Source: Desulfocapsaceae bacterium (lineage in GTDB: Bacteria; Desulfobacterota; Desulfobulbia; Desulfobulbales; Desulfocapsaceae). Taken from it: a DNA stretch of 64,000 bases. The position numbers and the translations under genes were made by a program. How positions within the stretch are numbered: position 1 is the first letter of the stretch; the number at the start of each line of letters is the position of its first letter. Below the pieces are notes generated by a model. It did not search any database and was not told the DNA's origin. It saw nothing but the letters and a program-made list of their open reading frames with translations. The stretch is taken from positions 1 through 64,000 of the forward strand of contig JARLHL010000047.1 in the NCBI GenBank assembly GCA_031292275.1. The letters are read 5' to 3'. Shown here one piece after another: positions 1-64,000 of the stretch.

Positions 1-1
1 T

Positions 2-121
2 CAGATGGAGTCCGTGACCTTTGACATTGATAAAGCCAGGCAGACGCTGGGCGATCATGGCTTCGTCAGAGAAGACTATATCCTGGATGTCGAGTATACG
101 CGCAAATGGGGGGTGCTTTAA
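2..121 (+). CDS. C-terminal end of an unidentified protein (partial)
   Basis: An open frame enters from the left edge and runs 39 codons to a TAA at 119-121. The visible tail ends in DYILDVEYTRKWGVL. Codon use resembles the neighbouring genes and the direction matches the next gene. I do not recognise the family from this short tail, and no domain can be assigned. It could also be a chance frame, but no other frame is open across the segment in a gene-like way. Confidence 0.5.
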   Translation, partial: QMESVTFDIDKARQTLGDHGFVREDYILDVEYTRKWGVL

Positions 122-226
122 AGGGAATCGGCGGATCGGCAACCGGACGGGGAGGAGCCAGGGCCCTTCCGCCCCTGCACCAGATCCTGAAATGATGGTC
201 CATGTAATCGCCCTTTTGAATTCTTG

Positions 227-1324
227 ATGTATCCCATGTCCGAAGCCGTACGCAGTCATTATGAAACCTATCCCTATCCTTCCTATCCGCTGGCGGCCTC
301 GGTCCGTCGCTGCGACACCTATGCCCTGAATCTTGAGGCCCTCTGGGCCCGGTTCAATGGCCGCCTGCCGCCGTCTGAGGCCAGGCGCATCCTGATTGCC
401 GGCTGCGGCAGCTTTTCTCCCTATCCCTTTGCGGTGGCCAATCCCCATACTCCGGTCACCGCTTTGGACCTCTCCCGGTGCAGCCTGAGGCGGGCGCGTC
501 TGCATTGCCTGCTGCATGGTCACCTAAACGTCACCTTCACTGCCGCCGATCTCTGTGACGGCCAGGCTGTCGCCGGCAGATTCGGGCTGATCGATGCCTA
601 CGGCGTCCTCCATCATCTTGGTGATCCGCTGGAAGGCCTGAAGGCTCTCGCCGTGCGGCTTGCGGAGGGAGGCATCATCCGGGTCATGCTCTACAGCCGC
701 TTTACCCGGGGTGAGGAGGAGTCCATTCGCAGGGCCTTCAGGTTCCTGAAAATCAGGGATCCCGGTGCCGTACGGCGGTTGATGGCCAGGGCCAGGCCCG
801 ATTCAAGGCTGCGGCGGTTCCAGATGCATTCTGCCGATGCCGCCTCTGCCTCAGGGCTTGCGGATGCCCTGCTGCATCCCTGTGTCCATACCTTCCGCAT
901 CGACCAATGTCTGGATCTGGTGGACAACGCAGGTCTGCAACCCTTGCTTTTTGCCCATTCCATGGCCCTGGAGAATGTGGATGAGGAGGTTGAACGTATC
1001 CGTCTGCTGGAATCCCAGGGGCGCTCGCCCGGCAATTTTGTCCTCTATCTGGGCCGCAAGGCTGGAGGTGGCCGGCGGGAGACGGATGGCGGCGATCTTC
1101 TGTTGCTCAACCCCTGCCTGCGTGGCAGTGTAGGGATGCTTTCATTCGGAAGTCTGCGGATCGTCCCCCGACTCGGTCACCCGACACCGCCCATCGCGGG
1201 CAGCCAGAGGCGGTTCCTGCGCCGATTCCTGCAGCCTGTGGCCTGGAAATCCCTGTCGCCCGAGGACCGGATGGCTGCCAGTGGGTATCTTCAGGCCCTT
1301 TTCCTGCTGAAATTTTCGCCCTGA
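227..1324 (+). CDS. class I SAM-dependent methyltransferase
   Basis: About 365 residues. The N-terminal part carries the YETYPYPSYP signature seen at the start of a group of Rossmann-fold methyltransferases. Motif I follows at about residue 57 (ILIAGCGSF), then an acidic strand end (ALDLS, about residue 80), and a motif IV/post-region with YGVLHHLGDPLEGL. These elements indicate binding of S-adenosylmethionine by a soluble class I fold; the substrate cannot be told. A C-terminal extension of about 100 residues has no motif I know. No strong ribosome site precedes the start: TTG 224, ATG 227 and ATG 236 are all possible, and 227 is chosen by convention. A CDF transporter follows on the same strand after 178 bases. 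Confidence 0.8.
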   Translation: MYPMSEAVRSHYETYPYPSYPLAASVRRCDTYALNLEALWARFNGRLPPSEARRILIAGCGSFSPYPFAVANPHTPVTALDLSRCSLRRARLHCLLHGHLNVTFTAADLCDGQAVAGRFGLIDAYGVLHHLGDPLEGLKALAVRLAEGGIIRVMLYSRFTRGEEESIRRAFRFLKIRDPGAVRRLMARARPDSRLRRFQMHSADAASASGLADALLHPCVHTFRIDQCLDLVDNAGLQPLLFAHSMALENVDEEVERIRLLESQGRSPGNFVLYLGRKAGGGRRETDGGDLLLLNPCLRGSVGMLSFGSLRIVPRLGHPTPPIAGSQRRFLRRFLQPVAWKSLSPEDRMAASGYLQALFLLKFSP

Positions 1325-1459
1325 TACTGCCTTCATAATTTTCCCCTGCCGGAAATATATTGGAAAAAAGGTGGAAAACAAAGGGGAGAAACGTTTACAA
1401 TGACCGTGTCCAGGGAATGGGAGCGAGAAGCCAGTTATCCACTCAGCAGAGCAGAATAT

Positions 1460-1494
1460 CCGACCGGTAAGTCGTCCTGTCCGGTTTTTTTCAA
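1460..1494 (+). terminator. weak terminator-like hairpin after the methyltransferase gene
   Basis: A five-base stem (ACCGG/CCGGT) is followed directly by a run of seven T. The stem is short, so this is a tentative Rho-independent terminator for the methyltransferase gene, sitting just upstream of the CDF transporter start. Confidence 0.3.
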
Positions 1495-1502
1495 TTTTTG
1501 AT

Positions 1503-2351
1503 ATGAGTGCAAAAATACACGTTGTCCGGCTGTCAATCCTGTCGAATATCAGCCTGATCATCATGAAGGTCGGCGCCGGGATCATGAGCGGGTCGGTGAG
1601 CATCCTCTCCGAGGCCATCCATTCGTCCATGGATCTGATGGCATCGATGGTGGCTTACTATTCTGTGAAGGTCTCCGACCTGCCCGCCGATGATGAGCAC
1701 CCGTATGGCCACGGGAAATTTGAAAATGTTTCCGGTGTGATAGAGGCGCTGCTGATCATCGTCGCCGCCGTCTGGATTATTGTCGAGGCGGCGCAGAAGA
1801 TCTTCAAGGACATGGAGATCCAATCCCTCGAGATCAGTATCGGGGTAATGCTGATCTCGTCATTGATGAATTATTATGTTTCCGGAAGATTGTACAGGGT
1901 GGCAAAAGAGACCGGCTCCGTGGCCATTGAGGCGGATGCCCTCCATCTGAGGACCGATGTCTACACCTCGGCAGGGGTGGCCGCAGGCCTTGCCCTCATC
2001 TGGCTGACGGGAAAGAGGATATTCGACCCCATCGCCGCTATTCTGGTGGCCCTTTATATCCTCAAGGAGGCCTATATCCTTCTCCGCAAGGCTTTTCTTC
2101 CTTTGCTGGATATCTCCTGGGATCCTCAGGAGATATCCAGGCTGGAGGGGATCATTGCCGAGTCCGGCGTCAAGTTTCATGGCCTGAAGACCAGGAGGTC
2201 GGGAAACTACCGTTTCGTCGAGTTCCATATCGAGATGCCTCAGAAGATGCCGCTGGCCGAGGTCCATGAAATCTGCGATAAACTTGAGGCCGCAGTGGGG
2301 AGGGAGTTCGATCAGACCGATGTCTCCATCCACCCCGAACCGACATCCTGA
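1503..2351 (+). CDS. cation diffusion facilitator (CDF) family metal transporter
   Basis: Inner-membrane exporter of divalent metals such as Zn, Fe, Mn or Co, of 282 residues, usual for the bacterial FieF/MamM-like CDF group. The two metal-site motifs on transmembrane helices 2 and 5 are visible: IHSSMD (HxxxD) near residue 40 and HLRTD (HxxxD) near residue 150. The conserved loop DDEHPYGHGKFEN is near residue 61. Five to six hydrophobic helices fill the first 200 residues, and the last 75 residues form the cytoplasmic ferredoxin-like domain (VKFHGLKTRRSGN, then FVEFHIEM). The transported metal cannot be fixed from sequence, but HxxxD rather than DxxxD at both sites fits Zn or Cd better than Fe. 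No clear ribosome site precedes the ATG. Confidence 0.9.
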   Translation: MSAKIHVVRLSILSNISLIIMKVGAGIMSGSVSILSEAIHSSMDLMASMVAYYSVKVSDLPADDEHPYGHGKFENVSGVIEALLIIVAAVWIIVEAAQKIFKDMEIQSLEISIGVMLISSLMNYYVSGRLYRVAKETGSVAIEADALHLRTDVYTSAGVAAGLALIWLTGKRIFDPIAAILVALYILKEAYILLRKAFLPLLDISWDPQEISRLEGIIAESGVKFHGLKTRRSGNYRFVEFHIEMPQKMPLAEVHEICDKLEAAVGREFDQTDVSIHPEPTS

Positions 2352-2414
2352 TCCGGCCAGGAAAGCGCGAGAGCAGGATGTCGCCCTTCCTTGCAGAAAG
2401 AGTGCGGCCTTTCC

Positions 2415-3098
2415 TCAGCGCAGGATAAAGCCCAGCACCTTCAGATTGCCGGCCCAGGTGCTCCATGGGCCCGACTTGAAGGAGGCAGTCATATGCGTCG
2501 GGTTGTAGAGGACCGTGGCATCCTTATCCAGGTGGCATTTACGGTCATAGTTGGTATGGCTGATCCGCAGTCTCCAGGTTCCGTCTCCATTGGCCCAGGC
2601 CTGCTCCACGTATACCGGATGGCCGGTGGGCATGCCGCGCCTTGAATTGGCATCAAGAACCATGACTGAACCCGGTACCGGCCTGGCCGTGGTGTTCCCG
2701 GAACGTTTGGCGCAGGAATACCATTGCACCGGGCTGGTGTCGCCCAGCCGGCAGGTTATCAGGCCGGTACGGCAGCGGGCATAGATCAGGCTCTGCGGCT
2801 GGCAGCGGCCGACGGTATGATGCCCCTTCCTGCTGGTTTTTACCCCTCCCGGCTGCAGGTTGAAGCACTGGCTGCGGTCACGCTCGCTGAGGCGTATTTT
2901 CTGTTCGTCAAGTCCCGGCAGGAAGGTGTCATTCTGCGCGGTCTGGCCCTTCTCTTCAACTCCACTGGCTGGCTGTTCCTGTGCCGTCACCGGCGGAGCA
3001 GGCTCCACCGAAGAGGGAGACTGCGCGCAGCCTGCAGTCAGCAGCAGGCAGGCAAGCAGGGTACTGAGTCGAGGGGATATCGGTTTTTGATTATTCAT
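2415..3098 (-). CDS. putative secreted lipoprotein, cysteine-containing, unknown function
   Basis: A 227-residue protein starting MNNQKPIS, with a hydrophobic N-terminus ending LLLTAGC, a near-consensus lipobox, so probably a lipoprotein. A proline/glutamate-rich linker follows. A C-terminal region from about residue 75 has several cysteines and the sequence YNPTHMTASFKSGPWSTWAG. I do not recognise the family. A longer in-frame start exists 31 codons upstream (3191), but it would bury the signal sequence, so 3098 is preferred. It converges with the CDF gene, with 63 bases between the stops. Confidence 0.6.
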   Translation of the reverse strand: MNNQKPISPRLSTLLACLLLTAGCAQSPSSVEPAPPVTAQEQPASGVEEKGQTAQNDTFLPGLDEQKIRLSERDRSQCFNLQPGGVKTSRKGHHTVGRCQPQSLIYARCRTGLITCRLGDTSPVQWYSCAKRSGNTTARPVPGSVMVLDANSRRGMPTGHPVYVEQAWANGDGTWRLRISHTNYDRKCHLDKDATVLYNPTHMTASFKSGPWSTWAGNLKVLGFILR

Positions 3099-3238
3099 AG
3101 GCGGCTGCAGAGGTTGAATTGAATCGGTATAAAGACGCCTCCCCTGCGTTGCACCTTTTGCTGGAGAAATGCAGGGGAAATGCCTTCGCAACAGTTGCCT
3201 TGCGTCAGAAAAATTTTCAGAATATTACCTGGTATCTC

Positions 3239-3796
3239 TTATTGAGGATTGGCGGCCTTATTCAAAAGAAGGTCGTTGTTTCTGATCAGGTCAGTGTCCT
3301 TTCCTGCCAGGCTTTTGGATTTCTTCCAGAACTGTATTGCCTGTTCGGTGGCGCCCAGAGAATATTTCGCCCGGCCCATCGCGTTCCAGTACCAGCCGTT
3401 CCTGGGCTCGATCCGCAGGGCCCGCTCAAGGAGCATTTCCGCCCGGGCCGAGTCTCCTTTCTTCAAGGCCTGTTCCGCATCCTGATAAAGAGAACGTGCC
3501 GGTCCTTGCTGCGGTTTTATCCCGGGCTCCTGAACCTCTTTCTGAACAGGCGCAGCAGGCTCTTCCCGCTTGATTATCTCCCTCTGCGGCTCCTCAGGCA
3601 GCCTCATCTGTTCTTCCCACTGGGGAGGCGGTGGCGGCGGTTGAGGTTGGGGCTGGGGCTGGGGCCGGGACTTGACCTTTTCGACCGGCGGCGGCTGAGC
3701 AGGGGGCTGCTGATAACGGGCACAGCCGTGAAATGCCAGAGAGGCTACAAGCAGCAGCAGAAAGGTGTGCAGGCTTTTGCGAAGGTGAGTTGGCAT
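3239..3796 (-). CDS. TPR lipoprotein, likely activator of class A PBP (LpoP-like)
   Basis: A 185-residue protein with a signal peptide ending FHGC, a plausible though non-consensus lipobox. A long proline/glutamine/glutamate-rich disordered linker follows (a PQ repeat about residues 40-60), then a C-terminal TPR segment (YQDAEQALKKGDSARAEMLLERAL). The start at 3796 is preceded by GGAGAG; longer in-frame starts lie inside the upstream gene. The gene lies 22 bases downstream of the class A penicillin-binding protein, same strand. In Pseudomonas aeruginosa, the lipoprotein LpoP, with the same layout (lipid anchor, disordered linker, TPR) and the same position behind ponB, stimulates PBP1b. By synteny and architecture this is probably its counterpart, anchored in the outer membrane. 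No direct evidence of activity. Confidence 0.75.
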   Translation of the reverse strand: MPTHLRKSLHTFLLLLVASLAFHGCARYQQPPAQPPPVEKVKSRPQPQPQPQPPPPPPQWEEQMRLPEEPQREIIKREEPAAPVQKEVQEPGIKPQQGPARSLYQDAEQALKKGDSARAEMLLERALRIEPRNGWYWNAMGRAKYSLGATEQAIQFWKKSKSLAGKDTDLIRNNDLLLNKAANPQ

Positions 3797-3818
3797 GTGT
3801 CGCTTCTCTCCATGTGGG

Positions 3819-6137
3819 TTACTGGAATTGCCTTTCGGAAGTCTGGAAAGCATCGGGAATTGTGGCCGGAGTCTGAATTGTGGCCGGAGTCTGCGCAGGC
3901 GGGTGGGGAGGTGCCTCCGTTGGAATAAAGGGCAATCGACGGCCATCCGGACTATTTTCCCAAACGATCCCCGGCGGTTCGCTGAGTTCCAGGGGTTCTG
4001 GATTGAGCCCCTGCATGATCCGGCCCCAGATGACCATAGCCCCGGTAGCGCCGGTCATCCCTGCCGGTTTGTTGTCATCCCGTCCGAGCCAGACCACAGC
4101 CAGTCTGTCGCCTGTAAAGCCGGCAAACCAGCTGTCGCGTAGATCTTCCGAGGAGCCGGTTTTGCCGGCAATGGCCAGACTGGCGGGTAAATAGGAAGAA
4201 AGCGCCCTGGCGGTCCCTTCCCGGACAACGTATTGCAGAGCGCTGTTGAGCAGAAAGACTGCCTGCGGGGAAAACCGCTGCTCCACGGAGAGCCCGTAGC
4301 GTTTGATAACCGTGCGGTCAGCGGCCATCACACTGTTGATAGCCCTCTGCGGCACATAGAATCCGCCGGAGGCCAGGGTCTGGAACATCTGCGCGACTTC
4401 CAGCGGTGAGGGCGAGGCGGCTCCGAGCAGGAAAGAGGGATAGGGGGGGAAGGTCCCCGGCAGACCCAGGAGCCCGGCGGTTTGAATCACCTTGTCCAGA
4501 CCGACGCCCAGGCCCAGATTCACCGTCGCCAGGTTGTAAGAGTGGGCAAGTGCCTGATACAGCGGTACCTGACCGTGTTCCCGTCTGTCAAAGTTTTTTG
4601 GTTTCCAGATGCGGCCGCTGGCCTCGGTCAGGACCACGGGGCTGTCCTGCAACGGGCTGGTCAGAGAATAACCATTGGTGAGGGCGGTAAGATAAACCGC
4701 GGCCTTGATCAGCGAGCCCATGGGCCGTTTGGCATCGAGGGCCCGGTTGAATCCAGCTTCCATTGGGATCCGGCCGCCTGCTATGGCCTGGATTTCTCCG
4801 TTTTCCCGATTGGTTATTACAACCGCTCCCTGAATATTTTTGTGTTTGTGGGCCTTTTCCAGGGCGGAGATGCCTGCCTCCAGCTGTCGTTCGACCTGCA
4901 GCTGTACCTGGGGATCAAGGGTGGTCATGATCTGCAGGCCGCTGGAGGTCAGATCTTCGTCATGATATTCCTGGCGCAGCTGACGGCGGACCAGGTCTAT
5001 GAAGGCCGGAAAGCGGTCCACTCCCCCCACCACCGGACCCGATTGAATCAGGGGAGAGGCGATGGCCCGGTCGTACTCCTCCTGTTTGATCAGTCCCTGG
5101 GCCAGCATGACATCCAGGACCACCTTCCTTCGTTTCAGGCAGCGCTCGGGGTTTCTCCGGGGGTCGAAATAGGAGGGGCCCTTGACCAGGCCGACCAGAA
5201 CGGCGATCTGCTCAGGGGCGAGATCCTGGATATTGCGGCGGAAATAAAACTGGCTGGCCAGACCGAAGCCGTGGATGGCCCGGTTGCCGTCCTGGCCAAG
5301 GAAGATCTCGTTGGCATAAGTGGTCAGGATCTCGTCCTTGCTGTAGTGTCTTTCCAGAAGGAGGGCCATGATGGCCTCGCTGATCTTACGCTTCAGGGTC
5401 CGTTCATTGGTCAGAAAATAGTTCTTCACCAGCTGCTGGGTCAGCGTGCTCCCTCCCTGGACCGCATCACGGGTTCGGATATCGATGGCGATGGCCCTGA
5501 GAATGGCGACAGGCGAGATGCCTCCGTGCGTATAGAATCCCTGATCCTCAACCGCCAGCAGGGTCTTGACCAGCAGGTCGGGGAGGTCTGAGCGAGTGAG
5601 GATGATCCTGTCTTCGTTCTCGCGGGGATGAAAACTCCCTATCCTGGCCGGATCAATCCGGATCAGGGATAGAGGGGCATGGGATTCGGCGTCGGTGAGT
5701 TCCTGAACTCTATTGCCGGCGAAGGACAGGTTTATCTGCGTGGATTTCTCCAGTCCTGAAGGATAGGTGAAATCCCTGGTGACTATATGAAAGACGTTCC
5801 CTTTCCGATTATAGCCGCCGGGGGCCGTCACCTTTTCTTCCAGGCGATAGCCGGCCAGTTGCAGTTCCTGTTCCAGCATTTCAGGGGTGAACGCCAATCC
5901 GGGAAAGAGCTCCAGGGGCCGGGCATAGACCACGGCCGGCAGCGACCAGCGTTTAACATTAAATTTCTGCTGGATCTCGGCATCCATTTGCTTTATGGTG
6001 GGCATAAGCATGACGCCAGCCATAAGGCAGGCAGCCAGGATCAGGACCAGGAAAAGGATGCCCGCGATAAGAAAAATCGAAGGTCTCCGCCGTATTTTTT
6101 GGGTCTCTTTCATAGTAGATGGATTTTTAAAGGACAT
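3819..6137 (-). CDS. mrcB: bifunctional class A penicillin-binding protein 1B
   Basis: Peptidoglycan synthase with both glycan-polymerising and peptide cross-linking domains, 772 residues. A cytoplasmic arginine-rich stretch and one membrane helix (about 20-45) come first. A UvrB-2-homology-like region follows, then the GT51 domain with the catalytic Glu in AVEDQGFYTHGG (about 195) and GGSTLTQQLVKN. The transpeptidase domain carries SLIK (SxxK, about 474), SYN (about 531) and KTGSS (about 660). Length and motif order match PBP1b rather than PBP1a. It is followed by an LpoP-like lipoprotein and is divergent from mtgA, giving a small murein-synthesis cluster. ATG 6137 and ATG 6113 are both possible starts; neither has a strong ribosome site. 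Confidence 0.93.
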   Translation of the reverse strand: MSFKNPSTMKETQKIRRRPSIFLIAGILFLVLILAACLMAGVMLMPTIKQMDAEIQQKFNVKRWSLPAVVYARPLELFPGLAFTPEMLEQELQLAGYRLEEKVTAPGGYNRKGNVFHIVTRDFTYPSGLEKSTQINLSFAGNRVQELTDAESHAPLSLIRIDPARIGSFHPRENEDRIILTRSDLPDLLVKTLLAVEDQGFYTHGGISPVAILRAIAIDIRTRDAVQGGSTLTQQLVKNYFLTNERTLKRKISEAIMALLLERHYSKDEILTTYANEIFLGQDGNRAIHGFGLASQFYFRRNIQDLAPEQIAVLVGLVKGPSYFDPRRNPERCLKRRKVVLDVMLAQGLIKQEEYDRAIASPLIQSGPVVGGVDRFPAFIDLVRRQLRQEYHDEDLTSSGLQIMTTLDPQVQLQVERQLEAGISALEKAHKHKNIQGAVVITNRENGEIQAIAGGRIPMEAGFNRALDAKRPMGSLIKAAVYLTALTNGYSLTSPLQDSPVVLTEASGRIWKPKNFDRREHGQVPLYQALAHSYNLATVNLGLGVGLDKVIQTAGLLGLPGTFPPYPSFLLGAASPSPLEVAQMFQTLASGGFYVPQRAINSVMAADRTVIKRYGLSVEQRFSPQAVFLLNSALQYVVREGTARALSSYLPASLAIAGKTGSSEDLRDSWFAGFTGDRLAVVWLGRDDNKPAGMTGATGAMVIWGRIMQGLNPEPLELSEPPGIVWENSPDGRRLPFIPTEAPPHPPAQTPATIQTPATIPDAFQTSERQFQ

Positions 6138-6388
6138 TACAAAACCCTACTCTAAACTCTTCCGGCGAATTCTTCATTAAAATGCTTGCATTCAGGTGAT
6201 ATTTTCTCACCTACAGCAAGGAAATATCCCTCCGGGTGACCTTTGGAATGTGTATTTGATTTGCTTATTTTTTTTCCAGGGTTACTGTAATTGGAGGTCA
6301 ATGTGTCCTGATTTCCCCGATCAGGATAGCCTTTTTGAAGGCGTTTCCGGGACAATAATTATTAAGGAAAAGAGGATTGCGGCCTCTG

Positions 6389-7081
6389 ATGGCAAACATT
6401 CTGAGAACCGGCGGCCGCTGTTGTCTGATCCTGGGATTTCTATCCGCACTTGCTGTCCTCTGCCTGCGCTGGATAGTACCGCCGACCAGTGCCGGCATGC
6501 TTGAAGACCGCCTTGGCAGAATACTTGCGGGGAATAAGCCGGGGGCCGTCAGATATCAGTGGGTGGACTGGAAGGATATTTCACCGTACCTGCCGTTGGC
6601 CGTAGTGGCTGCAGAGGACCAGAAGTTCCCCTTTCACCGGGGATTCGATGTGGATTCCATGAGAAAAGCCGTGGCGGCGTACAGGGACAATCACCGGCTC
6701 CGCGGCGCCAGCACCATTACCCAGCAGGTGGCGAAAAATCTCTTTCTTTGGCCGGGCAGGAGCTTTATCAGAAAAGGAATTGAGGCCTATTTCACGCTCC
6801 TGCTGGAGGCCTTGTGGCCCAAGGAGCGCATTCTGGAGGTGTACGTGAATATTGTCCAGTTCGGTGACGGCATCTATGGTGTGCAGGCGGCGGCGACTGC
6901 ACTCATGGGTAAATCGCCTGCAGATCTGACCGAAAACGATGCTGCCCTGCTGGCGGCTGTCTTGCCGAATCCTCTGCTGCTGAAGGTAAGCAGGCCATCC
7001 GGTTATGTGCTGGAGAGGCGGCAGTGGATCAGGGAACAGGCCGGGCGTCTGGGTGGGCTGAGTTATCTGAAGAATATGTAG
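6389..7081 (+). CDS. mtgA: monofunctional biosynthetic peptidoglycan transglycosylase
   Basis: About 230 residues, the usual MtgA size. One N-terminal membrane helix (CCLILGFLSALAVLCL) is followed by a single GT51 domain: AAEDQKFPFHRGFD with the catalytic Glu, RGASTITQQVAKNLFLWPGRS, and EVYVNIVQFGDGIYG. It polymerises lipid II into glycan strands at the periplasmic face and has no transpeptidase. ATG 6389 is chosen; an in-frame TTG at 6377 abuts GAGGA too closely to be a good start. It is divergent from the bifunctional PBP gene across about 250 bases, so the two GT51 enzymes could share regulation. The next gene starts only 12 bases after its stop. Confidence 0.9.
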   Translation: MANILRTGGRCCLILGFLSALAVLCLRWIVPPTSAGMLEDRLGRILAGNKPGAVRYQWVDWKDISPYLPLAVVAAEDQKFPFHRGFDVDSMRKAVAAYRDNHRLRGASTITQQVAKNLFLWPGRSFIRKGIEAYFTLLLEALWPKERILEVYVNIVQFGDGIYGVQAAATALMGKSPADLTENDAALLAAVLPNPLLLKVSRPSGYVLERRQWIREQAGRLGGLSYLKNM

Positions 7082-7093
7082 GTGAGGACCAAA

Positions 7094-8446
7094 GTGCTGA
7101 AAATGATACGAAAAACTCTCCCTCATGTCTTGGCGTTACTGCTCTGGGTCTCCTTTTGCCAGGCGGACCTGGTCCGGGCGGCATTTGAAGACCCCCTGGA
7201 GATCCCGCCGGATGTCTTCTGGAGCAATATCAGGATATCTCAGGAGCTTGCCGATTTTTTTGAGAAACGGTCCAATCTCAAGACCGGATTATCGTTGAGC
7301 TATTATGGTGACGAGCGGCCCGCCGCCCTCTACGGAACGCAGATTTATGACGCCGGTCTGCGCCTGATTGCGGATTCGGCTTATTCCCAGAACATCATTG
7401 AGACGTTTTCTCGTAACAGTTCGTCAGGCGCATCCCGCAATTCCCCGCAGATAGCTAAGTCCAGCAATGCCTCAAAGGACGGCATATTCTCCTGGATCCG
7501 GATCGAAGGTTTTGAGCAGCCGCAGTGGTGGAATACCTGGGAATGGTCCATCAAGACCGGCGAGAATGCCTGGTTTGGCAAGGGGGCCCTCCATTATTAC
7601 CGGCAGACCCATGATCCCCAGGGCCTGCAGATCGCCCAGGAAAGGGCGGCCTTTATTCTGGGGCTCCAGGATCAGGACGGGGCGGTCCGGGTGGGGCCGG
7701 TGAATCCGCAGGATAATTTCTGGTGGAATGTCAAATCCACAGAAGACAACGAAAGCGCACTGAATTTTCTTGACGAGATCTATCTGACGACCCATGATCT
7801 TCGTTACAAACAGGCGGCAGATCGGATCTATGAATGGCTTATAACCACAATGTACAACAGGGAGCAGCACCTCTTTTTACGGGGCGAGGTCTTTAAACAG
7901 GACAGCTGGGTGCCGGACGAACTGCAGGTGTTCTCGGCTGACACCACCTCCTGGGCCCCCCTTCAGCGCATCCTTGAAGACCCCCGTTTCGGTCAGAACC
8001 GACGGGACCGCCTGGAGGAGGTGGAGAGGATGCTGGCTGCAACCGTTACGTTGACCGGTATCTTCCAGAATGACATCCTGAAAGGGATCAGCTATTCTCC
8101 TCGTTCAAAGGAGGCGGCTGTGATCTCGGTGGAGTGGTCGTCGCAGCTTGCTCTGCGTTATCTTCAGATGTCTTCTGAATATCATGATGAGGGTGTATTG
8201 GCCAAGGCAATAGAATATCATCAGAAATATGTCGACATGCTCGGGCAGCTGCAGGGATACATTCAGGAAAGCGGGGGAGAGAAAACGGTCCCTGTCGCCG
8301 TCTATCCCGATGGCCGGGTCGCCGGCGACGAACCCCTCTGGGATAATGCGCTTCGCTCCTCTCGTGCCTATGCCTCCATTGCATCCCATCTCTATCTGGG
8401 CTTTGCGCTGCAGCGTTTCGATCCCCTCCTGGACCGGAATATTTAA
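7094..8446 (+). CDS. secreted alpha/alpha-toroid-like protein, possible glycosidase, unknown function
   Basis: About 450 residues with an N-terminal signal peptide (LPHVLALLLWVSFCQADLVRAA). The mature part is rich in W/Y/D repeats typical of six-hairpin glycosidase-like folds: helical repeats with EWSIKTGENAWFGKGALHY, NFLDEIYLTTHDLRY, a DxxSWAPL segment and a final DEPLWDNALRSSRAYAS. I cannot name the family or catalytic residues. GTG 7094 is preferred because GGTGAGG lies six bases upstream; GTG 7082 and ATG 7103 are alternatives. It is closely linked to mtgA (12 bases), which suggests a periplasmic role tied to cell-wall or exopolysaccharide metabolism. That is inference from position. Confidence 0.6.
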   Translation: MLKMIRKTLPHVLALLLWVSFCQADLVRAAFEDPLEIPPDVFWSNIRISQELADFFEKRSNLKTGLSLSYYGDERPAALYGTQIYDAGLRLIADSAYSQNIIETFSRNSSSGASRNSPQIAKSSNASKDGIFSWIRIEGFEQPQWWNTWEWSIKTGENAWFGKGALHYYRQTHDPQGLQIAQERAAFILGLQDQDGAVRVGPVNPQDNFWWNVKSTEDNESALNFLDEIYLTTHDLRYKQAADRIYEWLITTMYNREQHLFLRGEVFKQDSWVPDELQVFSADTTSWAPLQRILEDPRFGQNRRDRLEEVERMLAATVTLTGIFQNDILKGISYSPRSKEAAVISVEWSSQLALRYLQMSSEYHDEGVLAKAIEYHQKYVDMLGQLQGYIQESGGEKTVPVAVYPDGRVAGDEPLWDNALRSSRAYASIASHLYLGFALQRFDPLLDRNI

Positions 8447-8620
8447 ACCGGCATGGCTGGACCAAGCTGGTCGGTCGTCCACAGCAAATTTCGGCATGGC
8501 GAGGCTACGACTCAAACAAGCTTTCGCGGAAGGCTCTTTTGAATAAGGGCCTTTTCGTTCAATCTTTTCGTTATTCTCAAAATTGTATCCTTGGAGGTAG
8601 AGGAAGACTCCGATATTGAT

Positions 8621-8654
8621 TCTCTGCCTGCGGAAAATTTTTCGCAGACAGAGA
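8621..8654. terminator. inverted repeat between convergent genes, possible bidirectional terminator
   Basis: Arms TCTCTG-CTGCG and CGCAG-CAGAGA pair with two single-base interruptions around an A+T-rich loop (AAAATTTTT). It sits in the 278-base gap between the convergent toroid-like gene and the PilZ gene. No long T run follows on either strand, so termination is only probable. Confidence 0.4.
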
Positions 8655-8724
8655 AATTTGAGTGAAAATTCTCCTTATTGAAGAACCCCTGAATACTTCC
8701 CGACAGAAGCACGGACTGCGGACC

Positions 8725-9678
8725 TCAGGCGATGAGGTTCAGGCCGCTGGCCAGTGATTTGTCTGATAATTCCTTTAGGTGGGCCCTCTGGACTGCGGCG
8801 ACAATGGTTCCTATCTTCTCCGACAGCGCCCTGGTCACGAGGTCGAATTTGACCCCGCAGATATATTCAGTTCCCTTTTTACCCCGGATTTTGGAGAGGT
8901 GCCGGATATTGCCATTGAGACGGACCACCATCATGCCATCTTGAATGAATTCGAAGGTCCTGGTCTCGTTGACCAGAAAACATTCCTGCTGCTGTTTTTT
9001 GATAGAAAAGGAGAGGCCGCTGACGCTGATGTCGACGATTTTCGCCCTCACGGATTCCCGCTTCCTTTTGCCCATCACCAGTATTTCCAGATCCATTTTT
9101 TTCGGAACCTTGGCGCGAAATTCTCTGGCGCCCCGGACCACTCGTCCGATCACCGGGAAGGCGAGCCGGAGGACCGGCAACTCCCGAACCTGGGCTAGAT
9201 CCTGGAAAAATGTTCCGAGTTCAACGGCATAGCTGCTGGTAAATACGCGCAGAAGAATGTGGTTTGTGCCGCGTATATTAAGGTTTCCGATCCCCGGTTC
9301 CAGAGGAAGAGAGATGATGTGCGTCATGCTCTTCAGGTAGTCTCCTGTGGTATATTCCGGCTCCATCATGACTGTCTCGCCGCCAATATCGGTGGGAATA
9401 GGATCAGGAAGGTCGTCATGGATTCTGCTGAAGTAGACCCTCGCCTCGTTGTTGAGTTCGACTTCGATGACCTTTTCATCGAAAAGTGCGGTCTGGAGAT
9501 AGGGGAGGATATCGACAGCCTGATAGAAGATATTTCCTTCCTGCAGGAGGCCTTCAATGTCCCGGTCGGGAGAGGCCATTGCGGGAAAGAAGAGTGACAG
9601 GCTCTTCCGCACAGGTTCAACCGCTGAATGTTTTACACTGTCTTCCATGCGTCCAAGATGGGGTGTCCGGCGCTGCAT
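8725..9678 (-). CDS. PilZ domain protein (putative c-di-GMP receptor)
   Basis: About 317 residues. The C-terminal PilZ domain shows an arginine-rich entry (REFRAKVPKKMDLEIL) and the signature DISVSGLSF (D-x-S-x-x-G), the two halves of the c-di-GMP binding site. The canonical RxxxR spacing is present as R-E-F-R-A-K, so the fit is imperfect. The N-terminal about 170 residues resemble the YcgR-type beta-barrel half (a VYFSRIHDDLPDPIPTDIGGE-type segment). It probably binds c-di-GMP and modulates motility or exopolysaccharide. The start is uncertain: TTG 9714, ATG 9678 or ATG 9648, all without a strong ribosome site. It lies downstream of the arginase-like gene on the same strand but is separated by a terminator. 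Confidence 0.75.
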   Translation of the reverse strand: MQRRTPHLGRMEDSVKHSAVEPVRKSLSLFFPAMASPDRDIEGLLQEGNIFYQAVDILPYLQTALFDEKVIEVELNNEARVYFSRIHDDLPDPIPTDIGGETVMMEPEYTTGDYLKSMTHIISLPLEPGIGNLNIRGTNHILLRVFTSSYAVELGTFFQDLAQVRELPVLRLAFPVIGRVVRGAREFRAKVPKKMDLEILVMGKRKRESVRAKIVDISVSGLSFSIKKQQQECFLVNETRTFEFIQDGMMVVRLNGNIRHLSKIRGKKGTEYICGVKFDLVTRALSEKIGTIVAAVQRAHLKELSDKSLASGLNLIA

Positions 9679-9773
9679 CTTGCCAGGATCAAAATGTATA
9701 CGGGCGGTGGGCAACCGCTACAGGGGGATCTATTCCAGGATATCTCATTGGGGATCAAATAGAAAGGGGACAG

Positions 9774-9800
9774 TAAAAAAATCCCTGCAGACCAGCAGGG
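9774..9800 (-). terminator. Rho-independent terminator of the arginase-like gene
   Basis: On the minus strand, CCCTGC-TGGTCT-GCAGGG forms a six-base G+C-rich stem with a six-base loop, followed by A and then seven T. This is a good intrinsic terminator about 180 bases after the arginase-like stop codon. It separates that gene from the PilZ gene. Confidence 0.75.
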
Positions 9801-9854
9801 GAAATTACTTGAAAAGATGAAACCGTACGGTCTCAGAAAAGCGGGGAGCAGGGT

Positions 9855-9903
9855 CTCCGGGTGCTGGCGAGAACGTTTCGTGGTGGAAGAAGGACACCCG
9901 GAG
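9855..9903 (-). other. stem-loop in the 3' region of the arginase-like gene
   Basis: Perfect nine-base arms CTCCGGGTG (9855-9863) and CACCCGGAG (9895-9903) enclose a 31-base loop. It lies between the gene stop and the terminator, so it would be transcribed with the gene. Confidence 0.5.
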
Positions 9904-9926
9904 GTCTCTCGTAGTCCCTACGGTGA

Positions 9927-9966
9927 TCCCACTCTGACCCCAAGAGGATATGAGGACAGAGTGGGA
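9927..9966 (-). other. stem-loop immediately after the arginase-like gene
   Basis: Perfect ten-base arms TCCCACTCTG (9927-9936) and CAGAGTGGGA (9957-9966) enclose a 20-base loop, starting 14 bases after the stop codon of the minus-strand gene. There is no T run, so it is not itself a standard terminator. Confidence 0.55.
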
Positions 9967-9979
9967 GGGCAGGCGGGCT

Positions 9980-10825
9980 CTAGCGGGAGAAGATCATACT
10001 GAGAACACGATAGACGAGTTTTGCCGCCAGATAGTCAGGCGCCGTATTCCCGCGCCGGGGCAGCAGGCCTACGATATCCAGTCCAACGATCTTTTTTTCC
10101 AGCGCCACCTGCCCGATAAGGCGGGTGAGCATATACCAGTCTATGCCTCCCGGTTCCGGCTTGGCGACGGACGGCATTGAGGAGGGATCCAGAATATTGA
10201 GATTGATGCTGAGATAGACTCTGTCGGACAGGATATCCAGGGCGTCGTTGGCGGCATTTATCCCGTGGCGGAAGAGATCGCGGGAGAAGACTACTCGATC
10301 CGGGTGGGTTTGGGTCCGCTCAACCCGTTCGAGCCCGCGGATGCCGATCTGGACAGAGGGGCAGATTTTATTCACCTCGGTCATGATGTTTACAGGGGTG
10401 AGTTCCGGGGTGTCTGAAGGCATCAGATTGGCGTGGGCACCCAGGTGCAGGACGCTGAGGTTTCGGTATTTGTCCAGGGCGCCCTGGACAAGTCCCAGGC
10501 TCACCATGCTGCTGCCGCTCAGACCGACCACGGTTTTATCATTGCGGAAATGGAGGACGGACTGTTGCTGGACCGCGGTCACCATCTCGGTGGGCGAGTC
10601 CGGGCATTGCAGTGGCGGCATGGTGCAGATGCCCTGCAGATAGACTTCGCTGTCGGTTTCATGGTCATAGAGGAAGAGAGATGTGGAGGCATCCAGGATT
10701 GCCTGGGGGGCGTGATCGGACTCCTCGGTGATCTTGCTGTACGGTATCGGCAGAATCACTATTTTCGATTGGGGCAGCTCCCGGTATTTAGAGGGGAGAT
10801 TTGCGAATTGTAATGTGCTTGTCAA
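9980..10825 (-). CDS. arginase/agmatinase-fold pseudoenzyme lacking metal ligands
   Basis: A 281-residue protein of arginase/agmatinase size and motif order, but with the binuclear Mn site degraded. The GGDHS loop is GLSGSS (101-106, His lost). The DAHxD motif is GAHAN (129-133; only His131 kept). The SxDxDxxDP motif is SINLNILDP (206-214; both metal Asp are Asn). The PxxxxPEPGG loop survives as PSVAKPEPGG. Ureohydrolase activity is therefore unlikely; a binding or regulatory role, or different chemistry, is more plausible. The start is TTG 10825, preceded by AGGAG at seven bases, with a strong sigma-70 promoter about 150 bases further up. An intact promoter, ribosome site and terminator argue that it is expressed and not a decaying pseudogene. 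Family assignment is firm; function unknown. Confidence 0.82.
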   Translation of the reverse strand: MTSTLQFANLPSKYRELPQSKIVILPIPYSKITEESDHAPQAILDASTSLFLYDHETDSEVYLQGICTMPPLQCPDSPTEMVTAVQQQSVLHFRNDKTVVGLSGSSMVSLGLVQGALDKYRNLSVLHLGAHANLMPSDTPELTPVNIMTEVNKICPSVQIGIRGLERVERTQTHPDRVVFSRDLFRHGINAANDALDILSDRVYLSINLNILDPSSMPSVAKPEPGGIDWYMLTRLIGQVALEKKIVGLDIVGLLPRRGNTAPDYLAAKLVYRVLSMIFSR

Positions 10826-10979
10826 GGTGGTGCTCCTATAGTCGGGTCACTCTGCCGACCGTATGGACGATGATGCTGCTCGATGCATAAAAATCATCGT
10901 CATCTGATTTTTCATTGTCCTGATCCCGTGGGGCTGAGCAGGATTCCTTTACAGACATATTTCCTGGTTCCTGGAAAAA

Positions 10980-11008
10980 ATATTAGACGTTTACTTGATT
11001 TATAACAA
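10980..11008 (-). promoter_or_regulatory. sigma-70 promoter for the arginase-like gene
   Basis: On the minus strand TTGTTA (11003-11008) and TAATAT (10980-10985) are separated by exactly 17 bases. Transcription would begin near 10973, leaving a leader of about 148 bases before the TTG start at 10825. Confidence 0.6.
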
Positions 11009-11054
11009 GATGAAAATGCCTGTAGTGTGTAGGAAATGTATCTTTCATGTAATT

Positions 11055-11243
11055 TTAAAATTCAAATAATTCCTGATTGCCGGCGAAACCCAGGCAGCCA
11101 GGTCCTGTTCCGGGCGGAACAATCCAGACGTCCCCTGCTGCTGCGGTCTTTTTGATCGTAAAAGGGCTGAGAAAAGTGTCTGACCCAGGGCGGAAATCCA
11201 GATCAATCTGTCTCATTGTCTTCAGATATGGTACATTGCTCAT
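11055..11243 (-). CDS. possible small protein of 62 residues, doubtful
   Basis: The frame reads MSNVPYLKTMRQIDLDF at the start and ends GCLGFAGNQELFEF, with third-position G/C choices not unlike real genes in the second half. No family is recognised and no good ribosome site is visible. It sits upstream of, and in the same direction as, the arginase-like gene's promoter. It may be a chance frame. Confidence 0.2.
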   Translation of the reverse strand: MSNVPYLKTMRQIDLDFRPGSDTFLSPFTIKKTAAAGDVWIVPPGTGPGCLGFAGNQELFEF

Positions 11244-11314
11244 CCGAAGAAGTGAAGCGGGCAGGCAGGAAAATCGCCCGCCGGTCCGTCTTTCCGATAT
11301 CCCTACGGTGAATT

Positions 11315-12601
11315 ATGAATTCGTTGATACTTGACCCAATTGCCAGGGTGGATGGGAGTATTACTTTGCCCGGATCAAAGAGCGTCTCCAACCGGGTCCT
11401 GCTGCTGGCGGCCCTGGCCCGGGGGACCACGGTGCTGACCAATCTGCTCGATTCGGATGATATCAGGCACATGCTGGCGGCCTTGGCCTCCCTGCACGTG
11501 AGCTGTACCCTACTAAATCAGGACAAGACCTGCTGCGAGATCAGGGGGCTGGGTGGCCCCTTTGGCCCGAGCCGGGACGAAGAACTCTATCTGGGGAACG
11601 CCGGGACCGCCATGCGGCCGCTGTGCGCCGCCCTCTGTCTGGGCAGGGGGCAGTATATCCTTACCGGAGAGCCGCGCATGGAAGAGCGCCCCATCGGTGA
11701 TCTTGTGGATGCCCTCAGGCAGGCGGGGGCCCGCATCGACTATCTGAAGCGGGACGGGTACCCGCCGCTCAGGATCGCGGCAGGTGGTCTTGCGGGCGGC
11801 GGGGTCGCCATCGACGGCCGGGTTTCCAGTCAGTTTCTGACCGCCTTTCTGATGGCGGCACCCCTGGCGGCGGCCGATTGTTCCATCGCAATCAAAGGTG
11901 ATCTGGTCTCAAAACCCTATGTCGATATCACCCTGAAGATAATGGCTGCCTTCGGCGTCCGGGTCGAGAACCGGGACTTCAGGCATTTCATCGTCAAGGG
12001 CGGGCAGCAGTACCGGAGCCCGGGGCACTTTCTGGTGGAGGGTGATGCCTCCTCCGCCTCGTATTTCCTGGCGGCGGCGGCCATCAGAGGGGGAAAGATC
12101 CGGGTCAATGGGGTGGGGCGGGGATCCCTGCAGGGGGACGTGCGCTTTGCCGATGTGCTTGCGGCCATGGGGGCGAAGATCACCTGGGGCGATGACTATA
12201 TCGAGGCCGAACGGGGCCGGCTGCGGGGGGTGGATATGGATATGAACCACATTCCCGATGCGGCCATGACCATTGCCACCACCGCCCTGTTTGCCCAGGG
12301 CGCCACCACGATCCGCAATGTGGGGAACTGGCGGGTGAAGGAGACCGACAGGCTGGCCGCTATGGCCACCGAACTGCGCAAGGTCGGGGCTGTGGTCGAA
12401 GAGGGGGCGGACTTCATTCGCATAGAGCCGCCTGAGCGGCTCCTGCCCGCGGCCATTGACACCTATAACGATCATCGTATGGCCATGTGTTTTTCGCTGG
12501 CAGCCCTGGGGCCGGCGCCGATCACCATCAATGATCCGGGCTGTACCTCCAAGACCTTCCCAGATTATTTTGAACAGTTCAAGAAACTTGCCGTGAAATA
12601 G
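11315..12601 (+). CDS. aroA: 3-phosphoshikimate 1-carboxyvinyltransferase (EPSP synthase)
   Basis: Cytoplasmic enzyme of the shikimate pathway that joins phosphoenolpyruvate to shikimate 3-phosphate. At 428 residues it has the usual length. The substrate-binding motif [10 protein letters not shown] is near residue 18. [17 protein letters not shown], the EPSP signature, is near residue 90. [31 protein letters not shown] and the C-terminal signature [15 protein letters not shown], with YNDHRMAM later, are all present. The motif pattern is the class I type. The start follows GGTGA by three bases. It converges with cimA, and a large terminator hairpin lies at 12609-12660. No other shikimate gene is in the window. 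Confidence 0.96.
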
Positions 12602-12608
12602 GGGCTGG

Positions 12609-12660
12609 GCAGCAGCCGGCGCCCTCTCAGGTCTCAGGGGGCGCCCGGCTGCTGCTTTTT
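12609..12660 (+). terminator. strong terminator of aroA, built partly from the end of cimA
   Basis: Eleven-base perfect arms GCAGCAGCCGG (12609-12619) and CCGGCTGCTGC (12645-12655) are extended inward by more G+C pairs and followed by six T. The right arm is the last coding codons of cimA (GlnGlnProGly region) on the opposite strand. Confidence 0.85.
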
Positions 12661-14247
12661 TCTGTCGTCTTCCTTCATCAGCTTATACGTGATGCTGTCC
12701 ACCATGGCCTGCCAGCTGGCCTCAATGATGTTCACCGACACGCCGACCGTGCCCCAGTTGCACAGTTTATCCTTGCTCTCGACCAGGACCCTGACCTTGG
12801 CGGCGGTGCCGTGCTGGCCTGAGAGGACCCGGACCTTATAATCGGACAGCTCCATCTCGTCGAGGCAGGGATAAAAGCGGACCAGGGCCTTGCGCAGCGC
12901 ACGGTCCAGGGCATTGACCGGGCCGTCGCCCATGGCGGCGGTATGGACCTCATCGCCATTGACGGAGAGGCGGATGGTTGCCTCGGTGAGCGGCGCCTTG
13001 TCCATCCGGTATTTGTTGCTCATTACCCGGAAGCCTTCCAGCTTGAAATAGTTCCGATGCAGTCCCAGGGCCCTGCGCATCAGCAGCTCAAAGCTGGCCT
13101 CAGCCCCTTCATACTGGTACCCCTGATTTTCCAAGTCCTTGAGCTCGCTGATGATCGTTGACAGGGCCGGATCGCCGAGATCCAGCTTCAGACCCCATTT
13201 TTTGGCTTTGTGCAGGACGTTGGAGCGACCGGACTGGTCCGAGATCAATACCCGGCGGATATTGCCGACCTTGTCCGGTTCAATGTGTTCGTAGGTCAGC
13301 GGGTTGCGCTGCACGGCGCTGACATGGATGCCGCCTTTATGGGCAAAGGCCGATTCGCCGACATAGGGCTGGAACCGGTTGTGGTGGAGGTTTGCCAGCT
13401 CGTCGACAAGCCGGGAGGTGCCGTAGAGCCGGTCGATGTGCTTTCTGACCTCGCAGTCGTATCCCATTTTGAAGACCAGGGCCGGGATGATGGAGGTCAG
13501 GTTGGCATTGCCGCATCGCTCTCCGTAGCCGTTGATGGTCCCCTGAACGTGATCCACGCCCAGCGACAGGGCGAGCAGGGAGTTGGCTACGGCAGTTTCC
13601 GAATCGTTATGGGCGTGGATACCTAGTTTGACCGGACGCGGGTTCTTCTCCATCTGCTGCCGGACATCCTCGATTATGGTGGGGATCTCGTGGGGCAGGG
13701 TGCCGCCGTTGGTATCGCAGAGGATGATGGTGTCGGCACCGCCTGCCACTGCCCGGTCCAGGGTCGCCATGGCGTATTCCCGGTTGTTCTTGTAGCCGTC
13801 GAAGAAATGCTCGGCGTCATAGAAGAGGCGCCGGACATAGCTTCTGAGGTAGCTCAGCGTATCCTGAATGATGAGCAGATTCTCATCCAGGGCGATATGC
13901 AGGGCATCATGGACATGGATATCCCAGCTTTTTCCAAAGATAGTGACAACCGGGGTCCTGGCATCAAGCAGGGCCTGGAGATTCGGATCTCTGGAAGGGG
14001 GATTCTGAAAATGTCGGGTGGAACCAAATGCCGCTAATTGGGCATGTTTCAACTCAACACCTTGCATTTGTTTGAAATATTCGACAGAAACAGGGTTTGA
14101 TCCCGGCCAGCCTCCCTCAATGAAGTCAATGCCGAATCTGTCCAGGGCATGGGTGATCTTGATCTTGTCGTCGGCGGACAGATTGAAATTTTCTGACTGG
14201 GTTCCGTCACGAAGCGTCGTGTCGTAAATCTCTATTATTCGACCCAT
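12634..14247 (-). CDS. cimA: (R)-citramalate synthase
   Basis: Condenses pyruvate and acetyl-CoA to (R)-citramalate, the threonine-independent entry to isoleucine. At 537 residues it is the long CimA type, distinct from LeuA. The N-terminal HMGL-like TIM barrel begins IEIYDTTLRDGTQSENFNLS (residues 5-24; the metal-binding Asp is in DTTLRDG), with DFIEGGWPGSNP (the citramalate-type GGWPG), ILCDTNGG and GIHAHNDSETAVANSL. The C-terminal third (about 405-530) is the LeuA dimerisation/regulatory domain, the likely site of feedback control by isoleucine. The start follows a GAGG sequence. The 3' end overlaps the aroA terminator stem. It could feed the LeuCD-like pair at 38998-40730. Confidence 0.95.
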   Translation of the reverse strand: MGRIIEIYDTTLRDGTQSENFNLSADDKIKITHALDRFGIDFIEGGWPGSNPVSVEYFKQMQGVELKHAQLAAFGSTRHFQNPPSRDPNLQALLDARTPVVTIFGKSWDIHVHDALHIALDENLLIIQDTLSYLRSYVRRLFYDAEHFFDGYKNNREYAMATLDRAVAGGADTIILCDTNGGTLPHEIPTIIEDVRQQMEKNPRPVKLGIHAHNDSETAVANSLLALSLGVDHVQGTINGYGERCGNANLTSIIPALVFKMGYDCEVRKHIDRLYGTSRLVDELANLHHNRFQPYVGESAFAHKGGIHVSAVQRNPLTYEHIEPDKVGNIRRVLISDQSGRSNVLHKAKKWGLKLDLGDPALSTIISELKDLENQGYQYEGAEASFELLMRRALGLHRNYFKLEGFRVMSNKYRMDKAPLTEATIRLSVNGDEVHTAAMGDGPVNALDRALRKALVRFYPCLDEMELSDYKVRVLSGQHGTAAKVRVLVESKDKLCNWGTVGVSVNIIEASWQAMVDSITYKLMKEDDRKKQQPGAP

Positions 14248-14437
14248 GGTCGCCTCATTTCTCAGAGTATGGTGGTGTCAGGTCTATTATTCACGCCTAC
14301 AGGCGCAGGTTGAAGGATAATACTAAGGAAAATATTTCAAAAAGCAAATAGATTATCTTTGCCGCAAAAGAGAGACAGATTTATTGAATGCCGTTCTGTC
14401 GTTCAAAGGTCTCAAACCGTTGCAAACGGATGTCCCT

Positions 14438-15424
14438 CTATGATTCGGCGATATTGAAAGAGAGGGCCTTCCTGAGCTGGCCGAGGAAGAACAGGCTCCA
14501 TACCAGGCCTGCAGGGGTCAGGGCTGCGAGCCACGACCAGCCAACGAAGTGCAGGGAGCGCAGTCCGGTGAAGAAGGCCCAGAGCCCCGGGCAGAGCGGC
14601 AGCAACAGCAGGCAGAGCCGGAGTTCAAAAAACAGCGGCCTGGTCTCAGGCCTGTGGTGCTGTTGAAAATATTCCTGTTGTTCAGGGACCTTGAGGAGCC
14701 TGAAAAATACGAGATGGATCAGCGCCCACTGGCTGAAGAGGGTGAAGACCACATCGGTGAGCCAGTGGGAGGCCGACATCATCCGGGCGATCCCCATAAG
14801 GGCGGTGAAGGCAAGAGCGCAAATCAGGCCGGCCCGGCCAAGCCAGTGCCTGCCGCCCTTCCCGAGTCCAGCCAGCAGGACATAGGCGAAGATGATGGAG
14901 ATGGATGCGGTGGCCGTATGCCCGCTGGGAAAGCTGCCCGTATAGGCGCCGCCGGTAAAAAAATGAGCGCCATCCTGGTACCACTCGGAAAAGGCCATCT
15001 GCTTTTGAAAGACTGAATCGGGCCTGGCCCTGCCCACGATCTGCTTGACGGTATGGGTGAACAGGAGGGCGCAGGAAAAGGCGCTTGTCAGCGTAAAACC
15101 GAATAATGGACGATATGCGGCCAGGAGAGTATGAAATTTTGAGCCGGTGCCATTGAATTTCCACAGGCAGGATGGAATATAGAGTAGAAAGGCGATAAGC
15201 AGCAGGGGATAGACGAAATCGCCGGCCCCGGGAAGAACGGCTCCGTTAAAGAGAGACCGGTTCATGAAATTTGCGAAGCAGTTTGACGGATGCGTCGAAA
15301 AATAGACGGTCAGCGAATAATCACGGGGGGTTAGGATGAGAAGGGCGATAAGCCCGCTGCAGAGGATGGCGAGCAGCTGCTGGAGGTCCCGTCGCGAAGA
15401 TTTCTTTTCAAGGTTTGGCTGCAT
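14438..15424 (-). CDS. PAP2-family membrane phosphatase
   Basis: Integral membrane lipid phosphatase of the type-2 phosphatidic acid phosphatase superfamily, about 328 residues with six or more hydrophobic helices. The three active-site motifs are visible: KQIVGRARP (KxxxxxxRP), PSGH, and SASHWLTDVV (SRxxxxxHxxxD variant with SASHWLTD). This supports dephosphorylation of a lipid phosphate such as undecaprenyl diphosphate, phosphatidate or a lipid A phosphate; which one is not clear. The segment ARPDSVFQKQMAFSEWYQDGAHFFTGG resembles the lipid A phosphatase-like branch. The start at 15424 is chosen over 15520 because the extra 32 residues are not hydrophobic and look non-coding; neither has a good ribosome site. 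Upstream of cimA on the same strand with a 190-base gap. Confidence 0.85.
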   Translation of the reverse strand: MQPNLEKKSSRRDLQQLLAILCSGLIALLILTPRDYSLTVYFSTHPSNCFANFMNRSLFNGAVLPGAGDFVYPLLLIAFLLYIPSCLWKFNGTGSKFHTLLAAYRPLFGFTLTSAFSCALLFTHTVKQIVGRARPDSVFQKQMAFSEWYQDGAHFFTGGAYTGSFPSGHTATASISIIFAYVLLAGLGKGGRHWLGRAGLICALAFTALMGIARMMSASHWLTDVVFTLFSQWALIHLVFFRLLKVPEQQEYFQQHHRPETRPLFFELRLCLLLLPLCPGLWAFFTGLRSLHFVGWSWLAALTPAGLVWSLFFLGQLRKALSFNIAES

Positions 15425-15834
15425 TGGTGTCGAATGGCATGTGCTGTCGATCCTGGGGGCTGTTGAAATACCCGTCTGTGCCGGGACCTTTGGCACAGAA
15501 AGCGACTGACACCATACCATACATTGCTCAGGAAGAAAATATAGGAGTCACTTGAGTATTTTTCTTTGAGGGCGCATCAGTCTATGATGAAAGAAATCCG
15601 CGGTTCGGGCCGTTGCATATACCCTGACAGCAGACAAAAAGGAGTATGGCCATCCCTGTCTCATTGATATCAAATAGATATGTAAACGATAGAGATTTGT
15701 ATAAAAAACGGTGCGGACAGCCGGCGGTGCTCCATTGGCTGGGAGAAGAGGTTTACCGGCCCGAGGCGAAGATCCTCTATGACTCTTCTCTGGCCCGGTA
15801 TCTGGCGGCGGGATGTCTGAGAACGCCTGCAGTC
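15425..15834. other. 410-base gap without a supported gene
   Basis: This lies between the PAP2 gene and the stop of the membrane protein gene (both minus strand). Short frames occur on both strands, but none has a ribosome site or recognisable product. I see no strong hairpin or promoter. Confidence 0.4.
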
Positions 15835-17079
15835 TCAACAGGCCGGAGGAGAAGGTGCTTCCCGTTGATTTTCAGGGATACCATGAAAGATATCCCTATA
15901 ACCTGTATACACCGAGAGGAGAACAATGGTGGCTAAGGGTATCCCCAGCAGGACCATGCACAGGATGGGAAGCAGGAGCGAGAGTATGTGGTCGGAGCCA
16001 AACAGGATTAGAAACAGGGTGTTCAGGGCTCCCCAGAGAAAAATAAAGACAAATCCCAGCAGGAGGCAGGCCAGACCGTAGATGCTGAAGGCGACGATAT
16101 TGGTCCGTATGGCCTTGAAACTCAGCAGAAGGCTTGCGAAAGCTGTCTGGTCATCGATGCCAGCAAGGCAGGGGGCGAAATAAAAGCACATGAACAGCGG
16201 AAGGGACAGAATCAGCACCAGAAAAAGACCGCCGAAAAAGAGGGAGGGGGTCTGCGACAGGGTGTTGATTGTCTCCGACGCCGGAGGATGGAGGGCCAGA
16301 GTAAAGGTCTGTCCGGTATACAGCTTCATCGCCACGACCTGGGCTGCCACGGTCAGCAGGGAAAAACAGCCGATACCCAGAAACTGAGGGAATTTGCGGC
16401 CAAAGCCGTTAAAGAGATGACCGAGCCGTAGCTGGTCCCTGTCATGCTGACGATTTGCTCCAAACATCATGCCGCCTAGAAAAACAGGAAAAACCGCGGC
16501 ATCCACCAGGCCGCCGTAGACGGGACTGAGAGCCACCGGCAGGATGAAGATGCCCAGCCAGAGGAGCATCATGGTCAGCCACCGGAGCTGTTGACCGAAA
16601 AACAGACTGAAGGCCTCCTTAATCCAGAACCAGCCATGTGAATTTGCCACCCTGACGGCCTCAAGAACTCTCTCAGGCTGGTCTTCATCATCGATTGGGG
16701 CAGGTGGCGCTTCTGGCGGTGGCTGTCGGGCCGAGATCTTTTCGGCCGGCACCAAAGGAGCTGCATTCTCAATCTCGTCCTCTCCGGCCTCCGGGGGGGG
16801 CTTGACGAGCGGGGAGGGGCTGGGGGGAGGGACGGCCGGCTCTGGTTCAGCCTCCATTATTTTTATCTGCAGACCGACCCGTTCCAGTTGATCGCGGTAT
16901 TTTTTTGCCTGTTCCCCGCTGACTCCCTGTTTAACAATGGATGGCCGACCGGAATATAATATTTTTGTGACCTTGTGTGAATCAATCTGGAGCAGCGAAA
17001 CCATCTTCGCAACGGTGTCGACATGTTTAAATCCAGTGTTTAATTTTCCGGTAAAAATAACGTGAAACCTTCTCTCCAT
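15835..17079 (-). CDS. BPSS1780-type multi-spanning membrane protein with an N-terminal soluble domain
   Basis: 414 residues. The first about 80 residues form a small soluble domain (FHVIFTGKLNTGFKHVDTVAKM and ILYSGRPSIVKQGVSGEQAKKY), which resembles the N-terminal domain found on some bacterial membrane proteins. A proline/glutamate-rich linker (about 80-135) follows. Six hydrophobic segments then match the BPSS1780 family, including GWFWIKEAFSLFF at the entry and the closing SVYTGYRDIFHG near the C-terminus. The molecular function of this family is unknown; it is an inner-membrane protein. ATG 17079 is preceded by a weak AGG. A single-gene unit. Confidence 0.75.
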   Translation of the reverse strand: MERRFHVIFTGKLNTGFKHVDTVAKMVSLLQIDSHKVTKILYSGRPSIVKQGVSGEQAKKYRDQLERVGLQIKIMEAEPEPAVPPPSPSPLVKPPPEAGEDEIENAAPLVPAEKISARQPPPEAPPAPIDDEDQPERVLEAVRVANSHGWFWIKEAFSLFFGQQLRWLTMMLLWLGIFILPVALSPVYGGLVDAAVFPVFLGGMMFGANRQHDRDQLRLGHLFNGFGRKFPQFLGIGCFSLLTVAAQVVAMKLYTGQTFTLALHPPASETINTLSQTPSLFFGGLFLVLILSLPLFMCFYFAPCLAGIDDQTAFASLLLSFKAIRTNIVAFSIYGLACLLLGFVFIFLWGALNTLFLILFGSDHILSLLLPILCMVLLGIPLATIVLLSVYTGYRDIFHGIPENQREAPSPPAC

Positions 17080-17678
17080 CCTGATTTGTCCAGTTGACCC
17101 TCAATAGTGTTTCCAGAAATGGAATTTTGTTTGGAACATTGTGAGATTATGAATTTTTTAACATAATTGGGGGGGGGTGGCAATAATTTCCACCGGCAAT
17201 ATTAAAAACAGCACAGTTTTTTCTCCGAGCTTGGGAGATCCGTTTCTCTCGGCGGCCAGGGCGGCATGAATTCTTCATATAATAGTAATATAAAGTAATA
17301 GCAGAATATTGTGCAGTTGTTTATGTATACCAATACTGACCTCGCGGTGCTCTATGTAAAATCGCGATGTTTTCCAGAGAATTGTCTGCCGGCTGCCAAA
17401 TGATGCTTTATAAAGTCAGGCAAATCCGGCGGGGTCTCCCGGGATGGATCAAGGGAAAGGGGCTTGAGGACAGGTTGGCCGCAAATATTTGAGATGAAAG
17501 GCCCTTGTAAAACGGGACATGAATAATTATCTTGCTAGTACTGGAAAGATAGTGTACGTTTTCAAGTTACCTACAAACCAAAGATTGAGCATCTTTTCTT
17601 ATCGTCACTCCTGCATCTTTTGCATTCTTCTGCTGCCGATTAAATTTTATGCTGATCTCTTACTGAGGGAGGAACAGT
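17080..17678. other. 599-base A+T-rich region upstream of the RRM gene
   Basis: No gene is supported. It contains a run of nine G (17169-17177) and a hairpin with arms CCGAG/CTCGG near 17228-17256. A second hairpin (TCGCG/CGCGA) lies near 17343-17368. A weak minus-10/minus-35 pair, TTGCTA and TACGTT with 17-base spacing (17532-17560), would give a leader of about 110 bases. A segment near 17415-17490 superficially resembles a GEMM riboswitch but lacks its conserved core. Confidence 0.4.
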
Positions 17679-17948
17679 ATGAAATTATTTATCGGTAATC
17701 TGCCGCATGATATAACATCGACCGATATTAATCAGCTTTTCAGTGGGTTTGGGGAAGTTGTGAACACAAATCTGGTCATTGATCAGTTCTCAGGGCGGTC
17801 CCGCGGATTTGCATTCGTCGAAATGGCTACACGTTCGGAGGGGCATAAGGCAATGGAATCGCTCAACGGATCTGAATATAAACACCGTCAGCTTGTCTGC
17901 AATGAGGCTAAACCTCAGAAGAAAAAAGGAAGGCGGTCGTCGAGATAG
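17679..17948 (+). CDS. RNA-binding protein with one RRM domain
   Basis: An 89-residue protein, essentially a single RNA recognition motif. RNP2 is KLFIGNL at residue 2, and RNP1 is SRGFAFVEM near residue 45. A short basic tail follows (KKKGRRSSR). This is the size and layout of bacterial Rbp/RRM proteins that bind single-stranded RNA; in cyanobacteria and other bacteria they are often cold-inducible. The ribosome site GGGAGGAAC before the ATG is strong. A RhlE-type helicase follows after 333 bases and a cold-shock protein after that, all on the same strand, so a cold-adaptation role is likely. Confidence 0.93.
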   Translation: MKLFIGNLPHDITSTDINQLFSGFGEVVNTNLVIDQFSGRSRGFAFVEMATRSEGHKAMESLNGSEYKHRQLVCNEAKPQKKKGRRSSR

Positions 17949-18281
17949 GACGAATTTTACAGCATTTGTTATTTCTCAAACTTGATATGCCTCGATCATC
18001 ATAGTCTATGGCCGGCAAGGGGTTTCTGACTGAAAAATGAGAAATATCGGGCATCTGAATGAATATCGCTCTTCTTGTTCTGATCGGGATTCCCGGAAAA
18101 CACTGAATATCAAAACTCTCTTTTTTGATCTCGCTGGACAAAAAACACCATTGCGGGTCCACGAAGAGAGCTCCTGGGTCTGGAGTCAGAGCAGGAGGGT
18201 AATAACCAACGTATCTGTTTATAAAAAAGCGGATAGTATAGAGCAGGGCGCCATAAACGCCCCTTTAAAAAAAGGAGTTTA
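17949..18281 (+). other. 333-base leader region of the helicase gene
   Basis: No gene is supported. The last 60 bases contain a hairpin GGGCG-CCATAAA-CGCCC directly followed by CCTTTAAAAAAAGG, which includes the helicase ribosome site AAGGAG. Upstream, CTCCT and GGAG stretches near 18168-18202 could pair with each other or with the ribosome site. Confidence 0.4.
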
Positions 18282-19532
18282 ATGAGTTTTAGCAATTTTA
18301 ATTTCCACCAGAAAATTCAATCAGCCATTCAGCAGAGTGGCTACACTGTACCAACCCCTATTCAGCAGCAGGCCATCGGCCCGATTCTGGATAAACGCGA
18401 TCTCCTGGGCCTGGCACAGACCGGAACAGGAAAAACCGCAGCCTTCGTTCTCCCCTTAATTCAGCGCCTTTTAGACAGACCCGCCGGCAAGGTCCGGGGA
18501 CTGATTATTGCCCCTACCCGGGAATTGGCCGAGCAAATCCTCGATTATGTTGAAAAGATGTCAGTGGGGACGCGGTTGAAGAGCCTTGCCGTTTATGGCG
18601 GGGTCAGCAAGCATGCCCAGGCCGTCCGAATGAAGGCCGGCGTGGATATCATTGTCGCCTGCCCGGGCCGTCTGCTGGACCACCTGAACGACAGGGCGGT
18701 TGATCTCTCCGCCGTCGAGATGCTCATCCTCGACGAGGCTGACCATATGTTTGACAAGGGATTTCTTCCGGATATCAGAAAGATATTGCGGGCGGTCAAC
18801 GCAAAGCGGCAGACCCTTGTCTTTTCTGCCACCATGCCCGGCGAGATCCGCCGTCTGGTGGAGGAGATTCTGACCCATCCGGTAACGGTACAGGTCGAAG
18901 AGGCGAAACCGACCAAGAGCGTGAGCCATTCGGTCTACCAGGTCCAGCAGCAGGAAAAAACCGGTCTGCTGAAAGAGATTCTCGGCCGTGAAGATGTAAA
19001 AACGGCTCTGGTCTTCACCCGGACCAAGCACAGGGCCAAGAGCCTTGCCCTGCAACTGCAGAAGGCAGATTTTCAGGCGGTGGCCCTGCAGGGGAATATG
19101 TCCCAGGCCAAACGGCAGAGCGCTCTCGACGGATTCAAGAACGGCACCTATTCAATCCTGGTGGCAACGGATATCGCTGCCCGGGGCATTGACGTGTCGG
19201 AGATCTCCCACGTCATAAATTATGACATGCCCGACACAGTGGAAACCTATACCCACCGCACCGGTCGTACCGGTCGCGCTGCCTGTACCGGAGAGGCCTT
19301 TACCTTCGTGACTGCCGATGATAGCCGAATGATCCGGGCGGTCGAGCAGAATCTGGGGCGCAGGATTGTCAAGCTGTCCAGTTCGCAGATCGGCCGGCAG
19401 AACGGAAATGAAGAGGCCCGGCAGCGGAGTGCGACGCCGGAGACCTCGGGAAACGCCAAAACATCGGGACAGGGCCGTACGGGTAAGGCGCCCAGGCGCG
19501 GCCGGGCCCAATCGTTTGATTTTGGTATATAA
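18282..19532 (+). CDS. rhlE: DEAD-box ATP-dependent RNA helicase, RhlE type
   Basis: 416 residues. The DEAD-box motifs are present in order: Q motif (YTVPTPIQQQAI, about 20-31), Walker A AQTGTGKT (about 46), PTRELAEQ, GG, CPGRLLDHL, DEAD (VEMLILDEADHMFD), SAT, then the second RecA domain with ALVFTRTK, VATDIAARGIDV and HRTGRTGRA. The short basic C-terminal tail (about 370-416) is typical of RhlE-like helicases and lacks the CsdA RNA-binding extension. It unwinds RNA in ribosome assembly or mRNA turnover, often in the cold. The ribosome site AAGGAG lies five bases before the ATG. It ends on an intrinsic terminator that overlaps the stop codon. Confidence 0.94.
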   Translation: MSFSNFNFHQKIQSAIQQSGYTVPTPIQQQAIGPILDKRDLLGLAQTGTGKTAAFVLPLIQRLLDRPAGKVRGLIIAPTRELAEQILDYVEKMSVGTRLKSLAVYGGVSKHAQAVRMKAGVDIIVACPGRLLDHLNDRAVDLSAVEMLILDEADHMFDKGFLPDIRKILRAVNAKRQTLVFSATMPGEIRRLVEEILTHPVTVQVEEAKPTKSVSHSVYQVQQQEKTGLLKEILGREDVKTALVFTRTKHRAKSLALQLQKADFQAVALQGNMSQAKRQSALDGFKNGTYSILVATDIAARGIDVSEISHVINYDMPDTVETYTHRTGRTGRAACTGEAFTFVTADDSRMIRAVEQNLGRRIVKLSSSQIGRQNGNEEARQRSATPETSGNAKTSGQGRTGKAPRRGRAQSFDFGI

Positions 19533-19558
19533 TACGCGCCTGCAAAGGCGTATTTTTT
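19531..19558 (+). terminator. Rho-independent terminator of the helicase gene
   Basis: A stem CGCCT/AGGCG with a GCAA tetraloop, extended by AATA/TATT across a two-base bulge, runs directly into six T. The TAA stop codon at 19530-19532 forms the base of the stem. Confidence 0.85.
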
Positions 19559-19656
19559 GGCCTGTCAGCACGGGCCGCCCTCTGGACTCAATGGGTTGAG
19601 TTCGGAAATTTTAAAATTGATTCGTTCGCGGATCGAGTACACTAGGAGTATGAATA

Positions 19657-19857
19657 ATGGCAAAGGGAACAGTGAAGTGGTTTAATGATGCAAAAGGTTT
19701 TGGCTTTATCGAGCAGGAAGGCGGACAGGATGTATTTGTTCATCATTCTGCCATTCAGGCAAACGGCTTCAAATCACTTCAGGAAGGCGAGAAGGTAAGT
19801 TTCGATATTGAGAATGGTCCTAAAGGACCTGCTGCAGTAAACGTTGTAAAACTGTAA
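19657..19857 (+). CDS. cold-shock protein, CspA family
   Basis: A 66-residue single cold-shock domain that binds single-stranded nucleic acid. RNP1 is KGFGFI (residues 13-18) and RNP2 is VFVHHSAI (about 28-35); [19 protein letters not shown] is the canonical start. It is one of a family of paralogues in most genomes, so CspA versus a constitutive Csp cannot be distinguished. The ribosome site AGGAG lies before ATG 19657. It is the third member of the RRM-helicase-Csp cluster, transcribed separately after the helicase terminator and followed by its own hairpins. Confidence 0.96.
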
Positions 19858-19862
19858 GACCT

Positions 19863-19904
19863 CTCCGGGCTGCAGAAACTCCCGGCGGAGATTTTTGCAG
19901 CCCG
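19863..19904 (+). terminator. terminator of the cold-shock gene with a competing second stem
   Basis: CTCCG (19863-19867) pairs with CGGAG (19886-19890), with an inner GGG/CCC, followed by ATTTTT: a standard terminator. A mutually exclusive nine-base perfect pair, CGGGCTGCA (19866-19874) with TGCAGCCCG (19896-19904), uses the same left arm and would hide the T run in the loop. Confidence 0.7.
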
Positions 19905-20216
19905 ATTTGGGGAGCCGATCAGGTTCCTCACCATCGTTGGCTGTGCAGACCTGATCTGCATTGCATCCGTGAGTTTCGTTTTTTTTTTCGCGCAGTATCC
20001 TTCCCGGTCTGAAACAAATATTTCTTGAGATTCTCTTTGGTCTGGAAAGAGGAAATGATAGAATGCATTGAAAGCTGTTAATGCCACAAGGCAGTTCTCG
20101 GGGCCGGACGGGCATGTCCGGTGACACGAACCGATCCCCGAGTGTTCCGTCTCTGTGATTTGCAATTGCAGTACCTGCCGCCGGCCCGGGGGCAGGCATC
20201 GCGAAGAGGAGGTTCT
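19905..20216 (+). promoter_or_regulatory. promoter and structured leader of the pyruvate:ferredoxin oxidoreductase operon
   Basis: A candidate promoter TTGGTC (20037-20042), 16 bases, TAGAAT (20059-20064) puts the transcript start near 20071. The leader then contains a nested stem: outer CTCGGGG (20097-20103)/CCCCGAG (20136-20142), inner CCGGAC (20104-20109)/GTCCGG (20116-20121). A 14-base asymmetric internal loop separates the inner stem from the right outer arm. The rest of the region is featureless apart from a run of T near 19980. Confidence 0.5.
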
Positions 20217-21137
20217 ATGTATAGAATTCGTTTTCATGGGAGGGGCGGCCAGGGCATGAAGATGGCCAGCCATATCCTCGGCACGGCCTTTTTTCTGGCT
20301 GGATTCGAGGTTCAGGATGCACCCCGGTTTGGCGCAGAAAGACGAGGTGCGCCGATCTTTGCCTATGTCCGGGCCCAGAAGGCTCCGATCAAGGAACGGG
20401 GCATCATCAGCCATCCGGGCCTTGTCCTGGTGGCTGACGAGAGCCTGGTGCCCCTGCCTGCCGCAGGTATCCTGCACGGGGTTGAAGAGACGACCGTTCT
20501 TTTTCTCAACAGCAGAGAGGGCGGTGCGGTCTGGAAGGCCCGTCTCAATTTTCCCGGTACTGTCCTGGCTTTGGATCTGATCGGCAATGACCTCAATCAG
20601 CCCGGCGGACAGAGATTCTTCGGTGCCATCTGCGCCGGTGCCGCTGCCGCCCTGACCGGCGTTATCCCAGAAGATGTCCTGATGCAGGCAATCGAAGACG
20701 AGCTCATCCATGTGGAGGCTATTGTTGTCCAGGAGAATAAAACCCGGGCCCGGGCCGCCTTTCTGGCCATGCAGGACAAGGCCGGCATCGTTGAAGAAGG
20801 GAGCGGGGTGAAGGTCGACGGCTACCGGAGACCGGCATGGATTGATGTACCGCTGGATGACGCCGGCCTTGCGGCACCGGCAATCCATGGACGGCGGACC
20901 AGCGAGCTGATGAAGACCGGGGCCTGGCGGCTCAGGAAGCCGGTGATCGATACGTGCCGCTGCAAGGGCTGCTGGTGGGTCTGCTCCACCTTCTGCCCGG
21001 ATAGTGCCATCGTTGTCGAAAGCGGCAGGCCCAGAATCGATTACGACCATTGCAAGGGGTGCATGATCTGCATGGTGCAGTGCTCGTCCCATGCCATCTC
21101 CCTGGTCAACGAGAAGGAGGAGGTGTCCGGTGAATAA
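20217..21137 (+). CDS. porG: pyruvate:ferredoxin oxidoreductase, fused gamma and delta subunits
   Basis: 306 residues. Residues 1-180 are the gamma domain (YRIRFHGRGGQGMKMASHILGTAF, and APRFGAERRGAPIFAYVR). From about residue 240 comes a delta-type ferredoxin domain with two 4Fe-4S motifs (CRCKGCWWVCSTFCP and CKGCMICMVQCSS). In most four-subunit enzymes these are separate PorG and PorD polypeptides, so this is a fusion. It is part of the electron-transfer side of the enzyme that makes acetyl-CoA and reduced ferredoxin from pyruvate, or the reverse. ATG 20217 is preceded by AGAGGAGG; an in-frame start further up (20121) would include leader sequence. Its last eight bases overlap the alpha subunit start. 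Confidence 0.92.
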   Translation: MYRIRFHGRGGQGMKMASHILGTAFFLAGFEVQDAPRFGAERRGAPIFAYVRAQKAPIKERGIISHPGLVLVADESLVPLPAAGILHGVEETTVLFLNSREGGAVWKARLNFPGTVLALDLIGNDLNQPGGQRFFGAICAGAAAALTGVIPEDVLMQAIEDELIHVEAIVVQENKTRARAAFLAMQDKAGIVEEGSGVKVDGYRRPAWIDVPLDDAGLAAPAIHGRRTSELMKTGAWRLRKPVIDTCRCKGCWWVCSTFCPDSAIVVESGRPRIDYDHCKGCMICMVQCSSHAISLVNEKEEVSGE

Positions 21138-22371
21138 ACAGATGCTGACCGGAAATGTGGCGGCCGCCTGGGGGGCGCGGCTGGCAGGGATCGATTATCT
21201 GCCGGCCTTCCCGATCTCCCCCCAGACCGAGATCATCGAAACCGTCGCGGAATGGATAGATACCGGGGCGATGGATGCGTCGATGACCACTATGGATTCG
21301 GAGCATTCCATGCTCACCGCCGCCGGCGGTGCTGCGGCAACCGGGGTTCGGGTCTTCACGGCCACCTCCAGCCAGGGTCTGCTCTATGGGATGGAGATGA
21401 TCTATGCGCTGGTTGGCTGGCGGGTGCCGCTGGTGCTGGTCAATGTGTCCAGAGGCCTTGCCGCTCCCATCACGCTAGAGCCGGATCATAACGATGTGCT
21501 GGCTGCCCGCGACAGCGGTTTTCTGCAGCTGCACTGTTCCACCTGCCAGGAGGTCCTGGACAGTATCCTGATGGCCTACCGCTTGGCCGAAGACAGACGG
21601 GTCCGTCTGCCGGTCCTGGTCAACCTGGACGGTTTTTATCTGTCCTACACCCGCGAGCCGGTGATCATCCCCGATTTGGAGGAGGCCAGGCAATTCGTCG
21701 GTCCCTACGATCCGGGTACGGTGCGATTTGCGGCCCAGGCCCCGGTCAGCGAAGCGGTGGCCGTGCTGGGCGGTGAGTCCTACTCCTACTTTCGCTACGA
21801 GGTCCAGATGGCCCAGGCCCAGGCCCTTGCGGTCTACGGTGAGATTGCCGCCGAGTTTGCAGCCTGCTTTGGCCGCGAACAGGCCCGAATCGATGCCTAC
21901 CGGGCTGAGGATGCCGAGTATCTCTTTCTGATGATCGGCTCCTTTGCCACCAAGGCCATGGACGCCGTCGATCAGTTGCGGGAGGCGGGCTGGAAGATCG
22001 GGCTGCTCCGGCCCCGTCTGCTCCGGCCCTTTCCCGAGCAGGACCTGCGGCAACTGGCGGCGGGCAAAAAGGGCATGGCGGTGATCGACCAGAACCTTTC
22101 CTTCGGGCGAGGCGGCATCCTGCATACCGAGGTCACCTCCTCGCTTTACGGTCAGTCCGGTGCGCCGTCGGTCATCGCCTCCTTTGTCGGCGGACTGGGG
22201 GGCCGCGATATTGCCGCCGAAGAATTCTATCAGATAGCCCAGGATCTTCGCCAGGCCTGCGTCAGGGGAATCCAGCCGCCCATGCGCCTGCTCTATACGG
22301 CGGCAGAGCTCACGGCTATGCGGAACCTGCAGGCCATAGCAAATGTACCCGCTCCAGAGAGGAAACCATGA
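21130..22371 (+). CDS. porA: pyruvate:ferredoxin oxidoreductase, alpha subunit
   Basis: About 413 residues. The domain I signature AAAWGARLAGIDYLPAFPISPQTEIIE is at the N-terminus, with the conserved segment TMDSEHSMLTAAGGAAATGVRVFTATSSQGL. Domain II follows with the LRPRLLRPFPEQDL and AVIDQNLSFGRGG region. This is the standard PorA arrangement; the subunit binds the substrate and, with the beta subunit, completes the thiamine diphosphate site. GTG 21130 is chosen because GGAGG lies just upstream and because it overlaps the gamma/delta stop by eight bases (translational coupling). The stop overlaps the beta subunit ATG by four bases. Confidence 0.93.
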   Translation: MNKQMLTGNVAAAWGARLAGIDYLPAFPISPQTEIIETVAEWIDTGAMDASMTTMDSEHSMLTAAGGAAATGVRVFTATSSQGLLYGMEMIYALVGWRVPLVLVNVSRGLAAPITLEPDHNDVLAARDSGFLQLHCSTCQEVLDSILMAYRLAEDRRVRLPVLVNLDGFYLSYTREPVIIPDLEEARQFVGPYDPGTVRFAAQAPVSEAVAVLGGESYSYFRYEVQMAQAQALAVYGEIAAEFAACFGREQARIDAYRAEDAEYLFLMIGSFATKAMDAVDQLREAGWKIGLLRPRLLRPFPEQDLRQLAAGKKGMAVIDQNLSFGRGGILHTEVTSSLYGQSGAPSVIASFVGGLGGRDIAAEEFYQIAQDLRQACVRGIQPPMRLLYTAAELTAMRNLQAIANVPAPERKP

Positions 22372-23306
22372 AAATCACGGATAGCGCCTTCAAAAAGCCC
22401 AAAGACCTCCCCGGTCTCCACATCCTCAGCGCCGGCACCTCCATCTGCGCCGGTTGCGGGGGCCTGCAGGCCATCCACGAGATCCTAGACATCCTGGGTC
22501 CCAAGACGGTGACAGTGAATGCCGCCGGCTGCATGTCGCTGCTCTCGGTCTATCCCTTCACGCCCTTTTCCGGCTCCTGGCTCTATACGGCCATGGCCTC
22601 TGCCCCTGCCGGGGCCCAGGGGGTCAGGGACGCCTTGGACAGGCTTCTGGCCACGAAGAAGATCGCAGCCGATGAGGATATGCAGGTGGTGGTCTTAAGC
22701 GGCGACGGCAGTGCCACGGGTATTGGCCTGTCTGCCACCTCCGGGGCCATCGACCGCAGGCTGGACTTTATCTATATCTGTTACGATAACGAGGGCTACG
22801 GTAATACCGGTCAGCAGTCTTCGGGAGGGACGCCCCACGGGGCAAGGACCACCACCAGCCGGGGCGAACAGGGTTATTGCGGGCATAAGAAGGATCTGTT
22901 TTCCATCTGGAAGGCCAACCATCCCGCCTATCTGGCGACAGTGTCAGGGGCGGAGCCTCTGGATTTGGCCCGGAAGATCGAGAAGGCCAGGGCCATAAAG
23001 GGACCAAGTCTGATCATCGCCTTCTCTCCCTGTCCGACGGGCTGGCATTTTCCTCCCCAGGAGTCCATCGAGATCGGCAGGCTGGCCGTACGGACCGGAG
23101 TCTGGCCCCTGAAGGAGTATGAGGACGGGAAGGTCGTGCATACAAAAATACCGGCGGGCCGCCTGCCGGTGACCGAATATCTACAGAAACAGGGCCGGTT
23201 CGCCCACCTCTTTCATCCCGGCAATGCCTACCTGATCAAAGAGATGCAGGCGGATGTGGATGCCTACTGGGACTGCGTTGAGAAATCCGCGGCGACCGGG
23301 CGGTGA
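22368..23306 (+). CDS. porB: pyruvate:ferredoxin oxidoreductase, beta subunit (thiamine diphosphate binding)
   Basis: 312 residues. The CAGCGG motif at about 26 and a third cysteine (NAAGC) coordinate the proximal 4Fe-4S cluster. The thiamine diphosphate motif is VVVLSGDGSATGIG with ICYDNEGYGNTGQQSSGGTP downstream. FSPCPTGWHF supports a pyruvate rather than a 2-oxoglutarate enzyme. ATGA overlap with porA shows one operon porGD-A-B. The substrate could also be a branched 2-oxoacid, but the beta sequence fits the pyruvate branch best. No terminator follows directly; the nearest candidate is about 340 bases downstream. Confidence 0.93.
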   Translation: MKITDSAFKKPKDLPGLHILSAGTSICAGCGGLQAIHEILDILGPKTVTVNAAGCMSLLSVYPFTPFSGSWLYTAMASAPAGAQGVRDALDRLLATKKIAADEDMQVVVLSGDGSATGIGLSATSGAIDRRLDFIYICYDNEGYGNTGQQSSGGTPHGARTTTSRGEQGYCGHKKDLFSIWKANHPAYLATVSGAEPLDLARKIEKARAIKGPSLIIAFSPCPTGWHFPPQESIEIGRLAVRTGVWPLKEYEDGKVVHTKIPAGRLPVTEYLQKQGRFAHLFHPGNAYLIKEMQADVDAYWDCVEKSAATGR

Positions 23307-23644
23307 CAAATTCAGGAAAAAGAGAAGAGGACGGGGAAATCGGCGGTCCGTTCCCGGGGCCTGGGCGCGCAACCGCCTCTGCAGTGCGCTGTCTGCGCTA
23401 TCATGTACCGTTTCATCGTCTCACCTCCTCGGATGTCCTTTTGATCGATTGGTCTCTTCTGAATCTCTTGTCGCTGACAACTTTATGCAGGAATGTTATC
23501 TCTGTCCAATTTTTTCCCGGAGGCCTTTCCGGCCGATGGCAGATGGCGCATCTGCAGCATGTGATCTGTTTTCTTCATGCATCGGAAATTGCGGATTTCA
23601 GGTGGGGAAGGGCAGTTTGGGCGATGGCCTCACAGCAGGCAAAC

Positions 23645-23685
23645 GGTCCGTGTGCCGGACCGCGCCCTGCCGGGGCAAAATTTTT
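23645..23685 (+). terminator. tandem-hairpin terminator candidate
   Basis: GGTCCG (23645-23650)/CGGACC (23656-23661) forms a tight six-base stem. GCCC/GGGC (23664-23676) and then AAAATTTTT follow. The second stem is short, so termination is probable, not certain. Confidence 0.5.
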
Positions 23686-23688
23686 CTC

Positions 23689-23716
23689 TTGAAGCAGACT
23701 CATTCGGTAGTATAAT
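23689..23716 (+). promoter_or_regulatory. sigma-70 promoter for the DHH-CBS gene
   Basis: TTGAAG (23689-23694) and a perfect TATAAT (23711-23716) are spaced by 16 bases. This is the best sigma-70 consensus I found in the window. Transcription would start near 23723, about 240 bases before the gene. Confidence 0.7.
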
Positions 23717-23961
23717 CCAAGTATTTGTAATTCCTTTCAGGATTGCTTTCTGCCCTGTGTCTTGCCTCCGTTAAGGCAGGATCATGTGAGATAGGTCAGG
23801 CGCAAGGTGTCGGCTTCAGGCCACAACCGAAAAGCTCCTTGGCAGTCTCTGAGGCAGTGAACTGCTTTTTCCATAATGGCCGGAATGATGATATGGCGAT
23901 GCTTCGCAGGTACGGCGTTCATGAATAGTAATGCAGGGACATCTTCTTTGGCGGGTAGACA

Positions 23962-25263
23962 ATGGAAATAATAACCACCCATAAAAACACAGATTTTGAC
24001 GGACTCGCTTCGGTTATCGCCGCAACCCTTCTCTACCCCGGAGCTGTTGGGGTCATCCCGAAGGCGGTGAATACCAATGTGGAACGATTCTTGTCCACCC
24101 ATAAGACGGCCTTCAACATTATTCTTCCCCATGAGGTCGATCATGCCGCTGTAAAAAAACTCATCGTGGTCGATACGGATCAATGGCGGCGCCTGGATCG
24201 CATGGAAAAATTGAAAGATCGTCAGGACCTTGAGATCCTGGTGTGGGACCACCACCCAAGTGACGGCGACATCGTCTCCACCTGGACCTGCAAGGAGACC
24301 ATCGGCGCCACGGTGACCCTGCTGATCCGGGAAATGAAAAGGCGGAATATGGTCTTGAGCCCGCTGGATTCCACCGTCCTTCTGATCGGACTCTATGAGG
24401 ACACCGGTCATCTGAGCTTTCCCGGAACCAAGGCGGAAGATGCGGCCGCAGCCGTCTATCTCCTGGAAAATGGGGCCGATTTGAACGTTGCCGGCGTATT
24501 TTTGAATCCTCCCTATGAAGAGGTCCAGAAGGACATCCTCTTTAATATGATGAAGTATACGGAAAAGGTGACATTCAATAATTATACCATCGGAATCAAT
24601 GTCATTACGCTGGAAAGAAAAGTTCCGATGCTTTCGGCCATCGTCAGCATGTACCGGACAATCATCAATGCCGATGCAGTCTTCGCAATATTCATCAATG
24701 ATGAGACCTGCTCCACCGTCATCGGACGAAGTGGGGTCGATCGTATCGATGTAGGTGAAATCCTGAGAAAATTTGGTGGTGGCGGTCATCCGGCTGCCGG
24801 TTCGGCCACGGTCAAGACCCAGGATTATCTCCCCGGAAAACTTAAGCTTGAGATTATCGAACTGATAAAGAAGAACAAGATCGGCGGTGCCATTGTCGCC
24901 GACCTCATGTCTTATCCCGTGACCATGGTGCCTCCCGAGACGCCTATGTTCGAGATCCGTTCCCTGATGGAGCAAAAAAAGATCAGAGGGATATTGGTCG
25001 GAGAGGAAGAGAGACTGGAGGGGATTGTCGTCCTCTGGGATTTGAAGAAGCTCAAACAGGAAAAACAATGGAAAGGCCCGGTCAAGGCCTTCATGATGCG
25101 TAATGTAAAAACGATCGGACCGGGTATGCAGCCTTCAGAAGCTGCAGAAATCATGGTCAAAAAAAATATCGGGCATCTGCCGGTGGAGCATGAGGGCAAA
25201 ATTATCGGGATCCTGACCCGTACCGACATCCTCTCCTATTTCTACGGCATGCTGCCGGAGTGA
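23962..25263 (+). CDS. DHH-family phosphoesterase with C-terminal CBS pair
   Basis: 433 residues. The DHH domain begins ITTHKNTDFDGLASV (metal-binding DFD) and contains VVDTD, VWDHHPSDGD (the DHH motif, about 93) and LYEDTGHLSF. The DHHA1 domain ends in FGGGGHPAAGSA (about 270-281). Two CBS domains follow (about 312-365 and 375-430), which usually bind adenine nucleotides. This is the N-terminal half of the DHH-CBS-poly(A) polymerase fusion proteins known from related bacteria, but the nucleotidyltransferase domain is absent: the frame ends right after the second CBS. Likely a nucleotide-sensing phosphodiesterase or nanoRNase. It is preceded by a strong promoter and converges with the pseudouridine synthase, 11 bases from its stop. 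Confidence 0.88.
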   Translation: MEIITTHKNTDFDGLASVIAATLLYPGAVGVIPKAVNTNVERFLSTHKTAFNIILPHEVDHAAVKKLIVVDTDQWRRLDRMEKLKDRQDLEILVWDHHPSDGDIVSTWTCKETIGATVTLLIREMKRRNMVLSPLDSTVLLIGLYEDTGHLSFPGTKAEDAAAAVYLLENGADLNVAGVFLNPPYEEVQKDILFNMMKYTEKVTFNNYTIGINVITLERKVPMLSAIVSMYRTIINADAVFAIFINDETCSTVIGRSGVDRIDVGEILRKFGGGGHPAAGSATVKTQDYLPGKLKLEIIELIKKNKIGGAIVADLMSYPVTMVPPETPMFEIRSLMEQKKIRGILVGEEERLEGIVVLWDLKKLKQEKQWKGPVKAFMMRNVKTIGPGMQPSEAAEIMVKKNIGHLPVEHEGKIIGILTRTDILSYFYGMLPE

Positions 25264-25274
25264 TCCTTCACGCC

Positions 25275-26051
25275 TCACGGCGCACTGCCGGAAGGCGGGG
25301 GACAGTCCCATGCGGATCCGCCCAGCAATGACCGGAAGTGCCCGGGCGGCTCATAGCGGAAGGTCATTTCCCGGCCGCTGAAGGGGTGTTTGAAGGTGAT
25401 CGCCAGGGCGTGGAGGGCCAGATATTTCCAGGGATCGCCGCCGCTGCCATATTTCTTGTCCCCGACCACCGGGTGACCGATTGCGGCCAGATGCACGCGT
25501 ATCTGGTGCTTTCTACCGGTCAGCAGGGTCACCTCCAGCAGGGAAAAATCCTTTATCTCCCTCAGCACGGTATACTCCGTTTGGGCCAGCTTCCCTTTGG
25601 CTGCATCGTGGGTGGAGTAGACCTTATGGGCCGCGTTCTCAACCAGGTAGCTGGTGAGGGTGTCGTGCTGTTTCTCGCATTTGCCGTGGACGATGGCTAG
25701 ATATTTTTTCTCTGTATCCTGCCAGCTGTCCTGCAGGGCCAGCTTGGCTTTTTCAGACTTGGCGAAGACAATGACGCCTGAGGTGTCCCTGTCCAGCCTG
25801 TGGACGATATAGACCCGTTTCGTCGACTTGGCCACCCCCTTGTGCACATAGTTGTTGAGGGCATAGAAGGCAGTCCTGATCTTTTCTGCATCCGTCCCCA
25901 TGGTCAGGAGCCCCGACGGCTTGTTGATCACGAGAATGTCATTATCTTCATACAGTATTATCAGGCCCTTGGGCAGGAATTTTGTCTTTCCCCAGGGGCC
26001 GTCGTTCTTTATCTTGTCTTTCATTGGATCCCGCCTGTCCGAAGGAGTCAT
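25275..26051 (-). CDS. RluA-family pseudouridine synthase
   Basis: 258 residues. It converts uridine to pseudouridine in rRNA or tRNA. The catalytic motif HRLDRDTSG (Asp in RLDRDTSG) is near residue 84. The conserved GRKHQIRVHLAAIGHPVVGDKKYG follows, then a final ALHALAITFKHPFSGREM. The entry segment ILYEDNDILVINKPSGLLTM is typical of the RluA/RluC/RluD group; there is no N-terminal S4 domain, so it is not RluC/RluD. Target base unknown. ATG 26051 is given; ATG 26024 is an equally good start. It follows letB on the same strand after 66 bases. Confidence 0.9.
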   Translation of the reverse strand: MTPSDRRDPMKDKIKNDGPWGKTKFLPKGLIILYEDNDILVINKPSGLLTMGTDAEKIRTAFYALNNYVHKGVAKSTKRVYIVHRLDRDTSGVIVFAKSEKAKLALQDSWQDTEKKYLAIVHGKCEKQHDTLTSYLVENAAHKVYSTHDAAKGKLAQTEYTVLREIKDFSLLEVTLLTGRKHQIRVHLAAIGHPVVGDKKYGSGGDPWKYLALHALAITFKHPFSGREMTFRYEPPGHFRSLLGGSAWDCPPPSGSAP

Positions 26052-26117
26052 TTCTGCGGATGATAATACATGTTTTCTTTAAAAAAGCGTTGCCATAAAT
26101 TTGCAAACGGTTCCCCA

Positions 26118-28811
26118 TCAGGGCGTTGCTGCCTGTCCATTATCGGCGGGATTCATATATGGGGCCCAAGTCAACCAGCAGGACTCAGCCTCATCATAGA
26201 GGTCGAAGCGGTGCCCCTGATCCACTTTACCCCCCATCTCGCCGCCATCGGGGGTGGCCAAGGCGATGCCTCCTGCGACGATGGCCTCGACAGATTCGGC
26301 GGAAACGGTGACGCCTGAGAAGAGACCGGCATCGAACTTTGCGCCGCTGACGTTCCAGAAACGGGTATTTTCCCGGATTATCCGGGCGTAGGCATGGGCA
26401 ATGTTGACGTTGATCTGAACATTCTGAAACGACTTGGAGAGTGCGAAGCCGGTGATCTCACCCACCTTGACCTGCCGGTAATAGACCGGGGAGTGGATCT
26501 TCAGGGAGCCCAGACGCTTACTGGTAAGCACAAGATTCAGCCCCTGCTGCGGGATGGTAACCTGCGGCTCTTCATCCAGTGCAACGAATTCCCGGCTGAG
26601 CTGTCCTTCTCCCGGCGCCACGGCGATATAGGGACCGGAGGTGACGGTGTCCAGGTTTTTGATCCCGGAGAGGCTGACCGACGGGCTGGCGAGCCAGAGT
26701 TGGGTTGCGGTCCGGAACAGGCTGAGAAACTCCTTTTTCACCGCTATCTCGGCAATAATGGTCTTCAGGTCTCCGGCAAACCGGGTCTCCGTCACCTTGC
26801 CGATGGGTATGCCTTTATATTTGACGAGTGTGCCGGCCTTCAGATCACTGGCCTCGGCAAAGCGGATAGTCATCTTCAGGTCGTCGGCGATCCGGGCCGC
26901 ATCTTCAGTCTTGAAGAGGGTGTAGACCGCGTTGACCTCGGGTCTCTTGCCGCCGGGAGGGCTTATAAATCCGATACCGGCGGAGACGATCGACTCGAGT
27001 GAGCCGGTCTGCACGGTCAGCCCCGAGAGCCCCCCCTCTACATGTATGCCGCTGAGATCGAAAAACCGTGAGGTGCTGGAGACCATATCCTGGTATGGCT
27101 GCTTGATGAAGCAATCGATGAGGACATCCTTGTCCCTGCCTGAAAAATGAAAACCGACGACCTCTCCGACCGTTACCTTTTTGAACAGGATGGGAGATCC
27201 AACCTTATAGGGCCCGAGATCGTCGGCCTTGAGTTGGAAGGAATACCCCATGGGCTGGAGAGAGGGGATCTTGGCAACGGCTTCGTTGAAGCTGTTATAG
27301 AGCGTAAAGGTCTGGCCTGCCTTGGCCGGGAGCGTCTTCTTCTTCCCCGGATCCGGGTTGAAAAGGGTAATGCCGCCCTGAAGAAGCGAGGAGAGGGAAC
27401 CGACATCCACCTTCAGGCCGGAAAAAAGGCCGGCGTCCACCTTGATGCCGCTGCTGTTCCAGAACACGGAATTTTGCTGCAGCAGTTGTTCATGGGGCTG
27501 ATAGATGAATATCTTTATTCGGATTCGGTCCTGAGTAAGATCTACGCTGACGATCTCGCCGACCTGGACATTTTTATAGATAACCGGCGCTCCCACGGAG
27601 AGCGGGCTGGTATTGTCCGTGGTCAGGAAATATTCTGTCCCGGGCCGCAGGGGTGTCTGGGCCGGGGGGGTGGCCAGGATTTCGAAATGGTCCTGAAACT
27701 GTCCCTCGCCGGGCTCAAAGGTGATATACGGGCCGTCCAGGGCAGTATCGAGATTTTTTATTCCGCTAATACCGATTTCCGGCTGGTTGATCCAGAAGGT
27801 CGTCCCCTGTTTGAGAATACCTTTTGCCCGCGGGTCCAGAAGGATATGGGCCGTTACCATATGCTGGGCATCATTGTTGAATTCGATATTGTCGACGATG
27901 CCTGCATTCATACCGTGGTATATCACCTTGGTGACTCCTTCGGTAATCCCGTTGCTGGAGGAAAGTCGTAAGGACATGGGCACCACGTATCGTGAGGCGT
28001 CGATATCCTTATAGAGGGTAAATGTCTGACCGTTCCGGGACGGAGGGCTGGATTCCAGAGGCTCGGGGGTATCCAGGACGATGCCGCCCATAATTAGGGA
28101 GGCGATGGATTCCACATGGAACTTCAGGTCTGTGAGTTTCCCGGAAATGCCGAAACCACTGGCATTTCTGAAACGGCTTCCCTCGCGCACCAGATGGCTG
28201 TAGGCCGGTTCGATATAGGTATTGATGATGACATTGTCATCATTTTCAAGACTATAGGTCTGCACCGTGCCGATGCGGATGTTGCGGTAGTAGATCCCGG
28301 AGCCGACCTGGATGGAGCGAAGTGCATCCGCTTTGAGAAAGAGATGCAGGCCAGGGGCGTTGGCAGAGACCGGAGGAGGGGTCGACAGGCCGGTAAATTC
28401 ACGTTCGGGCTCCGTTGAGATCCCCGTCTGGACGCCGATATAGCTCCCGGAGAGAATCGTCTCAAGGCCATAGACTCTGGCGGCGGAGAGCTCCGGGCGG
28501 ACAATCCAAAAGGTGGTATCCTTCATCAGGTATTTTCCCATCTCTTTGTCCATCTTAACCGTTGTGCATATTCGATGCTTGTCGAGATCCGGTTTCACCT
28601 CTTTGACCAGTCCGACCGGTATGCCCCGGGAGACGATCTGGGTCTTTCCGGCAGTGATGCCGCTTGCGTCTTCAAAATAGATGGTGATCTCAATGCCCGC
28701 GTTCTGGTAGGCCCGGAAGAGGATCCAGCCGCAGATCAGCAGGGCTATGAGGGGGAGTGTCCATACTGGTGAGATACCGCGTTTTTTACGTACAACAGGT
28801 CGTGTGTCCAT
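26118..28811 (-). CDS. letB: LetB-like protein with seven MCE domains
   Basis: About 897 residues: a short cytoplasmic N-terminus, one membrane helix (TLPLIALLICGWILF), then seven MCE repeats. The repeats start near residues 44, 154, 281, 392, 523, 646 and 759, each with a V-x-Y/F-[KR]-x-[IV]-x-[VI]-G core (e.g. GSGIYYRNIRIGTV, GAPVIYKNVQVGEI, GSPILFKKVTVGEV). Seven repeats is the number in Escherichia coli LetB (YebT); PqiB has three. LetB forms a stacked-ring tunnel across the periplasm for lipid transport between membranes. The adjacent upstream gene is the matching LetA-type protein, five bases away. ATG 28811 is chosen because the longer frame (28856) would overlap the upstream gene by 40 bases. 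Confidence 0.92.
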   Translation of the reverse strand: MDTRPVVRKKRGISPVWTLPLIALLICGWILFRAYQNAGIEITIYFEDASGITAGKTQIVSRGIPVGLVKEVKPDLDKHRICTTVKMDKEMGKYLMKDTTFWIVRPELSAARVYGLETILSGSYIGVQTGISTEPEREFTGLSTPPPVSANAPGLHLFLKADALRSIQVGSGIYYRNIRIGTVQTYSLENDDNVIINTYIEPAYSHLVREGSRFRNASGFGISGKLTDLKFHVESIASLIMGGIVLDTPEPLESSPPSRNGQTFTLYKDIDASRYVVPMSLRLSSSNGITEGVTKVIYHGMNAGIVDNIEFNNDAQHMVTAHILLDPRAKGILKQGTTFWINQPEIGISGIKNLDTALDGPYITFEPGEGQFQDHFEILATPPAQTPLRPGTEYFLTTDNTSPLSVGAPVIYKNVQVGEIVSVDLTQDRIRIKIFIYQPHEQLLQQNSVFWNSSGIKVDAGLFSGLKVDVGSLSSLLQGGITLFNPDPGKKKTLPAKAGQTFTLYNSFNEAVAKIPSLQPMGYSFQLKADDLGPYKVGSPILFKKVTVGEVVGFHFSGRDKDVLIDCFIKQPYQDMVSSTSRFFDLSGIHVEGGLSGLTVQTGSLESIVSAGIGFISPPGGKRPEVNAVYTLFKTEDAARIADDLKMTIRFAEASDLKAGTLVKYKGIPIGKVTETRFAGDLKTIIAEIAVKKEFLSLFRTATQLWLASPSVSLSGIKNLDTVTSGPYIAVAPGEGQLSREFVALDEEPQVTIPQQGLNLVLTSKRLGSLKIHSPVYYRQVKVGEITGFALSKSFQNVQINVNIAHAYARIIRENTRFWNVSGAKFDAGLFSGVTVSAESVEAIVAGGIALATPDGGEMGGKVDQGHRFDLYDEAESCWLTWAPYMNPADNGQAATP

Positions 28812-28816
28812 AGTCT

Positions 28817-30247
28817 TCAACTTTTCTCGGAGGATGGAGTAAAGCAATTGTCCCACAACAGCCTTGCATCAAAGGTCTGGGTCGCAAGCATGGTCAGTAT
28901 CACCACCAGGCAGAAGTATGTGGCGGCCGGCGCTGCCTGGATGGAAGTGAAAAGACCGAATTGGACAAGGACGCTCAGGATTGCGATGACGAATATATCC
29001 AGCATGGACCATCGGCCGATGAATTCGATAAAACGAAACATCCTGGCGGTCTGCTGCAGAAAGACCCCCTGCCTGAACCTGATGGTCAGCAGGATGATCA
29101 GGAGGCCTGTAATTTTAAAGAGAGGAACCAGGATGCTAGCAGCCAGGATAATCAGGCCGATACCGAAGGAGCCCTCCTGAAAAAAAAGAATAATACCATC
29201 AAGAATGGTTGAGTTGGTCGGCTGTCCTAGATAGTTCACGTGCATTATCGGCAGGGTATTGGCCGGTATGAAGAGCATTGCCGCAGTCAGAATCAGAGCC
29301 CAAGTTCGCCCGATGCTGTCGGCCTTGCGGATATGGAGGCCTGCCCCGCAGAAACTGCAGCTGACGGCATGGCCTGCCGCCTCGGCGGAAAGGACGGTCA
29401 GCCTGTGGCAGATATCGCAGGCGACAAGCCCTGCATTCCTGGCCGTGACCGCCTTGACACCCAGGTCCGGTCCGGTTTCTTCTTCGCCGTTCGAAGAAAG
29501 ATTCTCCTCCCTTCTCTCTATGCGGGCCCAGAAGAGTTTTCTGTCAAGACAGGCCGTTGTTCCCACCATGACCATAACCAGGGCGAGAAAGCAGTAGAAG
29601 CCAAGGCCGTAGGTAATGGTCGTCATGTGGTACATCTTGATTACAGTGACCATGATTCCCAGGAGATAGATCTCCACCATGGCCCATTCTTCCAGGTGGA
29701 TATAGCTCCGGAACAGCGTCGGTAGAATCCGGGGGGATTTTCCCAACTTGACAGATATTGCCACCGCGAATCCGAGGGAGAGTTTCAGTAACGGAAAAAG
29801 GATGGCGGCAAGGAGTACCGTGCCGGCGACAAAATTAAAGCCCTGCCGATAGTAACCGGCAGCGGATTGGATAATGTTGGCGGTCTCGGAGATTCCCAGG
29901 GTTTCGACAGTCATCAGGGGAAGGAGCATGGCCGGGAAATAGAGAAGAAGGCCAGCCAGACAAAGGGCGACGGTCCGGTCGATGGAGTCCTTCCTGTGCC
30001 GATGCAGTTCTGTGCGGCACCGGCGGCAGCTTATGACCTCACCTTCACCGGCAGTTATATCGGGGAGCAGAAGATCACAGCCTGGACAGGCAATCAGGTG
30101 ATCGAGATCAGAAGGCGTCAGGTTGTTCACGGATGACAATCCGGTTACGTCCGGCTTTTGGCCGCCTTTGCCCGCTGCTCGATCATACAATTCTCGCCGT
30201 AGCGCTGCTCCGCTTGCGGTTTTGTTCAACTGGCGAAATCCCTTCAA
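28817..30247 (-). CDS. letA: LetA/PqiA-type inner-membrane protein
   Basis: Up to 476 residues with two PqiA domains. Each is introduced by a zinc-ribbon-like pair of Cys-x-x-Cys knuckles: CPGC..CRRC and CDIC..CSFC. Each then has four hydrophobic helices with FPAMLLPLMTVETLG and FIPANTLPIMHVNYLG. It is the predicted partner that loads or unloads lipid at the inner-membrane end of the LetB tunnel. Domain content and gene order match Escherichia coli YebS-YebT. The N-terminus is uncertain: the frame opens with TTG 30247, while GTG 30130 would give a start close to the first knuckle; neither has a clear ribosome site. A sigma-70 promoter lies about 100 bases upstream of 30247. Confidence 0.9.
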   Translation of the reverse strand: MKGFRQLNKTASGAALRRELYDRAAGKGGQKPDVTGLSSVNNLTPSDLDHLIACPGCDLLLPDITAGEGEVISCRRCRTELHRHRKDSIDRTVALCLAGLLLYFPAMLLPLMTVETLGISETANIIQSAAGYYRQGFNFVAGTVLLAAILFPLLKLSLGFAVAISVKLGKSPRILPTLFRSYIHLEEWAMVEIYLLGIMVTVIKMYHMTTITYGLGFYCFLALVMVMVGTTACLDRKLFWARIERREENLSSNGEEETGPDLGVKAVTARNAGLVACDICHRLTVLSAEAAGHAVSCSFCGAGLHIRKADSIGRTWALILTAAMLFIPANTLPIMHVNYLGQPTNSTILDGIILFFQEGSFGIGLIILAASILVPLFKITGLLIILLTIRFRQGVFLQQTARMFRFIEFIGRWSMLDIFVIAILSVLVQFGLFTSIQAAPAATYFCLVVILTMLATQTFDARLLWDNCFTPSSEKS

Positions 30248-30349
30248 AATTTATGTACAGATACGCTCTATGGCGCCTGGTTTATCTGGGCAAATTTCTG
30301 TCTTTCCTTCGGCAGAGGATCTTTTTATAGAGTATTATCAGCAAGGTTG

Positions 30350-30378
30350 ATTGTACCTTATAATAATAACGATAACAA
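30350..30378 (-). promoter_or_regulatory. sigma-70 promoter for letAB
   Basis: On the minus strand TTGTTA (30373-30378) and TACAAT (30350-30355) are separated by exactly 17 bases. The transcript would start near 30343, about 96 bases before the TTG start of letA. Confidence 0.6.
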
Positions 30379-30394
30379 GATGTGAATACCCGGC

Positions 30395-30425
30395 AGCGCC
30401 TGTGCCCCCCGGGTTTGCGTATCGG
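30395..30425. other. G+C-rich inverted repeat after the GH26 gene
   Basis: CCCGG..CCGGG with an inner GGCA/TGCC forms a hairpin between the GH26 stop and the letAB promoter. It lacks a following T run. It may slow readthrough from the GH26 gene into letAB. Confidence 0.3.
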
Positions 30426-30460
30426 GTGGTCTTCTTGCGGGGAAGCGAGTTGCAGGCGTC

Positions 30461-31573
30461 TCATTTCTCCGGCTGATACTGGGGCAGGCTGAGCCAGCGC
30501 GGGTTGCTGACCCCCTCGCGATAGGCGGAAAGGGCCTCCGGAGACGAATTCACCCTGAGGTTGCTGTAGGATTCATCCTTGTTCTGCCAGCGCTCATGCC
30601 AGAAGACCGCAGCCTTAACCTGGGGAAAACGTTCCTGAAAATCCTGAAAGGCATTCTTGATCCATTCCGCCTTGTTGCCGTCCTGGGGGTACTCGCCGAT
30701 CCCCCATTCGGCCACGATCAGCGGCTTGTTGGGAGCGACCTTGCGGAGTTCTTCATAGGCGAGACGAAAGACATCGGAAAAGGATCCCCATCCCATGTAT
30801 TTTGAGATCTTTCCATAGACGCTGAGGGCAAGCACATCCACATAGTCCGCGCCGGGGTAGTAGGAGGCGTAGCGGTTCCAGGTGCCCTCGGGAGGATATG
30901 ACTGGTTGTTGACGTGGAAGACCCACTGGATGTTTTTTACGCCTTTAGCCCTTACCCGGTTGACGACGTAGCGGTAGGCCTCCTTGTAGATCTTGGGGCC
31001 CAGAGGGTCATTGGGCGGGTTGAGCAGGTCTTTCTGGCCCCCGCCGTAATAGTAGCCGGACCACGGGAACCAGGTCCCGTTCATCTCAATGCCCCAGGCA
31101 ACCAGCAGAGGTTTGCCGCAATCTCTGGCATCTTCCGCCCATTTATCGATATAGGCATCCCACGCCCCGCTCAGGATATTGTAGAGGTTGAAGCGGTCCG
31201 GAAGCAGGCCTTCGGAATACGGTTTGTCCCAAGGAGACCAGAATATGAGGGGAGTTGCACCATAATGGGTTACGATCATGACATTTTTCTTGGGGAATGC
31301 CTGCTCGCCCCAGAAGTTGCCGAAGGCGATGATCGCCTGATGCTTCCCCACCATCTTCTCAAATTTCTCCAGGGCCTCCAGAGTGATATTATCTTCACCG
31401 TCTCCGAAATCCACGTAGGCCCCGGTATAGGCCCCCTTCTCCGGAAAGATCAGTTTCTGGGCCGGCCCGGCCGTTTGCCCGGCAACCGGAAGGTCTGTCG
31501 CCCCGAGGGGAAGAGCGAGTCCCAGGAGCAGGAAAAGGGCAAATACCGTACGGTTGGCAGAGAGTATTTTCAT
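30461..31573 (-). CDS. secreted glycoside hydrolase, GH26-like (beta-mannanase fold)
   Basis: 370 residues with a signal peptide (FALFLLLGLALPLGATD). The (beta/alpha)8 GH26 pattern is visible: GAYTGAYVDFGDGED at the entry and IFWSPWDKPYSEG. The acid/base Glu is in WGIEMNGTWFPWSGYYYGG (about 162) and the nucleophile Glu in LIVAEWGIGEY (about 287). GH26 enzymes cut beta-mannans or related beta-1,3/1,4-glucans. It probably acts on the exopolysaccharide made by the adjacent fused synthase, whose stop is only 34 bases upstream of this start, as a trimming or release hydrolase. No clear ribosome site precedes ATG 31573, so translation may depend on the upstream gene. Substrate not determinable. Confidence 0.85.
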   Translation of the reverse strand: MKILSANRTVFALFLLLGLALPLGATDLPVAGQTAGPAQKLIFPEKGAYTGAYVDFGDGEDNITLEALEKFEKMVGKHQAIIAFGNFWGEQAFPKKNVMIVTHYGATPLIFWSPWDKPYSEGLLPDRFNLYNILSGAWDAYIDKWAEDARDCGKPLLVAWGIEMNGTWFPWSGYYYGGGQKDLLNPPNDPLGPKIYKEAYRYVVNRVRAKGVKNIQWVFHVNNQSYPPEGTWNRYASYYPGADYVDVLALSVYGKISKYMGWGSFSDVFRLAYEELRKVAPNKPLIVAEWGIGEYPQDGNKAEWIKNAFQDFQERFPQVKAAVFWHERWQNKDESYSNLRVNSSPEALSAYREGVSNPRWLSLPQYQPEK

Positions 31574-31607
31574 AGTATTTATGTGTCTTAATCAATAGAG
31601 CCTAGAA

Positions 31608-34600
31608 TCAAGAGCTGATGCCGGTCCGGTCCTTGACGGATGCGGTTCGTTCCAGCTTTCCCCAGCCGACCAATACGCCTTTCGCTGCTTTGAACAGTGA
31701 TTTCCAGATAACCCAACTCAGCATGGGCCGGTAGACGAACCGCATGGGGACAGCAAGCCAGGCCTGCCGGACCGGCTCTCGTTCCATCAGACAGGCCATG
31801 GCGGCCAGCAGGATGTCCATCAGCAGAAAAACCGCAAAATAGGCATACAGGGCCGGACTGCTCCAGCCAAACAGCAGCGACAGGATGACCAGCAGGTCGA
31901 TTATCGGCGCTATGGCCACCAGAAGGACCTGAAAAAACCAGATGCCGGGCAGGCTGAAGCACCCCAATGCCTTGAAATGGGTATTCATTACCATGTCCCT
32001 ATGTTTCCAGAGACATTGGATCGTTCCGAATCCCCAGCGAAACCGTTGCTTAGCCAGGGCTGTTATGGTCTCCGGCGCCTCGGTGAAGGCCAGTGCGTCA
32101 GCGGCATAGGAGATCAGGAATCCATGCCGATGGAGGCTCAGGGTCAGGTCCGTATCCTCGGCCAGGGTGTCGGTACTGATCCCCCCCGCCTGTATGACCG
32201 CGCTTTTTCTAAGGGCGCTGATGGCACCCGGGACCACCGTAATGCAGTTGAGGTAGTAATACGCCTGACGATCCAGTTTGAATCCGCATATATATTCCAA
32301 AGACTGACAGCGGGCAATGAATTTCCTCAGGTTTCCGACCTTGGCATGGCCCGATACGGCTGCGACCCGGGGGTTTTCAAGAGGTTGGATGAGTTTGAAG
32401 AGGGTGTCCGGCTGAAACTGGGTATCTGCATCCAGGGTGACCACGATATCGTCGGCGATCTCTGCCAGCCCTCGGCGCAGGGCCAGGGCCTTTCCCATGT
32501 TGGACTGGCGGATGAGGTGCACCCGCGGGTCCCGGGCGGCAAAGGATTCAATGACCGCTGAGGTCTCGTCCGCTGAGCCGTCATCCACCACCCAGAGGGA
32601 GAGCGTGCCTGGATAGGTGGTGTTGAGGACGGATTGCAGGGTCTTGGCAATGACCTTTTCTTCGTTGTAAGCGGCGATGAGGACGCTCAACGACGGGGTG
32701 AACTGGGATTCCTGTGTCTTTGCCGATTGTCTCTGCTGCAGCAGGGCCAGGACCAGGACGGCAATGGTACGCAGAACGACCAGAACGGTGGCGACGATCA
32801 TGAAGGACCAGAGAAAGGTCTCGACAATATGAAAAATCCTGAATCCGCTGTCGCTGACAATGCGGTTGAGCGGATCCTGGTCTTTGCGCACCGCCGGCAT
32901 CAGGGCATCGGAAGGTTCTCCCAGGAGGGTCCCCAGGGATACGATTTTGTCACCGCGGTTATTGAGGTAATCAATGATTTTGGGCAGGGCGGCAACGGTC
33001 TCGGCGCGGTCGCCGCCGGCGTCGTGCAGGAGAATGACATTGCCGCCCAGCTGACGGCCCATCTTAATACGATCGAGGATCTCGTCGGTGCCGGGTTGTG
33101 CCCAGTCTTCCGGGTCCACGTCTTCGGTCACCGTCACGTAACCCATACTCTGGACCGTCTCCAGCGGCAGGATCTCGTCCAGTGATGTGGGCCGGGAGTC
33201 CGCATTGTAAGGAGGCCTGAACAGGATCGTCGACCGACCGGTTATACTTTCGAGAAGCCGCTGGGTGGCGTTCAGTTCCAGACGGATTCTTTCCTCCGAG
33301 ACCAAGGCCAGGTTGGGATGGGTATAGGTGTGAACGCCAATCTCATGCCCTTCCTGAAGGACACGGCGGACCAGTCCCGGATTGTTTTCCATCTGCATGC
33401 CGACCATGAAGAAGGAGGCCTTGACGCCCTTTGTCTTCAGGATATCGAGTATCTGAGGGGTCCATTCCGGATCGGGGCCATCATCGAAGCTTAACGCCAC
33501 CTCATCGATATCCTTGCCGTTTCCCTGATGGCTGACCGTCAGATAACTCGGAAATTTTTCATAGGTGGCGACAACGTTGCCGGTCGGGTCGAAGCTGACC
33601 TTCCTGAAGCCGTCGGCACGGGTGTCTTCAATGGTGAGAAATTCCCCCGTGCCCACCTGGGTTACGCCGTCGGAGTTGAGGCTGCTGACCTTCTGCAGGA
33701 GCTCCTGATTGATCTCGGATGGTTCCTTGCCGACAACATCCCATACGGCCGGGTCTTCCGCTCCCAGTTCATAGATGGCAACGCCTGTGATATCAAGTTT
33801 CCGGGCGGCTTTCAGCTGGTTGATGAAGGTGGCCACATCCAGGTACCAGACGGTATGCTCCGTGCCGTCATCCGAATAGTAAAAATCAGGATTATAAAAC
33901 GGGGGTTCCACCTTATCGGTCTGGACCCCGGCCCGGCCGGCGCGGGTCATCACGTCGGCAAAACTGACGGTTTCGGCCCGGGGGGTGCCATTGGCCCAAT
34001 CGTAGCCGTAGGCCCCCAGCTCAACGATCCACTGGGATGGCCTGCCATAGGCGGTGATTGTGTTGAGCCATCCTTCGAACCAGTTCTGGGAGGCGATGGG
34101 GCCCGGCGGATCGGTGTCGGAGTTCTCATCGTGCAGGGCGGCGACAAAGTGATCCACATCCTGGGAGAGGGTCTCCAGGTCGTAGAGCATCAGCTCGCGG
34201 CCCATGGGGATCCGCAGCCAGACTTCCATATCCTTGGCGTGCAGAGCGGTGGCGATCTGCTGCAGGAGCTGGGTGATATTGTTCTTGTAGGTAGGATCGA
34301 CCTGCCCCCAGTCGATCAGTACGCCGCCGGCCCCGGCCTCCAAAAGTCGGGCTGTCAGGTTTTTGATGAAAAGCTCTCTCCTCTCCGCCGGACCGTTGGC
34401 CACACCCTCAACCGCCTCCGGTTGCCAGACGTCATCCAGGATATTGGTGAGAAGGGGTAACAGTATGATCCCGTTTTGCTTTGCAATTCCTTGAACGGTA
34501 GGGTCCGGTTTGGCGAGAATCGTCCCCGTGCCATCCTCCATGATCAGCCATTCGGGACAGACATGGGTCAGCTGATGAGCATGGGCCTTGAGGGATGCGA

Positions 34601-35036
34601 GGCTGTTGGGATCCCAGGTCGCGTAAAAGCCGAGGCATATTTTTTTAGCCGGTGTACTCAGGGGCTGAAGCAGGGCGGGCGGCGAGACCTGGGGCAGGGC
34701 GGGCGGAACAGTCTGTGGTTTGACCGCCGTCTGGGCCTTTGGCGAGGACATGATCTGTCTGCCGGTGTGCTTTATCCGGGAAAACTCCAGCCATACCGGC
34801 TTGGCCGGTTTTTTCACGGCCTGCAGTTCATCCTTCTGCAGTACCCGCAGTCTCTCTTTCAGCAATTGAATCGACGGCGGCAGCTGGAATTTGGATACGA
34901 CAAAGAGGGATTGTACGAACATTATCGAGCAAATAAAGAAAATTGCGCCGAAGAGCAGGATGCAGAGGCGAAGCCTTGGCCATCGTTTTCCTTGAGTATC
35001 TAAAAAAACAAAGTTAGTATCGTGAATCTGAGGCAT
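31608..35036 (-). CDS. trimodular exopolysaccharide protein: GH18-like, NodB deacetylase, GT2 synthase
   Basis: 1142 residues. A cytoplasmic tail and one membrane helix (about 23-48) come first, then a periplasmic GH18-like barrel (about 132-480) and a NodB/CE4 polysaccharide deacetylase domain (SFDDGPD about 515, HTYTHPN, FRPPYN, ILLHDAGG). A second membrane helix (about 740-765) leads to a cytoplasmic family 2 glycosyltransferase (VVDDGSADET, LDADTQ, AEDTDL, QRFRW at about 998), with four C-terminal helices. It would polymerise an amino-sugar or related glycan and deacetylate it on export, combining on one chain what PgaB and PgaC do separately. The GH18 strand-4 motif is GVLIDWGQ, so the catalytic Glu is Gly and this domain is probably a binding module. 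A GH26 gene follows. Confidence 0.9.
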   Translation of the reverse strand: MPQIHDTNFVFLDTQGKRWPRLRLCILLFGAIFFICSIMFVQSLFVVSKFQLPPSIQLLKERLRVLQKDELQAVKKPAKPVWLEFSRIKHTGRQIMSSPKAQTAVKPQTVPPALPQVSPPALLQPLSTPAKKICLGFYATWDPNSLASLKAHAHQLTHVCPEWLIMEDGTGTILAKPDPTVQGIAKQNGIILLPLLTNILDDVWQPEAVEGVANGPAERRELFIKNLTARLLEAGAGGVLIDWGQVDPTYKNNITQLLQQIATALHAKDMEVWLRIPMGRELMLYDLETLSQDVDHFVAALHDENSDTDPPGPIASQNWFEGWLNTITAYGRPSQWIVELGAYGYDWANGTPRAETVSFADVMTRAGRAGVQTDKVEPPFYNPDFYYSDDGTEHTVWYLDVATFINQLKAARKLDITGVAIYELGAEDPAVWDVVGKEPSEINQELLQKVSSLNSDGVTQVGTGEFLTIEDTRADGFRKVSFDPTGNVVATYEKFPSYLTVSHQGNGKDIDEVALSFDDGPDPEWTPQILDILKTKGVKASFFMVGMQMENNPGLVRRVLQEGHEIGVHTYTHPNLALVSEERIRLELNATQRLLESITGRSTILFRPPYNADSRPTSLDEILPLETVQSMGYVTVTEDVDPEDWAQPGTDEILDRIKMGRQLGGNVILLHDAGGDRAETVAALPKIIDYLNNRGDKIVSLGTLLGEPSDALMPAVRKDQDPLNRIVSDSGFRIFHIVETFLWSFMIVATVLVVLRTIAVLVLALLQQRQSAKTQESQFTPSLSVLIAAYNEEKVIAKTLQSVLNTTYPGTLSLWVVDDGSADETSAVIESFAARDPRVHLIRQSNMGKALALRRGLAEIADDIVVTLDADTQFQPDTLFKLIQPLENPRVAAVSGHAKVGNLRKFIARCQSLEYICGFKLDRQAYYYLNCITVVPGAISALRKSAVIQAGGISTDTLAEDTDLTLSLHRHGFLISYAADALAFTEAPETITALAKQRFRWGFGTIQCLWKHRDMVMNTHFKALGCFSLPGIWFFQVLLVAIAPIIDLLVILSLLFGWSSPALYAYFAVFLLMDILLAAMACLMEREPVRQAWLAVPMRFVYRPMLSWVIWKSLFKAAKGVLVGWGKLERTASVKDRTGISS

Positions 35037-35285
35037 TATTTATATGAACCTGCAAACTGCGAAAAGAGTGTTCTCGGGCAGGCTATCATCTTTTCCGGCC
35101 GGGATTTCCAGTGTCCGGCTACAGCTCCGGCGCCATTGATGACTGGAAGAGAATATTATCACTACGGGATTCCATGGTCCTGGACCAGAAACGATCCCTA
35201 TTATATTATCAGATGATGACTTTACCATGAGATTTTTACTTCCGGCAGCGAATTTGCTTCGTCCGGAAAAATACTGGAGAATACC
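35037..35285. promoter_or_regulatory. divergent region between the polysaccharide synthase and prmA
   Basis: The 249 bases separate divergent genes. The clearest structure is a stem TTCCGG (35240-35245)/CCGGAA (35263-35268) with an inner GCGAATTTGC palindrome, 18 bases before the prmA start. Flanking T and A runs would make it terminator-like on either strand, so it may act in the prmA leader or stop upstream transcripts. No promoter stands out. Confidence 0.35.
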
Positions 35286-36224
35286 ATGCGTCATGCCGAT
35301 GTGGCAGCAACATACTGGCTGAAGATTTCCGCCATCGTCGACCCCGTGCTGGTGGAGGCCCTCAGCGATTTCATGATGGGTATTACCGGTGCTGGGGTGG
35401 AGGTCGTCGTGGATCTTCCGCATACTCAGATTAATGCCTTTTTAGAAAAAAGAAATCCCGAAGAGGCGGAGACGGAGGCGATTGTGGCGCAGTTGGCCGA
35501 TTACGCCAGAGAATTATCCGAAATCTTTCATGTTCCTGTTCCGGAAATTCGTCATTCCGTCATTGAGGATCAGGATTGGGGTACTGTCTGGAAGGAGCAC
35601 TTCAAGCCTTTCGCCATTATACCTGGCCTGGTGGTCAAGCCGACCTGGGAGGAGTATAGGCCCGGGGCGGACGAGAAGGTCATCGAAATGGACCCGGGAA
35701 TGGCCTTCGGCACCGGCCATCATGCCACCACCTCCCTGTCCCTGGAGCTGCTGAAGGGCGTCCTGGCGGAGCAGGCCGGAGATGCCCGGGTGCTTGATGT
35801 CGGCACCGGCACCGGCATCCTGGGCATGGCGGCGGTCCTGTTCGGTGCGGATCGGGTGGTCGGCATCGACAATGACCCCGATGCAACGGCGGCGGCCTCA
35901 GAAAATGCGGTTCGTAACGGCCTGAGCGAAAAGATGTCGGTCTCCCTTGCGCCCCTGGCCGGCCTGGAGGGGCCCTTTTCTGTGGTGGTGGCCAATATCG
36001 TCCACGACGTCCTGCTTGAACTGGCCGATGACCTGGACCGCCTGACCGCAGACGGCGGCAGGCTGATCCTGTCGGGAATCCTGACCGGCCTGCAGTCCGA
36101 GGCGATAATCGGCCATTTTTCACGGCGGGGATTCTCCCTGGTCCGGCATCTGCGGAAAAAGGAATGGTCGGCCCTGCTTTTCGCCAAGGATCCCCAGGCC
36201 CAGGGCCGCTGCGCCGCCGGCTGA
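35286..36224 (+). CDS. prmA: ribosomal protein L11 methyltransferase
   Basis: 312 residues. It trimethylates several amino groups of ribosomal protein L11. The N-terminal L11-recognition domain (about 1-95) is followed by a linker with WKEHFKPFAI. The class I SAM domain carries EMDPGMAFGTGHHATTSLSLELL, the PrmA hallmark, motif I VLDVGTGTGILGMAAVLFGA, VVGIDNDPDA and ANIVHDVLLEL (motif IV with N-I). The length is standard. The ribosome site TGGAGA lies before ATG 35286. Pyruvate kinase follows on the same strand after 319 bases. Confidence 0.95.
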   Translation: MRHADVAATYWLKISAIVDPVLVEALSDFMMGITGAGVEVVVDLPHTQINAFLEKRNPEEAETEAIVAQLADYARELSEIFHVPVPEIRHSVIEDQDWGTVWKEHFKPFAIIPGLVVKPTWEEYRPGADEKVIEMDPGMAFGTGHHATTSLSLELLKGVLAEQAGDARVLDVGTGTGILGMAAVLFGADRVVGIDNDPDATAAASENAVRNGLSEKMSVSLAPLAGLEGPFSVVVANIVHDVLLELADDLDRLTADGGRLILSGILTGLQSEAIIGHFSRRGFSLVRHLRKKEWSALLFAKDPQAQGRCAAG

Positions 36225-36543
36225 TGCGGACTGTTGAGAAACCGAGACTGTGATCGAGTCGGTATTTCCCCGGGCCTTGGGGAGATGGCCGTAAGGCTCC
36301 CTGCCCCGTCATCATCGGGATTGCTTTCTCCCTATCCATGACGTTAGAATACGAAATAGGCTGTCAAAACAGGGAGCATTGCAGTCATTGCCCCCGCAAG
36401 CGGATTTTTTTGCTGCTCGTCTGCACGGCCTCTTCCTTGGGCGGGTTTTACAGGCTGGTCATATATTTTACACCATTTTCCGGCTGTCGGCCGATATGGA
36501 ATTATCCGTTTGCTCATACCCTCTTCCTGCAGAGAATCTTCCT
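36225..36543 (+). other. 319-base gap upstream of pyruvate kinase
   Basis: The frame upstream of the pyruvate kinase start stays open, but the residues do not resemble the family, and the kinase begins at MKKTKIIATIS. I see no convincing promoter or terminator here. Confidence 0.4.
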
Positions 36544-37956
36544 ATGAAAAAGACCAAGATCATTGCGACAATCTCCGACCAGATGTGTGACGTATCCCTG
36601 CTGACCCGGATGCATCAGGCCGGGATGGACGCTGTCAGGCTGAACACTGCCCATCAGGGGCCGGAAGGGAGCCTGACGGTGATTGAAAATATCCGGAAGG
36701 TCTCCGACCGGATCGCCATCATCGTCGATACGAAAGGGCCCGAGATACGGACCACTGCGGCCAGAGACGAGATACCCGTCAGAGCAGGGGACCTGCTCTG
36801 CGTCATGGGGAACAAGGATGGTGAATGCACCCCTGACTGTATCTGCGTCACCTACGACCATCTGGCAGACGACCTGTCCGTAGGTGACAAGATCCTGATC
36901 GATGACGGGGAAGTCGAGTTGGAGGTCAGAGAGAAAATCTCTCCCCGGCTGATGTGCGAGGTGAAGAATAACGGCAGCATCAAGGGGAAGAAGAGCATCA
37001 ACCTGCCTTCGGTCAGGATCAGAAATCTCCCCTCCCTGTCGGAAAAGGACATGCGATTCATCGAATTTGCCGCCGATCACGACATTGATTTCATCGCCCA
37101 TTCCTTTGTCCGGGGCAAGGAGGATGTTCTTGCCGTTCAGAAGATCCTTGATGCAAAGCAGAGCCGGATCAAGATCATTGCCAAGATTGAGAATCAGGAA
37201 GGAGTCGATAATATAGACGAAATTCTTGACCACGCCTATGGGGTGATGGTGGCTCGCGGCGATCTGGCTATTGAGATACCCACAGAGAAGGTTCCGATAA
37301 TCCAGAAAAAACTTGTAAAAAAGTGTATCGAACGCCGGAAACAGGTCATCATTGCCACCCAGATGCTCCAGTCCATGATCTCTGCCCCGCGGCCGACCAG
37401 GGCCGAGGTCTCGGATGTCGCCAACGCCTGCCTTGACCACACCGACGCCATCATGCTGTCCGGTGAGACGGCTTTCGGCAGATATCCGCTGGAATCGGTG
37501 CAGATGATGGCCAAGATAGCGTCGGAGGTGGAGTCCAGCCTCAGCACCTTCACCGACTCTCCGTATGAGTCGACCCGGAACGTCACCGGCTATCTGGCAA
37601 AGGCTGCCGTCAAGGCCTCCCTTCGTCTGAAGACCAAGGCCCTGGTCGCCGACACCATCAGCGGCAAGACCATCCTCAGCCTTGCGGCCTACCGGGGCGA
37701 GAATCTGATCTTTGCCCAGTGTTACAGCAAGCGGGTCATGCGTGAGCTGGCTTTATCCTTCGGTGTGCACGCCTCCTTCATGCAGACCGACCTCTCTTCC
37801 CATGAGTTCCTGCGTTCCGCCCTGACCCGGCTGCTGGATCAGGGACTGCTGGCCGGGGCTGATTTGATCACCGTGCTGGCCGGGAATTTCGGTTCCGCCT
37901 ACGGGGCCTCCTATGTAGAGATCAGCACCGTCAATAACCTGCTGAACCGAAAATAA
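36544..37956 (+). CDS. pyk: pyruvate kinase
   Basis: 470 residues. It transfers phosphate from phosphoenolpyruvate to ADP. The N-terminal TKIIATIS strand, MDTKGPEIR-type motif (IVDTKGPEIRT), IIAKIENQEGVDNIDEIL with the catalytic Lys, MVARGDLAIE and the signature ATQMLQSMISAPRPTRAEVSDVANA with SGETAFGRYPLESV are all present, plus a C-terminal allosteric domain. The motif around the first Arg reads RLNTAHQ rather than the common R-x-N-x-SHG, a pattern I associate with Bacteroidetes-type enzymes. The Glu of KGPEIR, which marks K+-dependent enzymes, is kept. ATG 36544 is the family start. It converges with the LysR gene, 10 bases from its stop. Confidence 0.95.
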   Translation: MKKTKIIATISDQMCDVSLLTRMHQAGMDAVRLNTAHQGPEGSLTVIENIRKVSDRIAIIVDTKGPEIRTTAARDEIPVRAGDLLCVMGNKDGECTPDCICVTYDHLADDLSVGDKILIDDGEVELEVREKISPRLMCEVKNNGSIKGKKSINLPSVRIRNLPSLSEKDMRFIEFAADHDIDFIAHSFVRGKEDVLAVQKILDAKQSRIKIIAKIENQEGVDNIDEILDHAYGVMVARGDLAIEIPTEKVPIIQKKLVKKCIERRKQVIIATQMLQSMISAPRPTRAEVSDVANACLDHTDAIMLSGETAFGRYPLESVQMMAKIASEVESSLSTFTDSPYESTRNVTGYLAKAAVKASLRLKTKALVADTISGKTILSLAAYRGENLIFAQCYSKRVMRELALSFGVHASFMQTDLSSHEFLRSALTRLLDQGLLAGADLITVLAGNFGSAYGASYVEISTVNNLLNRK

Positions 37957-37966
37957 TGAGCACTTT

Positions 37967-38854
37967 TCAGGGCCGGACCTGCGGGCAGAGGGCGTCGATG
38001 AAGGCCTTTGCCGCGACGGAGAGCGGCAGATTGGCGGGCATGACGATACCGATCTGCCGGGGCGGCGGGGCGGGAGTTACCTCTATTTCCCGCAGCAGGC
38101 CGAAGCGGAGCTCATCGTCGATGAAGTTTCTGATCACCAGGGCCACACCCAGGCCTATCCGGGCGAACTCCACCAGAAAGTCCAGGCTGCCGATCTCGAT
38201 GTCCGGCTGCAGCATGGCCCCGTTCTCTGTCAGATAGGCGTCAATATACTGCCTGGTGACATTGTCTTTTTCAAGCATCATCAGGGGATACTGCCCCAGG
38301 GCCTGCAGCGGGACTGGGCCTTGCAGGCCGGGGAAGTCGCGGCCAGCGACGAAGACATCCCGGATGGTCAGCAGTTCCCGGTAGACAAAGGGGGATCTCT
38401 TTTTCGGGATGCTGATGATGCCGAAATCGATCAGGCCTCCTTCCAGCAGCTTCAGGGTCTCCGGTGAGGTCCGGTTGACGATGGTGATCCTGATGCCCGG
38501 ATACCGCTGGTGGAAGGCCTCCAGATGCGGGATGAAATAGTACCGGCACAGTGTGCTGCTGATGCCCACCCTGACCAGCCCCTCCTCCCTGTTCCTGATC
38601 TTCTTCAGCACCTGTTCGCCGTTCTGCAGGTGCTCGAAGCCCTTTTTCACATACTCGAAGAGAATCTGCCCCTCGGTGCTCAGCCGTACGCCTTTGGAGC
38701 TGCGGATAAAGAGCCGGCAGTCGGTCAGCTCCTCCAGCTTTCTGATGGACTTGCTGACGGCAGGCTGGGTCACGAAGAGGGCCTCGGCTGCGGCGGAGAC
38801 GGTGCCGCAGGTGGCCACGGTATTGAACACTCGGTAGAGCTCGGCGTCGATCAT
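37967..38854 (-). CDS. LysR-type transcriptional regulator of the adjacent aconitase-family operon
   Basis: 295 residues. The N-terminal winged helix-turn-helix is VFNTVATCGTVSAAAEALFVTQPAVSKSIRKLEE (about 9-42). The effector-binding domain (about 90-290) has GLVRVGISSTLCRYYFIPHLEAF and closes IDALCPQ. LysR proteins respond to a small molecule and usually control a divergent operon. Here the operon is the LeuCD-like pair starting at 38998, and the shared region holds two matching dyad sites. The effector may be the isomerase substrate or product, such as a malate derivative. One gene, convergent with pyruvate kinase. Confidence 0.93.
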   Translation of the reverse strand: MIDAELYRVFNTVATCGTVSAAAEALFVTQPAVSKSIRKLEELTDCRLFIRSSKGVRLSTEGQILFEYVKKGFEHLQNGEQVLKKIRNREEGLVRVGISSTLCRYYFIPHLEAFHQRYPGIRITIVNRTSPETLKLLEGGLIDFGIISIPKKRSPFVYRELLTIRDVFVAGRDFPGLQGPVPLQALGQYPLMMLEKDNVTRQYIDAYLTENGAMLQPDIEIGSLDFLVEFARIGLGVALVIRNFIDDELRFGLLREIEVTPAPPPRQIGIVMPANLPLSVAAKAFIDALCPQVRP

Positions 38855-38857
38855 GAT

Positions 38858-38920
38858 ATAACCTTGGGTTATGGTATAAATGAAATAATGGCATTTTATT
38901 TATATCATAACCCAAGGTAT
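38858..38920. promoter_or_regulatory. LysR operator: 21-base inverted repeat with two dyad sites
   Basis: Left arm 38861-38881 and right arm 38898-38918 match at 20 of 21 positions as an inverted repeat around a 16-base A+T-rich centre. Each arm holds an ATAAC-N5-GTTAT-type dyad: a perfect one at 38858-38872 (T-N11-A), and a slightly imperfect ATAACCCAAGGTAT at 38907-38920. It abuts the LysR start codon, so the left site would also autoregulate it. Confidence 0.85.
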
Positions 38921-38997
38921 ACAGACAAGAGCAAAGGCAAAAGGGTCTTTGCCGAAGATCGGCTTCTGACCGAATTATTCTGTCTGGAGGAGGAAAG

Positions 38998-40251
38998 ATG
39001 AACGTTATTGAAAAGATACTGTCGGCCCACTGCGGCGGTGCGGCGGTGCGGTCCGGCCAGATCGTCACCGTCGATCTGGATTATGTGATGGCCAACGACG
39101 CCACGGCCTGCCTGGCGGTGGACATCTTCAACCGGGATCTGCAGGCCGACCGGGTTTTCGATCCCGACAAGGTGATCCTGGTCATGGATCACTTTACGCC
39201 CAGCAGCTCAGTCGCCGCAGCAAACTCCCACAACAGGATGCGGCAGTTTGCGGCGGAGCAGGGACTGCGCCATGTCTACGACGGCCAGGGGGTCTGCCAC
39301 CAGTTGATGATGGAGCGGCATGTCAGGCCCGGCCAGTTGATCATCGGCGCCGATTCCCACACCTGCACCTACGGGGCACTGGGGGCGCTTGCCACCGGCA
39401 TGGGCTCCACCGATGTGGCGGTGGCCTGGAAGGAGGGCCGCATCTGGATGAAGGTGCCCGAGGCTGTCAGGATCGCCGTCACGGGACAGTGGCCTGCCCA
39501 TGTCGGGGCCAAGGACCTGATCCTGAGGATTATCGGCGATCTGACGGCTCAGGGGGCGACCTACAAGGCCCTTTGCTTTACCGGTCCGGCCATCGCGGCC
39601 CTGGGCATGGCAGAGCGGATGACCCTGGCCAATATGGCCATAGAAGCCGGGGCCAAGTTTGCCTATATCCATCCCGATGCGACGGCGCTGGCCTATCTGC
39701 GGGCCGCGGGCCGCCCGGGCGGGCACGTGTTTGCAGACGATGAGGATGCCTGCTATGAACGGTCGATGGAGTATGATATCAGCGGACTGGCGCCGCAGAT
39801 CGCCTCTCCGCACAGTGTCGACAATGTCGGGGATATTACGGACTTTGAGGGAATTGCCGTCAATGAGCTTTTCCTGGGGGCCTGCACCAACGGCCGCTAT
39901 GAGGACCTGGAGGTCGCAGCCGGCATCCTTGCAGGCAGAAAGATTGCAGGCTCTGTCCGCCTGCTGGTCACCCCGGCCTCTCGGGACATCTATCTCCGGG
40001 CCATGGCCTCGGGGATTATCGGCGCCCTGATTGAGTCCGGGGCCATGATCGGCTGGCCCGGCTGCAGTGCCTGCTTCGGCGGCACGGGCGGCATCATCGG
40101 CCGGGGAGAGCGGCTGCTGACCACGGCCAACAGGAATTTCAGGGGCCGGGTCGGCAGCCCCGAGGGTGAAATCTATCTGGCCAGCCCGGCGGTGGTGGCT
40201 GCCTCCGCCTTGACCGGCCGTATTTCCGATCCGAGGAGGATTGAATCATGA
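38998..40251 (+). CDS. leuC: aconitase-family isomerase large subunit (LeuC/HacA-like)
   Basis: 417 residues of the short, archaeal-type LeuC/homoaconitase large subunit. The 4Fe-4S ligand motifs are visible: CTNG (about residue 297) and GCSAC (CxxC, about 357-361). GADSHTCTYGALGALATGMGSTDVA, HFTPSSS and the HNRMRQFA segment are standard. It would isomerise a 2-alkylmalate to a 3-alkylmalate through dehydration/rehydration. 3-isopropylmalate, citramalate and homocitrate are all possible; no leuA, leuB or homocitrate synthase is nearby, although a citramalate synthase lies 25 kb away. GGAGGAGG precedes ATG 38998. ATGA overlap with the small subunit. The divergent LysR gene probably controls it. 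The symbol is by homology. Confidence 0.88.
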   Translation: MNVIEKILSAHCGGAAVRSGQIVTVDLDYVMANDATACLAVDIFNRDLQADRVFDPDKVILVMDHFTPSSSVAAANSHNRMRQFAAEQGLRHVYDGQGVCHQLMMERHVRPGQLIIGADSHTCTYGALGALATGMGSTDVAVAWKEGRIWMKVPEAVRIAVTGQWPAHVGAKDLILRIIGDLTAQGATYKALCFTGPAIAALGMAERMTLANMAIEAGAKFAYIHPDATALAYLRAAGRPGGHVFADDEDACYERSMEYDISGLAPQIASPHSVDNVGDITDFEGIAVNELFLGACTNGRYEDLEVAAGILAGRKIAGSVRLLVTPASRDIYLRAMASGIIGALIESGAMIGWPGCSACFGGTGGIIGRGERLLTTANRNFRGRVGSPEGEIYLASPAVVAASALTGRISDPRRIES

Positions 40252-40730
40252 TTCAGGGAAAAGCAATAAAATTCGGTCACAATATCGATACGGATCAGAT
40301 CATCGGCGCCCGGCACCTGAGTCTGCCCGCCATTGCCGATATGGCGCCCCTTGCCTTCGAGCATCACGGCAATTTCACGACCCATTTCGCACCGGGGGAT
40401 ATCCTGGTGGCAGGCGAGAATTTCGGCTGCGGCTCGTCTCGGGAGCAGGCCCCGGCGGTCCTGAAGCAGAGGGGGGCCGGGGCAATCGTTGCCTGCAGCT
40501 TTGCCCGGATATTCTTCCGCAATGCCGTCAATCTGGGCCTGCCGCTGATCATCTGCTCTCAGACGGACGAGATCGGCGAGCTGGACTGCCTCGAGATCGA
40601 CGGGGGCTGCCTGCACGACATGACCACCGGCCGACGGTACACAATCGAGCCCCTGCCGCCCTTCATCGCCGGGATCGTGGACAGCGGCGGGATCATCCCC
40701 CATCTGCGGGGGAAGAAGGCGCAGGCTTGA
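40248..40730 (+). CDS. leuD: aconitase-family isomerase small subunit (LeuD-like)
   Basis: 160 residues, the short LeuD form. NIDTDQII, GENFGCGSSREQAP and the GGGIIPHL-type end (SGGIIPHLRGKK) are conserved. The substrate loop that usually reads II-P-ARYL reads IIGARHLSLPAIADMAPLAFE, so the residues that set substrate choice differ from ordinary isopropylmalate dehydratase. It forms a heterodimer with the large subunit upstream, whose stop it overlaps by four bases. It converges with the YkgJ-type gene, with 26 bases between the stops. Confidence 0.88.
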   Translation: MIQGKAIKFGHNIDTDQIIGARHLSLPAIADMAPLAFEHHGNFTTHFAPGDILVAGENFGCGSSREQAPAVLKQRGAGAIVACSFARIFFRNAVNLGLPLIICSQTDEIGELDCLEIDGGCLHDMTTGRRYTIEPLPPFIAGIVDSGGIIPHLRGKKAQA

Positions 40731-40756
40731 GATGAGAGCGTATTACTGACAAGCTC

Positions 40757-41275
40757 TTAGGGTGTGCCGACGAGAGAGGCCAGGGAGATCCGGTCCGCAG
40801 GCTGCAGTCCGGCCTGCCGGCAGTAGAGGAGGTTCAGCTCGGCCAGCCGGCTGTTGAACTCGTCCATGAAGAGCAGATCTTCCTGCTCAAAAACAAAATC
40901 CGCCGGAAAATTGACCGGGCAGGCCGAGACCTCCACGGTCCGGGATGCCTCGTCGATATAGGCCAGCGCCAGACCCTGAGTGCGGCAGAGCAGGGGGCGC
41001 CGGTTGTAGAGCCGGCAGAGGCCGTCATCCAGCAGGACGCAGCTGTCTTTCTGCGGATTGGCCAGGGCAGGCCGTCCCTCTGCGGAGAGGCCTGCCTGCA
41101 GGATGGCTGCCTCCAGGGGCAGCACGGAAAAGGCAATGCAGCAGTCGCAGCACCCGGGGCCGCAGCGCAGGGCGGGGAGTCGCTTACCGGTAAGGTCGGC
41201 CATCCTCTGATCGACCTCACCGGTAAATGCTCTGTAGGCCTTCAGGATGGCATGATCGGGTGGCGGCAGGTTCAT
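40757..41275 (-). CDS. YkgJ-type cysteine-cluster protein
   Basis: 172 residues. The cysteine cluster CGPGCCDCC (about residues 38-46) with later CVLLDDGLCRLYNRRPLLCR and CPVNF matches the YkgJ/CxxCxxCC family, presumed to bind a zinc or iron-sulfur centre. The RPLLCR segment is a strong marker. Cellular role unknown; some relatives are linked to radical or methyl transfer. Single gene, divergent from the flavodoxin-fold oxidoreductase. No clear ribosome site. Confidence 0.88.
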   Translation of the reverse strand: MNLPPPDHAILKAYRAFTGEVDQRMADLTGKRLPALRCGPGCCDCCIAFSVLPLEAAILQAGLSAEGRPALANPQKDSCVLLDDGLCRLYNRRPLLCRTQGLALAYIDEASRTVEVSACPVNFPADFVFEQEDLLFMDEFNSRLAELNLLYCRQAGLQPADRISLASLVGTP

Positions 41276-41460
41276 CGGTGTCTATTCGGATAAGGTTGGC
41301 CGGCTGTTGTTGACGGCAGGGCAGTATAGCACTTCGGTCCGGGAAAGGGCATAAAATCTCCCCGACCTCAGGGGCAGAGTGCAGAAAGAGGCAAATCTGT
41401 GTACAATCAGATCAGCAGATTTCCGGGGGACGGAATTCCTTCAACAAACGAGGCCATCGT

Positions 41461-42129
41461 ATGCGCATCCTTATCGTCTATTGGCATCCGGAACCGCAGA
41501 GTTTCAATGGCGCCCTCCTGAGAAGGGCCTGCGAGACCTTCACCCGGGAGGGACATGATCTCAGAGTCTCAAACCTCCTGGACATGGGCTTCGACCCGGT
41601 CTCCGACCGCAGGAATTTTTCCACGGTCAGTGATCCGCAGTATTTCAAACAGCAGATTGAGGAGATTTACGCGACGGAAAACAACGGATTTTCCGCTGAA
41701 ATCGAGGGGGAACAGCTGAAGATCGAGTGGTGCGACCTGATGATCTGGCAGTTTCCGCTCTGGTGGTTCGGCCTGCCTGCCGTGATGAAGGGCTGGGTGG
41801 ATCGGGTCTTTGCGATGGGCCGGACCTACGGCAATGGCCGTTTTTATGAATCGGGGGTTTTCAGAGGCAAGAAGGCCATGCTGTCGCTGACCACCGGCGG
41901 CCCTCGGGAGGCCTATCTGCCGGGCGGCTTCAACGGCGCAATCGACGGCATCCTGCGGCCGATCCAGCGGGGCATGCTGGAGTTCGTCGGTTTTTCCGTG
42001 CTGCAGCCGCATATCATCTACGGCCCCGCCCACCTCGACGAGGCCCAGCGACGGGCGCAGCTGGAAGGATTTGACCTGAGGCTGAAGAATATTTTCAATG
42101 AAGAGCCGATAACGGTGGGGAGCTACTGA
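41461..42129 (+). CDS. flavodoxin-fold NAD(P)H:quinone oxidoreductase
   Basis: 222 residues. The entry ILIVYWHPEPQSFNGAL is the FMN/FAD phosphate-binding loop of the NQO1/KefF/MdaB family. FPLWWFGLPAVMKGWVDRVFAMGRTYGN and LSLTTGGPREAY complete the flavin and substrate site. It reduces quinones by two electrons using NAD(P)H, limiting semiquinone stress. Length and motifs fit the larger MdaB/NQO-type members. Followed 36 bases later by cobO on the same strand, with no obvious functional link. Confidence 0.88.
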   Translation: MRILIVYWHPEPQSFNGALLRRACETFTREGHDLRVSNLLDMGFDPVSDRRNFSTVSDPQYFKQQIEEIYATENNGFSAEIEGEQLKIEWCDLMIWQFPLWWFGLPAVMKGWVDRVFAMGRTYGNGRFYESGVFRGKKAMLSLTTGGPREAYLPGGFNGAIDGILRPIQRGMLEFVGFSVLQPHIIYGPAHLDEAQRRAQLEGFDLRLKNIFNEEPITVGSY

Positions 42130-42165
42130 CCTCTCTTTTCAGACGGCAGGCAGGGAGAGTGCGAA

Positions 42166-42681
42166 ATGAAGGGATATGTACAGCTGTACACCGGTGACGG
42201 CAAGGGCAAGACCACGGCGGCCTTGGGCCTTGCCCTTCGCTGTGCCGGATATGGGCGGAGGGTCTTTATCGGCCAGTTTATGAAGGGGCAGCACTATGGC
42301 GAGCTCTCAGCCCTTGCCCGCATCGATCATATCGATATCGAGCAGTTCGGCGATGCCGGCTGTATCCGCCGGGAGGAGGTGACGGATCTGCACCGGCGGC
42401 ATGGTGAACGCGGGATGGCCAGGATCGAGGAAGTCCTGGGCTCCGGGGCCTACAGGATGGTCGTCATGGATGAGATCGCGGTGGCCCTTTGGTTCGGAAT
42501 TGTCGAGCTCGAGCGGGTCCTGGGCGTCCTGGACAGGAGGCCCGAGGAGGTGGAGCTGGTCCTGACGGGCCGGCGGGCCCCCGAGGCGCTGGTTGCAGCC
42601 GCGGACCTGGTAACGGAGATGCGGGAGGTTCGGCATTATTATCAGAATCAGGTCCCGGCCAGGGAGGGGATAGAGTTCTGA
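42166..42681 (+). CDS. cobO: cob(I)yrinic acid a,c-diamide adenosyltransferase
   Basis: 171 residues, the CobO/BtuR/CobA type. The P-loop GDGKGKTTAALGLALR is at residue 10 and LDE-type Walker B is VVMDEIAVALWFGIV. TGRRAPEAL and a conserved C-terminal EMREVRHYYQ match the family. It moves the adenosyl group from ATP to the cobalt of corrinoids, giving adenosylcobalamin precursors; the short N-terminus argues for BtuR-like salvage or late synthesis. GGAGAG precedes ATG 42166. No cobalamin riboswitch or other cobalamin gene is visible nearby. Confidence 0.93.
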   Translation: MKGYVQLYTGDGKGKTTAALGLALRCAGYGRRVFIGQFMKGQHYGELSALARIDHIDIEQFGDAGCIRREEVTDLHRRHGERGMARIEEVLGSGAYRMVVMDEIAVALWFGIVELERVLGVLDRRPEEVELVLTGRRAPEALVAAADLVTEMREVRHYYQNQVPAREGIEF

Positions 42682-42711
42682 TTCCGATCCCGGGCCGGGT
42701 TCGGGGCCGGA

Positions 42712-43113
42712 TCATGCAGGAGAAAAAGGGCCGGTCTCTCTGCTGTCGGAGGGGGACATGGGCCAGATCGTATAGTCCGTATCGAAGATCACAGCCACTC
42801 CCCTCTTCTCTGCCCGGATGACGACTCCGGTTGCCTTGACCCAGACATGCTTCTCCTTGCAGGCCCGCAGGCTTTCAACGGAGAGGATGAACTGGAGTTT
42901 TTTCAGATCGTCCAGGGCCAGAAAGAACTCCATCTCGATGGTGCTGGCCAGGGGGACCTGACGGTCCGTAATGATGAAGGCGCCCCCGGCGCTGATATTG
43001 GCGGCGATGGTCTCTTCATGAAAGACCTCTCTATTATTCAGGGTCCTGGCTGAAATCTTGACCTGCAGGTCCAGGGAAAACCGTGGCTGCAGCCGTTGTT
43101 CTTGGATTTTCAT
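42712..43113 (-). CDS. small PilZ domain protein
   Basis: 133 residues, a single PilZ domain. RLQPRFSLDLQV (RxxxR-type entry) and ANISAGGAFIIT (N-x-S-x-x-G) make up the c-di-GMP site. The final strand is WVKATGVVIRAEKRGVAVIFD. It probably acts as a c-di-GMP adaptor whose partner is unknown. It converges with cobO (30 bases) and is divergent from rsmE. A second PilZ protein lies at 8725-9678. No clear ribosome site is visible. Confidence 0.88.
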   Translation of the reverse strand: MKIQEQRLQPRFSLDLQVKISARTLNNREVFHEETIAANISAGGAFIITDRQVPLASTIEMEFFLALDDLKKLQFILSVESLRACKEKHVWVKATGVVIRAEKRGVAVIFDTDYTIWPMSPSDSRETGPFSPA

Positions 43114-43265
43114 GTCGTTGTAAAGAAAATGATGTTGGCCTGCGGCTGTGCTCCTGCTACTTTATCCTGAATAGATAGTTTAAAGTCAAAGGGTTGTCAA
43201 ATTGAATAAACGGGAAGAGGGACAGCCTGGATTCCGGAGGCCCGGTCGAATACCGGATTATTTAT

Positions 43266-43271
43266 TATAAT
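43266..43271 (+). promoter_or_regulatory. minus-10 box close to the rsmE start
   Basis: A perfect TATAAT lies nine bases before the rsmE ATG. Transcription starting six to eight bases downstream would leave almost no leader. No good minus-35 box lies 16-18 bases upstream. The gene has no ribosome site, which fits a leaderless transcript. Confidence 0.4.
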
Positions 43272-43279
43272 ACAATCTT

Positions 43280-44017
43280 ATGAGAAAATTTTTTTTCAGG
43301 CCTCAGGACAGGTCGGGGGATATCGTCAGTCTTTCCGAAGGCGAATCCCATCACATCCGCAGTGTCCTGCGACTGCATGCCGGCAGGCATGTGGAGCTCT
43401 TCGACGGGGATGGAGGTATTCACCGGGCCGAGCTGATTGAGATGGGTGAGAGGGTCAGGGCCCGGATCGTCTCCAGTGCGTACGGCGACGCCCCCCTGTC
43501 CGTCCCGCTCCGGGTCGGGCAGGGGCTGCTCAAGGGCAAGACCATGGATGTGGTCGTGCAGAAATGCACCGAACTGGGCGTGCAGGGCCTTGCTCCTCTC
43601 CTCACCTCCCGCTGCCAGGGGAGGCCTGAGGCCGACAGGGACAGGAAAAAACATCAACGCTGGCTGCGGATCGTGGAGGAGGCCTGCAAGCAATGCGGAC
43701 GGGCCCGGCCCATGGAGCTGTCGGAAACGGAGGCCTTCCGGGATTTCATCCGCTCGCCGGCTGCGGAGGCCGCAGGCCTGAAGCTCCTCTTCTGGGAAGA
43801 GGAGCACGAGGTGTGTCTCCGGGATCTCCTGCCCCTTGATGCCGCTGCCGGGGTCTGTATCCTGCTGGGGCCCGAAGGAGGTTTCAGTGCAGAAGAGGTG
43901 GCCGCCGCCAGGGAGGCAGGCTGGCGGACGGTCAGTTTAGGCCGGCGCATCCTGCGGGCGGAGACCGCGACCCTGGCGGCGGCAGCCATTCTCCAGCACC
44001 TGCTGGGGGCCATGTAA
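43280..44017 (+). CDS. rsmE: 16S rRNA (uracil-1498-N3)-methyltransferase
   Basis: 245 residues. It methylates U1498 of 16S rRNA at N3. The PUA-like N-terminus is MRKFFFRPQ..GESHHIRSVLRL. The SPOUT domain has GQGLLKGKTMDVVVQKCTELGV, RWLRIVEEACKQCGRARP and the knotted SAM site LLGPEGGFSAEEV and LGRRILRAETATLAA. Length and motif order are those of RsmE. The ATG has no ribosome site but lies just after a TATAAT, so it may be leaderless. The sigma-54 activator gene follows on the same strand. Confidence 0.95.
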   Translation: MRKFFFRPQDRSGDIVSLSEGESHHIRSVLRLHAGRHVELFDGDGGIHRAELIEMGERVRARIVSSAYGDAPLSVPLRVGQGLLKGKTMDVVVQKCTELGVQGLAPLLTSRCQGRPEADRDRKKHQRWLRIVEEACKQCGRARPMELSETEAFRDFIRSPAAEAAGLKLLFWEEEHEVCLRDLLPLDAAAGVCILLGPEGGFSAEEVAAAREAGWRTVSLGRRILRAETATLAAAAILQHLLGAM

Positions 44018-44078
44018 GGATCGGTTCGGGTCGGCGCAATCTTCAAAGATTTCATTCTCTTTCAGGGGAGACCATATC

Positions 44079-46226
44079 ATGGACAGGTCCTGCACCGGGG
44101 CTGAGCTGCAGGCAGAACTGCTGCGGTATCGAGAAGTATTCGAATATGCCCCCATCGGCATTATCCAGACCTCTGTGCAGGGCAGGATACTGAAGGCCAA
44201 TCCGGCCATGGCGGCCATGCTCGGTTACGATCCCGTCGGCAATGATCTGGAGAGCCTGGGAGATGTCGGCGAGGTCTATGACCGGCCGGAAAAGCGCGGC
44301 CAGCTGCTGGCCCTGGCCCTGGAGCAGGGGCAGCTGTTCAACTACGAGACCCGGTTCAGGCGCTGTGACGGCGAGATCATCACCTGCAGACTGCACCTCC
44401 GCGTCGTCCGCGATCCGCAGGGGCGGGTCAGATTCCTGGAGAGCTTTGTCGAGGATATAACCGACCAGAAGAGGACCGCCGTGGCTCTGGCGGAAAGCGA
44501 GAAGCTCTACCGGGGGATCTTCGAGAATACCGGTGCCGGGACAATTATCATCGAAGAGGATATGACCATCTCCTTTGCCAACGACGGCTTCCAGAAGATG
44601 ACCGGCTATGCCAAGGAGGAGATCGAAGGGCGGATGAAATGGACCGCGATTTCCGCCGATCCCGCCGAGAGGGAGATGATGATGCGGTATCATGCCGGTA
44701 GGCGGGCGGATGCCCAGACCCCCATCGAGTATGAATTTCAGCTGCTGGACCGGCATGGGATACGAAAAGATATCTTCCTGCGGGTCGATCTCATCGCCGG
44801 CACCCTCCGCAGCGTCGCGTCGCTTCTGGATATAACCTCTCTGAAGATAGCCAGGCGGTCGCTTAAGGACAGCGAGACCAAACTCAGAGGCGTTCTCGAT
44901 GTTTTTCAGGGCTTCATCTACACCTGCAGCCCGGATTATGTCCTGTCCTTCGTCAACGAGGCCCTGCTCCGACATCTGGGCCGGGACGGCGTGGGCGGCC
45001 TCTGTCACCAGGTCCTCTTCGGCCTGGACGCGCCTTGCGGCTGGTGCTCCCAGTCCCGGGTCTTTGCGGGCGAGTCGGTGCGGGCTGAATTCCAGGATCC
45101 GCAAAAGGGCCGCTGGTATCACCTGATCAGCACACCGGTCTTCTCGTCGGACGGGACCATCGGGTTCAGACAGGGCATCATGATGGATATCCATCGCCGC
45201 AAGCAGGAGGATCTCGCGGCCGCGGACAGGGAGGAGAGCCTGAGACGGGAGAATATCCGCCTGCGCGACAGCATCCATGATCGCTACAAGTTCGGCGATA
45301 TCATTGGTAAAAGCGCCCACATGCAGAAGGTCTACGAGCTGATACTGAAGGCGGCCGCCCTGCAGGCCAACGTCATTATCCACGGAGAGTCGGGGACGGG
45401 CAAGGAACTGGTGGCCAGGGCGATCCACGCCGAGAGCCGCCGGGGCCCCCAGCCTTTCGTCCCCGTCAACTGCGGGGCGATCCCCGAGCATCTCTTCGAG
45501 AGCGAATTCTTCGGCTATAAGAAGGGAGCCTTCACCGGGGCCGGCCAGGACAAGCCGGGGTATTTCGACCTGGCGGATCAGGGGACGCTCTTTCTCGATG
45601 AACTGGGGGAGATCTCGCTGGAGATGCAGGTCAAGCTGCTGCGGGTCCTGGAAGGGCATCCCTACTGTCCGGTGGGGGGCGTGGCCTTTCGCAAGCCCGA
45701 TGTCAGGATCATCACCGCCACCAACAAAAACCTGCACGAACTCATCGACCGGGGGCAGATGCGGGAGGACTTTTTTTATCGCATCCATATCATCCCCATT
45801 CATGTCCCGCCCCTGCGGCAGCGCAAGGAGGACATCCCGCTGCTGATCGAGCATTTCATAGAAAAGTACCGGACTCCCGGCCGGCAGACGCCGCCGATCA
45901 TGGGCAGCACCATGGATACCATGATCGGCTACGACTGGCCGGGCAATGTCCGGGAGCTGGAAAACACCATGCAGCGTTATATGAGCCTGCAGACACTGGA
46001 TTTCTTTTATGCCAAATCGATCCCGGCGCAGACGCCGGGGCAGGGTGACATGATTCCGCCGTCCTCGCTGAAGACAGCCATGGACCTCTATGAAAAGAAG
46101 TATATCCTGTCCCTGCTGCAGCTGCAGCAGTGGAACCGGACCAGGGTCGCCCGGATTTTGGGCATTGAGAGAAAGACCCTCTACCTGAAGATGAAGGCCC
46201 TGCAGATTACCAGGCAATCGGCATAG
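44079..46226 (+). CDS. sigma-54-dependent transcriptional activator with three PAS domains
   Basis: 715 residues. Three PAS domains lie at about 8-120, 140-255 and 265-385. The third holds Cys309, Cys320 and Cys323 (C-x10-C-x2-C), a pattern I recall from anaerobes and plausibly a metal or redox site. The AAA+ domain starts near 406: Walker A GESGTGKE (about 436), GAFTGA loop (about 484) that contacts sigma-54, Walker B LFLDELGE, and R-finger MREDFFYRI. A Fis-type helix-turn-helix closes the protein (RTRVARILGIERKTLYLKMKAL, about 686-708). No response-regulator receiver domain is present, so the PAS domains are the sensors. GGGGA precedes the ATG. A GG-N10-GC promoter lies 170 bases after its stop, ahead of an acyl-CoA ligase, its likely target. 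Confidence 0.95.
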   Translation: MDRSCTGAELQAELLRYREVFEYAPIGIIQTSVQGRILKANPAMAAMLGYDPVGNDLESLGDVGEVYDRPEKRGQLLALALEQGQLFNYETRFRRCDGEIITCRLHLRVVRDPQGRVRFLESFVEDITDQKRTAVALAESEKLYRGIFENTGAGTIIIEEDMTISFANDGFQKMTGYAKEEIEGRMKWTAISADPAEREMMMRYHAGRRADAQTPIEYEFQLLDRHGIRKDIFLRVDLIAGTLRSVASLLDITSLKIARRSLKDSETKLRGVLDVFQGFIYTCSPDYVLSFVNEALLRHLGRDGVGGLCHQVLFGLDAPCGWCSQSRVFAGESVRAEFQDPQKGRWYHLISTPVFSSDGTIGFRQGIMMDIHRRKQEDLAAADREESLRRENIRLRDSIHDRYKFGDIIGKSAHMQKVYELILKAAALQANVIIHGESGTGKELVARAIHAESRRGPQPFVPVNCGAIPEHLFESEFFGYKKGAFTGAGQDKPGYFDLADQGTLFLDELGEISLEMQVKLLRVLEGHPYCPVGGVAFRKPDVRIITATNKNLHELIDRGQMREDFFYRIHIIPIHVPPLRQRKEDIPLLIEHFIEKYRTPGRQTPPIMGSTMDTMIGYDWPGNVRELENTMQRYMSLQTLDFFYAKSIPAQTPGQGDMIPPSSLKTAMDLYEKKYILSLLQLQQWNRTRVARILGIERKTLYLKMKALQITRQSA

Positions 46227-46243
46227 AGTTGCTATTGACTCGA

Positions 46244-46265
46244 ATTGAGGTGTAAATAACTCAAT
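46244..46265 (+). promoter_or_regulatory. candidate enhancer site for the sigma-54 activator
   Basis: ATTGAG (46244-46249) and CTCAAT (46260-46265) form a six-base inverted repeat with a ten-base spacer, about 150 bases upstream of the -24 element. This is the usual distance for an activator binding site. A related TGACTC/GAGTCA pair overlaps it. Confidence 0.45.
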
Positions 46266-46394
46266 ATAATTATGCTGAGTATTTTCAAATGAATATCTTT
46301 TTATTTCTGATGCTTTGAGTCATTTTCGCCCCATCAGCCCTTCCCAGAGTCCCGGCCTTCCGGGCGTAACAGCCCGTCACGGATTGGTTTGGTC

Positions 46395-46410
46395 CGGCAC
46401 GGCAATTGCT
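46395..46410 (+). promoter_or_regulatory. sigma-54 (RpoN) promoter of the acyl-CoA ligase gene
   Basis: CGGCACG-GCAA-TTGCT matches the TGGCACG-N4-TTGCW consensus with one mismatch; the invariant GG (46396-46397) and GC (46408-46409) are exactly ten bases apart. Transcription would begin near 46421, giving a leader of about 60 bases. Confidence 0.85.
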
Positions 46411-46480
46411 ATTGGGAAACGGTTGGCAGAGACACGAAGACAAACCCACCTCGGCATCCCTCTCAGAAGGAGAATTTCTC

Positions 46481-48118
46481 ATGGCCTTGCGACATATCAT
46501 CCCCACCCCTTCCGCCTATGACTATCAGCTGCTGATCAAGCATCTTCTCAGGACGCCTCTGCTCTATGCGGCGGATCAGGAGATCATCTATCGGGATCAA
46601 CGGCGCTACACCTATGCCGAATTCGGCCGGCGGGTGGCCAGGCTGGCAGGCTCGCTTGCCGCCCTGGGGATCAGACAGGGCGATACCGTGGCCATTATGG
46701 ACTGGGACAGCCATCGGTATCTGGAATGCTTCTTCGCTGTCCCGATGATGGGGGCGGTCCTGCATACCGTCAATGTCCGCCTGTCCACGGAACAGCTGGT
46801 TTATACCATCAATCACGCCGAGGACGATATCATCCTGGTCTATGAGGAGTTCGTCCCGCTGCTGGCCTCAGTGCGGGACCAGCTGGCCACGGTCAAGAAG
46901 ATCATCCTGCTCACGGATTCGGGCCTGATACCGTCCCAGCCCCTGGACGGTGAATACGAGGCCATGCTGGCGGGGGCCGGAGACACCTATGATTTTCCCG
47001 ATTTCAGTGAAAATACCATGGCCACCACCTTCTATACTACCGGCACTACCGGCCTGCCCAAGGGGGTATATTTCAGCCACCGCCAGCTGGTCCTCCATAC
47101 CTACGGATTGCTGCCGACCATGTCCGCGATGATTTCGACGGCCATGGTCAACTCCGGGGACGTCTACATGCCCATGACCCCGATGTTTCATGTCCATGCC
47201 TGGGGCATGCCCTTTCTGGCCACCCTGCTCGGGCTCAGGCAGGTCTATCCGGGGCGCTACGAGCCGGAGGTTCTGCTGCGCCTTATCGACACGGAAAAGG
47301 TCACCTTTTCCCATTGTGTCCCGACCATCTTGAATATGCTGTTGTCCAGCCCGTCGGCCCAGCAGGTGGACCTCAGCGGCTGGAAGGTCATTATCGGCGG
47401 CTCGGCCATGTCGGCAGGACTCTGCGAGGCGGCCCTGAGGTGCGGTATCAGCGTCTTCACCGGCTACGGGATGTCCGAGACCTGCCCGATCCTCTCGATT
47501 ACCGCCTTTAAACTGCATATGAAGGATCTGGACCGCGATGCCCAGATCCGGATTCGCTGCCGGACCGGTCTGCCGATCTCCAACGTGATGCTGGAGATCA
47601 TGGATGGGGCGGGGCAGCCCCTCCCCCACGACGGCAAGACCACCGGCGAGATTGTGGCCCGGACTCCCTGGTTGACCCAGGGCTATCTCAAGGATCAGGA
47701 GAAGAGCGAGGATCTCTGGGAGAACGGCTGGCTCCACACTGGCGATATCGGCTTTATCGATGAAGAGGGCTATCTCCAGGTCACCGACCGGCTCAAGGAT
47801 GTGATCAAGACCGGGGGCGAATGGATCTCGTCGCTGACCCTGGAGGACATCATCAGCCGTCATCCGGCGGTCAGGGAGGCGGCGGTGATCGGCGTTCCCG
47901 ACGAAAAATGGGGCGAGCGGCCGCTGGTCCTGGCGGTGCTGAAGGATAAAGACGATCCGATCACCGGGGACGATCTGAAAAAGATCTTCGTCGAATATGC
48001 AGAGAAGGGGGTTATTCCCCGCTACGGAATTCCGGACAGGGTAATCATCACCGATGCCATCGCCAAGACCAGCGTCGGAAAGTTGAATAAGAAGGAGCTG
48101 AGGAAACAGTATAAATAA
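46481..48118 (+). CDS. acyl-CoA synthetase (fatty-acid:CoA ligase, AMP-forming)
   Basis: 545 residues of the ANL superfamily, FadD-like branch for medium- or long-chain acids. The AMP-binding motif TTFYTTGTTGLPKGVYFSHRQL is near residue 185, with GYGMSETCPI near 328. TGDIGFIDEEGYLQVTDRLKDVIKTGGEWIS and the catalytic Lys near the C-terminus (AKTSVGKLNKKEL) complete the set. It activates carboxylic acids to CoA thioesters through acyl-AMP in the cytoplasm. The ribosome site AGAAGGAG lies before ATG 46481. It is the only gene behind the RpoN promoter and is next to the sigma-54 activator, so expression probably responds to the PAS-sensed signal. Exact chain length unknown. Confidence 0.93.
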   Translation: MALRHIIPTPSAYDYQLLIKHLLRTPLLYAADQEIIYRDQRRYTYAEFGRRVARLAGSLAALGIRQGDTVAIMDWDSHRYLECFFAVPMMGAVLHTVNVRLSTEQLVYTINHAEDDIILVYEEFVPLLASVRDQLATVKKIILLTDSGLIPSQPLDGEYEAMLAGAGDTYDFPDFSENTMATTFYTTGTTGLPKGVYFSHRQLVLHTYGLLPTMSAMISTAMVNSGDVYMPMTPMFHVHAWGMPFLATLLGLRQVYPGRYEPEVLLRLIDTEKVTFSHCVPTILNMLLSSPSAQQVDLSGWKVIIGGSAMSAGLCEAALRCGISVFTGYGMSETCPILSITAFKLHMKDLDRDAQIRIRCRTGLPISNVMLEIMDGAGQPLPHDGKTTGEIVARTPWLTQGYLKDQEKSEDLWENGWLHTGDIGFIDEEGYLQVTDRLKDVIKTGGEWISSLTLEDIISRHPAVREAAVIGVPDEKWGERPLVLAVLKDKDDPITGDDLKKIFVEYAEKGVIPRYGIPDRVIITDAIAKTSVGKLNKKELRKQYK

Positions 48119-48125
48119 TTCTTCT

Positions 48126-48162
48126 CCCGGCTGCGCCTCAGCTCAGGGGCGCGGCCGGGTTT
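48126..48162 (+). terminator. terminator-like hairpin after the acyl-CoA ligase gene
   Basis: CCCGGC (48126-48131) pairs with GCCGGG (48154-48159) and GCGCC with GGCGC inside, separated by one-base bulges, followed by TTT. A strong stem but a short T run. Confidence 0.6.
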
Positions 48163-48165
48163 GCA

Positions 48166-48260
48166 GGGTGGGCAAAGGCCGTCAGGCCGGCCGAGCCCGC
48201 GCGGTGGAAGCCGTTCATGACGGTATGGTTCCGCATGGGCAGGCTGCGCTTTGCCCACCC
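48166..48260. repeat. REP-like palindromic repeat
   Basis: GGGTGGGCAAAG (48166-48177) is the exact inverse of CTTTGCCCACCC (48249-48260). The pair bounds a G+C-rich segment typical of RAYT-associated REP elements. The right end contains the 30-base unit that recurs at 49275-49304. Confidence 0.7.
48231..48260 (+). repeat. 30-base direct repeat, left copy
   Basis: The unit runs from CCGCATGGGCAGG to TTTGCCCACCC and is identical, base for base, to 49275-49304. The two copies flank the XRE-VOC gene and the transposase remnant. Confidence 0.85.
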
Positions 48261-48365
48261 ACCCTCGCTGCCCATGGAAGTTCAGATTGTCAGGTTAGTG
48301 TCGTTACCCACCGTGAAAGGTTGTGATATAGTCCAAGGATTAAGATTACCTGATGAGGCGATTGT

Positions 48366-49328
48366 ATGATAAAGAAAATCCGAATTTCTAGGGGGTGGTC
48401 ACAAGAGCAACTAGCCCAATTTAGCGGGCTAAGTGTCAGAACAATTCAACGTATTGAGCGTAGACACAATGCAGGATTAGAATCTTTGAAGTGTATTGCT
48501 GCGGTTTTTGATATGGAAATATCAGCATTGCAAAAAGAGAGGGATTCTGTGGATGAGCTTTTTTTGGGTACAAATCCGATTTTGCCAGCAATCAATGTAC
48601 ACGATACGGCCAAATTCTATGAGGAAAAACTGGGTTTCCAAATAGAAGGTATTTGGGATGATCCTCCTTATGCTGTTGTTGCCAGGGATCAAACAATTAT
48701 TGAATTTGGAGAAGGAAGGAAAAAATATGCTGGAACTGGTGTGTGTGTGATTTTTGTGAGTGATGTAGATTCAGTATATAACGAGTACTCAGGCAAGGAT
48801 ATCGAGTTCGTGGGGGATATTGCTGATCGCGACTACGGCAGCCGTGATTTTCGTGTAAAAGATAACAATGGGAATATATTGATATTTAACAGTCCTCTTA
48901 TCAATAAACAAGAGTTACTCGATGCAGGTAACACATTCAAAAAAAAGAGAAACCCAACCCATTATCTACAAATGATCCCTGGTAGTGCCTTGTTGGGATT
49001 ACCCGATCCATCGGCAAGATACCCTGCCGCACATAACGATGAAAACTTGAATAAGGCCAATCCCGAACCCGTTGAACACAACCATGTTTTACCGGGTAAA
49101 ATGGATTGCCTCTATCGTGACATCTTCTTGTTGAAGATTTGGTGTGGTATGCAGCGATATTCATTTCTTCGCCGTGTTACGATTGGTTTGCAGGGCGCGG
49201 TAAAGGCTGTTAAGCAGTGCCCAAACCTTGGATGGCGTGTGAATGCGTGCTTGCCGTTTATGCGTCCGCAGAATCCGCATGGGCAGGCTGCGCTTTGCCC
49301 ACCCTACCCATCAGAGAAAACAGTATAG
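48366..49328 (+). CDS. XRE helix-turn-helix plus VOC/glyoxalase-like protein, probably read through into a transposase remnant
   Basis: 320 residues. The XRE-type helix-turn-helix ([23 protein letters not shown], about 10-33) is fused to a VOC/glyoxalase-bleomycin resistance domain (about 72-180; [26 protein letters not shown] and the closing [16 protein letters not shown]). Such proteins may sense or bind small molecules. The gene is clearly more A+T-rich than its neighbours, suggesting transfer. From about residue 190 on, the frame runs antisense through a RAYT transposase fragment and a REP unit, so the last 130 residues are probably an accidental extension; the original gene likely ended near 48930. 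The cognate operator and ligand are unknown. Flanked by identical 30-base repeats. Confidence 0.7.
49003..49100 (-). pseudogene. decayed REP-associated tyrosine transposase (RAYT) fragment
   Basis: On the minus strand the frame reads [19 protein letters not shown] and continues [12 protein letters not shown], the diagnostic C-terminal block of RAYT (TnpA-REP, IS200-like Y1) transposases. Just upstream, the neighbouring frame reads AIHF, which would join as IHF-NPVKHG if one base were restored near 49100, so a one-base loss broke the gene. The N-terminal HUH catalytic part is absent. Confidence 0.85.
49275..49304 (+). repeat. 30-base direct repeat, right copy
   Basis: Identical to 48231-48260. 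It lies within the last codons of the XRE-VOC frame and ends the A+T-rich island. Confidence 0.85.
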
Positions 49329-49337
49329 ATAAACCTT

Positions 49338-50132
49338 TTATTCAGCCTGCTTAAAAGGCGGCGTACTGCCGGAAGCAGTCCCCCTCACCAGGCCGATGTC
49401 CTTGACGGCTATCCAGCCGCTGCGGCCCGTTTCGTCTTCCACCAGCGCATATGCGCCGTGCTGCGACCTGTAATACATCGTTTGGCCCTCGCGGATGGCG
49501 CCGATGGGCGAGGCGGCGGGGAAGGGGGAGAGGAGCAGGCGGGCGTCGCTGCCGACTACCACGGCCTCGTCAAGCTGCCGATACCGGGCGGCGATGCCCG
49601 CCGAGGAAAGCAGGATGATCAAAAGACAGGCGGCGCTGATCCAGCGGCCTAACTGCCTGCCGTTATGAAGGCGCAGCCCGGCCAGGCTGATGAGTGTCAG
49701 GATCATCAGGGCGAACCCTGCCAGCAGGCACCATTGGTCCAGATCCAGAAGGGCCGCCATCCGGTTGGGCCAGGAGACTTCCTGCCGGAAAAGGCCTGCG
49801 TTCCTCTCCAGGAGATCGAGATTGCCTTTGATATCCGAGTCTGCCGGGCTCAGGCGCAGGGCCCTCTTATAGTTCAGGACGGCCTGGCCGGTCTGGCCGG
49901 TCTGGGCGCAGCAGTTGGCGAGATTGTAGAACAGCGCGGCCGAGACGCCCTCGCGGTCGGCAATGCGGACATAGATCTGCAGGGCCTCCTGGTACCTCCC
50001 CTGTCCGTAGAGATCGTTGCCCTGTTGGAAGAGGGTCTCTGCCGAGGGTGTGGATGCGGCCACGGCGGAGGAAGTGATGGCAAAAAGGATCAGCAGGGCC
50101 CAAAGCCCCGATATCCGGCGTGTTGGTTTCAT
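49338..50132 (-). CDS. batE: BatE-like protein: TPR, two membrane helices, SH3-like tail
   Basis: 264 residues. A signal peptide (ALLILFAITSSAVAA) precedes TPR repeats (LFQQGNDLYGQGRYQEALQIYV and ALFYNLANCCAQTGQTGQAVLNYKRAL). Two membrane helices follow (about 135-155 and 165-185), then a bacterial SH3-like domain (VGSDARLLLSPFPAASPIGAI to GRSGWIAVKDIGLV). This is the BatE layout of the Bat aerotolerance operon. Its ATG overlaps the batD stop by four bases. It ends the seven-gene operon that starts with moxR. Its role is presumed to be in a periplasmic complex with the other Bat proteins; the biochemical function is not established. Confidence 0.85.
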   Translation of the reverse strand: MKPTRRISGLWALLILFAITSSAVAASTPSAETLFQQGNDLYGQGRYQEALQIYVRIADREGVSAALFYNLANCCAQTGQTGQAVLNYKRALRLSPADSDIKGNLDLLERNAGLFRQEVSWPNRMAALLDLDQWCLLAGFALMILTLISLAGLRLHNGRQLGRWISAACLLIILLSSAGIAARYRQLDEAVVVGSDARLLLSPFPAASPIGAIREGQTMYYRSQHGAYALVEDETGRSGWIAVKDIGLVRGTASGSTPPFKQAE

Positions 50133-51982
50133 GGTAGTTCCGACAGCTCCTTGCGGATTATCTCGGAGTACTGGCGGATCCGGTCTACCGAAAGGGCGTA
50201 ATTCGCATAGGCCCCCCGCTCAGCCTCGGCAAAGACGGCAATCAGGCCGGAGGCCGGCGGAAGCCGTTTTTCCAGATCGGCCAGGGTGATCGCCGACGGT
50301 TCCATCCGCCAGCTGCGGCCGAGCATCTCCTGAATGGCCCTCCGGCATACGGCCAGGTACCGGGTCTGGTCTCTTTCCGCCGCCTCCGCTATCCTTGCCA
50401 TGCTGCTTTCGAACAGCTCGCGCATCTCCTTTTTTCTGTGCAAGGCCGGGTTATTTCTCAAGTAGCTCCGGCGCAACCTCCAGAGGAGGACCCCCAGCAG
50501 CAGGACGGCGCACAGGACCTGCATGATAATGAACCATGCCCGGGTGAAGACGGGACGGATACCTTTCTGCAGGCCTTCCATCTGCAGATGGATCGGAGCC
50601 AGGCCGGCGATGCCGCTTCCCTGCGGCTCCGCCTTCACTGCCGGGGGAGGTGAGGCCGGGGCGCTCGGTGCCGGGGCGGCCTGGCCCTGGCCGGTTGCCT
50701 TGACGGTGATCGGGATGGGAGGACTGGTCAGGGTCGTGTAGTCTTCCTTGTCCGGATCGAAGAAGGTAAAAGATGCCGGCGGCAGTTCCGTAACATGGCT
50801 GTCCTTGATGACGACCGCCCGCTCGAAGGTCTTCTTCCCCTGGTTCGGACCGTCTCCCTGCTTGAATCCGGCAGCCGGCGGATAGGTCTTCCATCTCGGG
50901 TCTTCAGGGAACTGCGGTGCCTTTACCAGATCGAAATTCCCCGAGCCTGCGACGGTCATGGTCAGGTTCAGGGGATCTCCAACCGCCACCTCGGTGGGCT
51001 TTGCCTGCACCGAGAGGCTGAAGTGGCCGATGGCCCCGGAAAAATCACGGGGCTGATGCGCTGTCGGCAAGGCTCTCGCCTCCAGGGTAAAGGGCTTGCT
51101 GCTCACCGTTACGGGTCGGCTTTCGAAGCCGCCGAAGGCGTTTTGAAAAAAATCATCCTGGAAGATGTCCGGATCGCCGAAGCCCGGCGGGAAGGGATTG
51201 CCGCGGCGGGGCAGCAGCAGCGTCGCATCGAGATCGACGCTCAGGGACTGTTTGCCCTCCTTTACCGCCGAGATCGAGGTATCCCAGCTGAGTACCGAAT
51301 AGGAGGTCCCGTTGACGTCTTCCTGGGTCTGCTGCGGATTCTGACTCAGCTGGGGCATTACGAAGCCTTCACCCTTGAGAGTCGGCAGGGAACTCAGATT
51401 GACCTTGATGTCCTGGCGGAAATAGGCCCGTATTCGCAGGGGAATGGTCTCCCCTACCCAGCTGTGTTCCCTGGGTTCGACGACCCGGAGAAAGGCCATC
51501 GCCGCCCCTTCTCTACTGGTATTGGAGCGCGTCTGTGGGCTGCCTGTTCCCTGTCCGGGAGGCACCGTCTGTGACTGGGCGACCTCGAAGGAAACCGGAT
51601 TGGTGGTCAGGGTGGTCCCGTCGACAGCGACGCTGATGGGGGGGATGGTATACTGGCCAGGTCTGTCTGCCTGGACCAGGTAGGCCTGGGAGGTCGTGGA
51701 TGAAAAGGAGTTGTTGATCATCTGCACCTGGGTGCTCGTACCCCGTTTCTGAAAGTGCAGCCCCGCGACCTCGGGGAGACGGATCTCAGCCTGCCTGCCG
51801 CCATTGAGGGTGACAGTCAGGATGGCGCCCGTCTCGACGGAGAACTGCTCCGGATGGATGGCGGCAAAGGCCGTGGCCTCCGTCTGGCATCTGCCGGTGG
51901 CGGCGCTGAAGAGAGTTGCCAGGACAAGCAGGATGAGCAGGCCCGCAGCCGGTTTAATCTGCTGCCGTCGACGATAGGCCAT
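50129..51982 (-). CDS. batD: BatD family protein
   Basis: 617 residues. A signal peptide (LLILLVLATLFSAATGRC) is followed by a long extracytoplasmic beta-rich region with repeated immunoglobulin-like units: QFSVETGAILTVTLNGG, VGETIPLRIRAYFRQDIKV and VGDPLNLTMTVAGSGNFDLVKAPQFP. A membrane helix lies near residue 495, with a cytoplasmic tail (AERDQTRYLAVCRRAIQEM). These are the hallmarks of BatD. The start codon shares one base with the batB/C stop (TAATG coupling). BatD is required in several bacteria for Bat function, but its exact role is unclear. Confidence 0.9.
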   Translation of the reverse strand: MAYRRRQQIKPAAGLLILLVLATLFSAATGRCQTEATAFAAIHPEQFSVETGAILTVTLNGGRQAEIRLPEVAGLHFQKRGTSTQVQMINNSFSSTTSQAYLVQADRPGQYTIPPISVAVDGTTLTTNPVSFEVAQSQTVPPGQGTGSPQTRSNTSREGAAMAFLRVVEPREHSWVGETIPLRIRAYFRQDIKVNLSSLPTLKGEGFVMPQLSQNPQQTQEDVNGTSYSVLSWDTSISAVKEGKQSLSVDLDATLLLPRRGNPFPPGFGDPDIFQDDFFQNAFGGFESRPVTVSSKPFTLEARALPTAHQPRDFSGAIGHFSLSVQAKPTEVAVGDPLNLTMTVAGSGNFDLVKAPQFPEDPRWKTYPPAAGFKQGDGPNQGKKTFERAVVIKDSHVTELPPASFTFFDPDKEDYTTLTSPPIPITVKATGQGQAAPAPSAPASPPPAVKAEPQGSGIAGLAPIHLQMEGLQKGIRPVFTRAWFIIMQVLCAVLLLGVLLWRLRRSYLRNNPALHRKKEMRELFESSMARIAEAAERDQTRYLAVCRRAIQEMLGRSWRMEPSAITLADLEKRLPPASGLIAVFAEAERGAYANYALSVDRIRQYSEIIRKELSELP

Positions 51983-53898
51983 TACCAGTCTCTCCCGGGT
52001 TTCTCATCTTTTCCCGCAGAAGGAGCGAAATTCAGCATTTTCCCCTCATCGTTCTTCATGCTGTTCAGAAGCTGTTCTGCATCCTCTCTGGTCATTTTTC
52101 CCTCCTTCCGGCGTTCATTGTCTGCACCCTCTTGCTCGGTCCTGGCTGCCGCCTGATTGTCCCGGGTCTGATCCTGCCCGTGCACCCCGGCACCGTCCGG
52201 TTGCCGAGGATTGCTGGTATCAGGCCGGGATCCGGCCTGCTGCTGGGTTCCCGCAACCTGCTGTCCGGGTTGATCCCCCTGGTCCCTCTGCCCCTGCGGG
52301 CTCTGCTGCCCGGATTGATCCTGTTGCTTCTGCGGGGTATCGTGCCGGTCCTTTTTCGATTGATCCGTTTGATGTGTCTGCTGCTGGTCCTGCTGCTTCT
52401 GCTCCTCCTTTTTTTTCAGCTCGTCATAGGCCTGCTGCACCAGCTTCAGGTTGGCGGCGGCATTCCGGCTATCGGGATTGAGGGCCAGGCTGGCCTTATA
52501 GGAGTCTATGGCCTGCTTCCAGAGTTCCAGGGTCTGCCTGTCATCGGAACCTTCCCTGGTCCCGCCTTTTTTGAACTGGGCGTTTCCCCTGTTGTAATAG
52601 GCCTTTTCCTGCAGATCCAGATCCGGGCTCTTCAAGGCCCCGTCGAAGGCGGCAATGGCATCGTCATACTGGTTGTTCTTGTAGGCTGCTGCCCCGGAAT
52701 TAAACAGGATTTTCGGATCATCCGGATGCTTCTTCAAGAGCTTGCCGTAGAATTCCGCAGCCTTCGGATAGTTTCCCGCATCATAGGCCGTTTCACCTTC
52801 GGAGCCATGGGAGGAGGCGGGCCAGGAAAGGAGGGAGGCCGCCAGCAGCAGGATGGCTGTATCTTTGCCCCGACCGGTGAAGTCTTTGAGCCGAAACCCG
52901 AAAAGGCCGGATTTCCGGGTCCCGATCATGAATTCCAGGGCCAGAAGTACCGCCGCTGCCCCCAGGGGCCATTGAAAACGCTCCAGAGGCACCTTGCGGC
53001 GCTGCCCGTCCCGTTCATCCTTGGGGATCAGCGAGAGCTTCTGCTGATAGATGGTCTGCAGCCCCTGTCCCTGGTTGCCCAGGGGGACATAGAGGCCCTT
53101 TCCCTTTTCGGCGATCTGGGTCAGGGTCGCCTCGTCCAGATGGGAGACGACCAGATTGCCCTCCTCATCCTTGACAAAACCCTTGGCTCCCCCTCCGATG
53201 GGGATAATCTCTCCCTCCTTGGTGCCGACACCGACGGTGAAGATCCGCATTCCCTTTTTCGCAGCCTCCGTCGCTGCGGCGAGGGCATCCCCATCGAGAT
53301 TTTCGCCGTCGGTGATCAGGACCAGGAGCTTGTAATTGGCCTCGTTGCTGAGCACCGATTCCGCCTGGCGGATGGCTTCGGCAATATTGGTGCCGCCCTT
53401 GGGAACGATATTGGTGTCGACCTCTTTGAGCGAATTCTCAAAGGCCTGGTAATCCCCGGTCAGCGGACACATCTCGTAGGCCTCTCCGGCAAAGGGCATC
53501 AGCCCGACCCGGTCGCCGCCCAGCTGGTCGATAAAGTCCATGATCGCAAGTTTCGCCCGTTCGAGGCGGTTGGGCTTGATATCCTGGGTCAGCATGCTCT
53601 TCGAGGTGTCCAGGGCAAAGAGGATGTCGATCCCCTTGCGATTGACATCCTCCCATTGAAAACCGTACTGCGGGCGGGCCAGGGCCAGGAAGCAGCAGAA
53701 CAGCGCCAGCAGAAAAATCGTTTTCTTGGCAGCCTGCCTTGTGGACGAGACATTTCTGGTGAGGACCGGGAGCAGATGGGGGGCCGCGAATTTTTCCAGG
53801 GCGGCCTTGCATGCGGCCTCCAGGCTCCTCATCAGGAAGAGCGTACCGACGCAGACGATGAGACCTGCGAGGATCCAGAGTGGTTGGGCAAAAGTCAT
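51982..53898 (-). CDS. batB: BatB-BatC fusion: VWA domain, TPR repeats and Q-rich tail
   Basis: 638 residues. N-terminal membrane helices (about 5-25 and 60-75) precede a von Willebrand A domain (about 90-290) with an intact MIDAS (DTSKS and PKGGTNIAEA, LITDGENLDG). A helix near 325 follows, then a signal-like hydrophobic stretch and TPR repeats (YDAGNYPKAAEFYGKLLKKH, ILFNSGAAAYKNNQYDDAIAAFD, YNRGNAQFKK). A long Gln/Asp/Lys-rich low-complexity tail closes it (about 510-610). In Bacteroidetes BatB and BatC are separate; here they are one polypeptide. ATG 53898 is chosen: the longer frame (53943) would overlap batA by 35 bases. Confidence 0.88.
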   Translation of the reverse strand: MTFAQPLWILAGLIVCVGTLFLMRSLEAACKAALEKFAAPHLLPVLTRNVSSTRQAAKKTIFLLALFCCFLALARPQYGFQWEDVNRKGIDILFALDTSKSMLTQDIKPNRLERAKLAIMDFIDQLGGDRVGLMPFAGEAYEMCPLTGDYQAFENSLKEVDTNIVPKGGTNIAEAIRQAESVLSNEANYKLLVLITDGENLDGDALAAATEAAKKGMRIFTVGVGTKEGEIIPIGGGAKGFVKDEEGNLVVSHLDEATLTQIAEKGKGLYVPLGNQGQGLQTIYQQKLSLIPKDERDGQRRKVPLERFQWPLGAAAVLLALEFMIGTRKSGLFGFRLKDFTGRGKDTAILLLAASLLSWPASSHGSEGETAYDAGNYPKAAEFYGKLLKKHPDDPKILFNSGAAAYKNNQYDDAIAAFDGALKSPDLDLQEKAYYNRGNAQFKKGGTREGSDDRQTLELWKQAIDSYKASLALNPDSRNAAANLKLVQQAYDELKKKEEQKQQDQQQTHQTDQSKKDRHDTPQKQQDQSGQQSPQGQRDQGDQPGQQVAGTQQQAGSRPDTSNPRQPDGAGVHGQDQTRDNQAAARTEQEGADNERRKEGKMTREDAEQLLNSMKNDEGKMLNFAPSAGKDEKPGRDW

Positions 53899-53908
53899 TT
53901 CAGGCCTC

Positions 53909-54895
53909 TTAGGGCAGACGTTTCTGCTCCCGCAGCAGCTCAAAACCCAGCAGGAGCAGTGCGGCCAGGAGCGGAATGGGGAAAAGTTCCCGGTAATGGT
54001 TAAAATTTTTAATTGTCCGGCTGGTGGTCTCCATGGAATTGATCTCCTCGTATATCTTCTCCAGGGATTGGGTGTCCGTGGCCCGGAAATACCGGGCGCC
54101 GGTCATCTGCGCAATTTTATTCAGGGTGTCTTCATCGATATCAACCTTCATCCGTACCATCCTTTTCCGGCCGAAGCTGTCGACGACGGGGATGGGGGCC
54201 TCGCCTTTGGTCCCGGCGCCAATGGTATAGACCTTTATCTTCATGGTCTCTGCCGCCTCGGCCGCCACCAGCGGCGGCACCTTGCCGGAATTGTTCATGC
54301 CGTCGGTGAGCAGGATCAGGATACGGGACTTAGCGTCCTTGTCGTTGAGCCGGTTGACGCCTGCGCCGATGGCGGAGCCGATGGCCGTGCCGTCATCGAC
54401 CATGCCGATGGAGACTGCATCGAGCCGTTTGCGCAGCCAGTCATGATCGAGAGTGAGGGGACAGATCAGATGGGGCTGGTCTGCGAAGGCCAGCAGGCCG
54501 ATCCTGTCGTTGGGACGGGCGTCGATAAACTGGCTGACCACCGATTTGATCACGTCCAGGCGGTTGGCAGGCTGTCCGTGCAGGGTGAAATCCAGGGCGT
54601 GCATCGAGCCCGACACGTCGACGGCCAGCATGATGTCGATACCGCTGGCCGTAATTTCCGTGGTCGTGTTCCCCTGCTGGGGCTCGGCCAGGGAGACGAT
54701 GAGCAGAGCGCAGGCCAGCAGTCGGACGGCGGTCAGGATCCGGCCGGGGCTGGTCCTGCGGCCTGCCGCCAGCGAGGAGGCCAGGCTGGTGGTGGAAAAG
54801 ATCAGCGCCGGAGCCGGTCCCCTCCTGCCTCTGATCAGGGCCAGAAAGGGGATCAAGGTCAGGAGCCACAGGAGTTCTGGGTGGAGAAAACGCAT
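53909..54895 (-). CDS. batA: BatA: membrane-anchored VWA domain protein
   Basis: 328 residues. N-terminal helices (LLWLLTLIPFLALI and ILTAVRLLACALLIVSL) precede a von Willebrand A domain with MIDAS DVSGSM (about 92), DDGTAIGSAIGAG and LLTDGMNNSG. A C-terminal helix closes it (LFPIPLLAALLLLGFELL). This is the standard BatA layout: the metal-binding face is extracytoplasmic. It probably interacts with BatB and the other Bat proteins and with the MoxR ATPase. 34 bases after the DUF4381 gene, same operon. Confidence 0.9.
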   Translation of the reverse strand: MRFLHPELLWLLTLIPFLALIRGRRGPAPALIFSTTSLASSLAAGRRTSPGRILTAVRLLACALLIVSLAEPQQGNTTTEITASGIDIMLAVDVSGSMHALDFTLHGQPANRLDVIKSVVSQFIDARPNDRIGLLAFADQPHLICPLTLDHDWLRKRLDAVSIGMVDDGTAIGSAIGAGVNRLNDKDAKSRILILLTDGMNNSGKVPPLVAAEAAETMKIKVYTIGAGTKGEAPIPVVDSFGRKRMVRMKVDIDEDTLNKIAQMTGARYFRATDTQSLEKIYEEINSMETTSRTIKNFNHYRELFPIPLLAALLLLGFELLREQKRLP

Positions 54896-54929
54896 CGTTA
54901 CATTCCTTTTCTCAAAGGCCGGCAGGATA

Positions 54930-55571
54930 TCATGGATCGAGATTCCCGGCTGTCTGACCCTGGGGCTGCCGGTCAGGTATGGGCCTGGTTGTCTCTATAA
55001 ATTTCCGGACCGCCCGGTCCATATCCGACAGGTCCTGATCCGGGATCCCGTGGGCAAATTTTGCCCTGTCACACTGCTCCATGCACTCCTGCAGATCACC
55101 GGCATGGATCCTGAGATCAACCTCCGCAAGGGTGCAGCCCTCTTGCAGGCGGGAGAAAAATTCCCGGGTGGTCTGCCGGGTGGAGCGGATCTGAAAGCGT
55201 GACTCAATATACTGTCGCAGGATGGCGGAGACCCGCTCTGCGTAGAGCAGCGGCTGCCCCTGAAGCTGTCCGGCCAGCTCCAGTTCCTTTAAGGCGATCT
55301 CGTCCGGCCCCGGCTTCACAATTGCAGATTTCCGCCTGCGCCTGGCAATGATGATGGCTGCCAGTACGGCCGCCAGTGTCAGGGCCGCCAGCCCCGGGAT
55401 GAGAAACACGGGCGGTCCCTCCGGCAGGAGGACGGGCCCCTGGATATCCCTGATTTCAGGTGGGCCGGCCTGACCGGGCTGCAGGACAGCTCCCGGCTGC
55501 TGGCAGTGACCTGCAACCGGCATCAACAGCAGTGACAGGGCCAGAAACAGGGCCGCAAAAAGGGATTTCAT
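54930..55571 (-). CDS. DUF4381-type membrane protein of the Bat operon
   Basis: 213 residues. A signal peptide (LFAALFLALSLLLMPVAG) is followed by a proline-rich stretch and a membrane helix (FLIPGLAALTLAAVLAAIIIARRRRK). A cytoplasmic helical domain has LYAERVSAILRQYIESRFQI and RQTTREFFSRLQEG. This matches the DUF4381 family that sits between the DUF58 and batA genes in MoxR operons. Its ATG overlaps the DUF58 gene by four bases. Function not established. Confidence 0.8.
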   Translation of the reverse strand: MKSLFAALFLALSLLLMPVAGHCQQPGAVLQPGQAGPPEIRDIQGPVLLPEGPPVFLIPGLAALTLAAVLAAIIIARRRRKSAIVKPGPDEIALKELELAGQLQGQPLLYAERVSAILRQYIESRFQIRSTRQTTREFFSRLQEGCTLAEVDLRIHAGDLQECMEQCDRAKFAHGIPDQDLSDMDRAVRKFIETTRPIPDRQPQGQTAGNLDP

Positions 55572-56482
55572 CGCCTGATCCTCCTCCTTCTAGCCCCAAA
55601 AAATCCTGTAAGGGCCGGGATGTACGGCTCACCGGTGGACAGATTGAGCACATCGACTCCTGCTGCGCGGGTGGTCTTCAGCAGATTCTTCTGCCGCTGG
55701 GCGGCAGTCTCTGCGTACCGGGCGCGGATGGCCGGATCCGAGGTGTTCAATTCCACCTGCCGGCCGTTCTCGGCATCCTCGATGGTCAGCCAGCCCACAT
55801 CGGGCAGCGCGTGTTCCCTGGGATCGGAGACGATGATACCGATCAGGTCGTGACGCCGGTTGCCGGTGCGGAGCTTGGGCTGCAGCTGGTCCAGCCCTGC
55901 CTGAAAATCCCCGGGCAGGCAGAAATCCGAGATCAGAAAGACCACGGACCTGCGTTTGCAGACCCGGCCCGCGAAGTCCAGCGGCACATTGAGATCGGTC
56001 TTCTTCCCCTGGGGCTTGAAATACAGGATCTCCCGGATTACCCGCAGGATATGGGAGCGGCCTTTTTGGGGCGGGATAGAGAGCTCGATAAAATCGGTGA
56101 AGAGGATGAGGCCGACCTTGTCGTTGTTGCGAATGGCGGAAAAGGCCAGTACCGCCCCCAGCTCGGCCATCATCTCCCGTTTGGATGAGGAGGTCGAGCC
56201 GAACTGGCCGGAGCCGCTGATGTCGATGAGCAGAAGGATGGTCAGCTCCCGTTCCTCGGTAAATTTTTTGATATGGGGAATGCCGGTCCTGGCGGTGACG
56301 TTCCAGTCGATGGCCCTGATCTCGTCTCCGGCCACGTATTCCCGGACCTCGTCGAAGTTCATGCCGCTGCCCTTGAAGACCGAGTGATAGTCCCCGGCCA
56401 GGCTGTCGTTGACCAGCCGCCGGGTCCTCACTTCGACCTGCCGCACTTTTTTCAGGATCTCTCTGGTGATTTGGGCTTCCAT
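55568..56482 (-). CDS. DUF58 (VWA-like) protein
   Basis: 304 residues. The DUF58 core is visible: DYHSVFKGSGMNFDEVREYVAGDEIRAIDWNVTARTG, followed by a VWA-like fold with the MIDAS-like LLIDISGSGQFG. FLISDFCLPGDF and GVDVLNLSTGEPYIP complete the C-terminal part. DUF58 proteins are encoded next to MoxR ATPases and may be their clients. Four-base overlap with the following DUF4381 gene. No signal peptide: cytoplasmic. Confidence 0.9.
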   Translation of the reverse strand: MEAQITREILKKVRQVEVRTRRLVNDSLAGDYHSVFKGSGMNFDEVREYVAGDEIRAIDWNVTARTGIPHIKKFTEERELTILLLIDISGSGQFGSTSSSKREMMAELGAVLAFSAIRNNDKVGLILFTDFIELSIPPQKGRSHILRVIREILYFKPQGKKTDLNVPLDFAGRVCKRRSVVFLISDFCLPGDFQAGLDQLQPKLRTGNRRHDLIGIIVSDPREHALPDVGWLTIEDAENGRQVELNTSDPAIRARYAETAAQRQKNLLKTTRAAGVDVLNLSTGEPYIPALTGFFGARRRRIRR

Positions 56483-56589
56483 GGCGTCTATATAAAAGTT
56501 TCGTTTTGATGCCAGCCTCGCCGTTCCTGCTGCCGGACTGAAATGGCGGGATTTTATCTTTCGCTTGTGAACCTGGTCAGCAATGCTGG

Positions 56590-57642
56590 TCAGGGTACCG
56601 GTACGGTGTCGAGGATCTTGCGGATGATGTCCTCGCTGCTGACGGCTTCGGCCTCGGCCTCGTAGCTGATCCGCAGACGATGCCGCATCACGTCCGGTGC
56701 CGCCGACTTGACGTCATCCGGGGTCACGTAGCCGCGTCCGGCCAGATAGGCCAGGGCCCTGGAGACGGCCTTGAGGTTGATGGTGGCCCTGGGCGAGGCG
56801 CCTATCTCGATATAGTCCTGCAGGTCGAGTTTGAAGGCCTTCGGGTCGCGAGTGGCATAGACTAAAGAGACGATATAGTCTTTTATCTTGTCATCCATAT
56901 AGATGGAGTCCACCACCGTGCGTGCGGCCAGGATGTCGGCGGGGCTGATCACGGGATTGACCTGCAGGTTCGAATCCGTATGGTCTTTCGCCTCCAGGAT
57001 CTGCCTCTCCTCGGCCATGCTCGGATAGGTGACCACCACCTTCAGCATGAAACGGTCCATCTGGGCCTCGGGCAGGGGGTAGGTGCCCTCCTGTTCGATG
57101 GGGTTCTGGGTGGCCAGGACCAGAAAGAGCTCGGGCAGCCTGAATGTCTGGCTGCCGATGGTCACCTGCCTCTCCTGCATGGCCTCCAGCAGGGCCGACT
57201 GGACCTTGGCCGGCGCCCGGTTGATCTCGTCGGCCAGGATCATCGAGGAGAAGATCGGTCCCTGCTTGATGATAAAGGAGGTGTCCCGGGGGTTGTAGAT
57301 CTCGGTGCCGATGATATCGGCGGGCAGCATGTCGGGGGTGAACTGGATGCGTCTGAAATCAGTCTGGATGGCCGTGGCCAGGGTCTTGACCGCCAGGGTT
57401 TTGGCCAGCCCCGGTACGCCTTCCAGCAGGATGTGGCCGCCGGTAAGCAGGCCCACCAGCAGGCGTTCCACCAGATGCCGCTGGCCGATGACGACCTTTG
57501 CCATCTGCTGACGCAAAAGGCCCAGCCAGGCCGAGCTGAGCTTCACTGATTCGTTGATGGCCTGGATGGAGGTAAAGACATCCCCTTCCCGGTGGGCCGC
57601 AAGGGCCGGGGGCTGAGGTGATTCGGCGGATCTGTTGAACAT
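56590..57642 (-). CDS. MoxR-type AAA+ ATPase
   Basis: 350 residues. Walker A is LEGVPGLAKT (about 73), Walker B LADEINRAPAKVQSALLEAMQE, sensor-1 LATQNPIEQEGTYPLPEAQMDRFM, and arginine-finger/sensor-2 elements are GASPRATINL. This is the MRP subfamily of MoxR ATPases, chaperone-like partners of VWA proteins. It opens the operon moxR-DUF58-DUF4381-batA-batB/C-batD-batE; the gap to DUF58 is 107 bases. Divergent from the Kor operon, with a tandem repeat and a palindrome in the shared region. Confidence 0.93.
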   Translation of the reverse strand: MFNRSAESPQPPALAAHREGDVFTSIQAINESVKLSSAWLGLLRQQMAKVVIGQRHLVERLLVGLLTGGHILLEGVPGLAKTLAVKTLATAIQTDFRRIQFTPDMLPADIIGTEIYNPRDTSFIIKQGPIFSSMILADEINRAPAKVQSALLEAMQERQVTIGSQTFRLPELFLVLATQNPIEQEGTYPLPEAQMDRFMLKVVVTYPSMAEERQILEAKDHTDSNLQVNPVISPADILAARTVVDSIYMDDKIKDYIVSLVYATRDPKAFKLDLQDYIEIGASPRATINLKAVSRALAYLAGRGYVTPDDVKSAAPDVMRHRLRISYEAEAEAVSSEDIIRKILDTVPVP

Positions 57643-57706
57643 GGCAACTCCTCTCTGGATAGGAACTCGTGGTGATCAGTTGATGCCCGAAGTATAGTAA
57701 GCCAAC

Positions 57707-57745
57707 ATTGCCGGAGCATTGCCGGAGCATTACAATATCGTAATG
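57707..57745. promoter_or_regulatory. tandem repeat and palindrome between moxR and the Kor operon
   Basis: ATTGCCGGAGC occurs twice in direct tandem (57707-57717 and 57718-57728). CATTAC-AATATC-GTAATG (57728-57745) is a six-base palindrome. Both lie in the 268-base divergent region and could be operator sites; the protein is unknown. Confidence 0.4.
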
Positions 57746-57910
57746 AGGCCTTGTATAGGGCTCTCTGCCGCCGGTCTTTTTTCCTGTAATTGACCACAGG
57801 CTCTATCTTTACCTGATCCGGGTATGATAGTGTAATGAGAGGTGTTGAGCGGTATCGGGAACCTTTTTAAGGGCACTGAGACCGGCGGTTCATGTGTGAT
57901 TGGGGGATCT

Positions 57911-58129
57911 ATGGCGAAGAAGAAGCTTAAAGGACACCGGATCAACCGGGACTGGTGCAAGGGCTGCGGGATCTGCGTCAGGTTCTGTCCCAAAGGCGTC
58001 CTGGAGTTGGATGCGGCGGATAAGGCGGCGGCGGTACGGCCCCGGGAATGCATATGCTGCCGGCTGTGCGAACTCCGCTGCCCGGATCTGGCAATCGAGG
58101 TCGTGGTGGAGGATGAAGACGATGACTGA
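57911..58129 (+). CDS. korD: 2-oxoacid:ferredoxin oxidoreductase, ferredoxin (delta) subunit
   Basis: A 72-residue 2x(4Fe-4S) ferredoxin. The two cluster motifs are CKGCGICVRFCPKGV and CICCRLCELRCPDL. It carries electrons from the thiamine site to free ferredoxin. It is the first gene of the operon, before the alpha subunit. ATG 57911 is preceded by GGGGGAT; longer in-frame starts to 57842 exist but lack the family N-terminus. The stop overlaps the alpha subunit start by eight bases. Confidence 0.93.
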   Translation: MAKKKLKGHRINRDWCKGCGICVRFCPKGVLELDAADKAAAVRPRECICCRLCELRCPDLAIEVVVEDEDDD

Positions 58130-59270
58130 GAGGATAGAGTTTGTCCAGGGCAACGAGGCCTGCGTCGAGGGGGCGCTGTACGCGGGGCTGGAATTTTTCG
58201 CGGGCTACCCGATCACCCCCTCCACCGAGGTGGCGGAGCTCTTGTCCGAGCGTCTGCCGCAGCGGGGCGGGCGCTTTATCCAGATGGAGGATGAAATCGC
58301 CTCCATGTGCGCCATCATCGGTGCCTCGCTGACCGGCCGCAAGGTGATGACGGCCACCAGCGGCCCCGGCTTTTCGCTGAAGCAGGAGGCCATCGGCTAT
58401 GCCTGCATGGCCGAGATCCCCTGCGTGATCGTCAACGTCCAGAGGGGCGGGCCGTCCACCGGCAATCCCACCCATGTCAGCCAAGGGGATGTAAACCAGG
58501 CCCGGTGGGGGACCCACGGTGATCACGCCGTTATCGCGCTGACCGCCTCCAACCACCAGGACGTCTTTGCCATGACCGTCGATGCCTTCAACCTGGCCGA
58601 GACTTACCGGACCCCGGTGATCCTGCTCTTCGACGAGGTGATCGGTCATATGCGGGAGAAGCTGGTGGTCCCGGAAAAAGGCGAGATCGCCATTGTCGAC
58701 CGGCTGCGGACCTCTGTGGGCAAGGACGTGGACTATCATCCCTATCTGCCCCGTGAGGACGGCCGGCTGCCGATGTCCGATTTCGGGGGGGATCACCGGT
58801 ACAACGTCACAGGCCTCTTCCATGATATGTGGGGCTTTCCGTCCAACGATCCCAGGGTGGTGAGGGACCTCCTCCATCATCTGGTGGATAAGATCGAGAC
58901 CAATGTGGGCGCCATCAGCCGCTACCGGGAGCATCACCTGGAGGGCGCCGACTATGTGATGATCTCCTACGGTTCCTCGGCCCGCTCGGCCATCCATATG
59001 GCTGAACACCGACGGGAGAGGGGAGAGAGGATCGGCGTTCTCGAGCTGCAGTCCCTCTGGCCCTTCCCCGAGGAGCTGGTCAGGGGAAAATGCAGGGGCG
59101 CCAAGGGGGTGATCGTGGTCGAGATGAATATGGGCCAGGTGATGCGGCAGGTGAGGGCCTGCGTCGATGCGCCGGAAAAGGTCTTTCTCGCCAACCGGAT
59201 CGACGGCAAGCTGATCACGCCCGCCGATATCAAAGCGGTCCTCAGGGTGATCCAGGGGAAGGGGGTGTAA
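58122..59270 (+). CDS. korA: 2-oxoglutarate-type ferredoxin oxidoreductase, alpha subunit
   Basis: 382 residues. EFVQGNEACVEGALYAGLEFFAGYPITPSTEVAELL is the KorA/VorB entry; ATSGPGFSLKQEAIGYACMAEIPCVIVNVQRGGPSTGNPT follows with QGDVNQARWGTHGDH. IGVLELQSLWPFPEELV and VVEMNMGQVMRQV form the C-terminal part. KorA in anaerobes takes 2-oxoglutarate to succinyl-CoA or the reverse; a branched-chain 2-oxoacid is an alternative. The order D-A-B-C and the next gene, a glutamate dehydrogenase, favour 2-oxoglutarate. Start overlaps korD (ATGACTGA). Confidence 0.92.
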   Translation: MTERIEFVQGNEACVEGALYAGLEFFAGYPITPSTEVAELLSERLPQRGGRFIQMEDEIASMCAIIGASLTGRKVMTATSGPGFSLKQEAIGYACMAEIPCVIVNVQRGGPSTGNPTHVSQGDVNQARWGTHGDHAVIALTASNHQDVFAMTVDAFNLAETYRTPVILLFDEVIGHMREKLVVPEKGEIAIVDRLRTSVGKDVDYHPYLPREDGRLPMSDFGGDHRYNVTGLFHDMWGFPSNDPRVVRDLLHHLVDKIETNVGAISRYREHHLEGADYVMISYGSSARSAIHMAEHRRERGERIGVLELQSLWPFPEELVRGKCRGAKGVIVVEMNMGQVMRQVRACVDAPEKVFLANRIDGKLITPADIKAVLRVIQGKGV

Positions 59271-59271
59271 T

Positions 59272-60081
59272 ATGGCCGTCAAAGACTATCTGCGGGAGCG
59301 TTTCTTCCCCCATATGTGGTGTCCGGGCTGCGGTCACGGCACGGTACTGAACAGCCTGCTGAGGGCCGTGGAGCAGCTGGGGCTGAAGAAGAACAATATC
59401 GTGATGACCTCAGGCATCGGCTGCTCGGCCAGGATCTCCGGCTATGTGGACTTCCACTCGCTGCACACCCTGCATGGCCGGGCTCTGGCCTTTGCCACGG
59501 GCGTCAAGCTGTCCCGGCCGGAGCTGACCCTGCTGGTGCCCATGGGCGACGGCGACGCGCTGGCCATCGGCGGCAACCACTTCATCCATGCGGCCAGGCG
59601 CAATATCGATATCACCGCCATCGTCATGAATAACCGGATCTACGGGATGACCGGCGGCCAGTTTTCGCCCTTGTCGGGGCCCGGCAAGAAGGCCACCACC
59701 GCGCCCTACGGCACCATCGACAACGCCTTCGATGTGGTGGAACTCTCCAGGGCGGCGGGGGCCTCCTTCGTGGCCCGCACCACCACGTATCACGTGCAGG
59801 AGGCCACCGAGATCTTCAAGAAGGCCATCATGCATAAGGGGTTTTCGGTGGTGGAGATCCTCACCCAGTGCCCCACCCATTATGGCCGGAAGAACAAAGA
59901 GGGCGATGCGGCGGCCATGCTGGACATCTATAAAAAGAAGACTGCCAAGGTGGGTTCAAGGGCCCTGGCCGAAGATCCGGGCCTGCTGGGCCGGGGGATC
60001 TTCGTCGACCGGGATAGCCCGGAATACTGCGAGGAGTATGAGAAGATTATTGCCGCGGCCATGGGGGAGGTGAGGCGATGA
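59272..60081 (+). CDS. korB: 2-oxoglutarate-type ferredoxin oxidoreductase, beta subunit (thiamine diphosphate binding)
   Basis: 269 residues. FFPHMWCPGCGHGTVLNSLLRA gives the cluster cysteines with a third in GIGCSARISGYVDF. The thiamine diphosphate motif is GDGDALAIGGNHFIHAARRNIDITAIVMNNRIYGMTGGQFSP. VVEILTQCPTHYGRKNK closes the core. One base separates it from korA, and its stop overlaps korC by four bases. Unlike the PorB of the other operon it has the short C-terminus of KorB. Confidence 0.93.
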   Translation: MAVKDYLRERFFPHMWCPGCGHGTVLNSLLRAVEQLGLKKNNIVMTSGIGCSARISGYVDFHSLHTLHGRALAFATGVKLSRPELTLLVPMGDGDALAIGGNHFIHAARRNIDITAIVMNNRIYGMTGGQFSPLSGPGKKATTAPYGTIDNAFDVVELSRAAGASFVARTTTYHVQEATEIFKKAIMHKGFSVVEILTQCPTHYGRKNKEGDAAAMLDIYKKKTAKVGSRALAEDPGLLGRGIFVDRDSPEYCEEYEKIIAAAMGEVRR

Positions 60082-60647
60082 AACATACCAGTCTCGTTCT
60101 GACCGGTTCGGGCGGCCAGGGCGTAATCACCGCGGCCATCATCCTGGCGGAGGCGGCGGTGATCCATGAGGGGATGAACGCCACCCAGACCCAGTCCTAC
60201 GGGGCGGCGGCCCGGGGAGGCTCCACCAGGGCCGACATCATCATCTCGGGTTCGCCGATCTTCTTCCCCGGGGTCAGCCAGCCCAATATCCTGGTCTGCC
60301 TGACCCAGGAGGCCTATACGGAATTTTCGTCCATCATCAGGCCGGGCGGGATCCTGCTCACAGACAGCCGTTTTGTGACCCTTGCCAAAAAGGTGGACGC
60401 CAACCAGATCCAGCTGCCCCTGTACGATACGGTCATGGAGAAGATCGGTAAGCCCATCGTTTTCAATATCTGCCTTTTGGGCGCGCTTCTGGGGATCAAC
60501 GCCATTGTCAGGCCGGAGTCGGTGATGGAGGTGATCAAGACCAGGGTGCCGGCCGACTTCGTGGCGATGAACAACCGGGCCCTGGACATCGGCCTGGTGC
60601 TGGGGGCCAACAGGGAGACCGGCCGTTCCCTCCCGGCGGACGGCTGA
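60078..60647 (+). CDS. korC: 2-oxoglutarate-type ferredoxin oxidoreductase, gamma subunit
   Basis: 189 residues. LVLTGSGGQGVITAAIILAEAAV is the gamma motif, followed by ATQTQSYGAAARGGSTRADIIIS. VFNICLLGALLGINAIVRPESV matches KorC. It is a separate chain here, in contrast to the fused gamma/delta of the pyruvate enzyme at 20217. Last gene of the Kor operon; a hairpin at 60654-60690 follows. Confidence 0.93.
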   Translation: MKHTSLVLTGSGGQGVITAAIILAEAAVIHEGMNATQTQSYGAAARGGSTRADIIISGSPIFFPGVSQPNILVCLTQEAYTEFSSIIRPGGILLTDSRFVTLAKKVDANQIQLPLYDTVMEKIGKPIVFNICLLGALLGINAIVRPESVMEVIKTRVPADFVAMNNRALDIGLVLGANRETGRSLPADG

Positions 60648-60653
60648 AATCTG

Positions 60654-60690
60654 AGGGGTGCCGGGCGAAGACGGTCCGTGCACCCCTTCT
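60654..60690 (+). terminator. terminator-like hairpin after the Kor operon
   Basis: AGGGGTGC (60654-60661) pairs with GCACCCCT (60680-60687) across an 18-base loop, followed by TCTTCGTTT. A strong stem but a broken T run, so partial termination before the glutamate dehydrogenase is likely. Confidence 0.55.
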
Positions 60691-60796
60691 TCGTTTGCTG
60701 CATGTCTTTTCACTGCGGTCTTCGGCAGATCAGCAATCGCATGTCTGAAAAATTCCCGGCTGTCCGCCGAAGACCCGGGAAGCACCAGGAGACTCC

Positions 60797-63700
60797 ATGG
60801 ATACCTGTCTGCATTTTCTCCCTGTGTCGCAGGGCGCCTCGATCATCGAGAAGGCCAAGAGCCTGAGCCTGGACCCCAGCATCCTCTACGAGGCCGTCAT
60901 CGACCTCACAGCCGAGGGCCTGATCACCGCCAACTGCATCAACCTGGCGGCGGGGATTCTGTTGAACGATCTGGGCCTGCCTAACTATTTTTTTGAAAAT
61001 ATCGCCAAGGAATCGCTGGAGCACATCCTCGCCTCCATCGCCTCCAGCATTACCCTCAAGGACGGCAGGGTCGTCCTCTACGGCTGGATCGCCCAGATCG
61101 ACTTCGATCTTGAGCATAAGAACGATGTGCAGCGGGTCAGGATCGCCACGGAGGAGACCCGGGACAGCATGGAAAAGATGCTGGACAGCCTTATCCCCGG
61201 GCACAGGCGGGAATATTATTATTGCCCGGCCAGCCGTTATCATACCTATATCATCAGGCCTGAGACTGTGCTCAACTATACCCGCGAGCAGTTCGGCCAG
61301 TCCCGATTCCTGTTCAGGCTGGCGGATGCGTCCATGCAGCCGCCGGAGCCCACTTGTCTGCGCTACGAGCGCTTCCTGGCGGCCTCGGAGAAATCGGTCA
61401 TCCCGTTGATCGAGGTCTTCAATCTGCCTGAGACCGGTGAGACCCGCCTGATGTTCAACAGCGATTTCGCCTCACCGCAGCTGCCCCTCCTGCGCAGGAT
61501 GCTGGCTGACCACGGCCTGGTGGTGGCGCGGGCCTACTGGGAATCGTACCGGGGAAAATCCGACGTTCCCGCATCGATCTGTTCCCTGATCGTCCGAGGA
61601 GAACTCTCCCGCCGGCAGGAGGCGGAGCTGATCGCCGACCTCGGCGCTTTTCTGGCCTTTGCGATCAACAGGGTGAGCAATCTGTATCTGGCCGGTCAGC
61701 TGAGCTTCAGGGAAATGCTTTTTGCCGGTAATGCCGTGGATTTCACCCATATGTTCATCTTCCGGGAGGGGGCGGACGGCACGGACCGGGAGATCATGGA
61801 GAACCTTACCGACAGGGATCACAAGGACGCCTTTGCCGGCAGGATCCACGGTTCCAACCGGTCGGCCTACGTCTACAGGATCATCCTGGAGATGGTGGAG
61901 GCCCATCCGGATCTGATCAGGCGCCTCTACGCGCTGTTCGCCAGCCGGTTCGAACCGGGGCGGGCCGACAGGCCGTCTGAGACGGATCTTGCTGAAAAAT
62001 ACAAAGAATTCGAAAAGATAATCGCATCACGTTTCCTTGATTTTTCTATCGGTTACGATATCTTCAACTTCATGTTCACGATGGTTGCAGGCAGCCTGAA
62101 GACCAATTTCTACAAGGCAGAGAAGCGCTCCTTCTCCTTCCGCTTCGACGGCAGGGTGCTGGACCCGCTGGTCTTCAGCCAGTTTGTCTACGGGGTCTTC
62201 TTTGTCAACGGTCATTATGCCTGCGGCACCCATCTGCGGGCTGCCGATATCGCCCGCGGCGGCCTGCGGCTTTTGCGGGTGACTCCATCCAACTATCCGG
62301 CTCAGCTGGATAATGCGGTCCTGCTCAACTATGCCTTGGGGCCCAAGGCCCAGCGGCTGAAGCACAAGGATATCTGCGAGAGCGGCTCGAAGGGGGTGAT
62401 CATCCCCCACGCCATTTACGCGGCCCAGAGCCGGGATGCGGTCCTGGATTATACCGAAGGCATACTGGACCTGATGCTGGGCGATCCCCGGATCCTCGAT
62501 TATTACGGCCGGCCCGAGATGGTCTTCTTCGGTCCCGACGAGGGGACGGCCCTGCTGATGGATGCGGTCTCCCTGCATGCCAGGGAACGCGGCTACCGGA
62601 ATTGGCGGACCATCACCACCGGCAAGAGCTTCGGCATCCCCCACGACACCTACGGCCGTCTGGAAAACGGCGACCTCTTCGGTCTGCTGGACCGGCGGGA
62701 GGAGGGCGTCGACCTGCAGATTAACGGCGCCTCGGTGCTGGTGACCGGGGATATGGAGGCCATCTACAGCCGGATCGGCGGCCGGATCGAGGCCAGCGGC
62801 ATGACCACCACCGGCGTCATGGCATCCTTCCGGACCCTGATCGGGCATTACGGGGCCGCAGAAGAGGATCTGAACCTGATGATGACCGGCGGTCCCGACG
62901 GCGATCTCGGGGCCAATGAGATCCAGAGTTATAAGGGCCGGATCTGTCTGGTGATCGACGGTGGCTCCGTCCTCTTCGATCCCGATGGCCTGGACAGAAA
63001 AGAGCTGATGCAGATTGCCTTTTCACGCAACTCCTCGCCTCGGGCCAACACCCTGGCCTTTCCCTTGGAAAAATTGGGGCCCAGGGGGTTCAGGGTGCCC
63101 ATCACCGCCAGGGATGTGAGGCTGCCGGACGGCAGCCTGGTGGCGGACGGGGCGGTCTTTCATCGGAATTTTCTCGCCGACCCAGACCATCGCGAGCTGA
63201 TCAGGGCAGCCAATATCCAGGCCTTCATCCCCTGCGGCGGCTTCAAGGATACGGTGAACCACGGCAATGTGAAACGGTTTCTTGCGCTTTTTCAGGAGCT
63301 TCGCTTCATCGTTGAAGGGGCCAACGTCTTTTTCGACGATGCGGCCAGGAGGCATATCGCCACCGTCACCGCCATCAAACAGATCAAGGACACCACGGCC
63401 AATAAGGGCGGAGTCTTTTCCAGCTCGATTGCCGAGGTCCTGACTGGTTTCCTCTTCCAGGATGATTACGAGGAGAAGCTGCTCAACCATTCCGACACCC
63501 GCTGGGAGCTGATCGGCAATATCCTCTCCCTGGTGGATGCCCATGCCCGGGCAGAGACCTCCATGCTGATCAGGATCCACGAGGCCGATCCCGCGGTGCC
63601 GCTCTTCGTGCTCTCGGAGCAGACCAGCGAGAACATCTATGCCCTGCAGGCGGTCTTTCAGGAGGGCCTGGAGCGGATCCTGGCCGATGCAGAGCTGGTC

Positions 63701-63937
63701 TGGAGGATTCTGCTCCGTTATGTCCCCGAGGTCTTGATCAACAGGCTGGGGCGCAAGGCCATAACCGATATCCTCGCCACCCCGGAGCTGAAGACCTATC
63801 GGGATGCCATCATAACCAAGAAGCTGTCCTCCATGGCCTTTTATACCCACGGTCATCGCTGGGAGGCCTTTTGGGCCGAGGTTCATGGGGATTTTGAAGC
63901 CGCCGCCGGAAAAATCCTCGAGGCGGCTCAAGAGTGA
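60797..63937 (+). CDS. NAD-glutamate dehydrogenase, large (about 115 kDa) type
   Basis: 1046 residues, well above hexameric glutamate dehydrogenase (about 450) and below the 180-kDa class, so it fits the 115-kDa group. The N-terminal half (1-440) is regulatory and weakly conserved. The catalytic part has the segment AARGGLRLLRVTPSNYP-type (ADIARGGLRLLRV, with the G-G-L-R substrate-binding signature), SGSKGVIIPHA and MVFFGPDEGTALLMD. The Rossmann region has KSFGIPHDTYG, TGGPDGDLGANEIQSYKG and FIPCGGFKDTVN, then FIVEGANVFFDDAARRHI and KGGVFSSSIAEVLTGFL. It oxidises glutamate to 2-oxoglutarate with NAD. It lies 149 bases after korC, the enzyme that would consume its product. The ribosome site AGGAG lies before ATG 60797. 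Confidence 0.93.
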   Translation: MDTCLHFLPVSQGASIIEKAKSLSLDPSILYEAVIDLTAEGLITANCINLAAGILLNDLGLPNYFFENIAKESLEHILASIASSITLKDGRVVLYGWIAQIDFDLEHKNDVQRVRIATEETRDSMEKMLDSLIPGHRREYYYCPASRYHTYIIRPETVLNYTREQFGQSRFLFRLADASMQPPEPTCLRYERFLAASEKSVIPLIEVFNLPETGETRLMFNSDFASPQLPLLRRMLADHGLVVARAYWESYRGKSDVPASICSLIVRGELSRRQEAELIADLGAFLAFAINRVSNLYLAGQLSFREMLFAGNAVDFTHMFIFREGADGTDREIMENLTDRDHKDAFAGRIHGSNRSAYVYRIILEMVEAHPDLIRRLYALFASRFEPGRADRPSETDLAEKYKEFEKIIASRFLDFSIGYDIFNFMFTMVAGSLKTNFYKAEKRSFSFRFDGRVLDPLVFSQFVYGVFFVNGHYACGTHLRAADIARGGLRLLRVTPSNYPAQLDNAVLLNYALGPKAQRLKHKDICESGSKGVIIPHAIYAAQSRDAVLDYTEGILDLMLGDPRILDYYGRPEMVFFGPDEGTALLMDAVSLHARERGYRNWRTITTGKSFGIPHDTYGRLENGDLFGLLDRREEGVDLQINGASVLVTGDMEAIYSRIGGRIEASGMTTTGVMASFRTLIGHYGAAEEDLNLMMTGGPDGDLGANEIQSYKGRICLVIDGGSVLFDPDGLDRKELMQIAFSRNSSPRANTLAFPLEKLGPRGFRVPITARDVRLPDGSLVADGAVFHRNFLADPDHRELIRAANIQAFIPCGGFKDTVNHGNVKRFLALFQELRFIVEGANVFFDDAARRHIATVTAIKQIKDTTANKGGVFSSSIAEVLTGFLFQDDYEEKLLNHSDTRWELIGNILSLVDAHARAETSMLIRIHEADPAVPLFVLSEQTSENIYALQAVFQEGLERILADAELVWRILLRYVPEVLINRLGRKAITDILATPELKTYRDAIITKKLSSMAFYTHGHRWEAFWAEVHGDFEAAAGKILEAAQE

Positions 63938-63962
63938 TGGTGAAAGGGCAGGACTGTCTGGC

Positions 63963-64000
63963 CTAGGAGGGCAGTCTGATGGTGAAGACCGCGCCGCTCT
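63963..64000 (-). CDS. C-terminal end of a sensor histidine kinase (partial)
   Basis: On the minus strand the last residues read SGAVFTIRLPS followed by TAG (63963-63965). The G-x-x-F-T-I-x-L-P ending is the final strand of the HATPase_c domain of histidine kinases. The gene continues beyond the right edge. It converges with the glutamate dehydrogenase gene, with 25 bases between the stops. Confidence 0.75.
   Translation of the reverse strand, partial: SGAVFTIRLPS

Follow-up and report, generated by a model that had tools for sequence, protein, structure and literature searches.

A protein that carries a glycoside hydrolase barrel, a deacetylase and a glycosyltransferase in one chain, with a further hydrolase encoded next to it, raises the question of what the two genes make and whether they form a system of their own. 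Such a pair lies in the window, the whole 64,000-nucleotide stretch of Desulfocapsaceae DNA that we analysed. A connection between glycoside hydrolase genes and the making of exopolysaccharides has been recognised for a long time, in a role called unclear (PMC9894940, in part).

Anatomy of the locus

An earlier note had read the region as a compact exopolysaccharide locus of the synthase type, with a GH18-like barrel, a NodB deacetylase and a family 2 glycosyltransferase (GT2) in one chain and a GH26 gene 34 bases further on. Open reading frames, profile searches and an AlphaFold2 (AF2) model of the fusion (mean pLDDT 87.9) bear out both points (Table 1). The deacetylase (CE4) matches Pfam PF01522 (E 1.5e-33), and the GT2 domain matches PF00535 (1e-30) and PF13641 (1.5e-30) and reaches 179 bits with TIGR03937 (PgaC/IcaA), under the curated cut-off of 422 bits. 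The GH18 part, for which there is no Pfam match at E 0.1, finds chitinase 5jh8 in a phmmer search of the PDB (E 5e-15), and its AF2 model matches SleL (4s3k, E 6.6e-22) and 5jh8, with TMt 0.88. The GH26 frame matches PF02156 over the cut-off (E 7e-12) and endoglucanase H, CtLic26A (E 2e-31). Across an alignment of 59 rows, D518/D519 and H569/H573 of CE4 are invariant, as are D819, D869/D871, E960/D961 and Q997/R998/R1000/W1001 of GT2. Since basic residues precede the first transmembrane (TM) helix, the N-terminus of the fusion is probably cytoplasmic.

Significant matches for each domain, together with a pairing that is conserved in 48 of the 59 loci open to this check (see below), rule out for practical purposes that these are chance neighbours or an artefact of gene calling. 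The PqiA/MCE genes downstream were dropped as parts of the system, no such neighbour being shared in the locus clusters. Promoter-like sites (6, against 3.5 expected from shuffling) and terminator-like sites (6 against 5.1) were near expectation and were not used.

Table 1. Features of the two-gene locus, in positions of the window.
Feature	Position	Strand	Basis
GH26, 370 aa; N-terminal hydrophobic stretch, CtLic26A-like fold; E163 and E289 present, Ile162 in the place of the usual His	30461..31573	-	Pfam, PDB match, structure, alignment
Gap between the two genes, exactly 34 bases; no clear ribosome-binding site by eye	31574..31607	-	
GH18-CE4-GT2 fusion ORF, 1142 aa	31608..35036	-	ORF list, Pfam/TIGRFAM profiles, AF2 model, structure match
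Fusion, putative TM helix 1 (aa 18-45)	34902..34985	-	Helix from AF2 model; membrane topology inferred
Fusion, GH18-type barrel (aa 133-449), SleL/YaaH fold; triad lost (G244, H302, Y422)	33690..34640	-	phmmer, AF2, structure match, alignment
Fusion, codon 244 (site of the catalytic acid in GH18); Gly here, Glu in 19/23 fusions outside the GH26 clade	34305..34307	-	Alignment
Fusion, small beta-strand domain (aa 458-504), after the barrel and before the deacetylase	33525..33665	-	AF2 model
Fusion, CE4/NodB deacetylase (aa 512-705); D518, D519, H569, H573 present	32922..33503	-	Profiles, alignment, AF2
Fusion, long helix, putative TM helix 2 (aa 722-772)	32721..32873	-	AF2 model; topology inferred
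Fusion, GT2 domain (aa 783-1011); motifs DDG, DAD, AED, QRFRW	32004..32690	-	Profiles, alignment
Fusion, putative TM helices 3-5 (aa 1023-1119)	31680..31970	-	AF2 model; topology inferred

The GH26 gene is inherited with one clade of fusions

The three-domain fusion occurs in at least seven phyla: Desulfobacterota, where whole genomes were searched, and, among the matches listed, Verrucomicrobiota, Pseudomonadota, Acidobacteriota, Bacillota, Deinococcota and Bacteroidota. We therefore dropped the idea that the fusion itself is new. In the sample of the window's phylum it is present in 16 of 395 genomes. A GH26 scoring above 300 bits was found in 17 of the 395, that is, in all 16 genomes with the fusion and in one of the 379 others, and it adjoins the fusion in 15 of the 16, once across a contig break. 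The earlier note had proposed an undescribed system, to be given up if the fusion proved common with a known polymer or if the GH26 was not conserved beside it. The fusion is indeed widespread, and that part of the proposal is not supported, whereas the conservation of the GH26 holds. No title or abstract opening that we searched, in a collection with few subscription journals, describes the fusion together with GH26.

The pair is also found in Verrucomicrobiota and some Gammaproteobacteria; a named strain that has it is Desulfobulbus elongatus DSM 2908 (L053). Among 59 GH26-side loci from several phyla with enough downstream DNA, 48 have the GH26 gene adjacent to the fusion, 6 have it no more than 3 kb off and 1 has it at a greater distance; it was not seen in 4 (L048, L052, L059 and L094, in the DNA available). 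This count excludes 9 GH26-side loci and 3 outside ones for which less than 1.1 kb of downstream DNA was available. In a tree rooted on a Streptomyces row, itself a long branch, the GH26-paired fusions form one clade of 47 rows (SH-aLRT 99), and GH26 is in view for 43 of them. The tree was built without rows over 85% identity or under 1050 aa in length, so that it holds 45 of the 68 GH26-side loci; the other 23 were assigned to that side by similarity. Distances between fusions and between their GH26s are correlated over 39 loci (Mantel r 0.83, with none of 2000 permutations as high; L076 and L033, with two copies each, were left out). The GH26 partner of the fusion is thus real and specific.

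These data bear on an alternative, namely that the fusion is an ordinary MatB-type PNAG synthase and that the GH26 is an operon passenger acting on another substrate, for example a foreign polysaccharide. The CE4-GT2 core is MatB-like, MatAB being required for PNAG in Streptomyces (PMC5972031, in part), and fusions of Acidobacteriota and Bacillota have no GH26 neighbour in any of the nine checkable loci. A passenger, however, fits poorly with a GH26 that is co-inherited across phyla and rare without the fusion, and whose presence goes with decay of the GH18 barrel (see below), and we regard this explanation as improbable.

The GH18 active site is lost in the GH26-paired clade

A point absent from the earlier note is that the barrel in the window lacks its catalytic residues. 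The alignment places G244, H302 and Y422 at positions 244, 302 and 422, where E244, Y302 and W422 would be the catalytic Glu of GH18/SleL, the Tyr of the MxYD motif and the Trp of strand 8. The triad is intact in none of the 47 fusions inside the GH26 clade and in 19 of 23 outside it, from several phyla; one of the intact relatives is from Geobacillus (L108). Taken singly, E244 persists in 22 of the 47, and Trp422 is present in 16 of 17 outsiders of the tree alignment (the Streptomyces row, which has no GH18, not counted). The four outsiders with a broken triad are all Rhodobacterales, and a DUF3131 gene lies directly downstream in each of them. This loss of the GH18 triad inside the GH26-paired clade is what is new here.

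A second set of loci gave the same picture, although it is not independent of the first because several loci in both probably come from the same species. It was made up of 30 matches of one search, 12 of the 16 fusion genomes of the phylum sample and further loci from another search; L207, whose N-terminus is cut, and L210, an N-terminal piece under 900 bits, were excluded along with three duplicates. The GH18 site is broken in all 38 GH26-adjacent fusions with a readable site, the window included, and intact in both fusions without GH26 (G015 and G559), in whose genomes the GH26 profile finds nothing at E 0.001. In one more genome, G306, the site is broken and the GH26 is on another contig.

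The GH18 decay could also be ordinary drift in one ancestor, with the GH26 linked to it by common descent only. Because GH26 presence and loss of Y302/W422 both map near the base of the clade, the correlation amounts to about two independent events (the GH26 clade and Rhodobacterales), and the effective sample is equally small. In G015, moreover, an apparently truncated GH8 ORF lies directly downstream of a fusion with intact GH18, so that a neighbouring hydrolase does not always accompany a broken GH18. Drift would nevertheless have to account for the separate co-occurrence with DUF3131 in all four Rhodobacterales and for the triad that is kept outside the clade in several phyla, and we consider it unlikely.

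The partner GH26 and the nature of the polymer

The partner GH26s keep E163 and E289 in 56 of 56 cases, which by alignment correspond to the acid/base and the nucleophile; a lipobox-like motif was seen in 35 of 56 relatives. The His that usually precedes the acid/base is absent from all 56, which have L, N, V, I or D there. Ordinary GH26 loci of the same phylum have the His in all 11 readable cases, with one more unreadable, and two intermediate ones have Pro. Because the partner differs from ordinary GH26s at this place, membership of the family does not reveal what it cuts. No GH26 is known to cut GlcNAc polymers, which speaks against the system proposed below. The earlier note had concluded from GH26 specificity that the polymer may be new; that is an argument only, as this enzyme differs from ordinary GH26s beside the acid/base. 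In GlmA (GH35) the residue before the acid/base reads the C2 substituent (PMC6566704, in part). We dropped the corresponding residue of the partner GH26s as proof of a glucosamine substrate, since L/N/V/I/D is a difference and not a specificity. An Actinoplanes cluster of the Wzx/Wzy type also contains a GH26, and is unlike the window locus (PMC13390465, in part).

The polymer might instead contain glucose, as a beta-glucan or mixed Glc/GlcN chain, with GH26 cutting lichenan-like stretches, CE4 removing acetyls and GH18 decayed for want of N-acetyl groups. Among solved structures, the lichenase CtLic26A is closest to the GH26, although with the usual His missing glucan activity is not assured. 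In G306, a single genome, the unlinked GH26 has on one side a gene like UDP-glucose pyrophosphorylase (352 bits to 2oef) and on the other a GH16 gene whose closest relatives are beta-1,3-1,4-glucanases. For the GH8 ORF of G015, the best matches are a glucanase (5xd0) and chitosanases (7cju, 1v5c). CE4 includes acetylxylan esterases as well; the CE4 of the window, however, is nearest to deacetylase models of the PgdA/PdaB/NodB type, although chains named xylanase/chitin deacetylase lead among solved structures, and by score the GT2 fits PgaC much better than it fits cellulose synthase. On balance we find a glucose-containing polymer rather doubtful.

A proposed two-gene machine

The earlier note saw no Pga-type outer-membrane pore, and profile searches of the window's own genome (G000) agree with it. 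PgaA (TIGR03939) gave only matches below the cut-off, the best with 42 bits; among 58 relatives a single one, G035, exceeds it and has no fusion. PgaD (TIGR03940) and AlgE gave no match at E 0.001 and BcsC (PF05420) none at E 1e-10, while PgaB (TIGR03938) reached at best 49 bits against a cut-off of 322. The fusion itself scores 72 bits with BcsA (TIGR03030), for which the cut-off is 699. A dedicated exporter was dropped from the model, as relatives of PgaA, BcsC, PgaD and AlgE were not found at these thresholds; that none came to light also speaks against the proposed system.

The anatomy, the intact catalytic residues of CE4, GT2 and GH26, the broken GH18 site and the co-inheritance of the pair are computed results. 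We think it fairly probable that the two genes form a synthase-dependent exopolysaccharide system in which the built-in GH18 has decayed and a separate GH26 trims the product. The fusion would span the inner membrane, and its cytoplasmic GT2 would polymerise a UDP-sugar, most likely UDP-GlcNAc. The chain would leave through the GT2's own TM helices, a route suggested by likeness to MatB, PgaC and hyaluronan synthase, and the CE4, predicted to be periplasmic between TM helices 1 and 2, would deacetylate the emerging polymer. The GH18 barrel may be a former hydrolase that now holds the chain or serves as a structural domain, and the exported GH26 may have taken over cutting, whether to trim chains, to release them or to clear those that get stuck. 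We infer that function passed from GH18 to GH26, and in that direction.

More tentatively, the polymer could be an undescribed one, e.g. a mixed beta-polymer of glucose and glucosamine that is deacetylated in part. The machine that makes it, in Desulfobacterota, Verrucomicrobiota and some Gammaproteobacteria, would then be a minimal one of two genes without an outer-membrane pore of a known TPR type. A GH26 subfamily of new specificity would be its dedicated processor, and the hydrolase would have been handed over at least twice, to unrelated proteins (GH26 and DUF3131).

Among relatives of one synthase, the fused hydrolase site is either intact or decayed, and decay comes nearly always with a separate neighbouring enzyme. 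Should the proposal hold, selection acts on the cutting step, and the partner GH26 subfamily and DUF3131 are candidate enzymes that probably act on the polymer. With two genes, the system, from mostly uncultured bacteria, is simple to express.

Comparison with known systems

The fusions of Sphingobium, Deinococcus, Prevotella (named 'glycosyltransferase'), Bacillota and Acidobacteriota are the same three-domain chain at about 36-40% identity, and differ from the window in an intact GH18 triad and in having no partner-type GH26 adjoining where checked. Judged by sequence, the CE4-GT2 core appears closest, among characterised kinds, to the MatB type. As in MatB-type synthases, CE4 and GT2 with intact catalytic motifs share one polypeptide, with CE4 outside, a TM helix and GT2 inside. 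The sequence compared, in place of MatB itself, was that of a Streptomyces plasmid CE4-GT2 protein, which shows 38% identity with the window's fusion in the stretch 513-1139. Unlike the window, MatB has no GH18 barrel, and MatA and an IcaC-like gene adjoin it (PMC5972031, in part).

PgaABCD, which makes PNAG in E. coli, has the same synthase-dependent logic, with a GT2, a CE4 deacetylase and a glycosidase barrel, in separate proteins. PgaB carries CE4 and GH153 at the outer membrane; the CE4 of the window barely matches it (E 0.07). The GT2 of the window is 32% identical to PgaC, 28% to NodC and 25% to BcsA. Rhizobium NodB/NodC likewise combine an N-deacetylase with a GlcNAc-polymerising GT2, but in separate genes with the NodA acyltransferase adjoining, at 28-37% identity per domain; their product is an oligosaccharide. 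Finally, the partner GH26 shares its fold (TMt 0.90), 32% identity and both catalytic Glu with CtLic26A, which has the His before the acid/base, whereas the partner is predicted to be the exported mate of a synthase.

Architecture of the fusion protein

Both reading frames lie where the earlier note had placed them: the GH18-CE4-GT2 fusion (1142 aa) at 31608-35036 and its GH26 partner (370 aa) at 30461-31573, both on the reverse strand, the GH26 starting 34 bases past the fusion stop. CE4 (aa 509-614) and GT2 (aa 781-1004) scored far over threshold in Pfam; the GH18 barrel was matched at sequence level solely against solved structures (5jh8, E 5e-15). An AlphaFold2 model built with 59 sequences (mean pLDDT 87.9, pTM 0.69) makes the GH18 fold clear (E 6.6e-22 against SleL; TMt 0.88 against 5jh8), and a structure search showed that its GT2 part resembles hyaluronan synthases. 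With helices taken from the model and membrane topology inferred, the domain order would place periplasmic modules between the first two transmembrane helices of a PgaC-like synthase. The reverse strand also carries, downstream of the pair at 26118-30247, a PqiA-like gene and a PqiB-like one whose MCE protein product has seven MlaD stretches.

Features of the fusion protein in the AlphaFold2 model
Feature	Position (aa)
TM1	18-45
GH18	133-449
Small beta domain	458-504
CE4	512-705
TM2	722-772
GT2	783-1011
TM3-5	1023-1119

Distribution of the fusion and its pairing with GH26

The fusion is not a novelty in itself, since it is known from at least seven phyla. Among the best 80 of 548 relatives in a contig scan we found it in Desulfobacterota, Verrucomicrobiota, Gammaproteobacteria, Acidobacteriota and Bacillota, and plasmid records (17 with at least 80% query coverage) added Sphingomonadales, Rhodobacterales, Deinococcus and Prevotella. 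The nearest named rows to the window fusion in the tree are Desulfobacteraceae/Deltaproteobacteria MAGs. One locus titled Synechococcaceae cyanobacterium (L098) groups with Competibacteraceae, possibly a mis-binned contig, and in one genome (G402:C361:1993-5335) the fusion is in two adjacent pieces, either because the gene is split or because its frame is interrupted. A CE4-GT2 core that lacks GH18 is present in Streptomyces (38% identity over 513-1139) and Kocuria; on the Kocuria plasmid (L168:5948-6934) it adjoins a convergent annotated chitinase, with a GH18 Pfam match below cut-off.

The pairing that the earlier note had seen in the window is conserved well beyond it. The fusion is present in 16 of 395 genomes of the phylum (E 1e-150), and a GH26 above 300 bits in 17, namely all 16 fusion genomes plus G235 (320 bits). 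The two genes adjoin in 15/16, counting one pair split by a contig break (G022), with 53-171 bases between profile matches; in the exception, G306, they are on separate contigs. Among the best 80 of 548 relatives, 59 GH26-side loci had enough DNA: GH26 was adjacent in 48, within 3 kb in six, further away in one and not in view in the DNA available for four (L048, L052, L059, L094), and it was seen in none of nine checkable loci outside this side. Across 39 loci, the pairwise distances between fusions are correlated with those between their GH26 partners (r = 0.83; 0/2000 permutations as high). Other neighbours are common only within lineages, not across phyla, one gene cluster recurring in 21 loci, many from soil Verrucomicrobiota. 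Tandem GH26 copies follow the fusion in L033 (11435-13916), L076 carries two fusion-GH26 pairs in tandem, and Chthoniobacterales-type loci (L054, L057, L089, L091 and others) have a convergent ORF of ~700-780 aa, with a discoidin-like stretch by eye, between the two genes.

Decay of the built-in GH18 site

In a tree of 66 rows, built from CE4 and GT2 columns only and rooted on Streptomyces, the GH26-side fusions form one clade of 47 rows (SH-aLRT 99; FastTree agrees). GH26 is in view for 43; for L042, L064 and L067 the DNA ends too early, and 1.9 kb of DNA at L048 contains no GH26. We take residues 244, 302 and 422 to be the GH18 acid, the MxYD Tyr and the strand-8 Trp. Glu244 is kept in 22/47 rows in the clade but in 16/17 outside, Tyr302 in 8/47 against 17/17, Trp422 in 1/47 against 16/17, and the full triad in 0/47 against 16/17. 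Five further plasmid fusions comprise two with intact triads (Sphingobium, Novosphingobium) and three broken ones (Rhodobacterales); with these and G559, the triad is intact in 19/23 outside fusions. The four broken ones (L165, L170, L171, L174) are all Rhodobacterales and have lost the GH18 Glu; in 4/4 the next gene downstream is annotated as DUF3131 (PF11329 confirmed in both tested), a family that may be part of a glycosidase-like clan.

In a second set (window included, L207 left out) the GH18 site is broken in 38/38 fusions with an adjacent GH26 and a readable site. It is also broken in L153 of G306, where GH26 lies elsewhere in the genome, and in L199 and L152, where the DNA ends before a GH26 could be seen; it is intact in G015 and G559, whose genomes have no GH26-profile match at E 0.001. 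Directly downstream of the G015 fusion, a GH8 ORF (L215:4180-4974) of 264 aa speaks against a simple rule by which a neighbouring hydrolase goes with GH18 decay; it appears to be truncated, and its closest matches are glucanase 5xd0 and the chitosanases 7cju and 1v5c. No Pfam hydrolase was found near nine scanned intact fusions (L099, L102, L104, L105, L106, L108-L111); the L105 neighbour is a NosD-type beta-helix protein, and ORFs from L102 and L106 matched no family. Since the main correlation is one clade, there are about two independent events in all.

The GH26 partner and the polymer

By eye, the window GH26 has an N-terminal hydrophobic stretch; a simple pattern finds a lipobox-like motif in 35/56 members, the window copy not among them. 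Its model (pLDDT 91.9) matches the lichenase CtLic26A (TMt 0.90, 32% identity), the nearest solved GH26. Acid/base E163 and nucleophile E289 are kept in 56/56 partners. The position just ahead of the acid/base holds L (23), N (17), V (8), I (6) or D (2) and never His, whereas ordinary GH26 loci of the phylum have His-Glu in 11/11 readable cases (the twelfth, L136, is unreadable there); in G235 and G383, whose scores are intermediate, it is Pro. In GlmA, of another clan-A family, the residue at that place reads the C2 substituent (PMC6566704). Given this precedent and the missing His, neither mannan/glucan nor glucosamine should be assumed as the substrate.

The CE4 residues are invariant in the 59 aligned sequences, which argues that the chain would still carry acetyl groups. 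The GT2 is 43% identical to a Sphingomonas fusion, 37% to Streptomyces, 32% to PgaC, 28% to NodC and 25% to BcsA, scores 179 bits where the curated cut-off for PgaC is 422, and leans towards GlcNAc. Two observations point the other way: CtLic26A, the solved structure closest to the GH26, is a lichenase, and in G306 the GH26, unlinked from the fusion, is flanked by one gene resembling UDP-glucose pyrophosphorylase and one resembling a GH16 beta-glucanase (L213:3512-8086). We therefore give a glucose-containing polymer a low but appreciable probability.

Export and relation to known systems

The earlier note saw no outer-membrane pore in the window. The search for known export components covered PgaA, PgaB, PgaD, AlgE and the BcsC C-terminal domain; in the whole genome, PgaD and AlgE have no match at E 0.001 and PgaB only matches far below cut-off. 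Among 58 relatives, PgaA exceeds its cut-off in one and the BcsC C-terminal domain reaches E 1e-10 in two, none of them with the fusion. The polymer may exit by another route or be retained in the envelope. Bacillota, which generally lack an outer membrane, carry the fusion too.

The system is real and conserved, and belongs among the synthase-dependent exopolysaccharide systems as a new variant. Streptomyces MatB, a CE4-GT2 protein, is required for PNAG (PMC5972031); in the comparisons made here, a Streptomyces plasmid protein that shares its architecture stands in for MatB itself. The fusion alone is already known, and what is new is the dedicated GH26 together with the accompanying decay of the built-in GH18.
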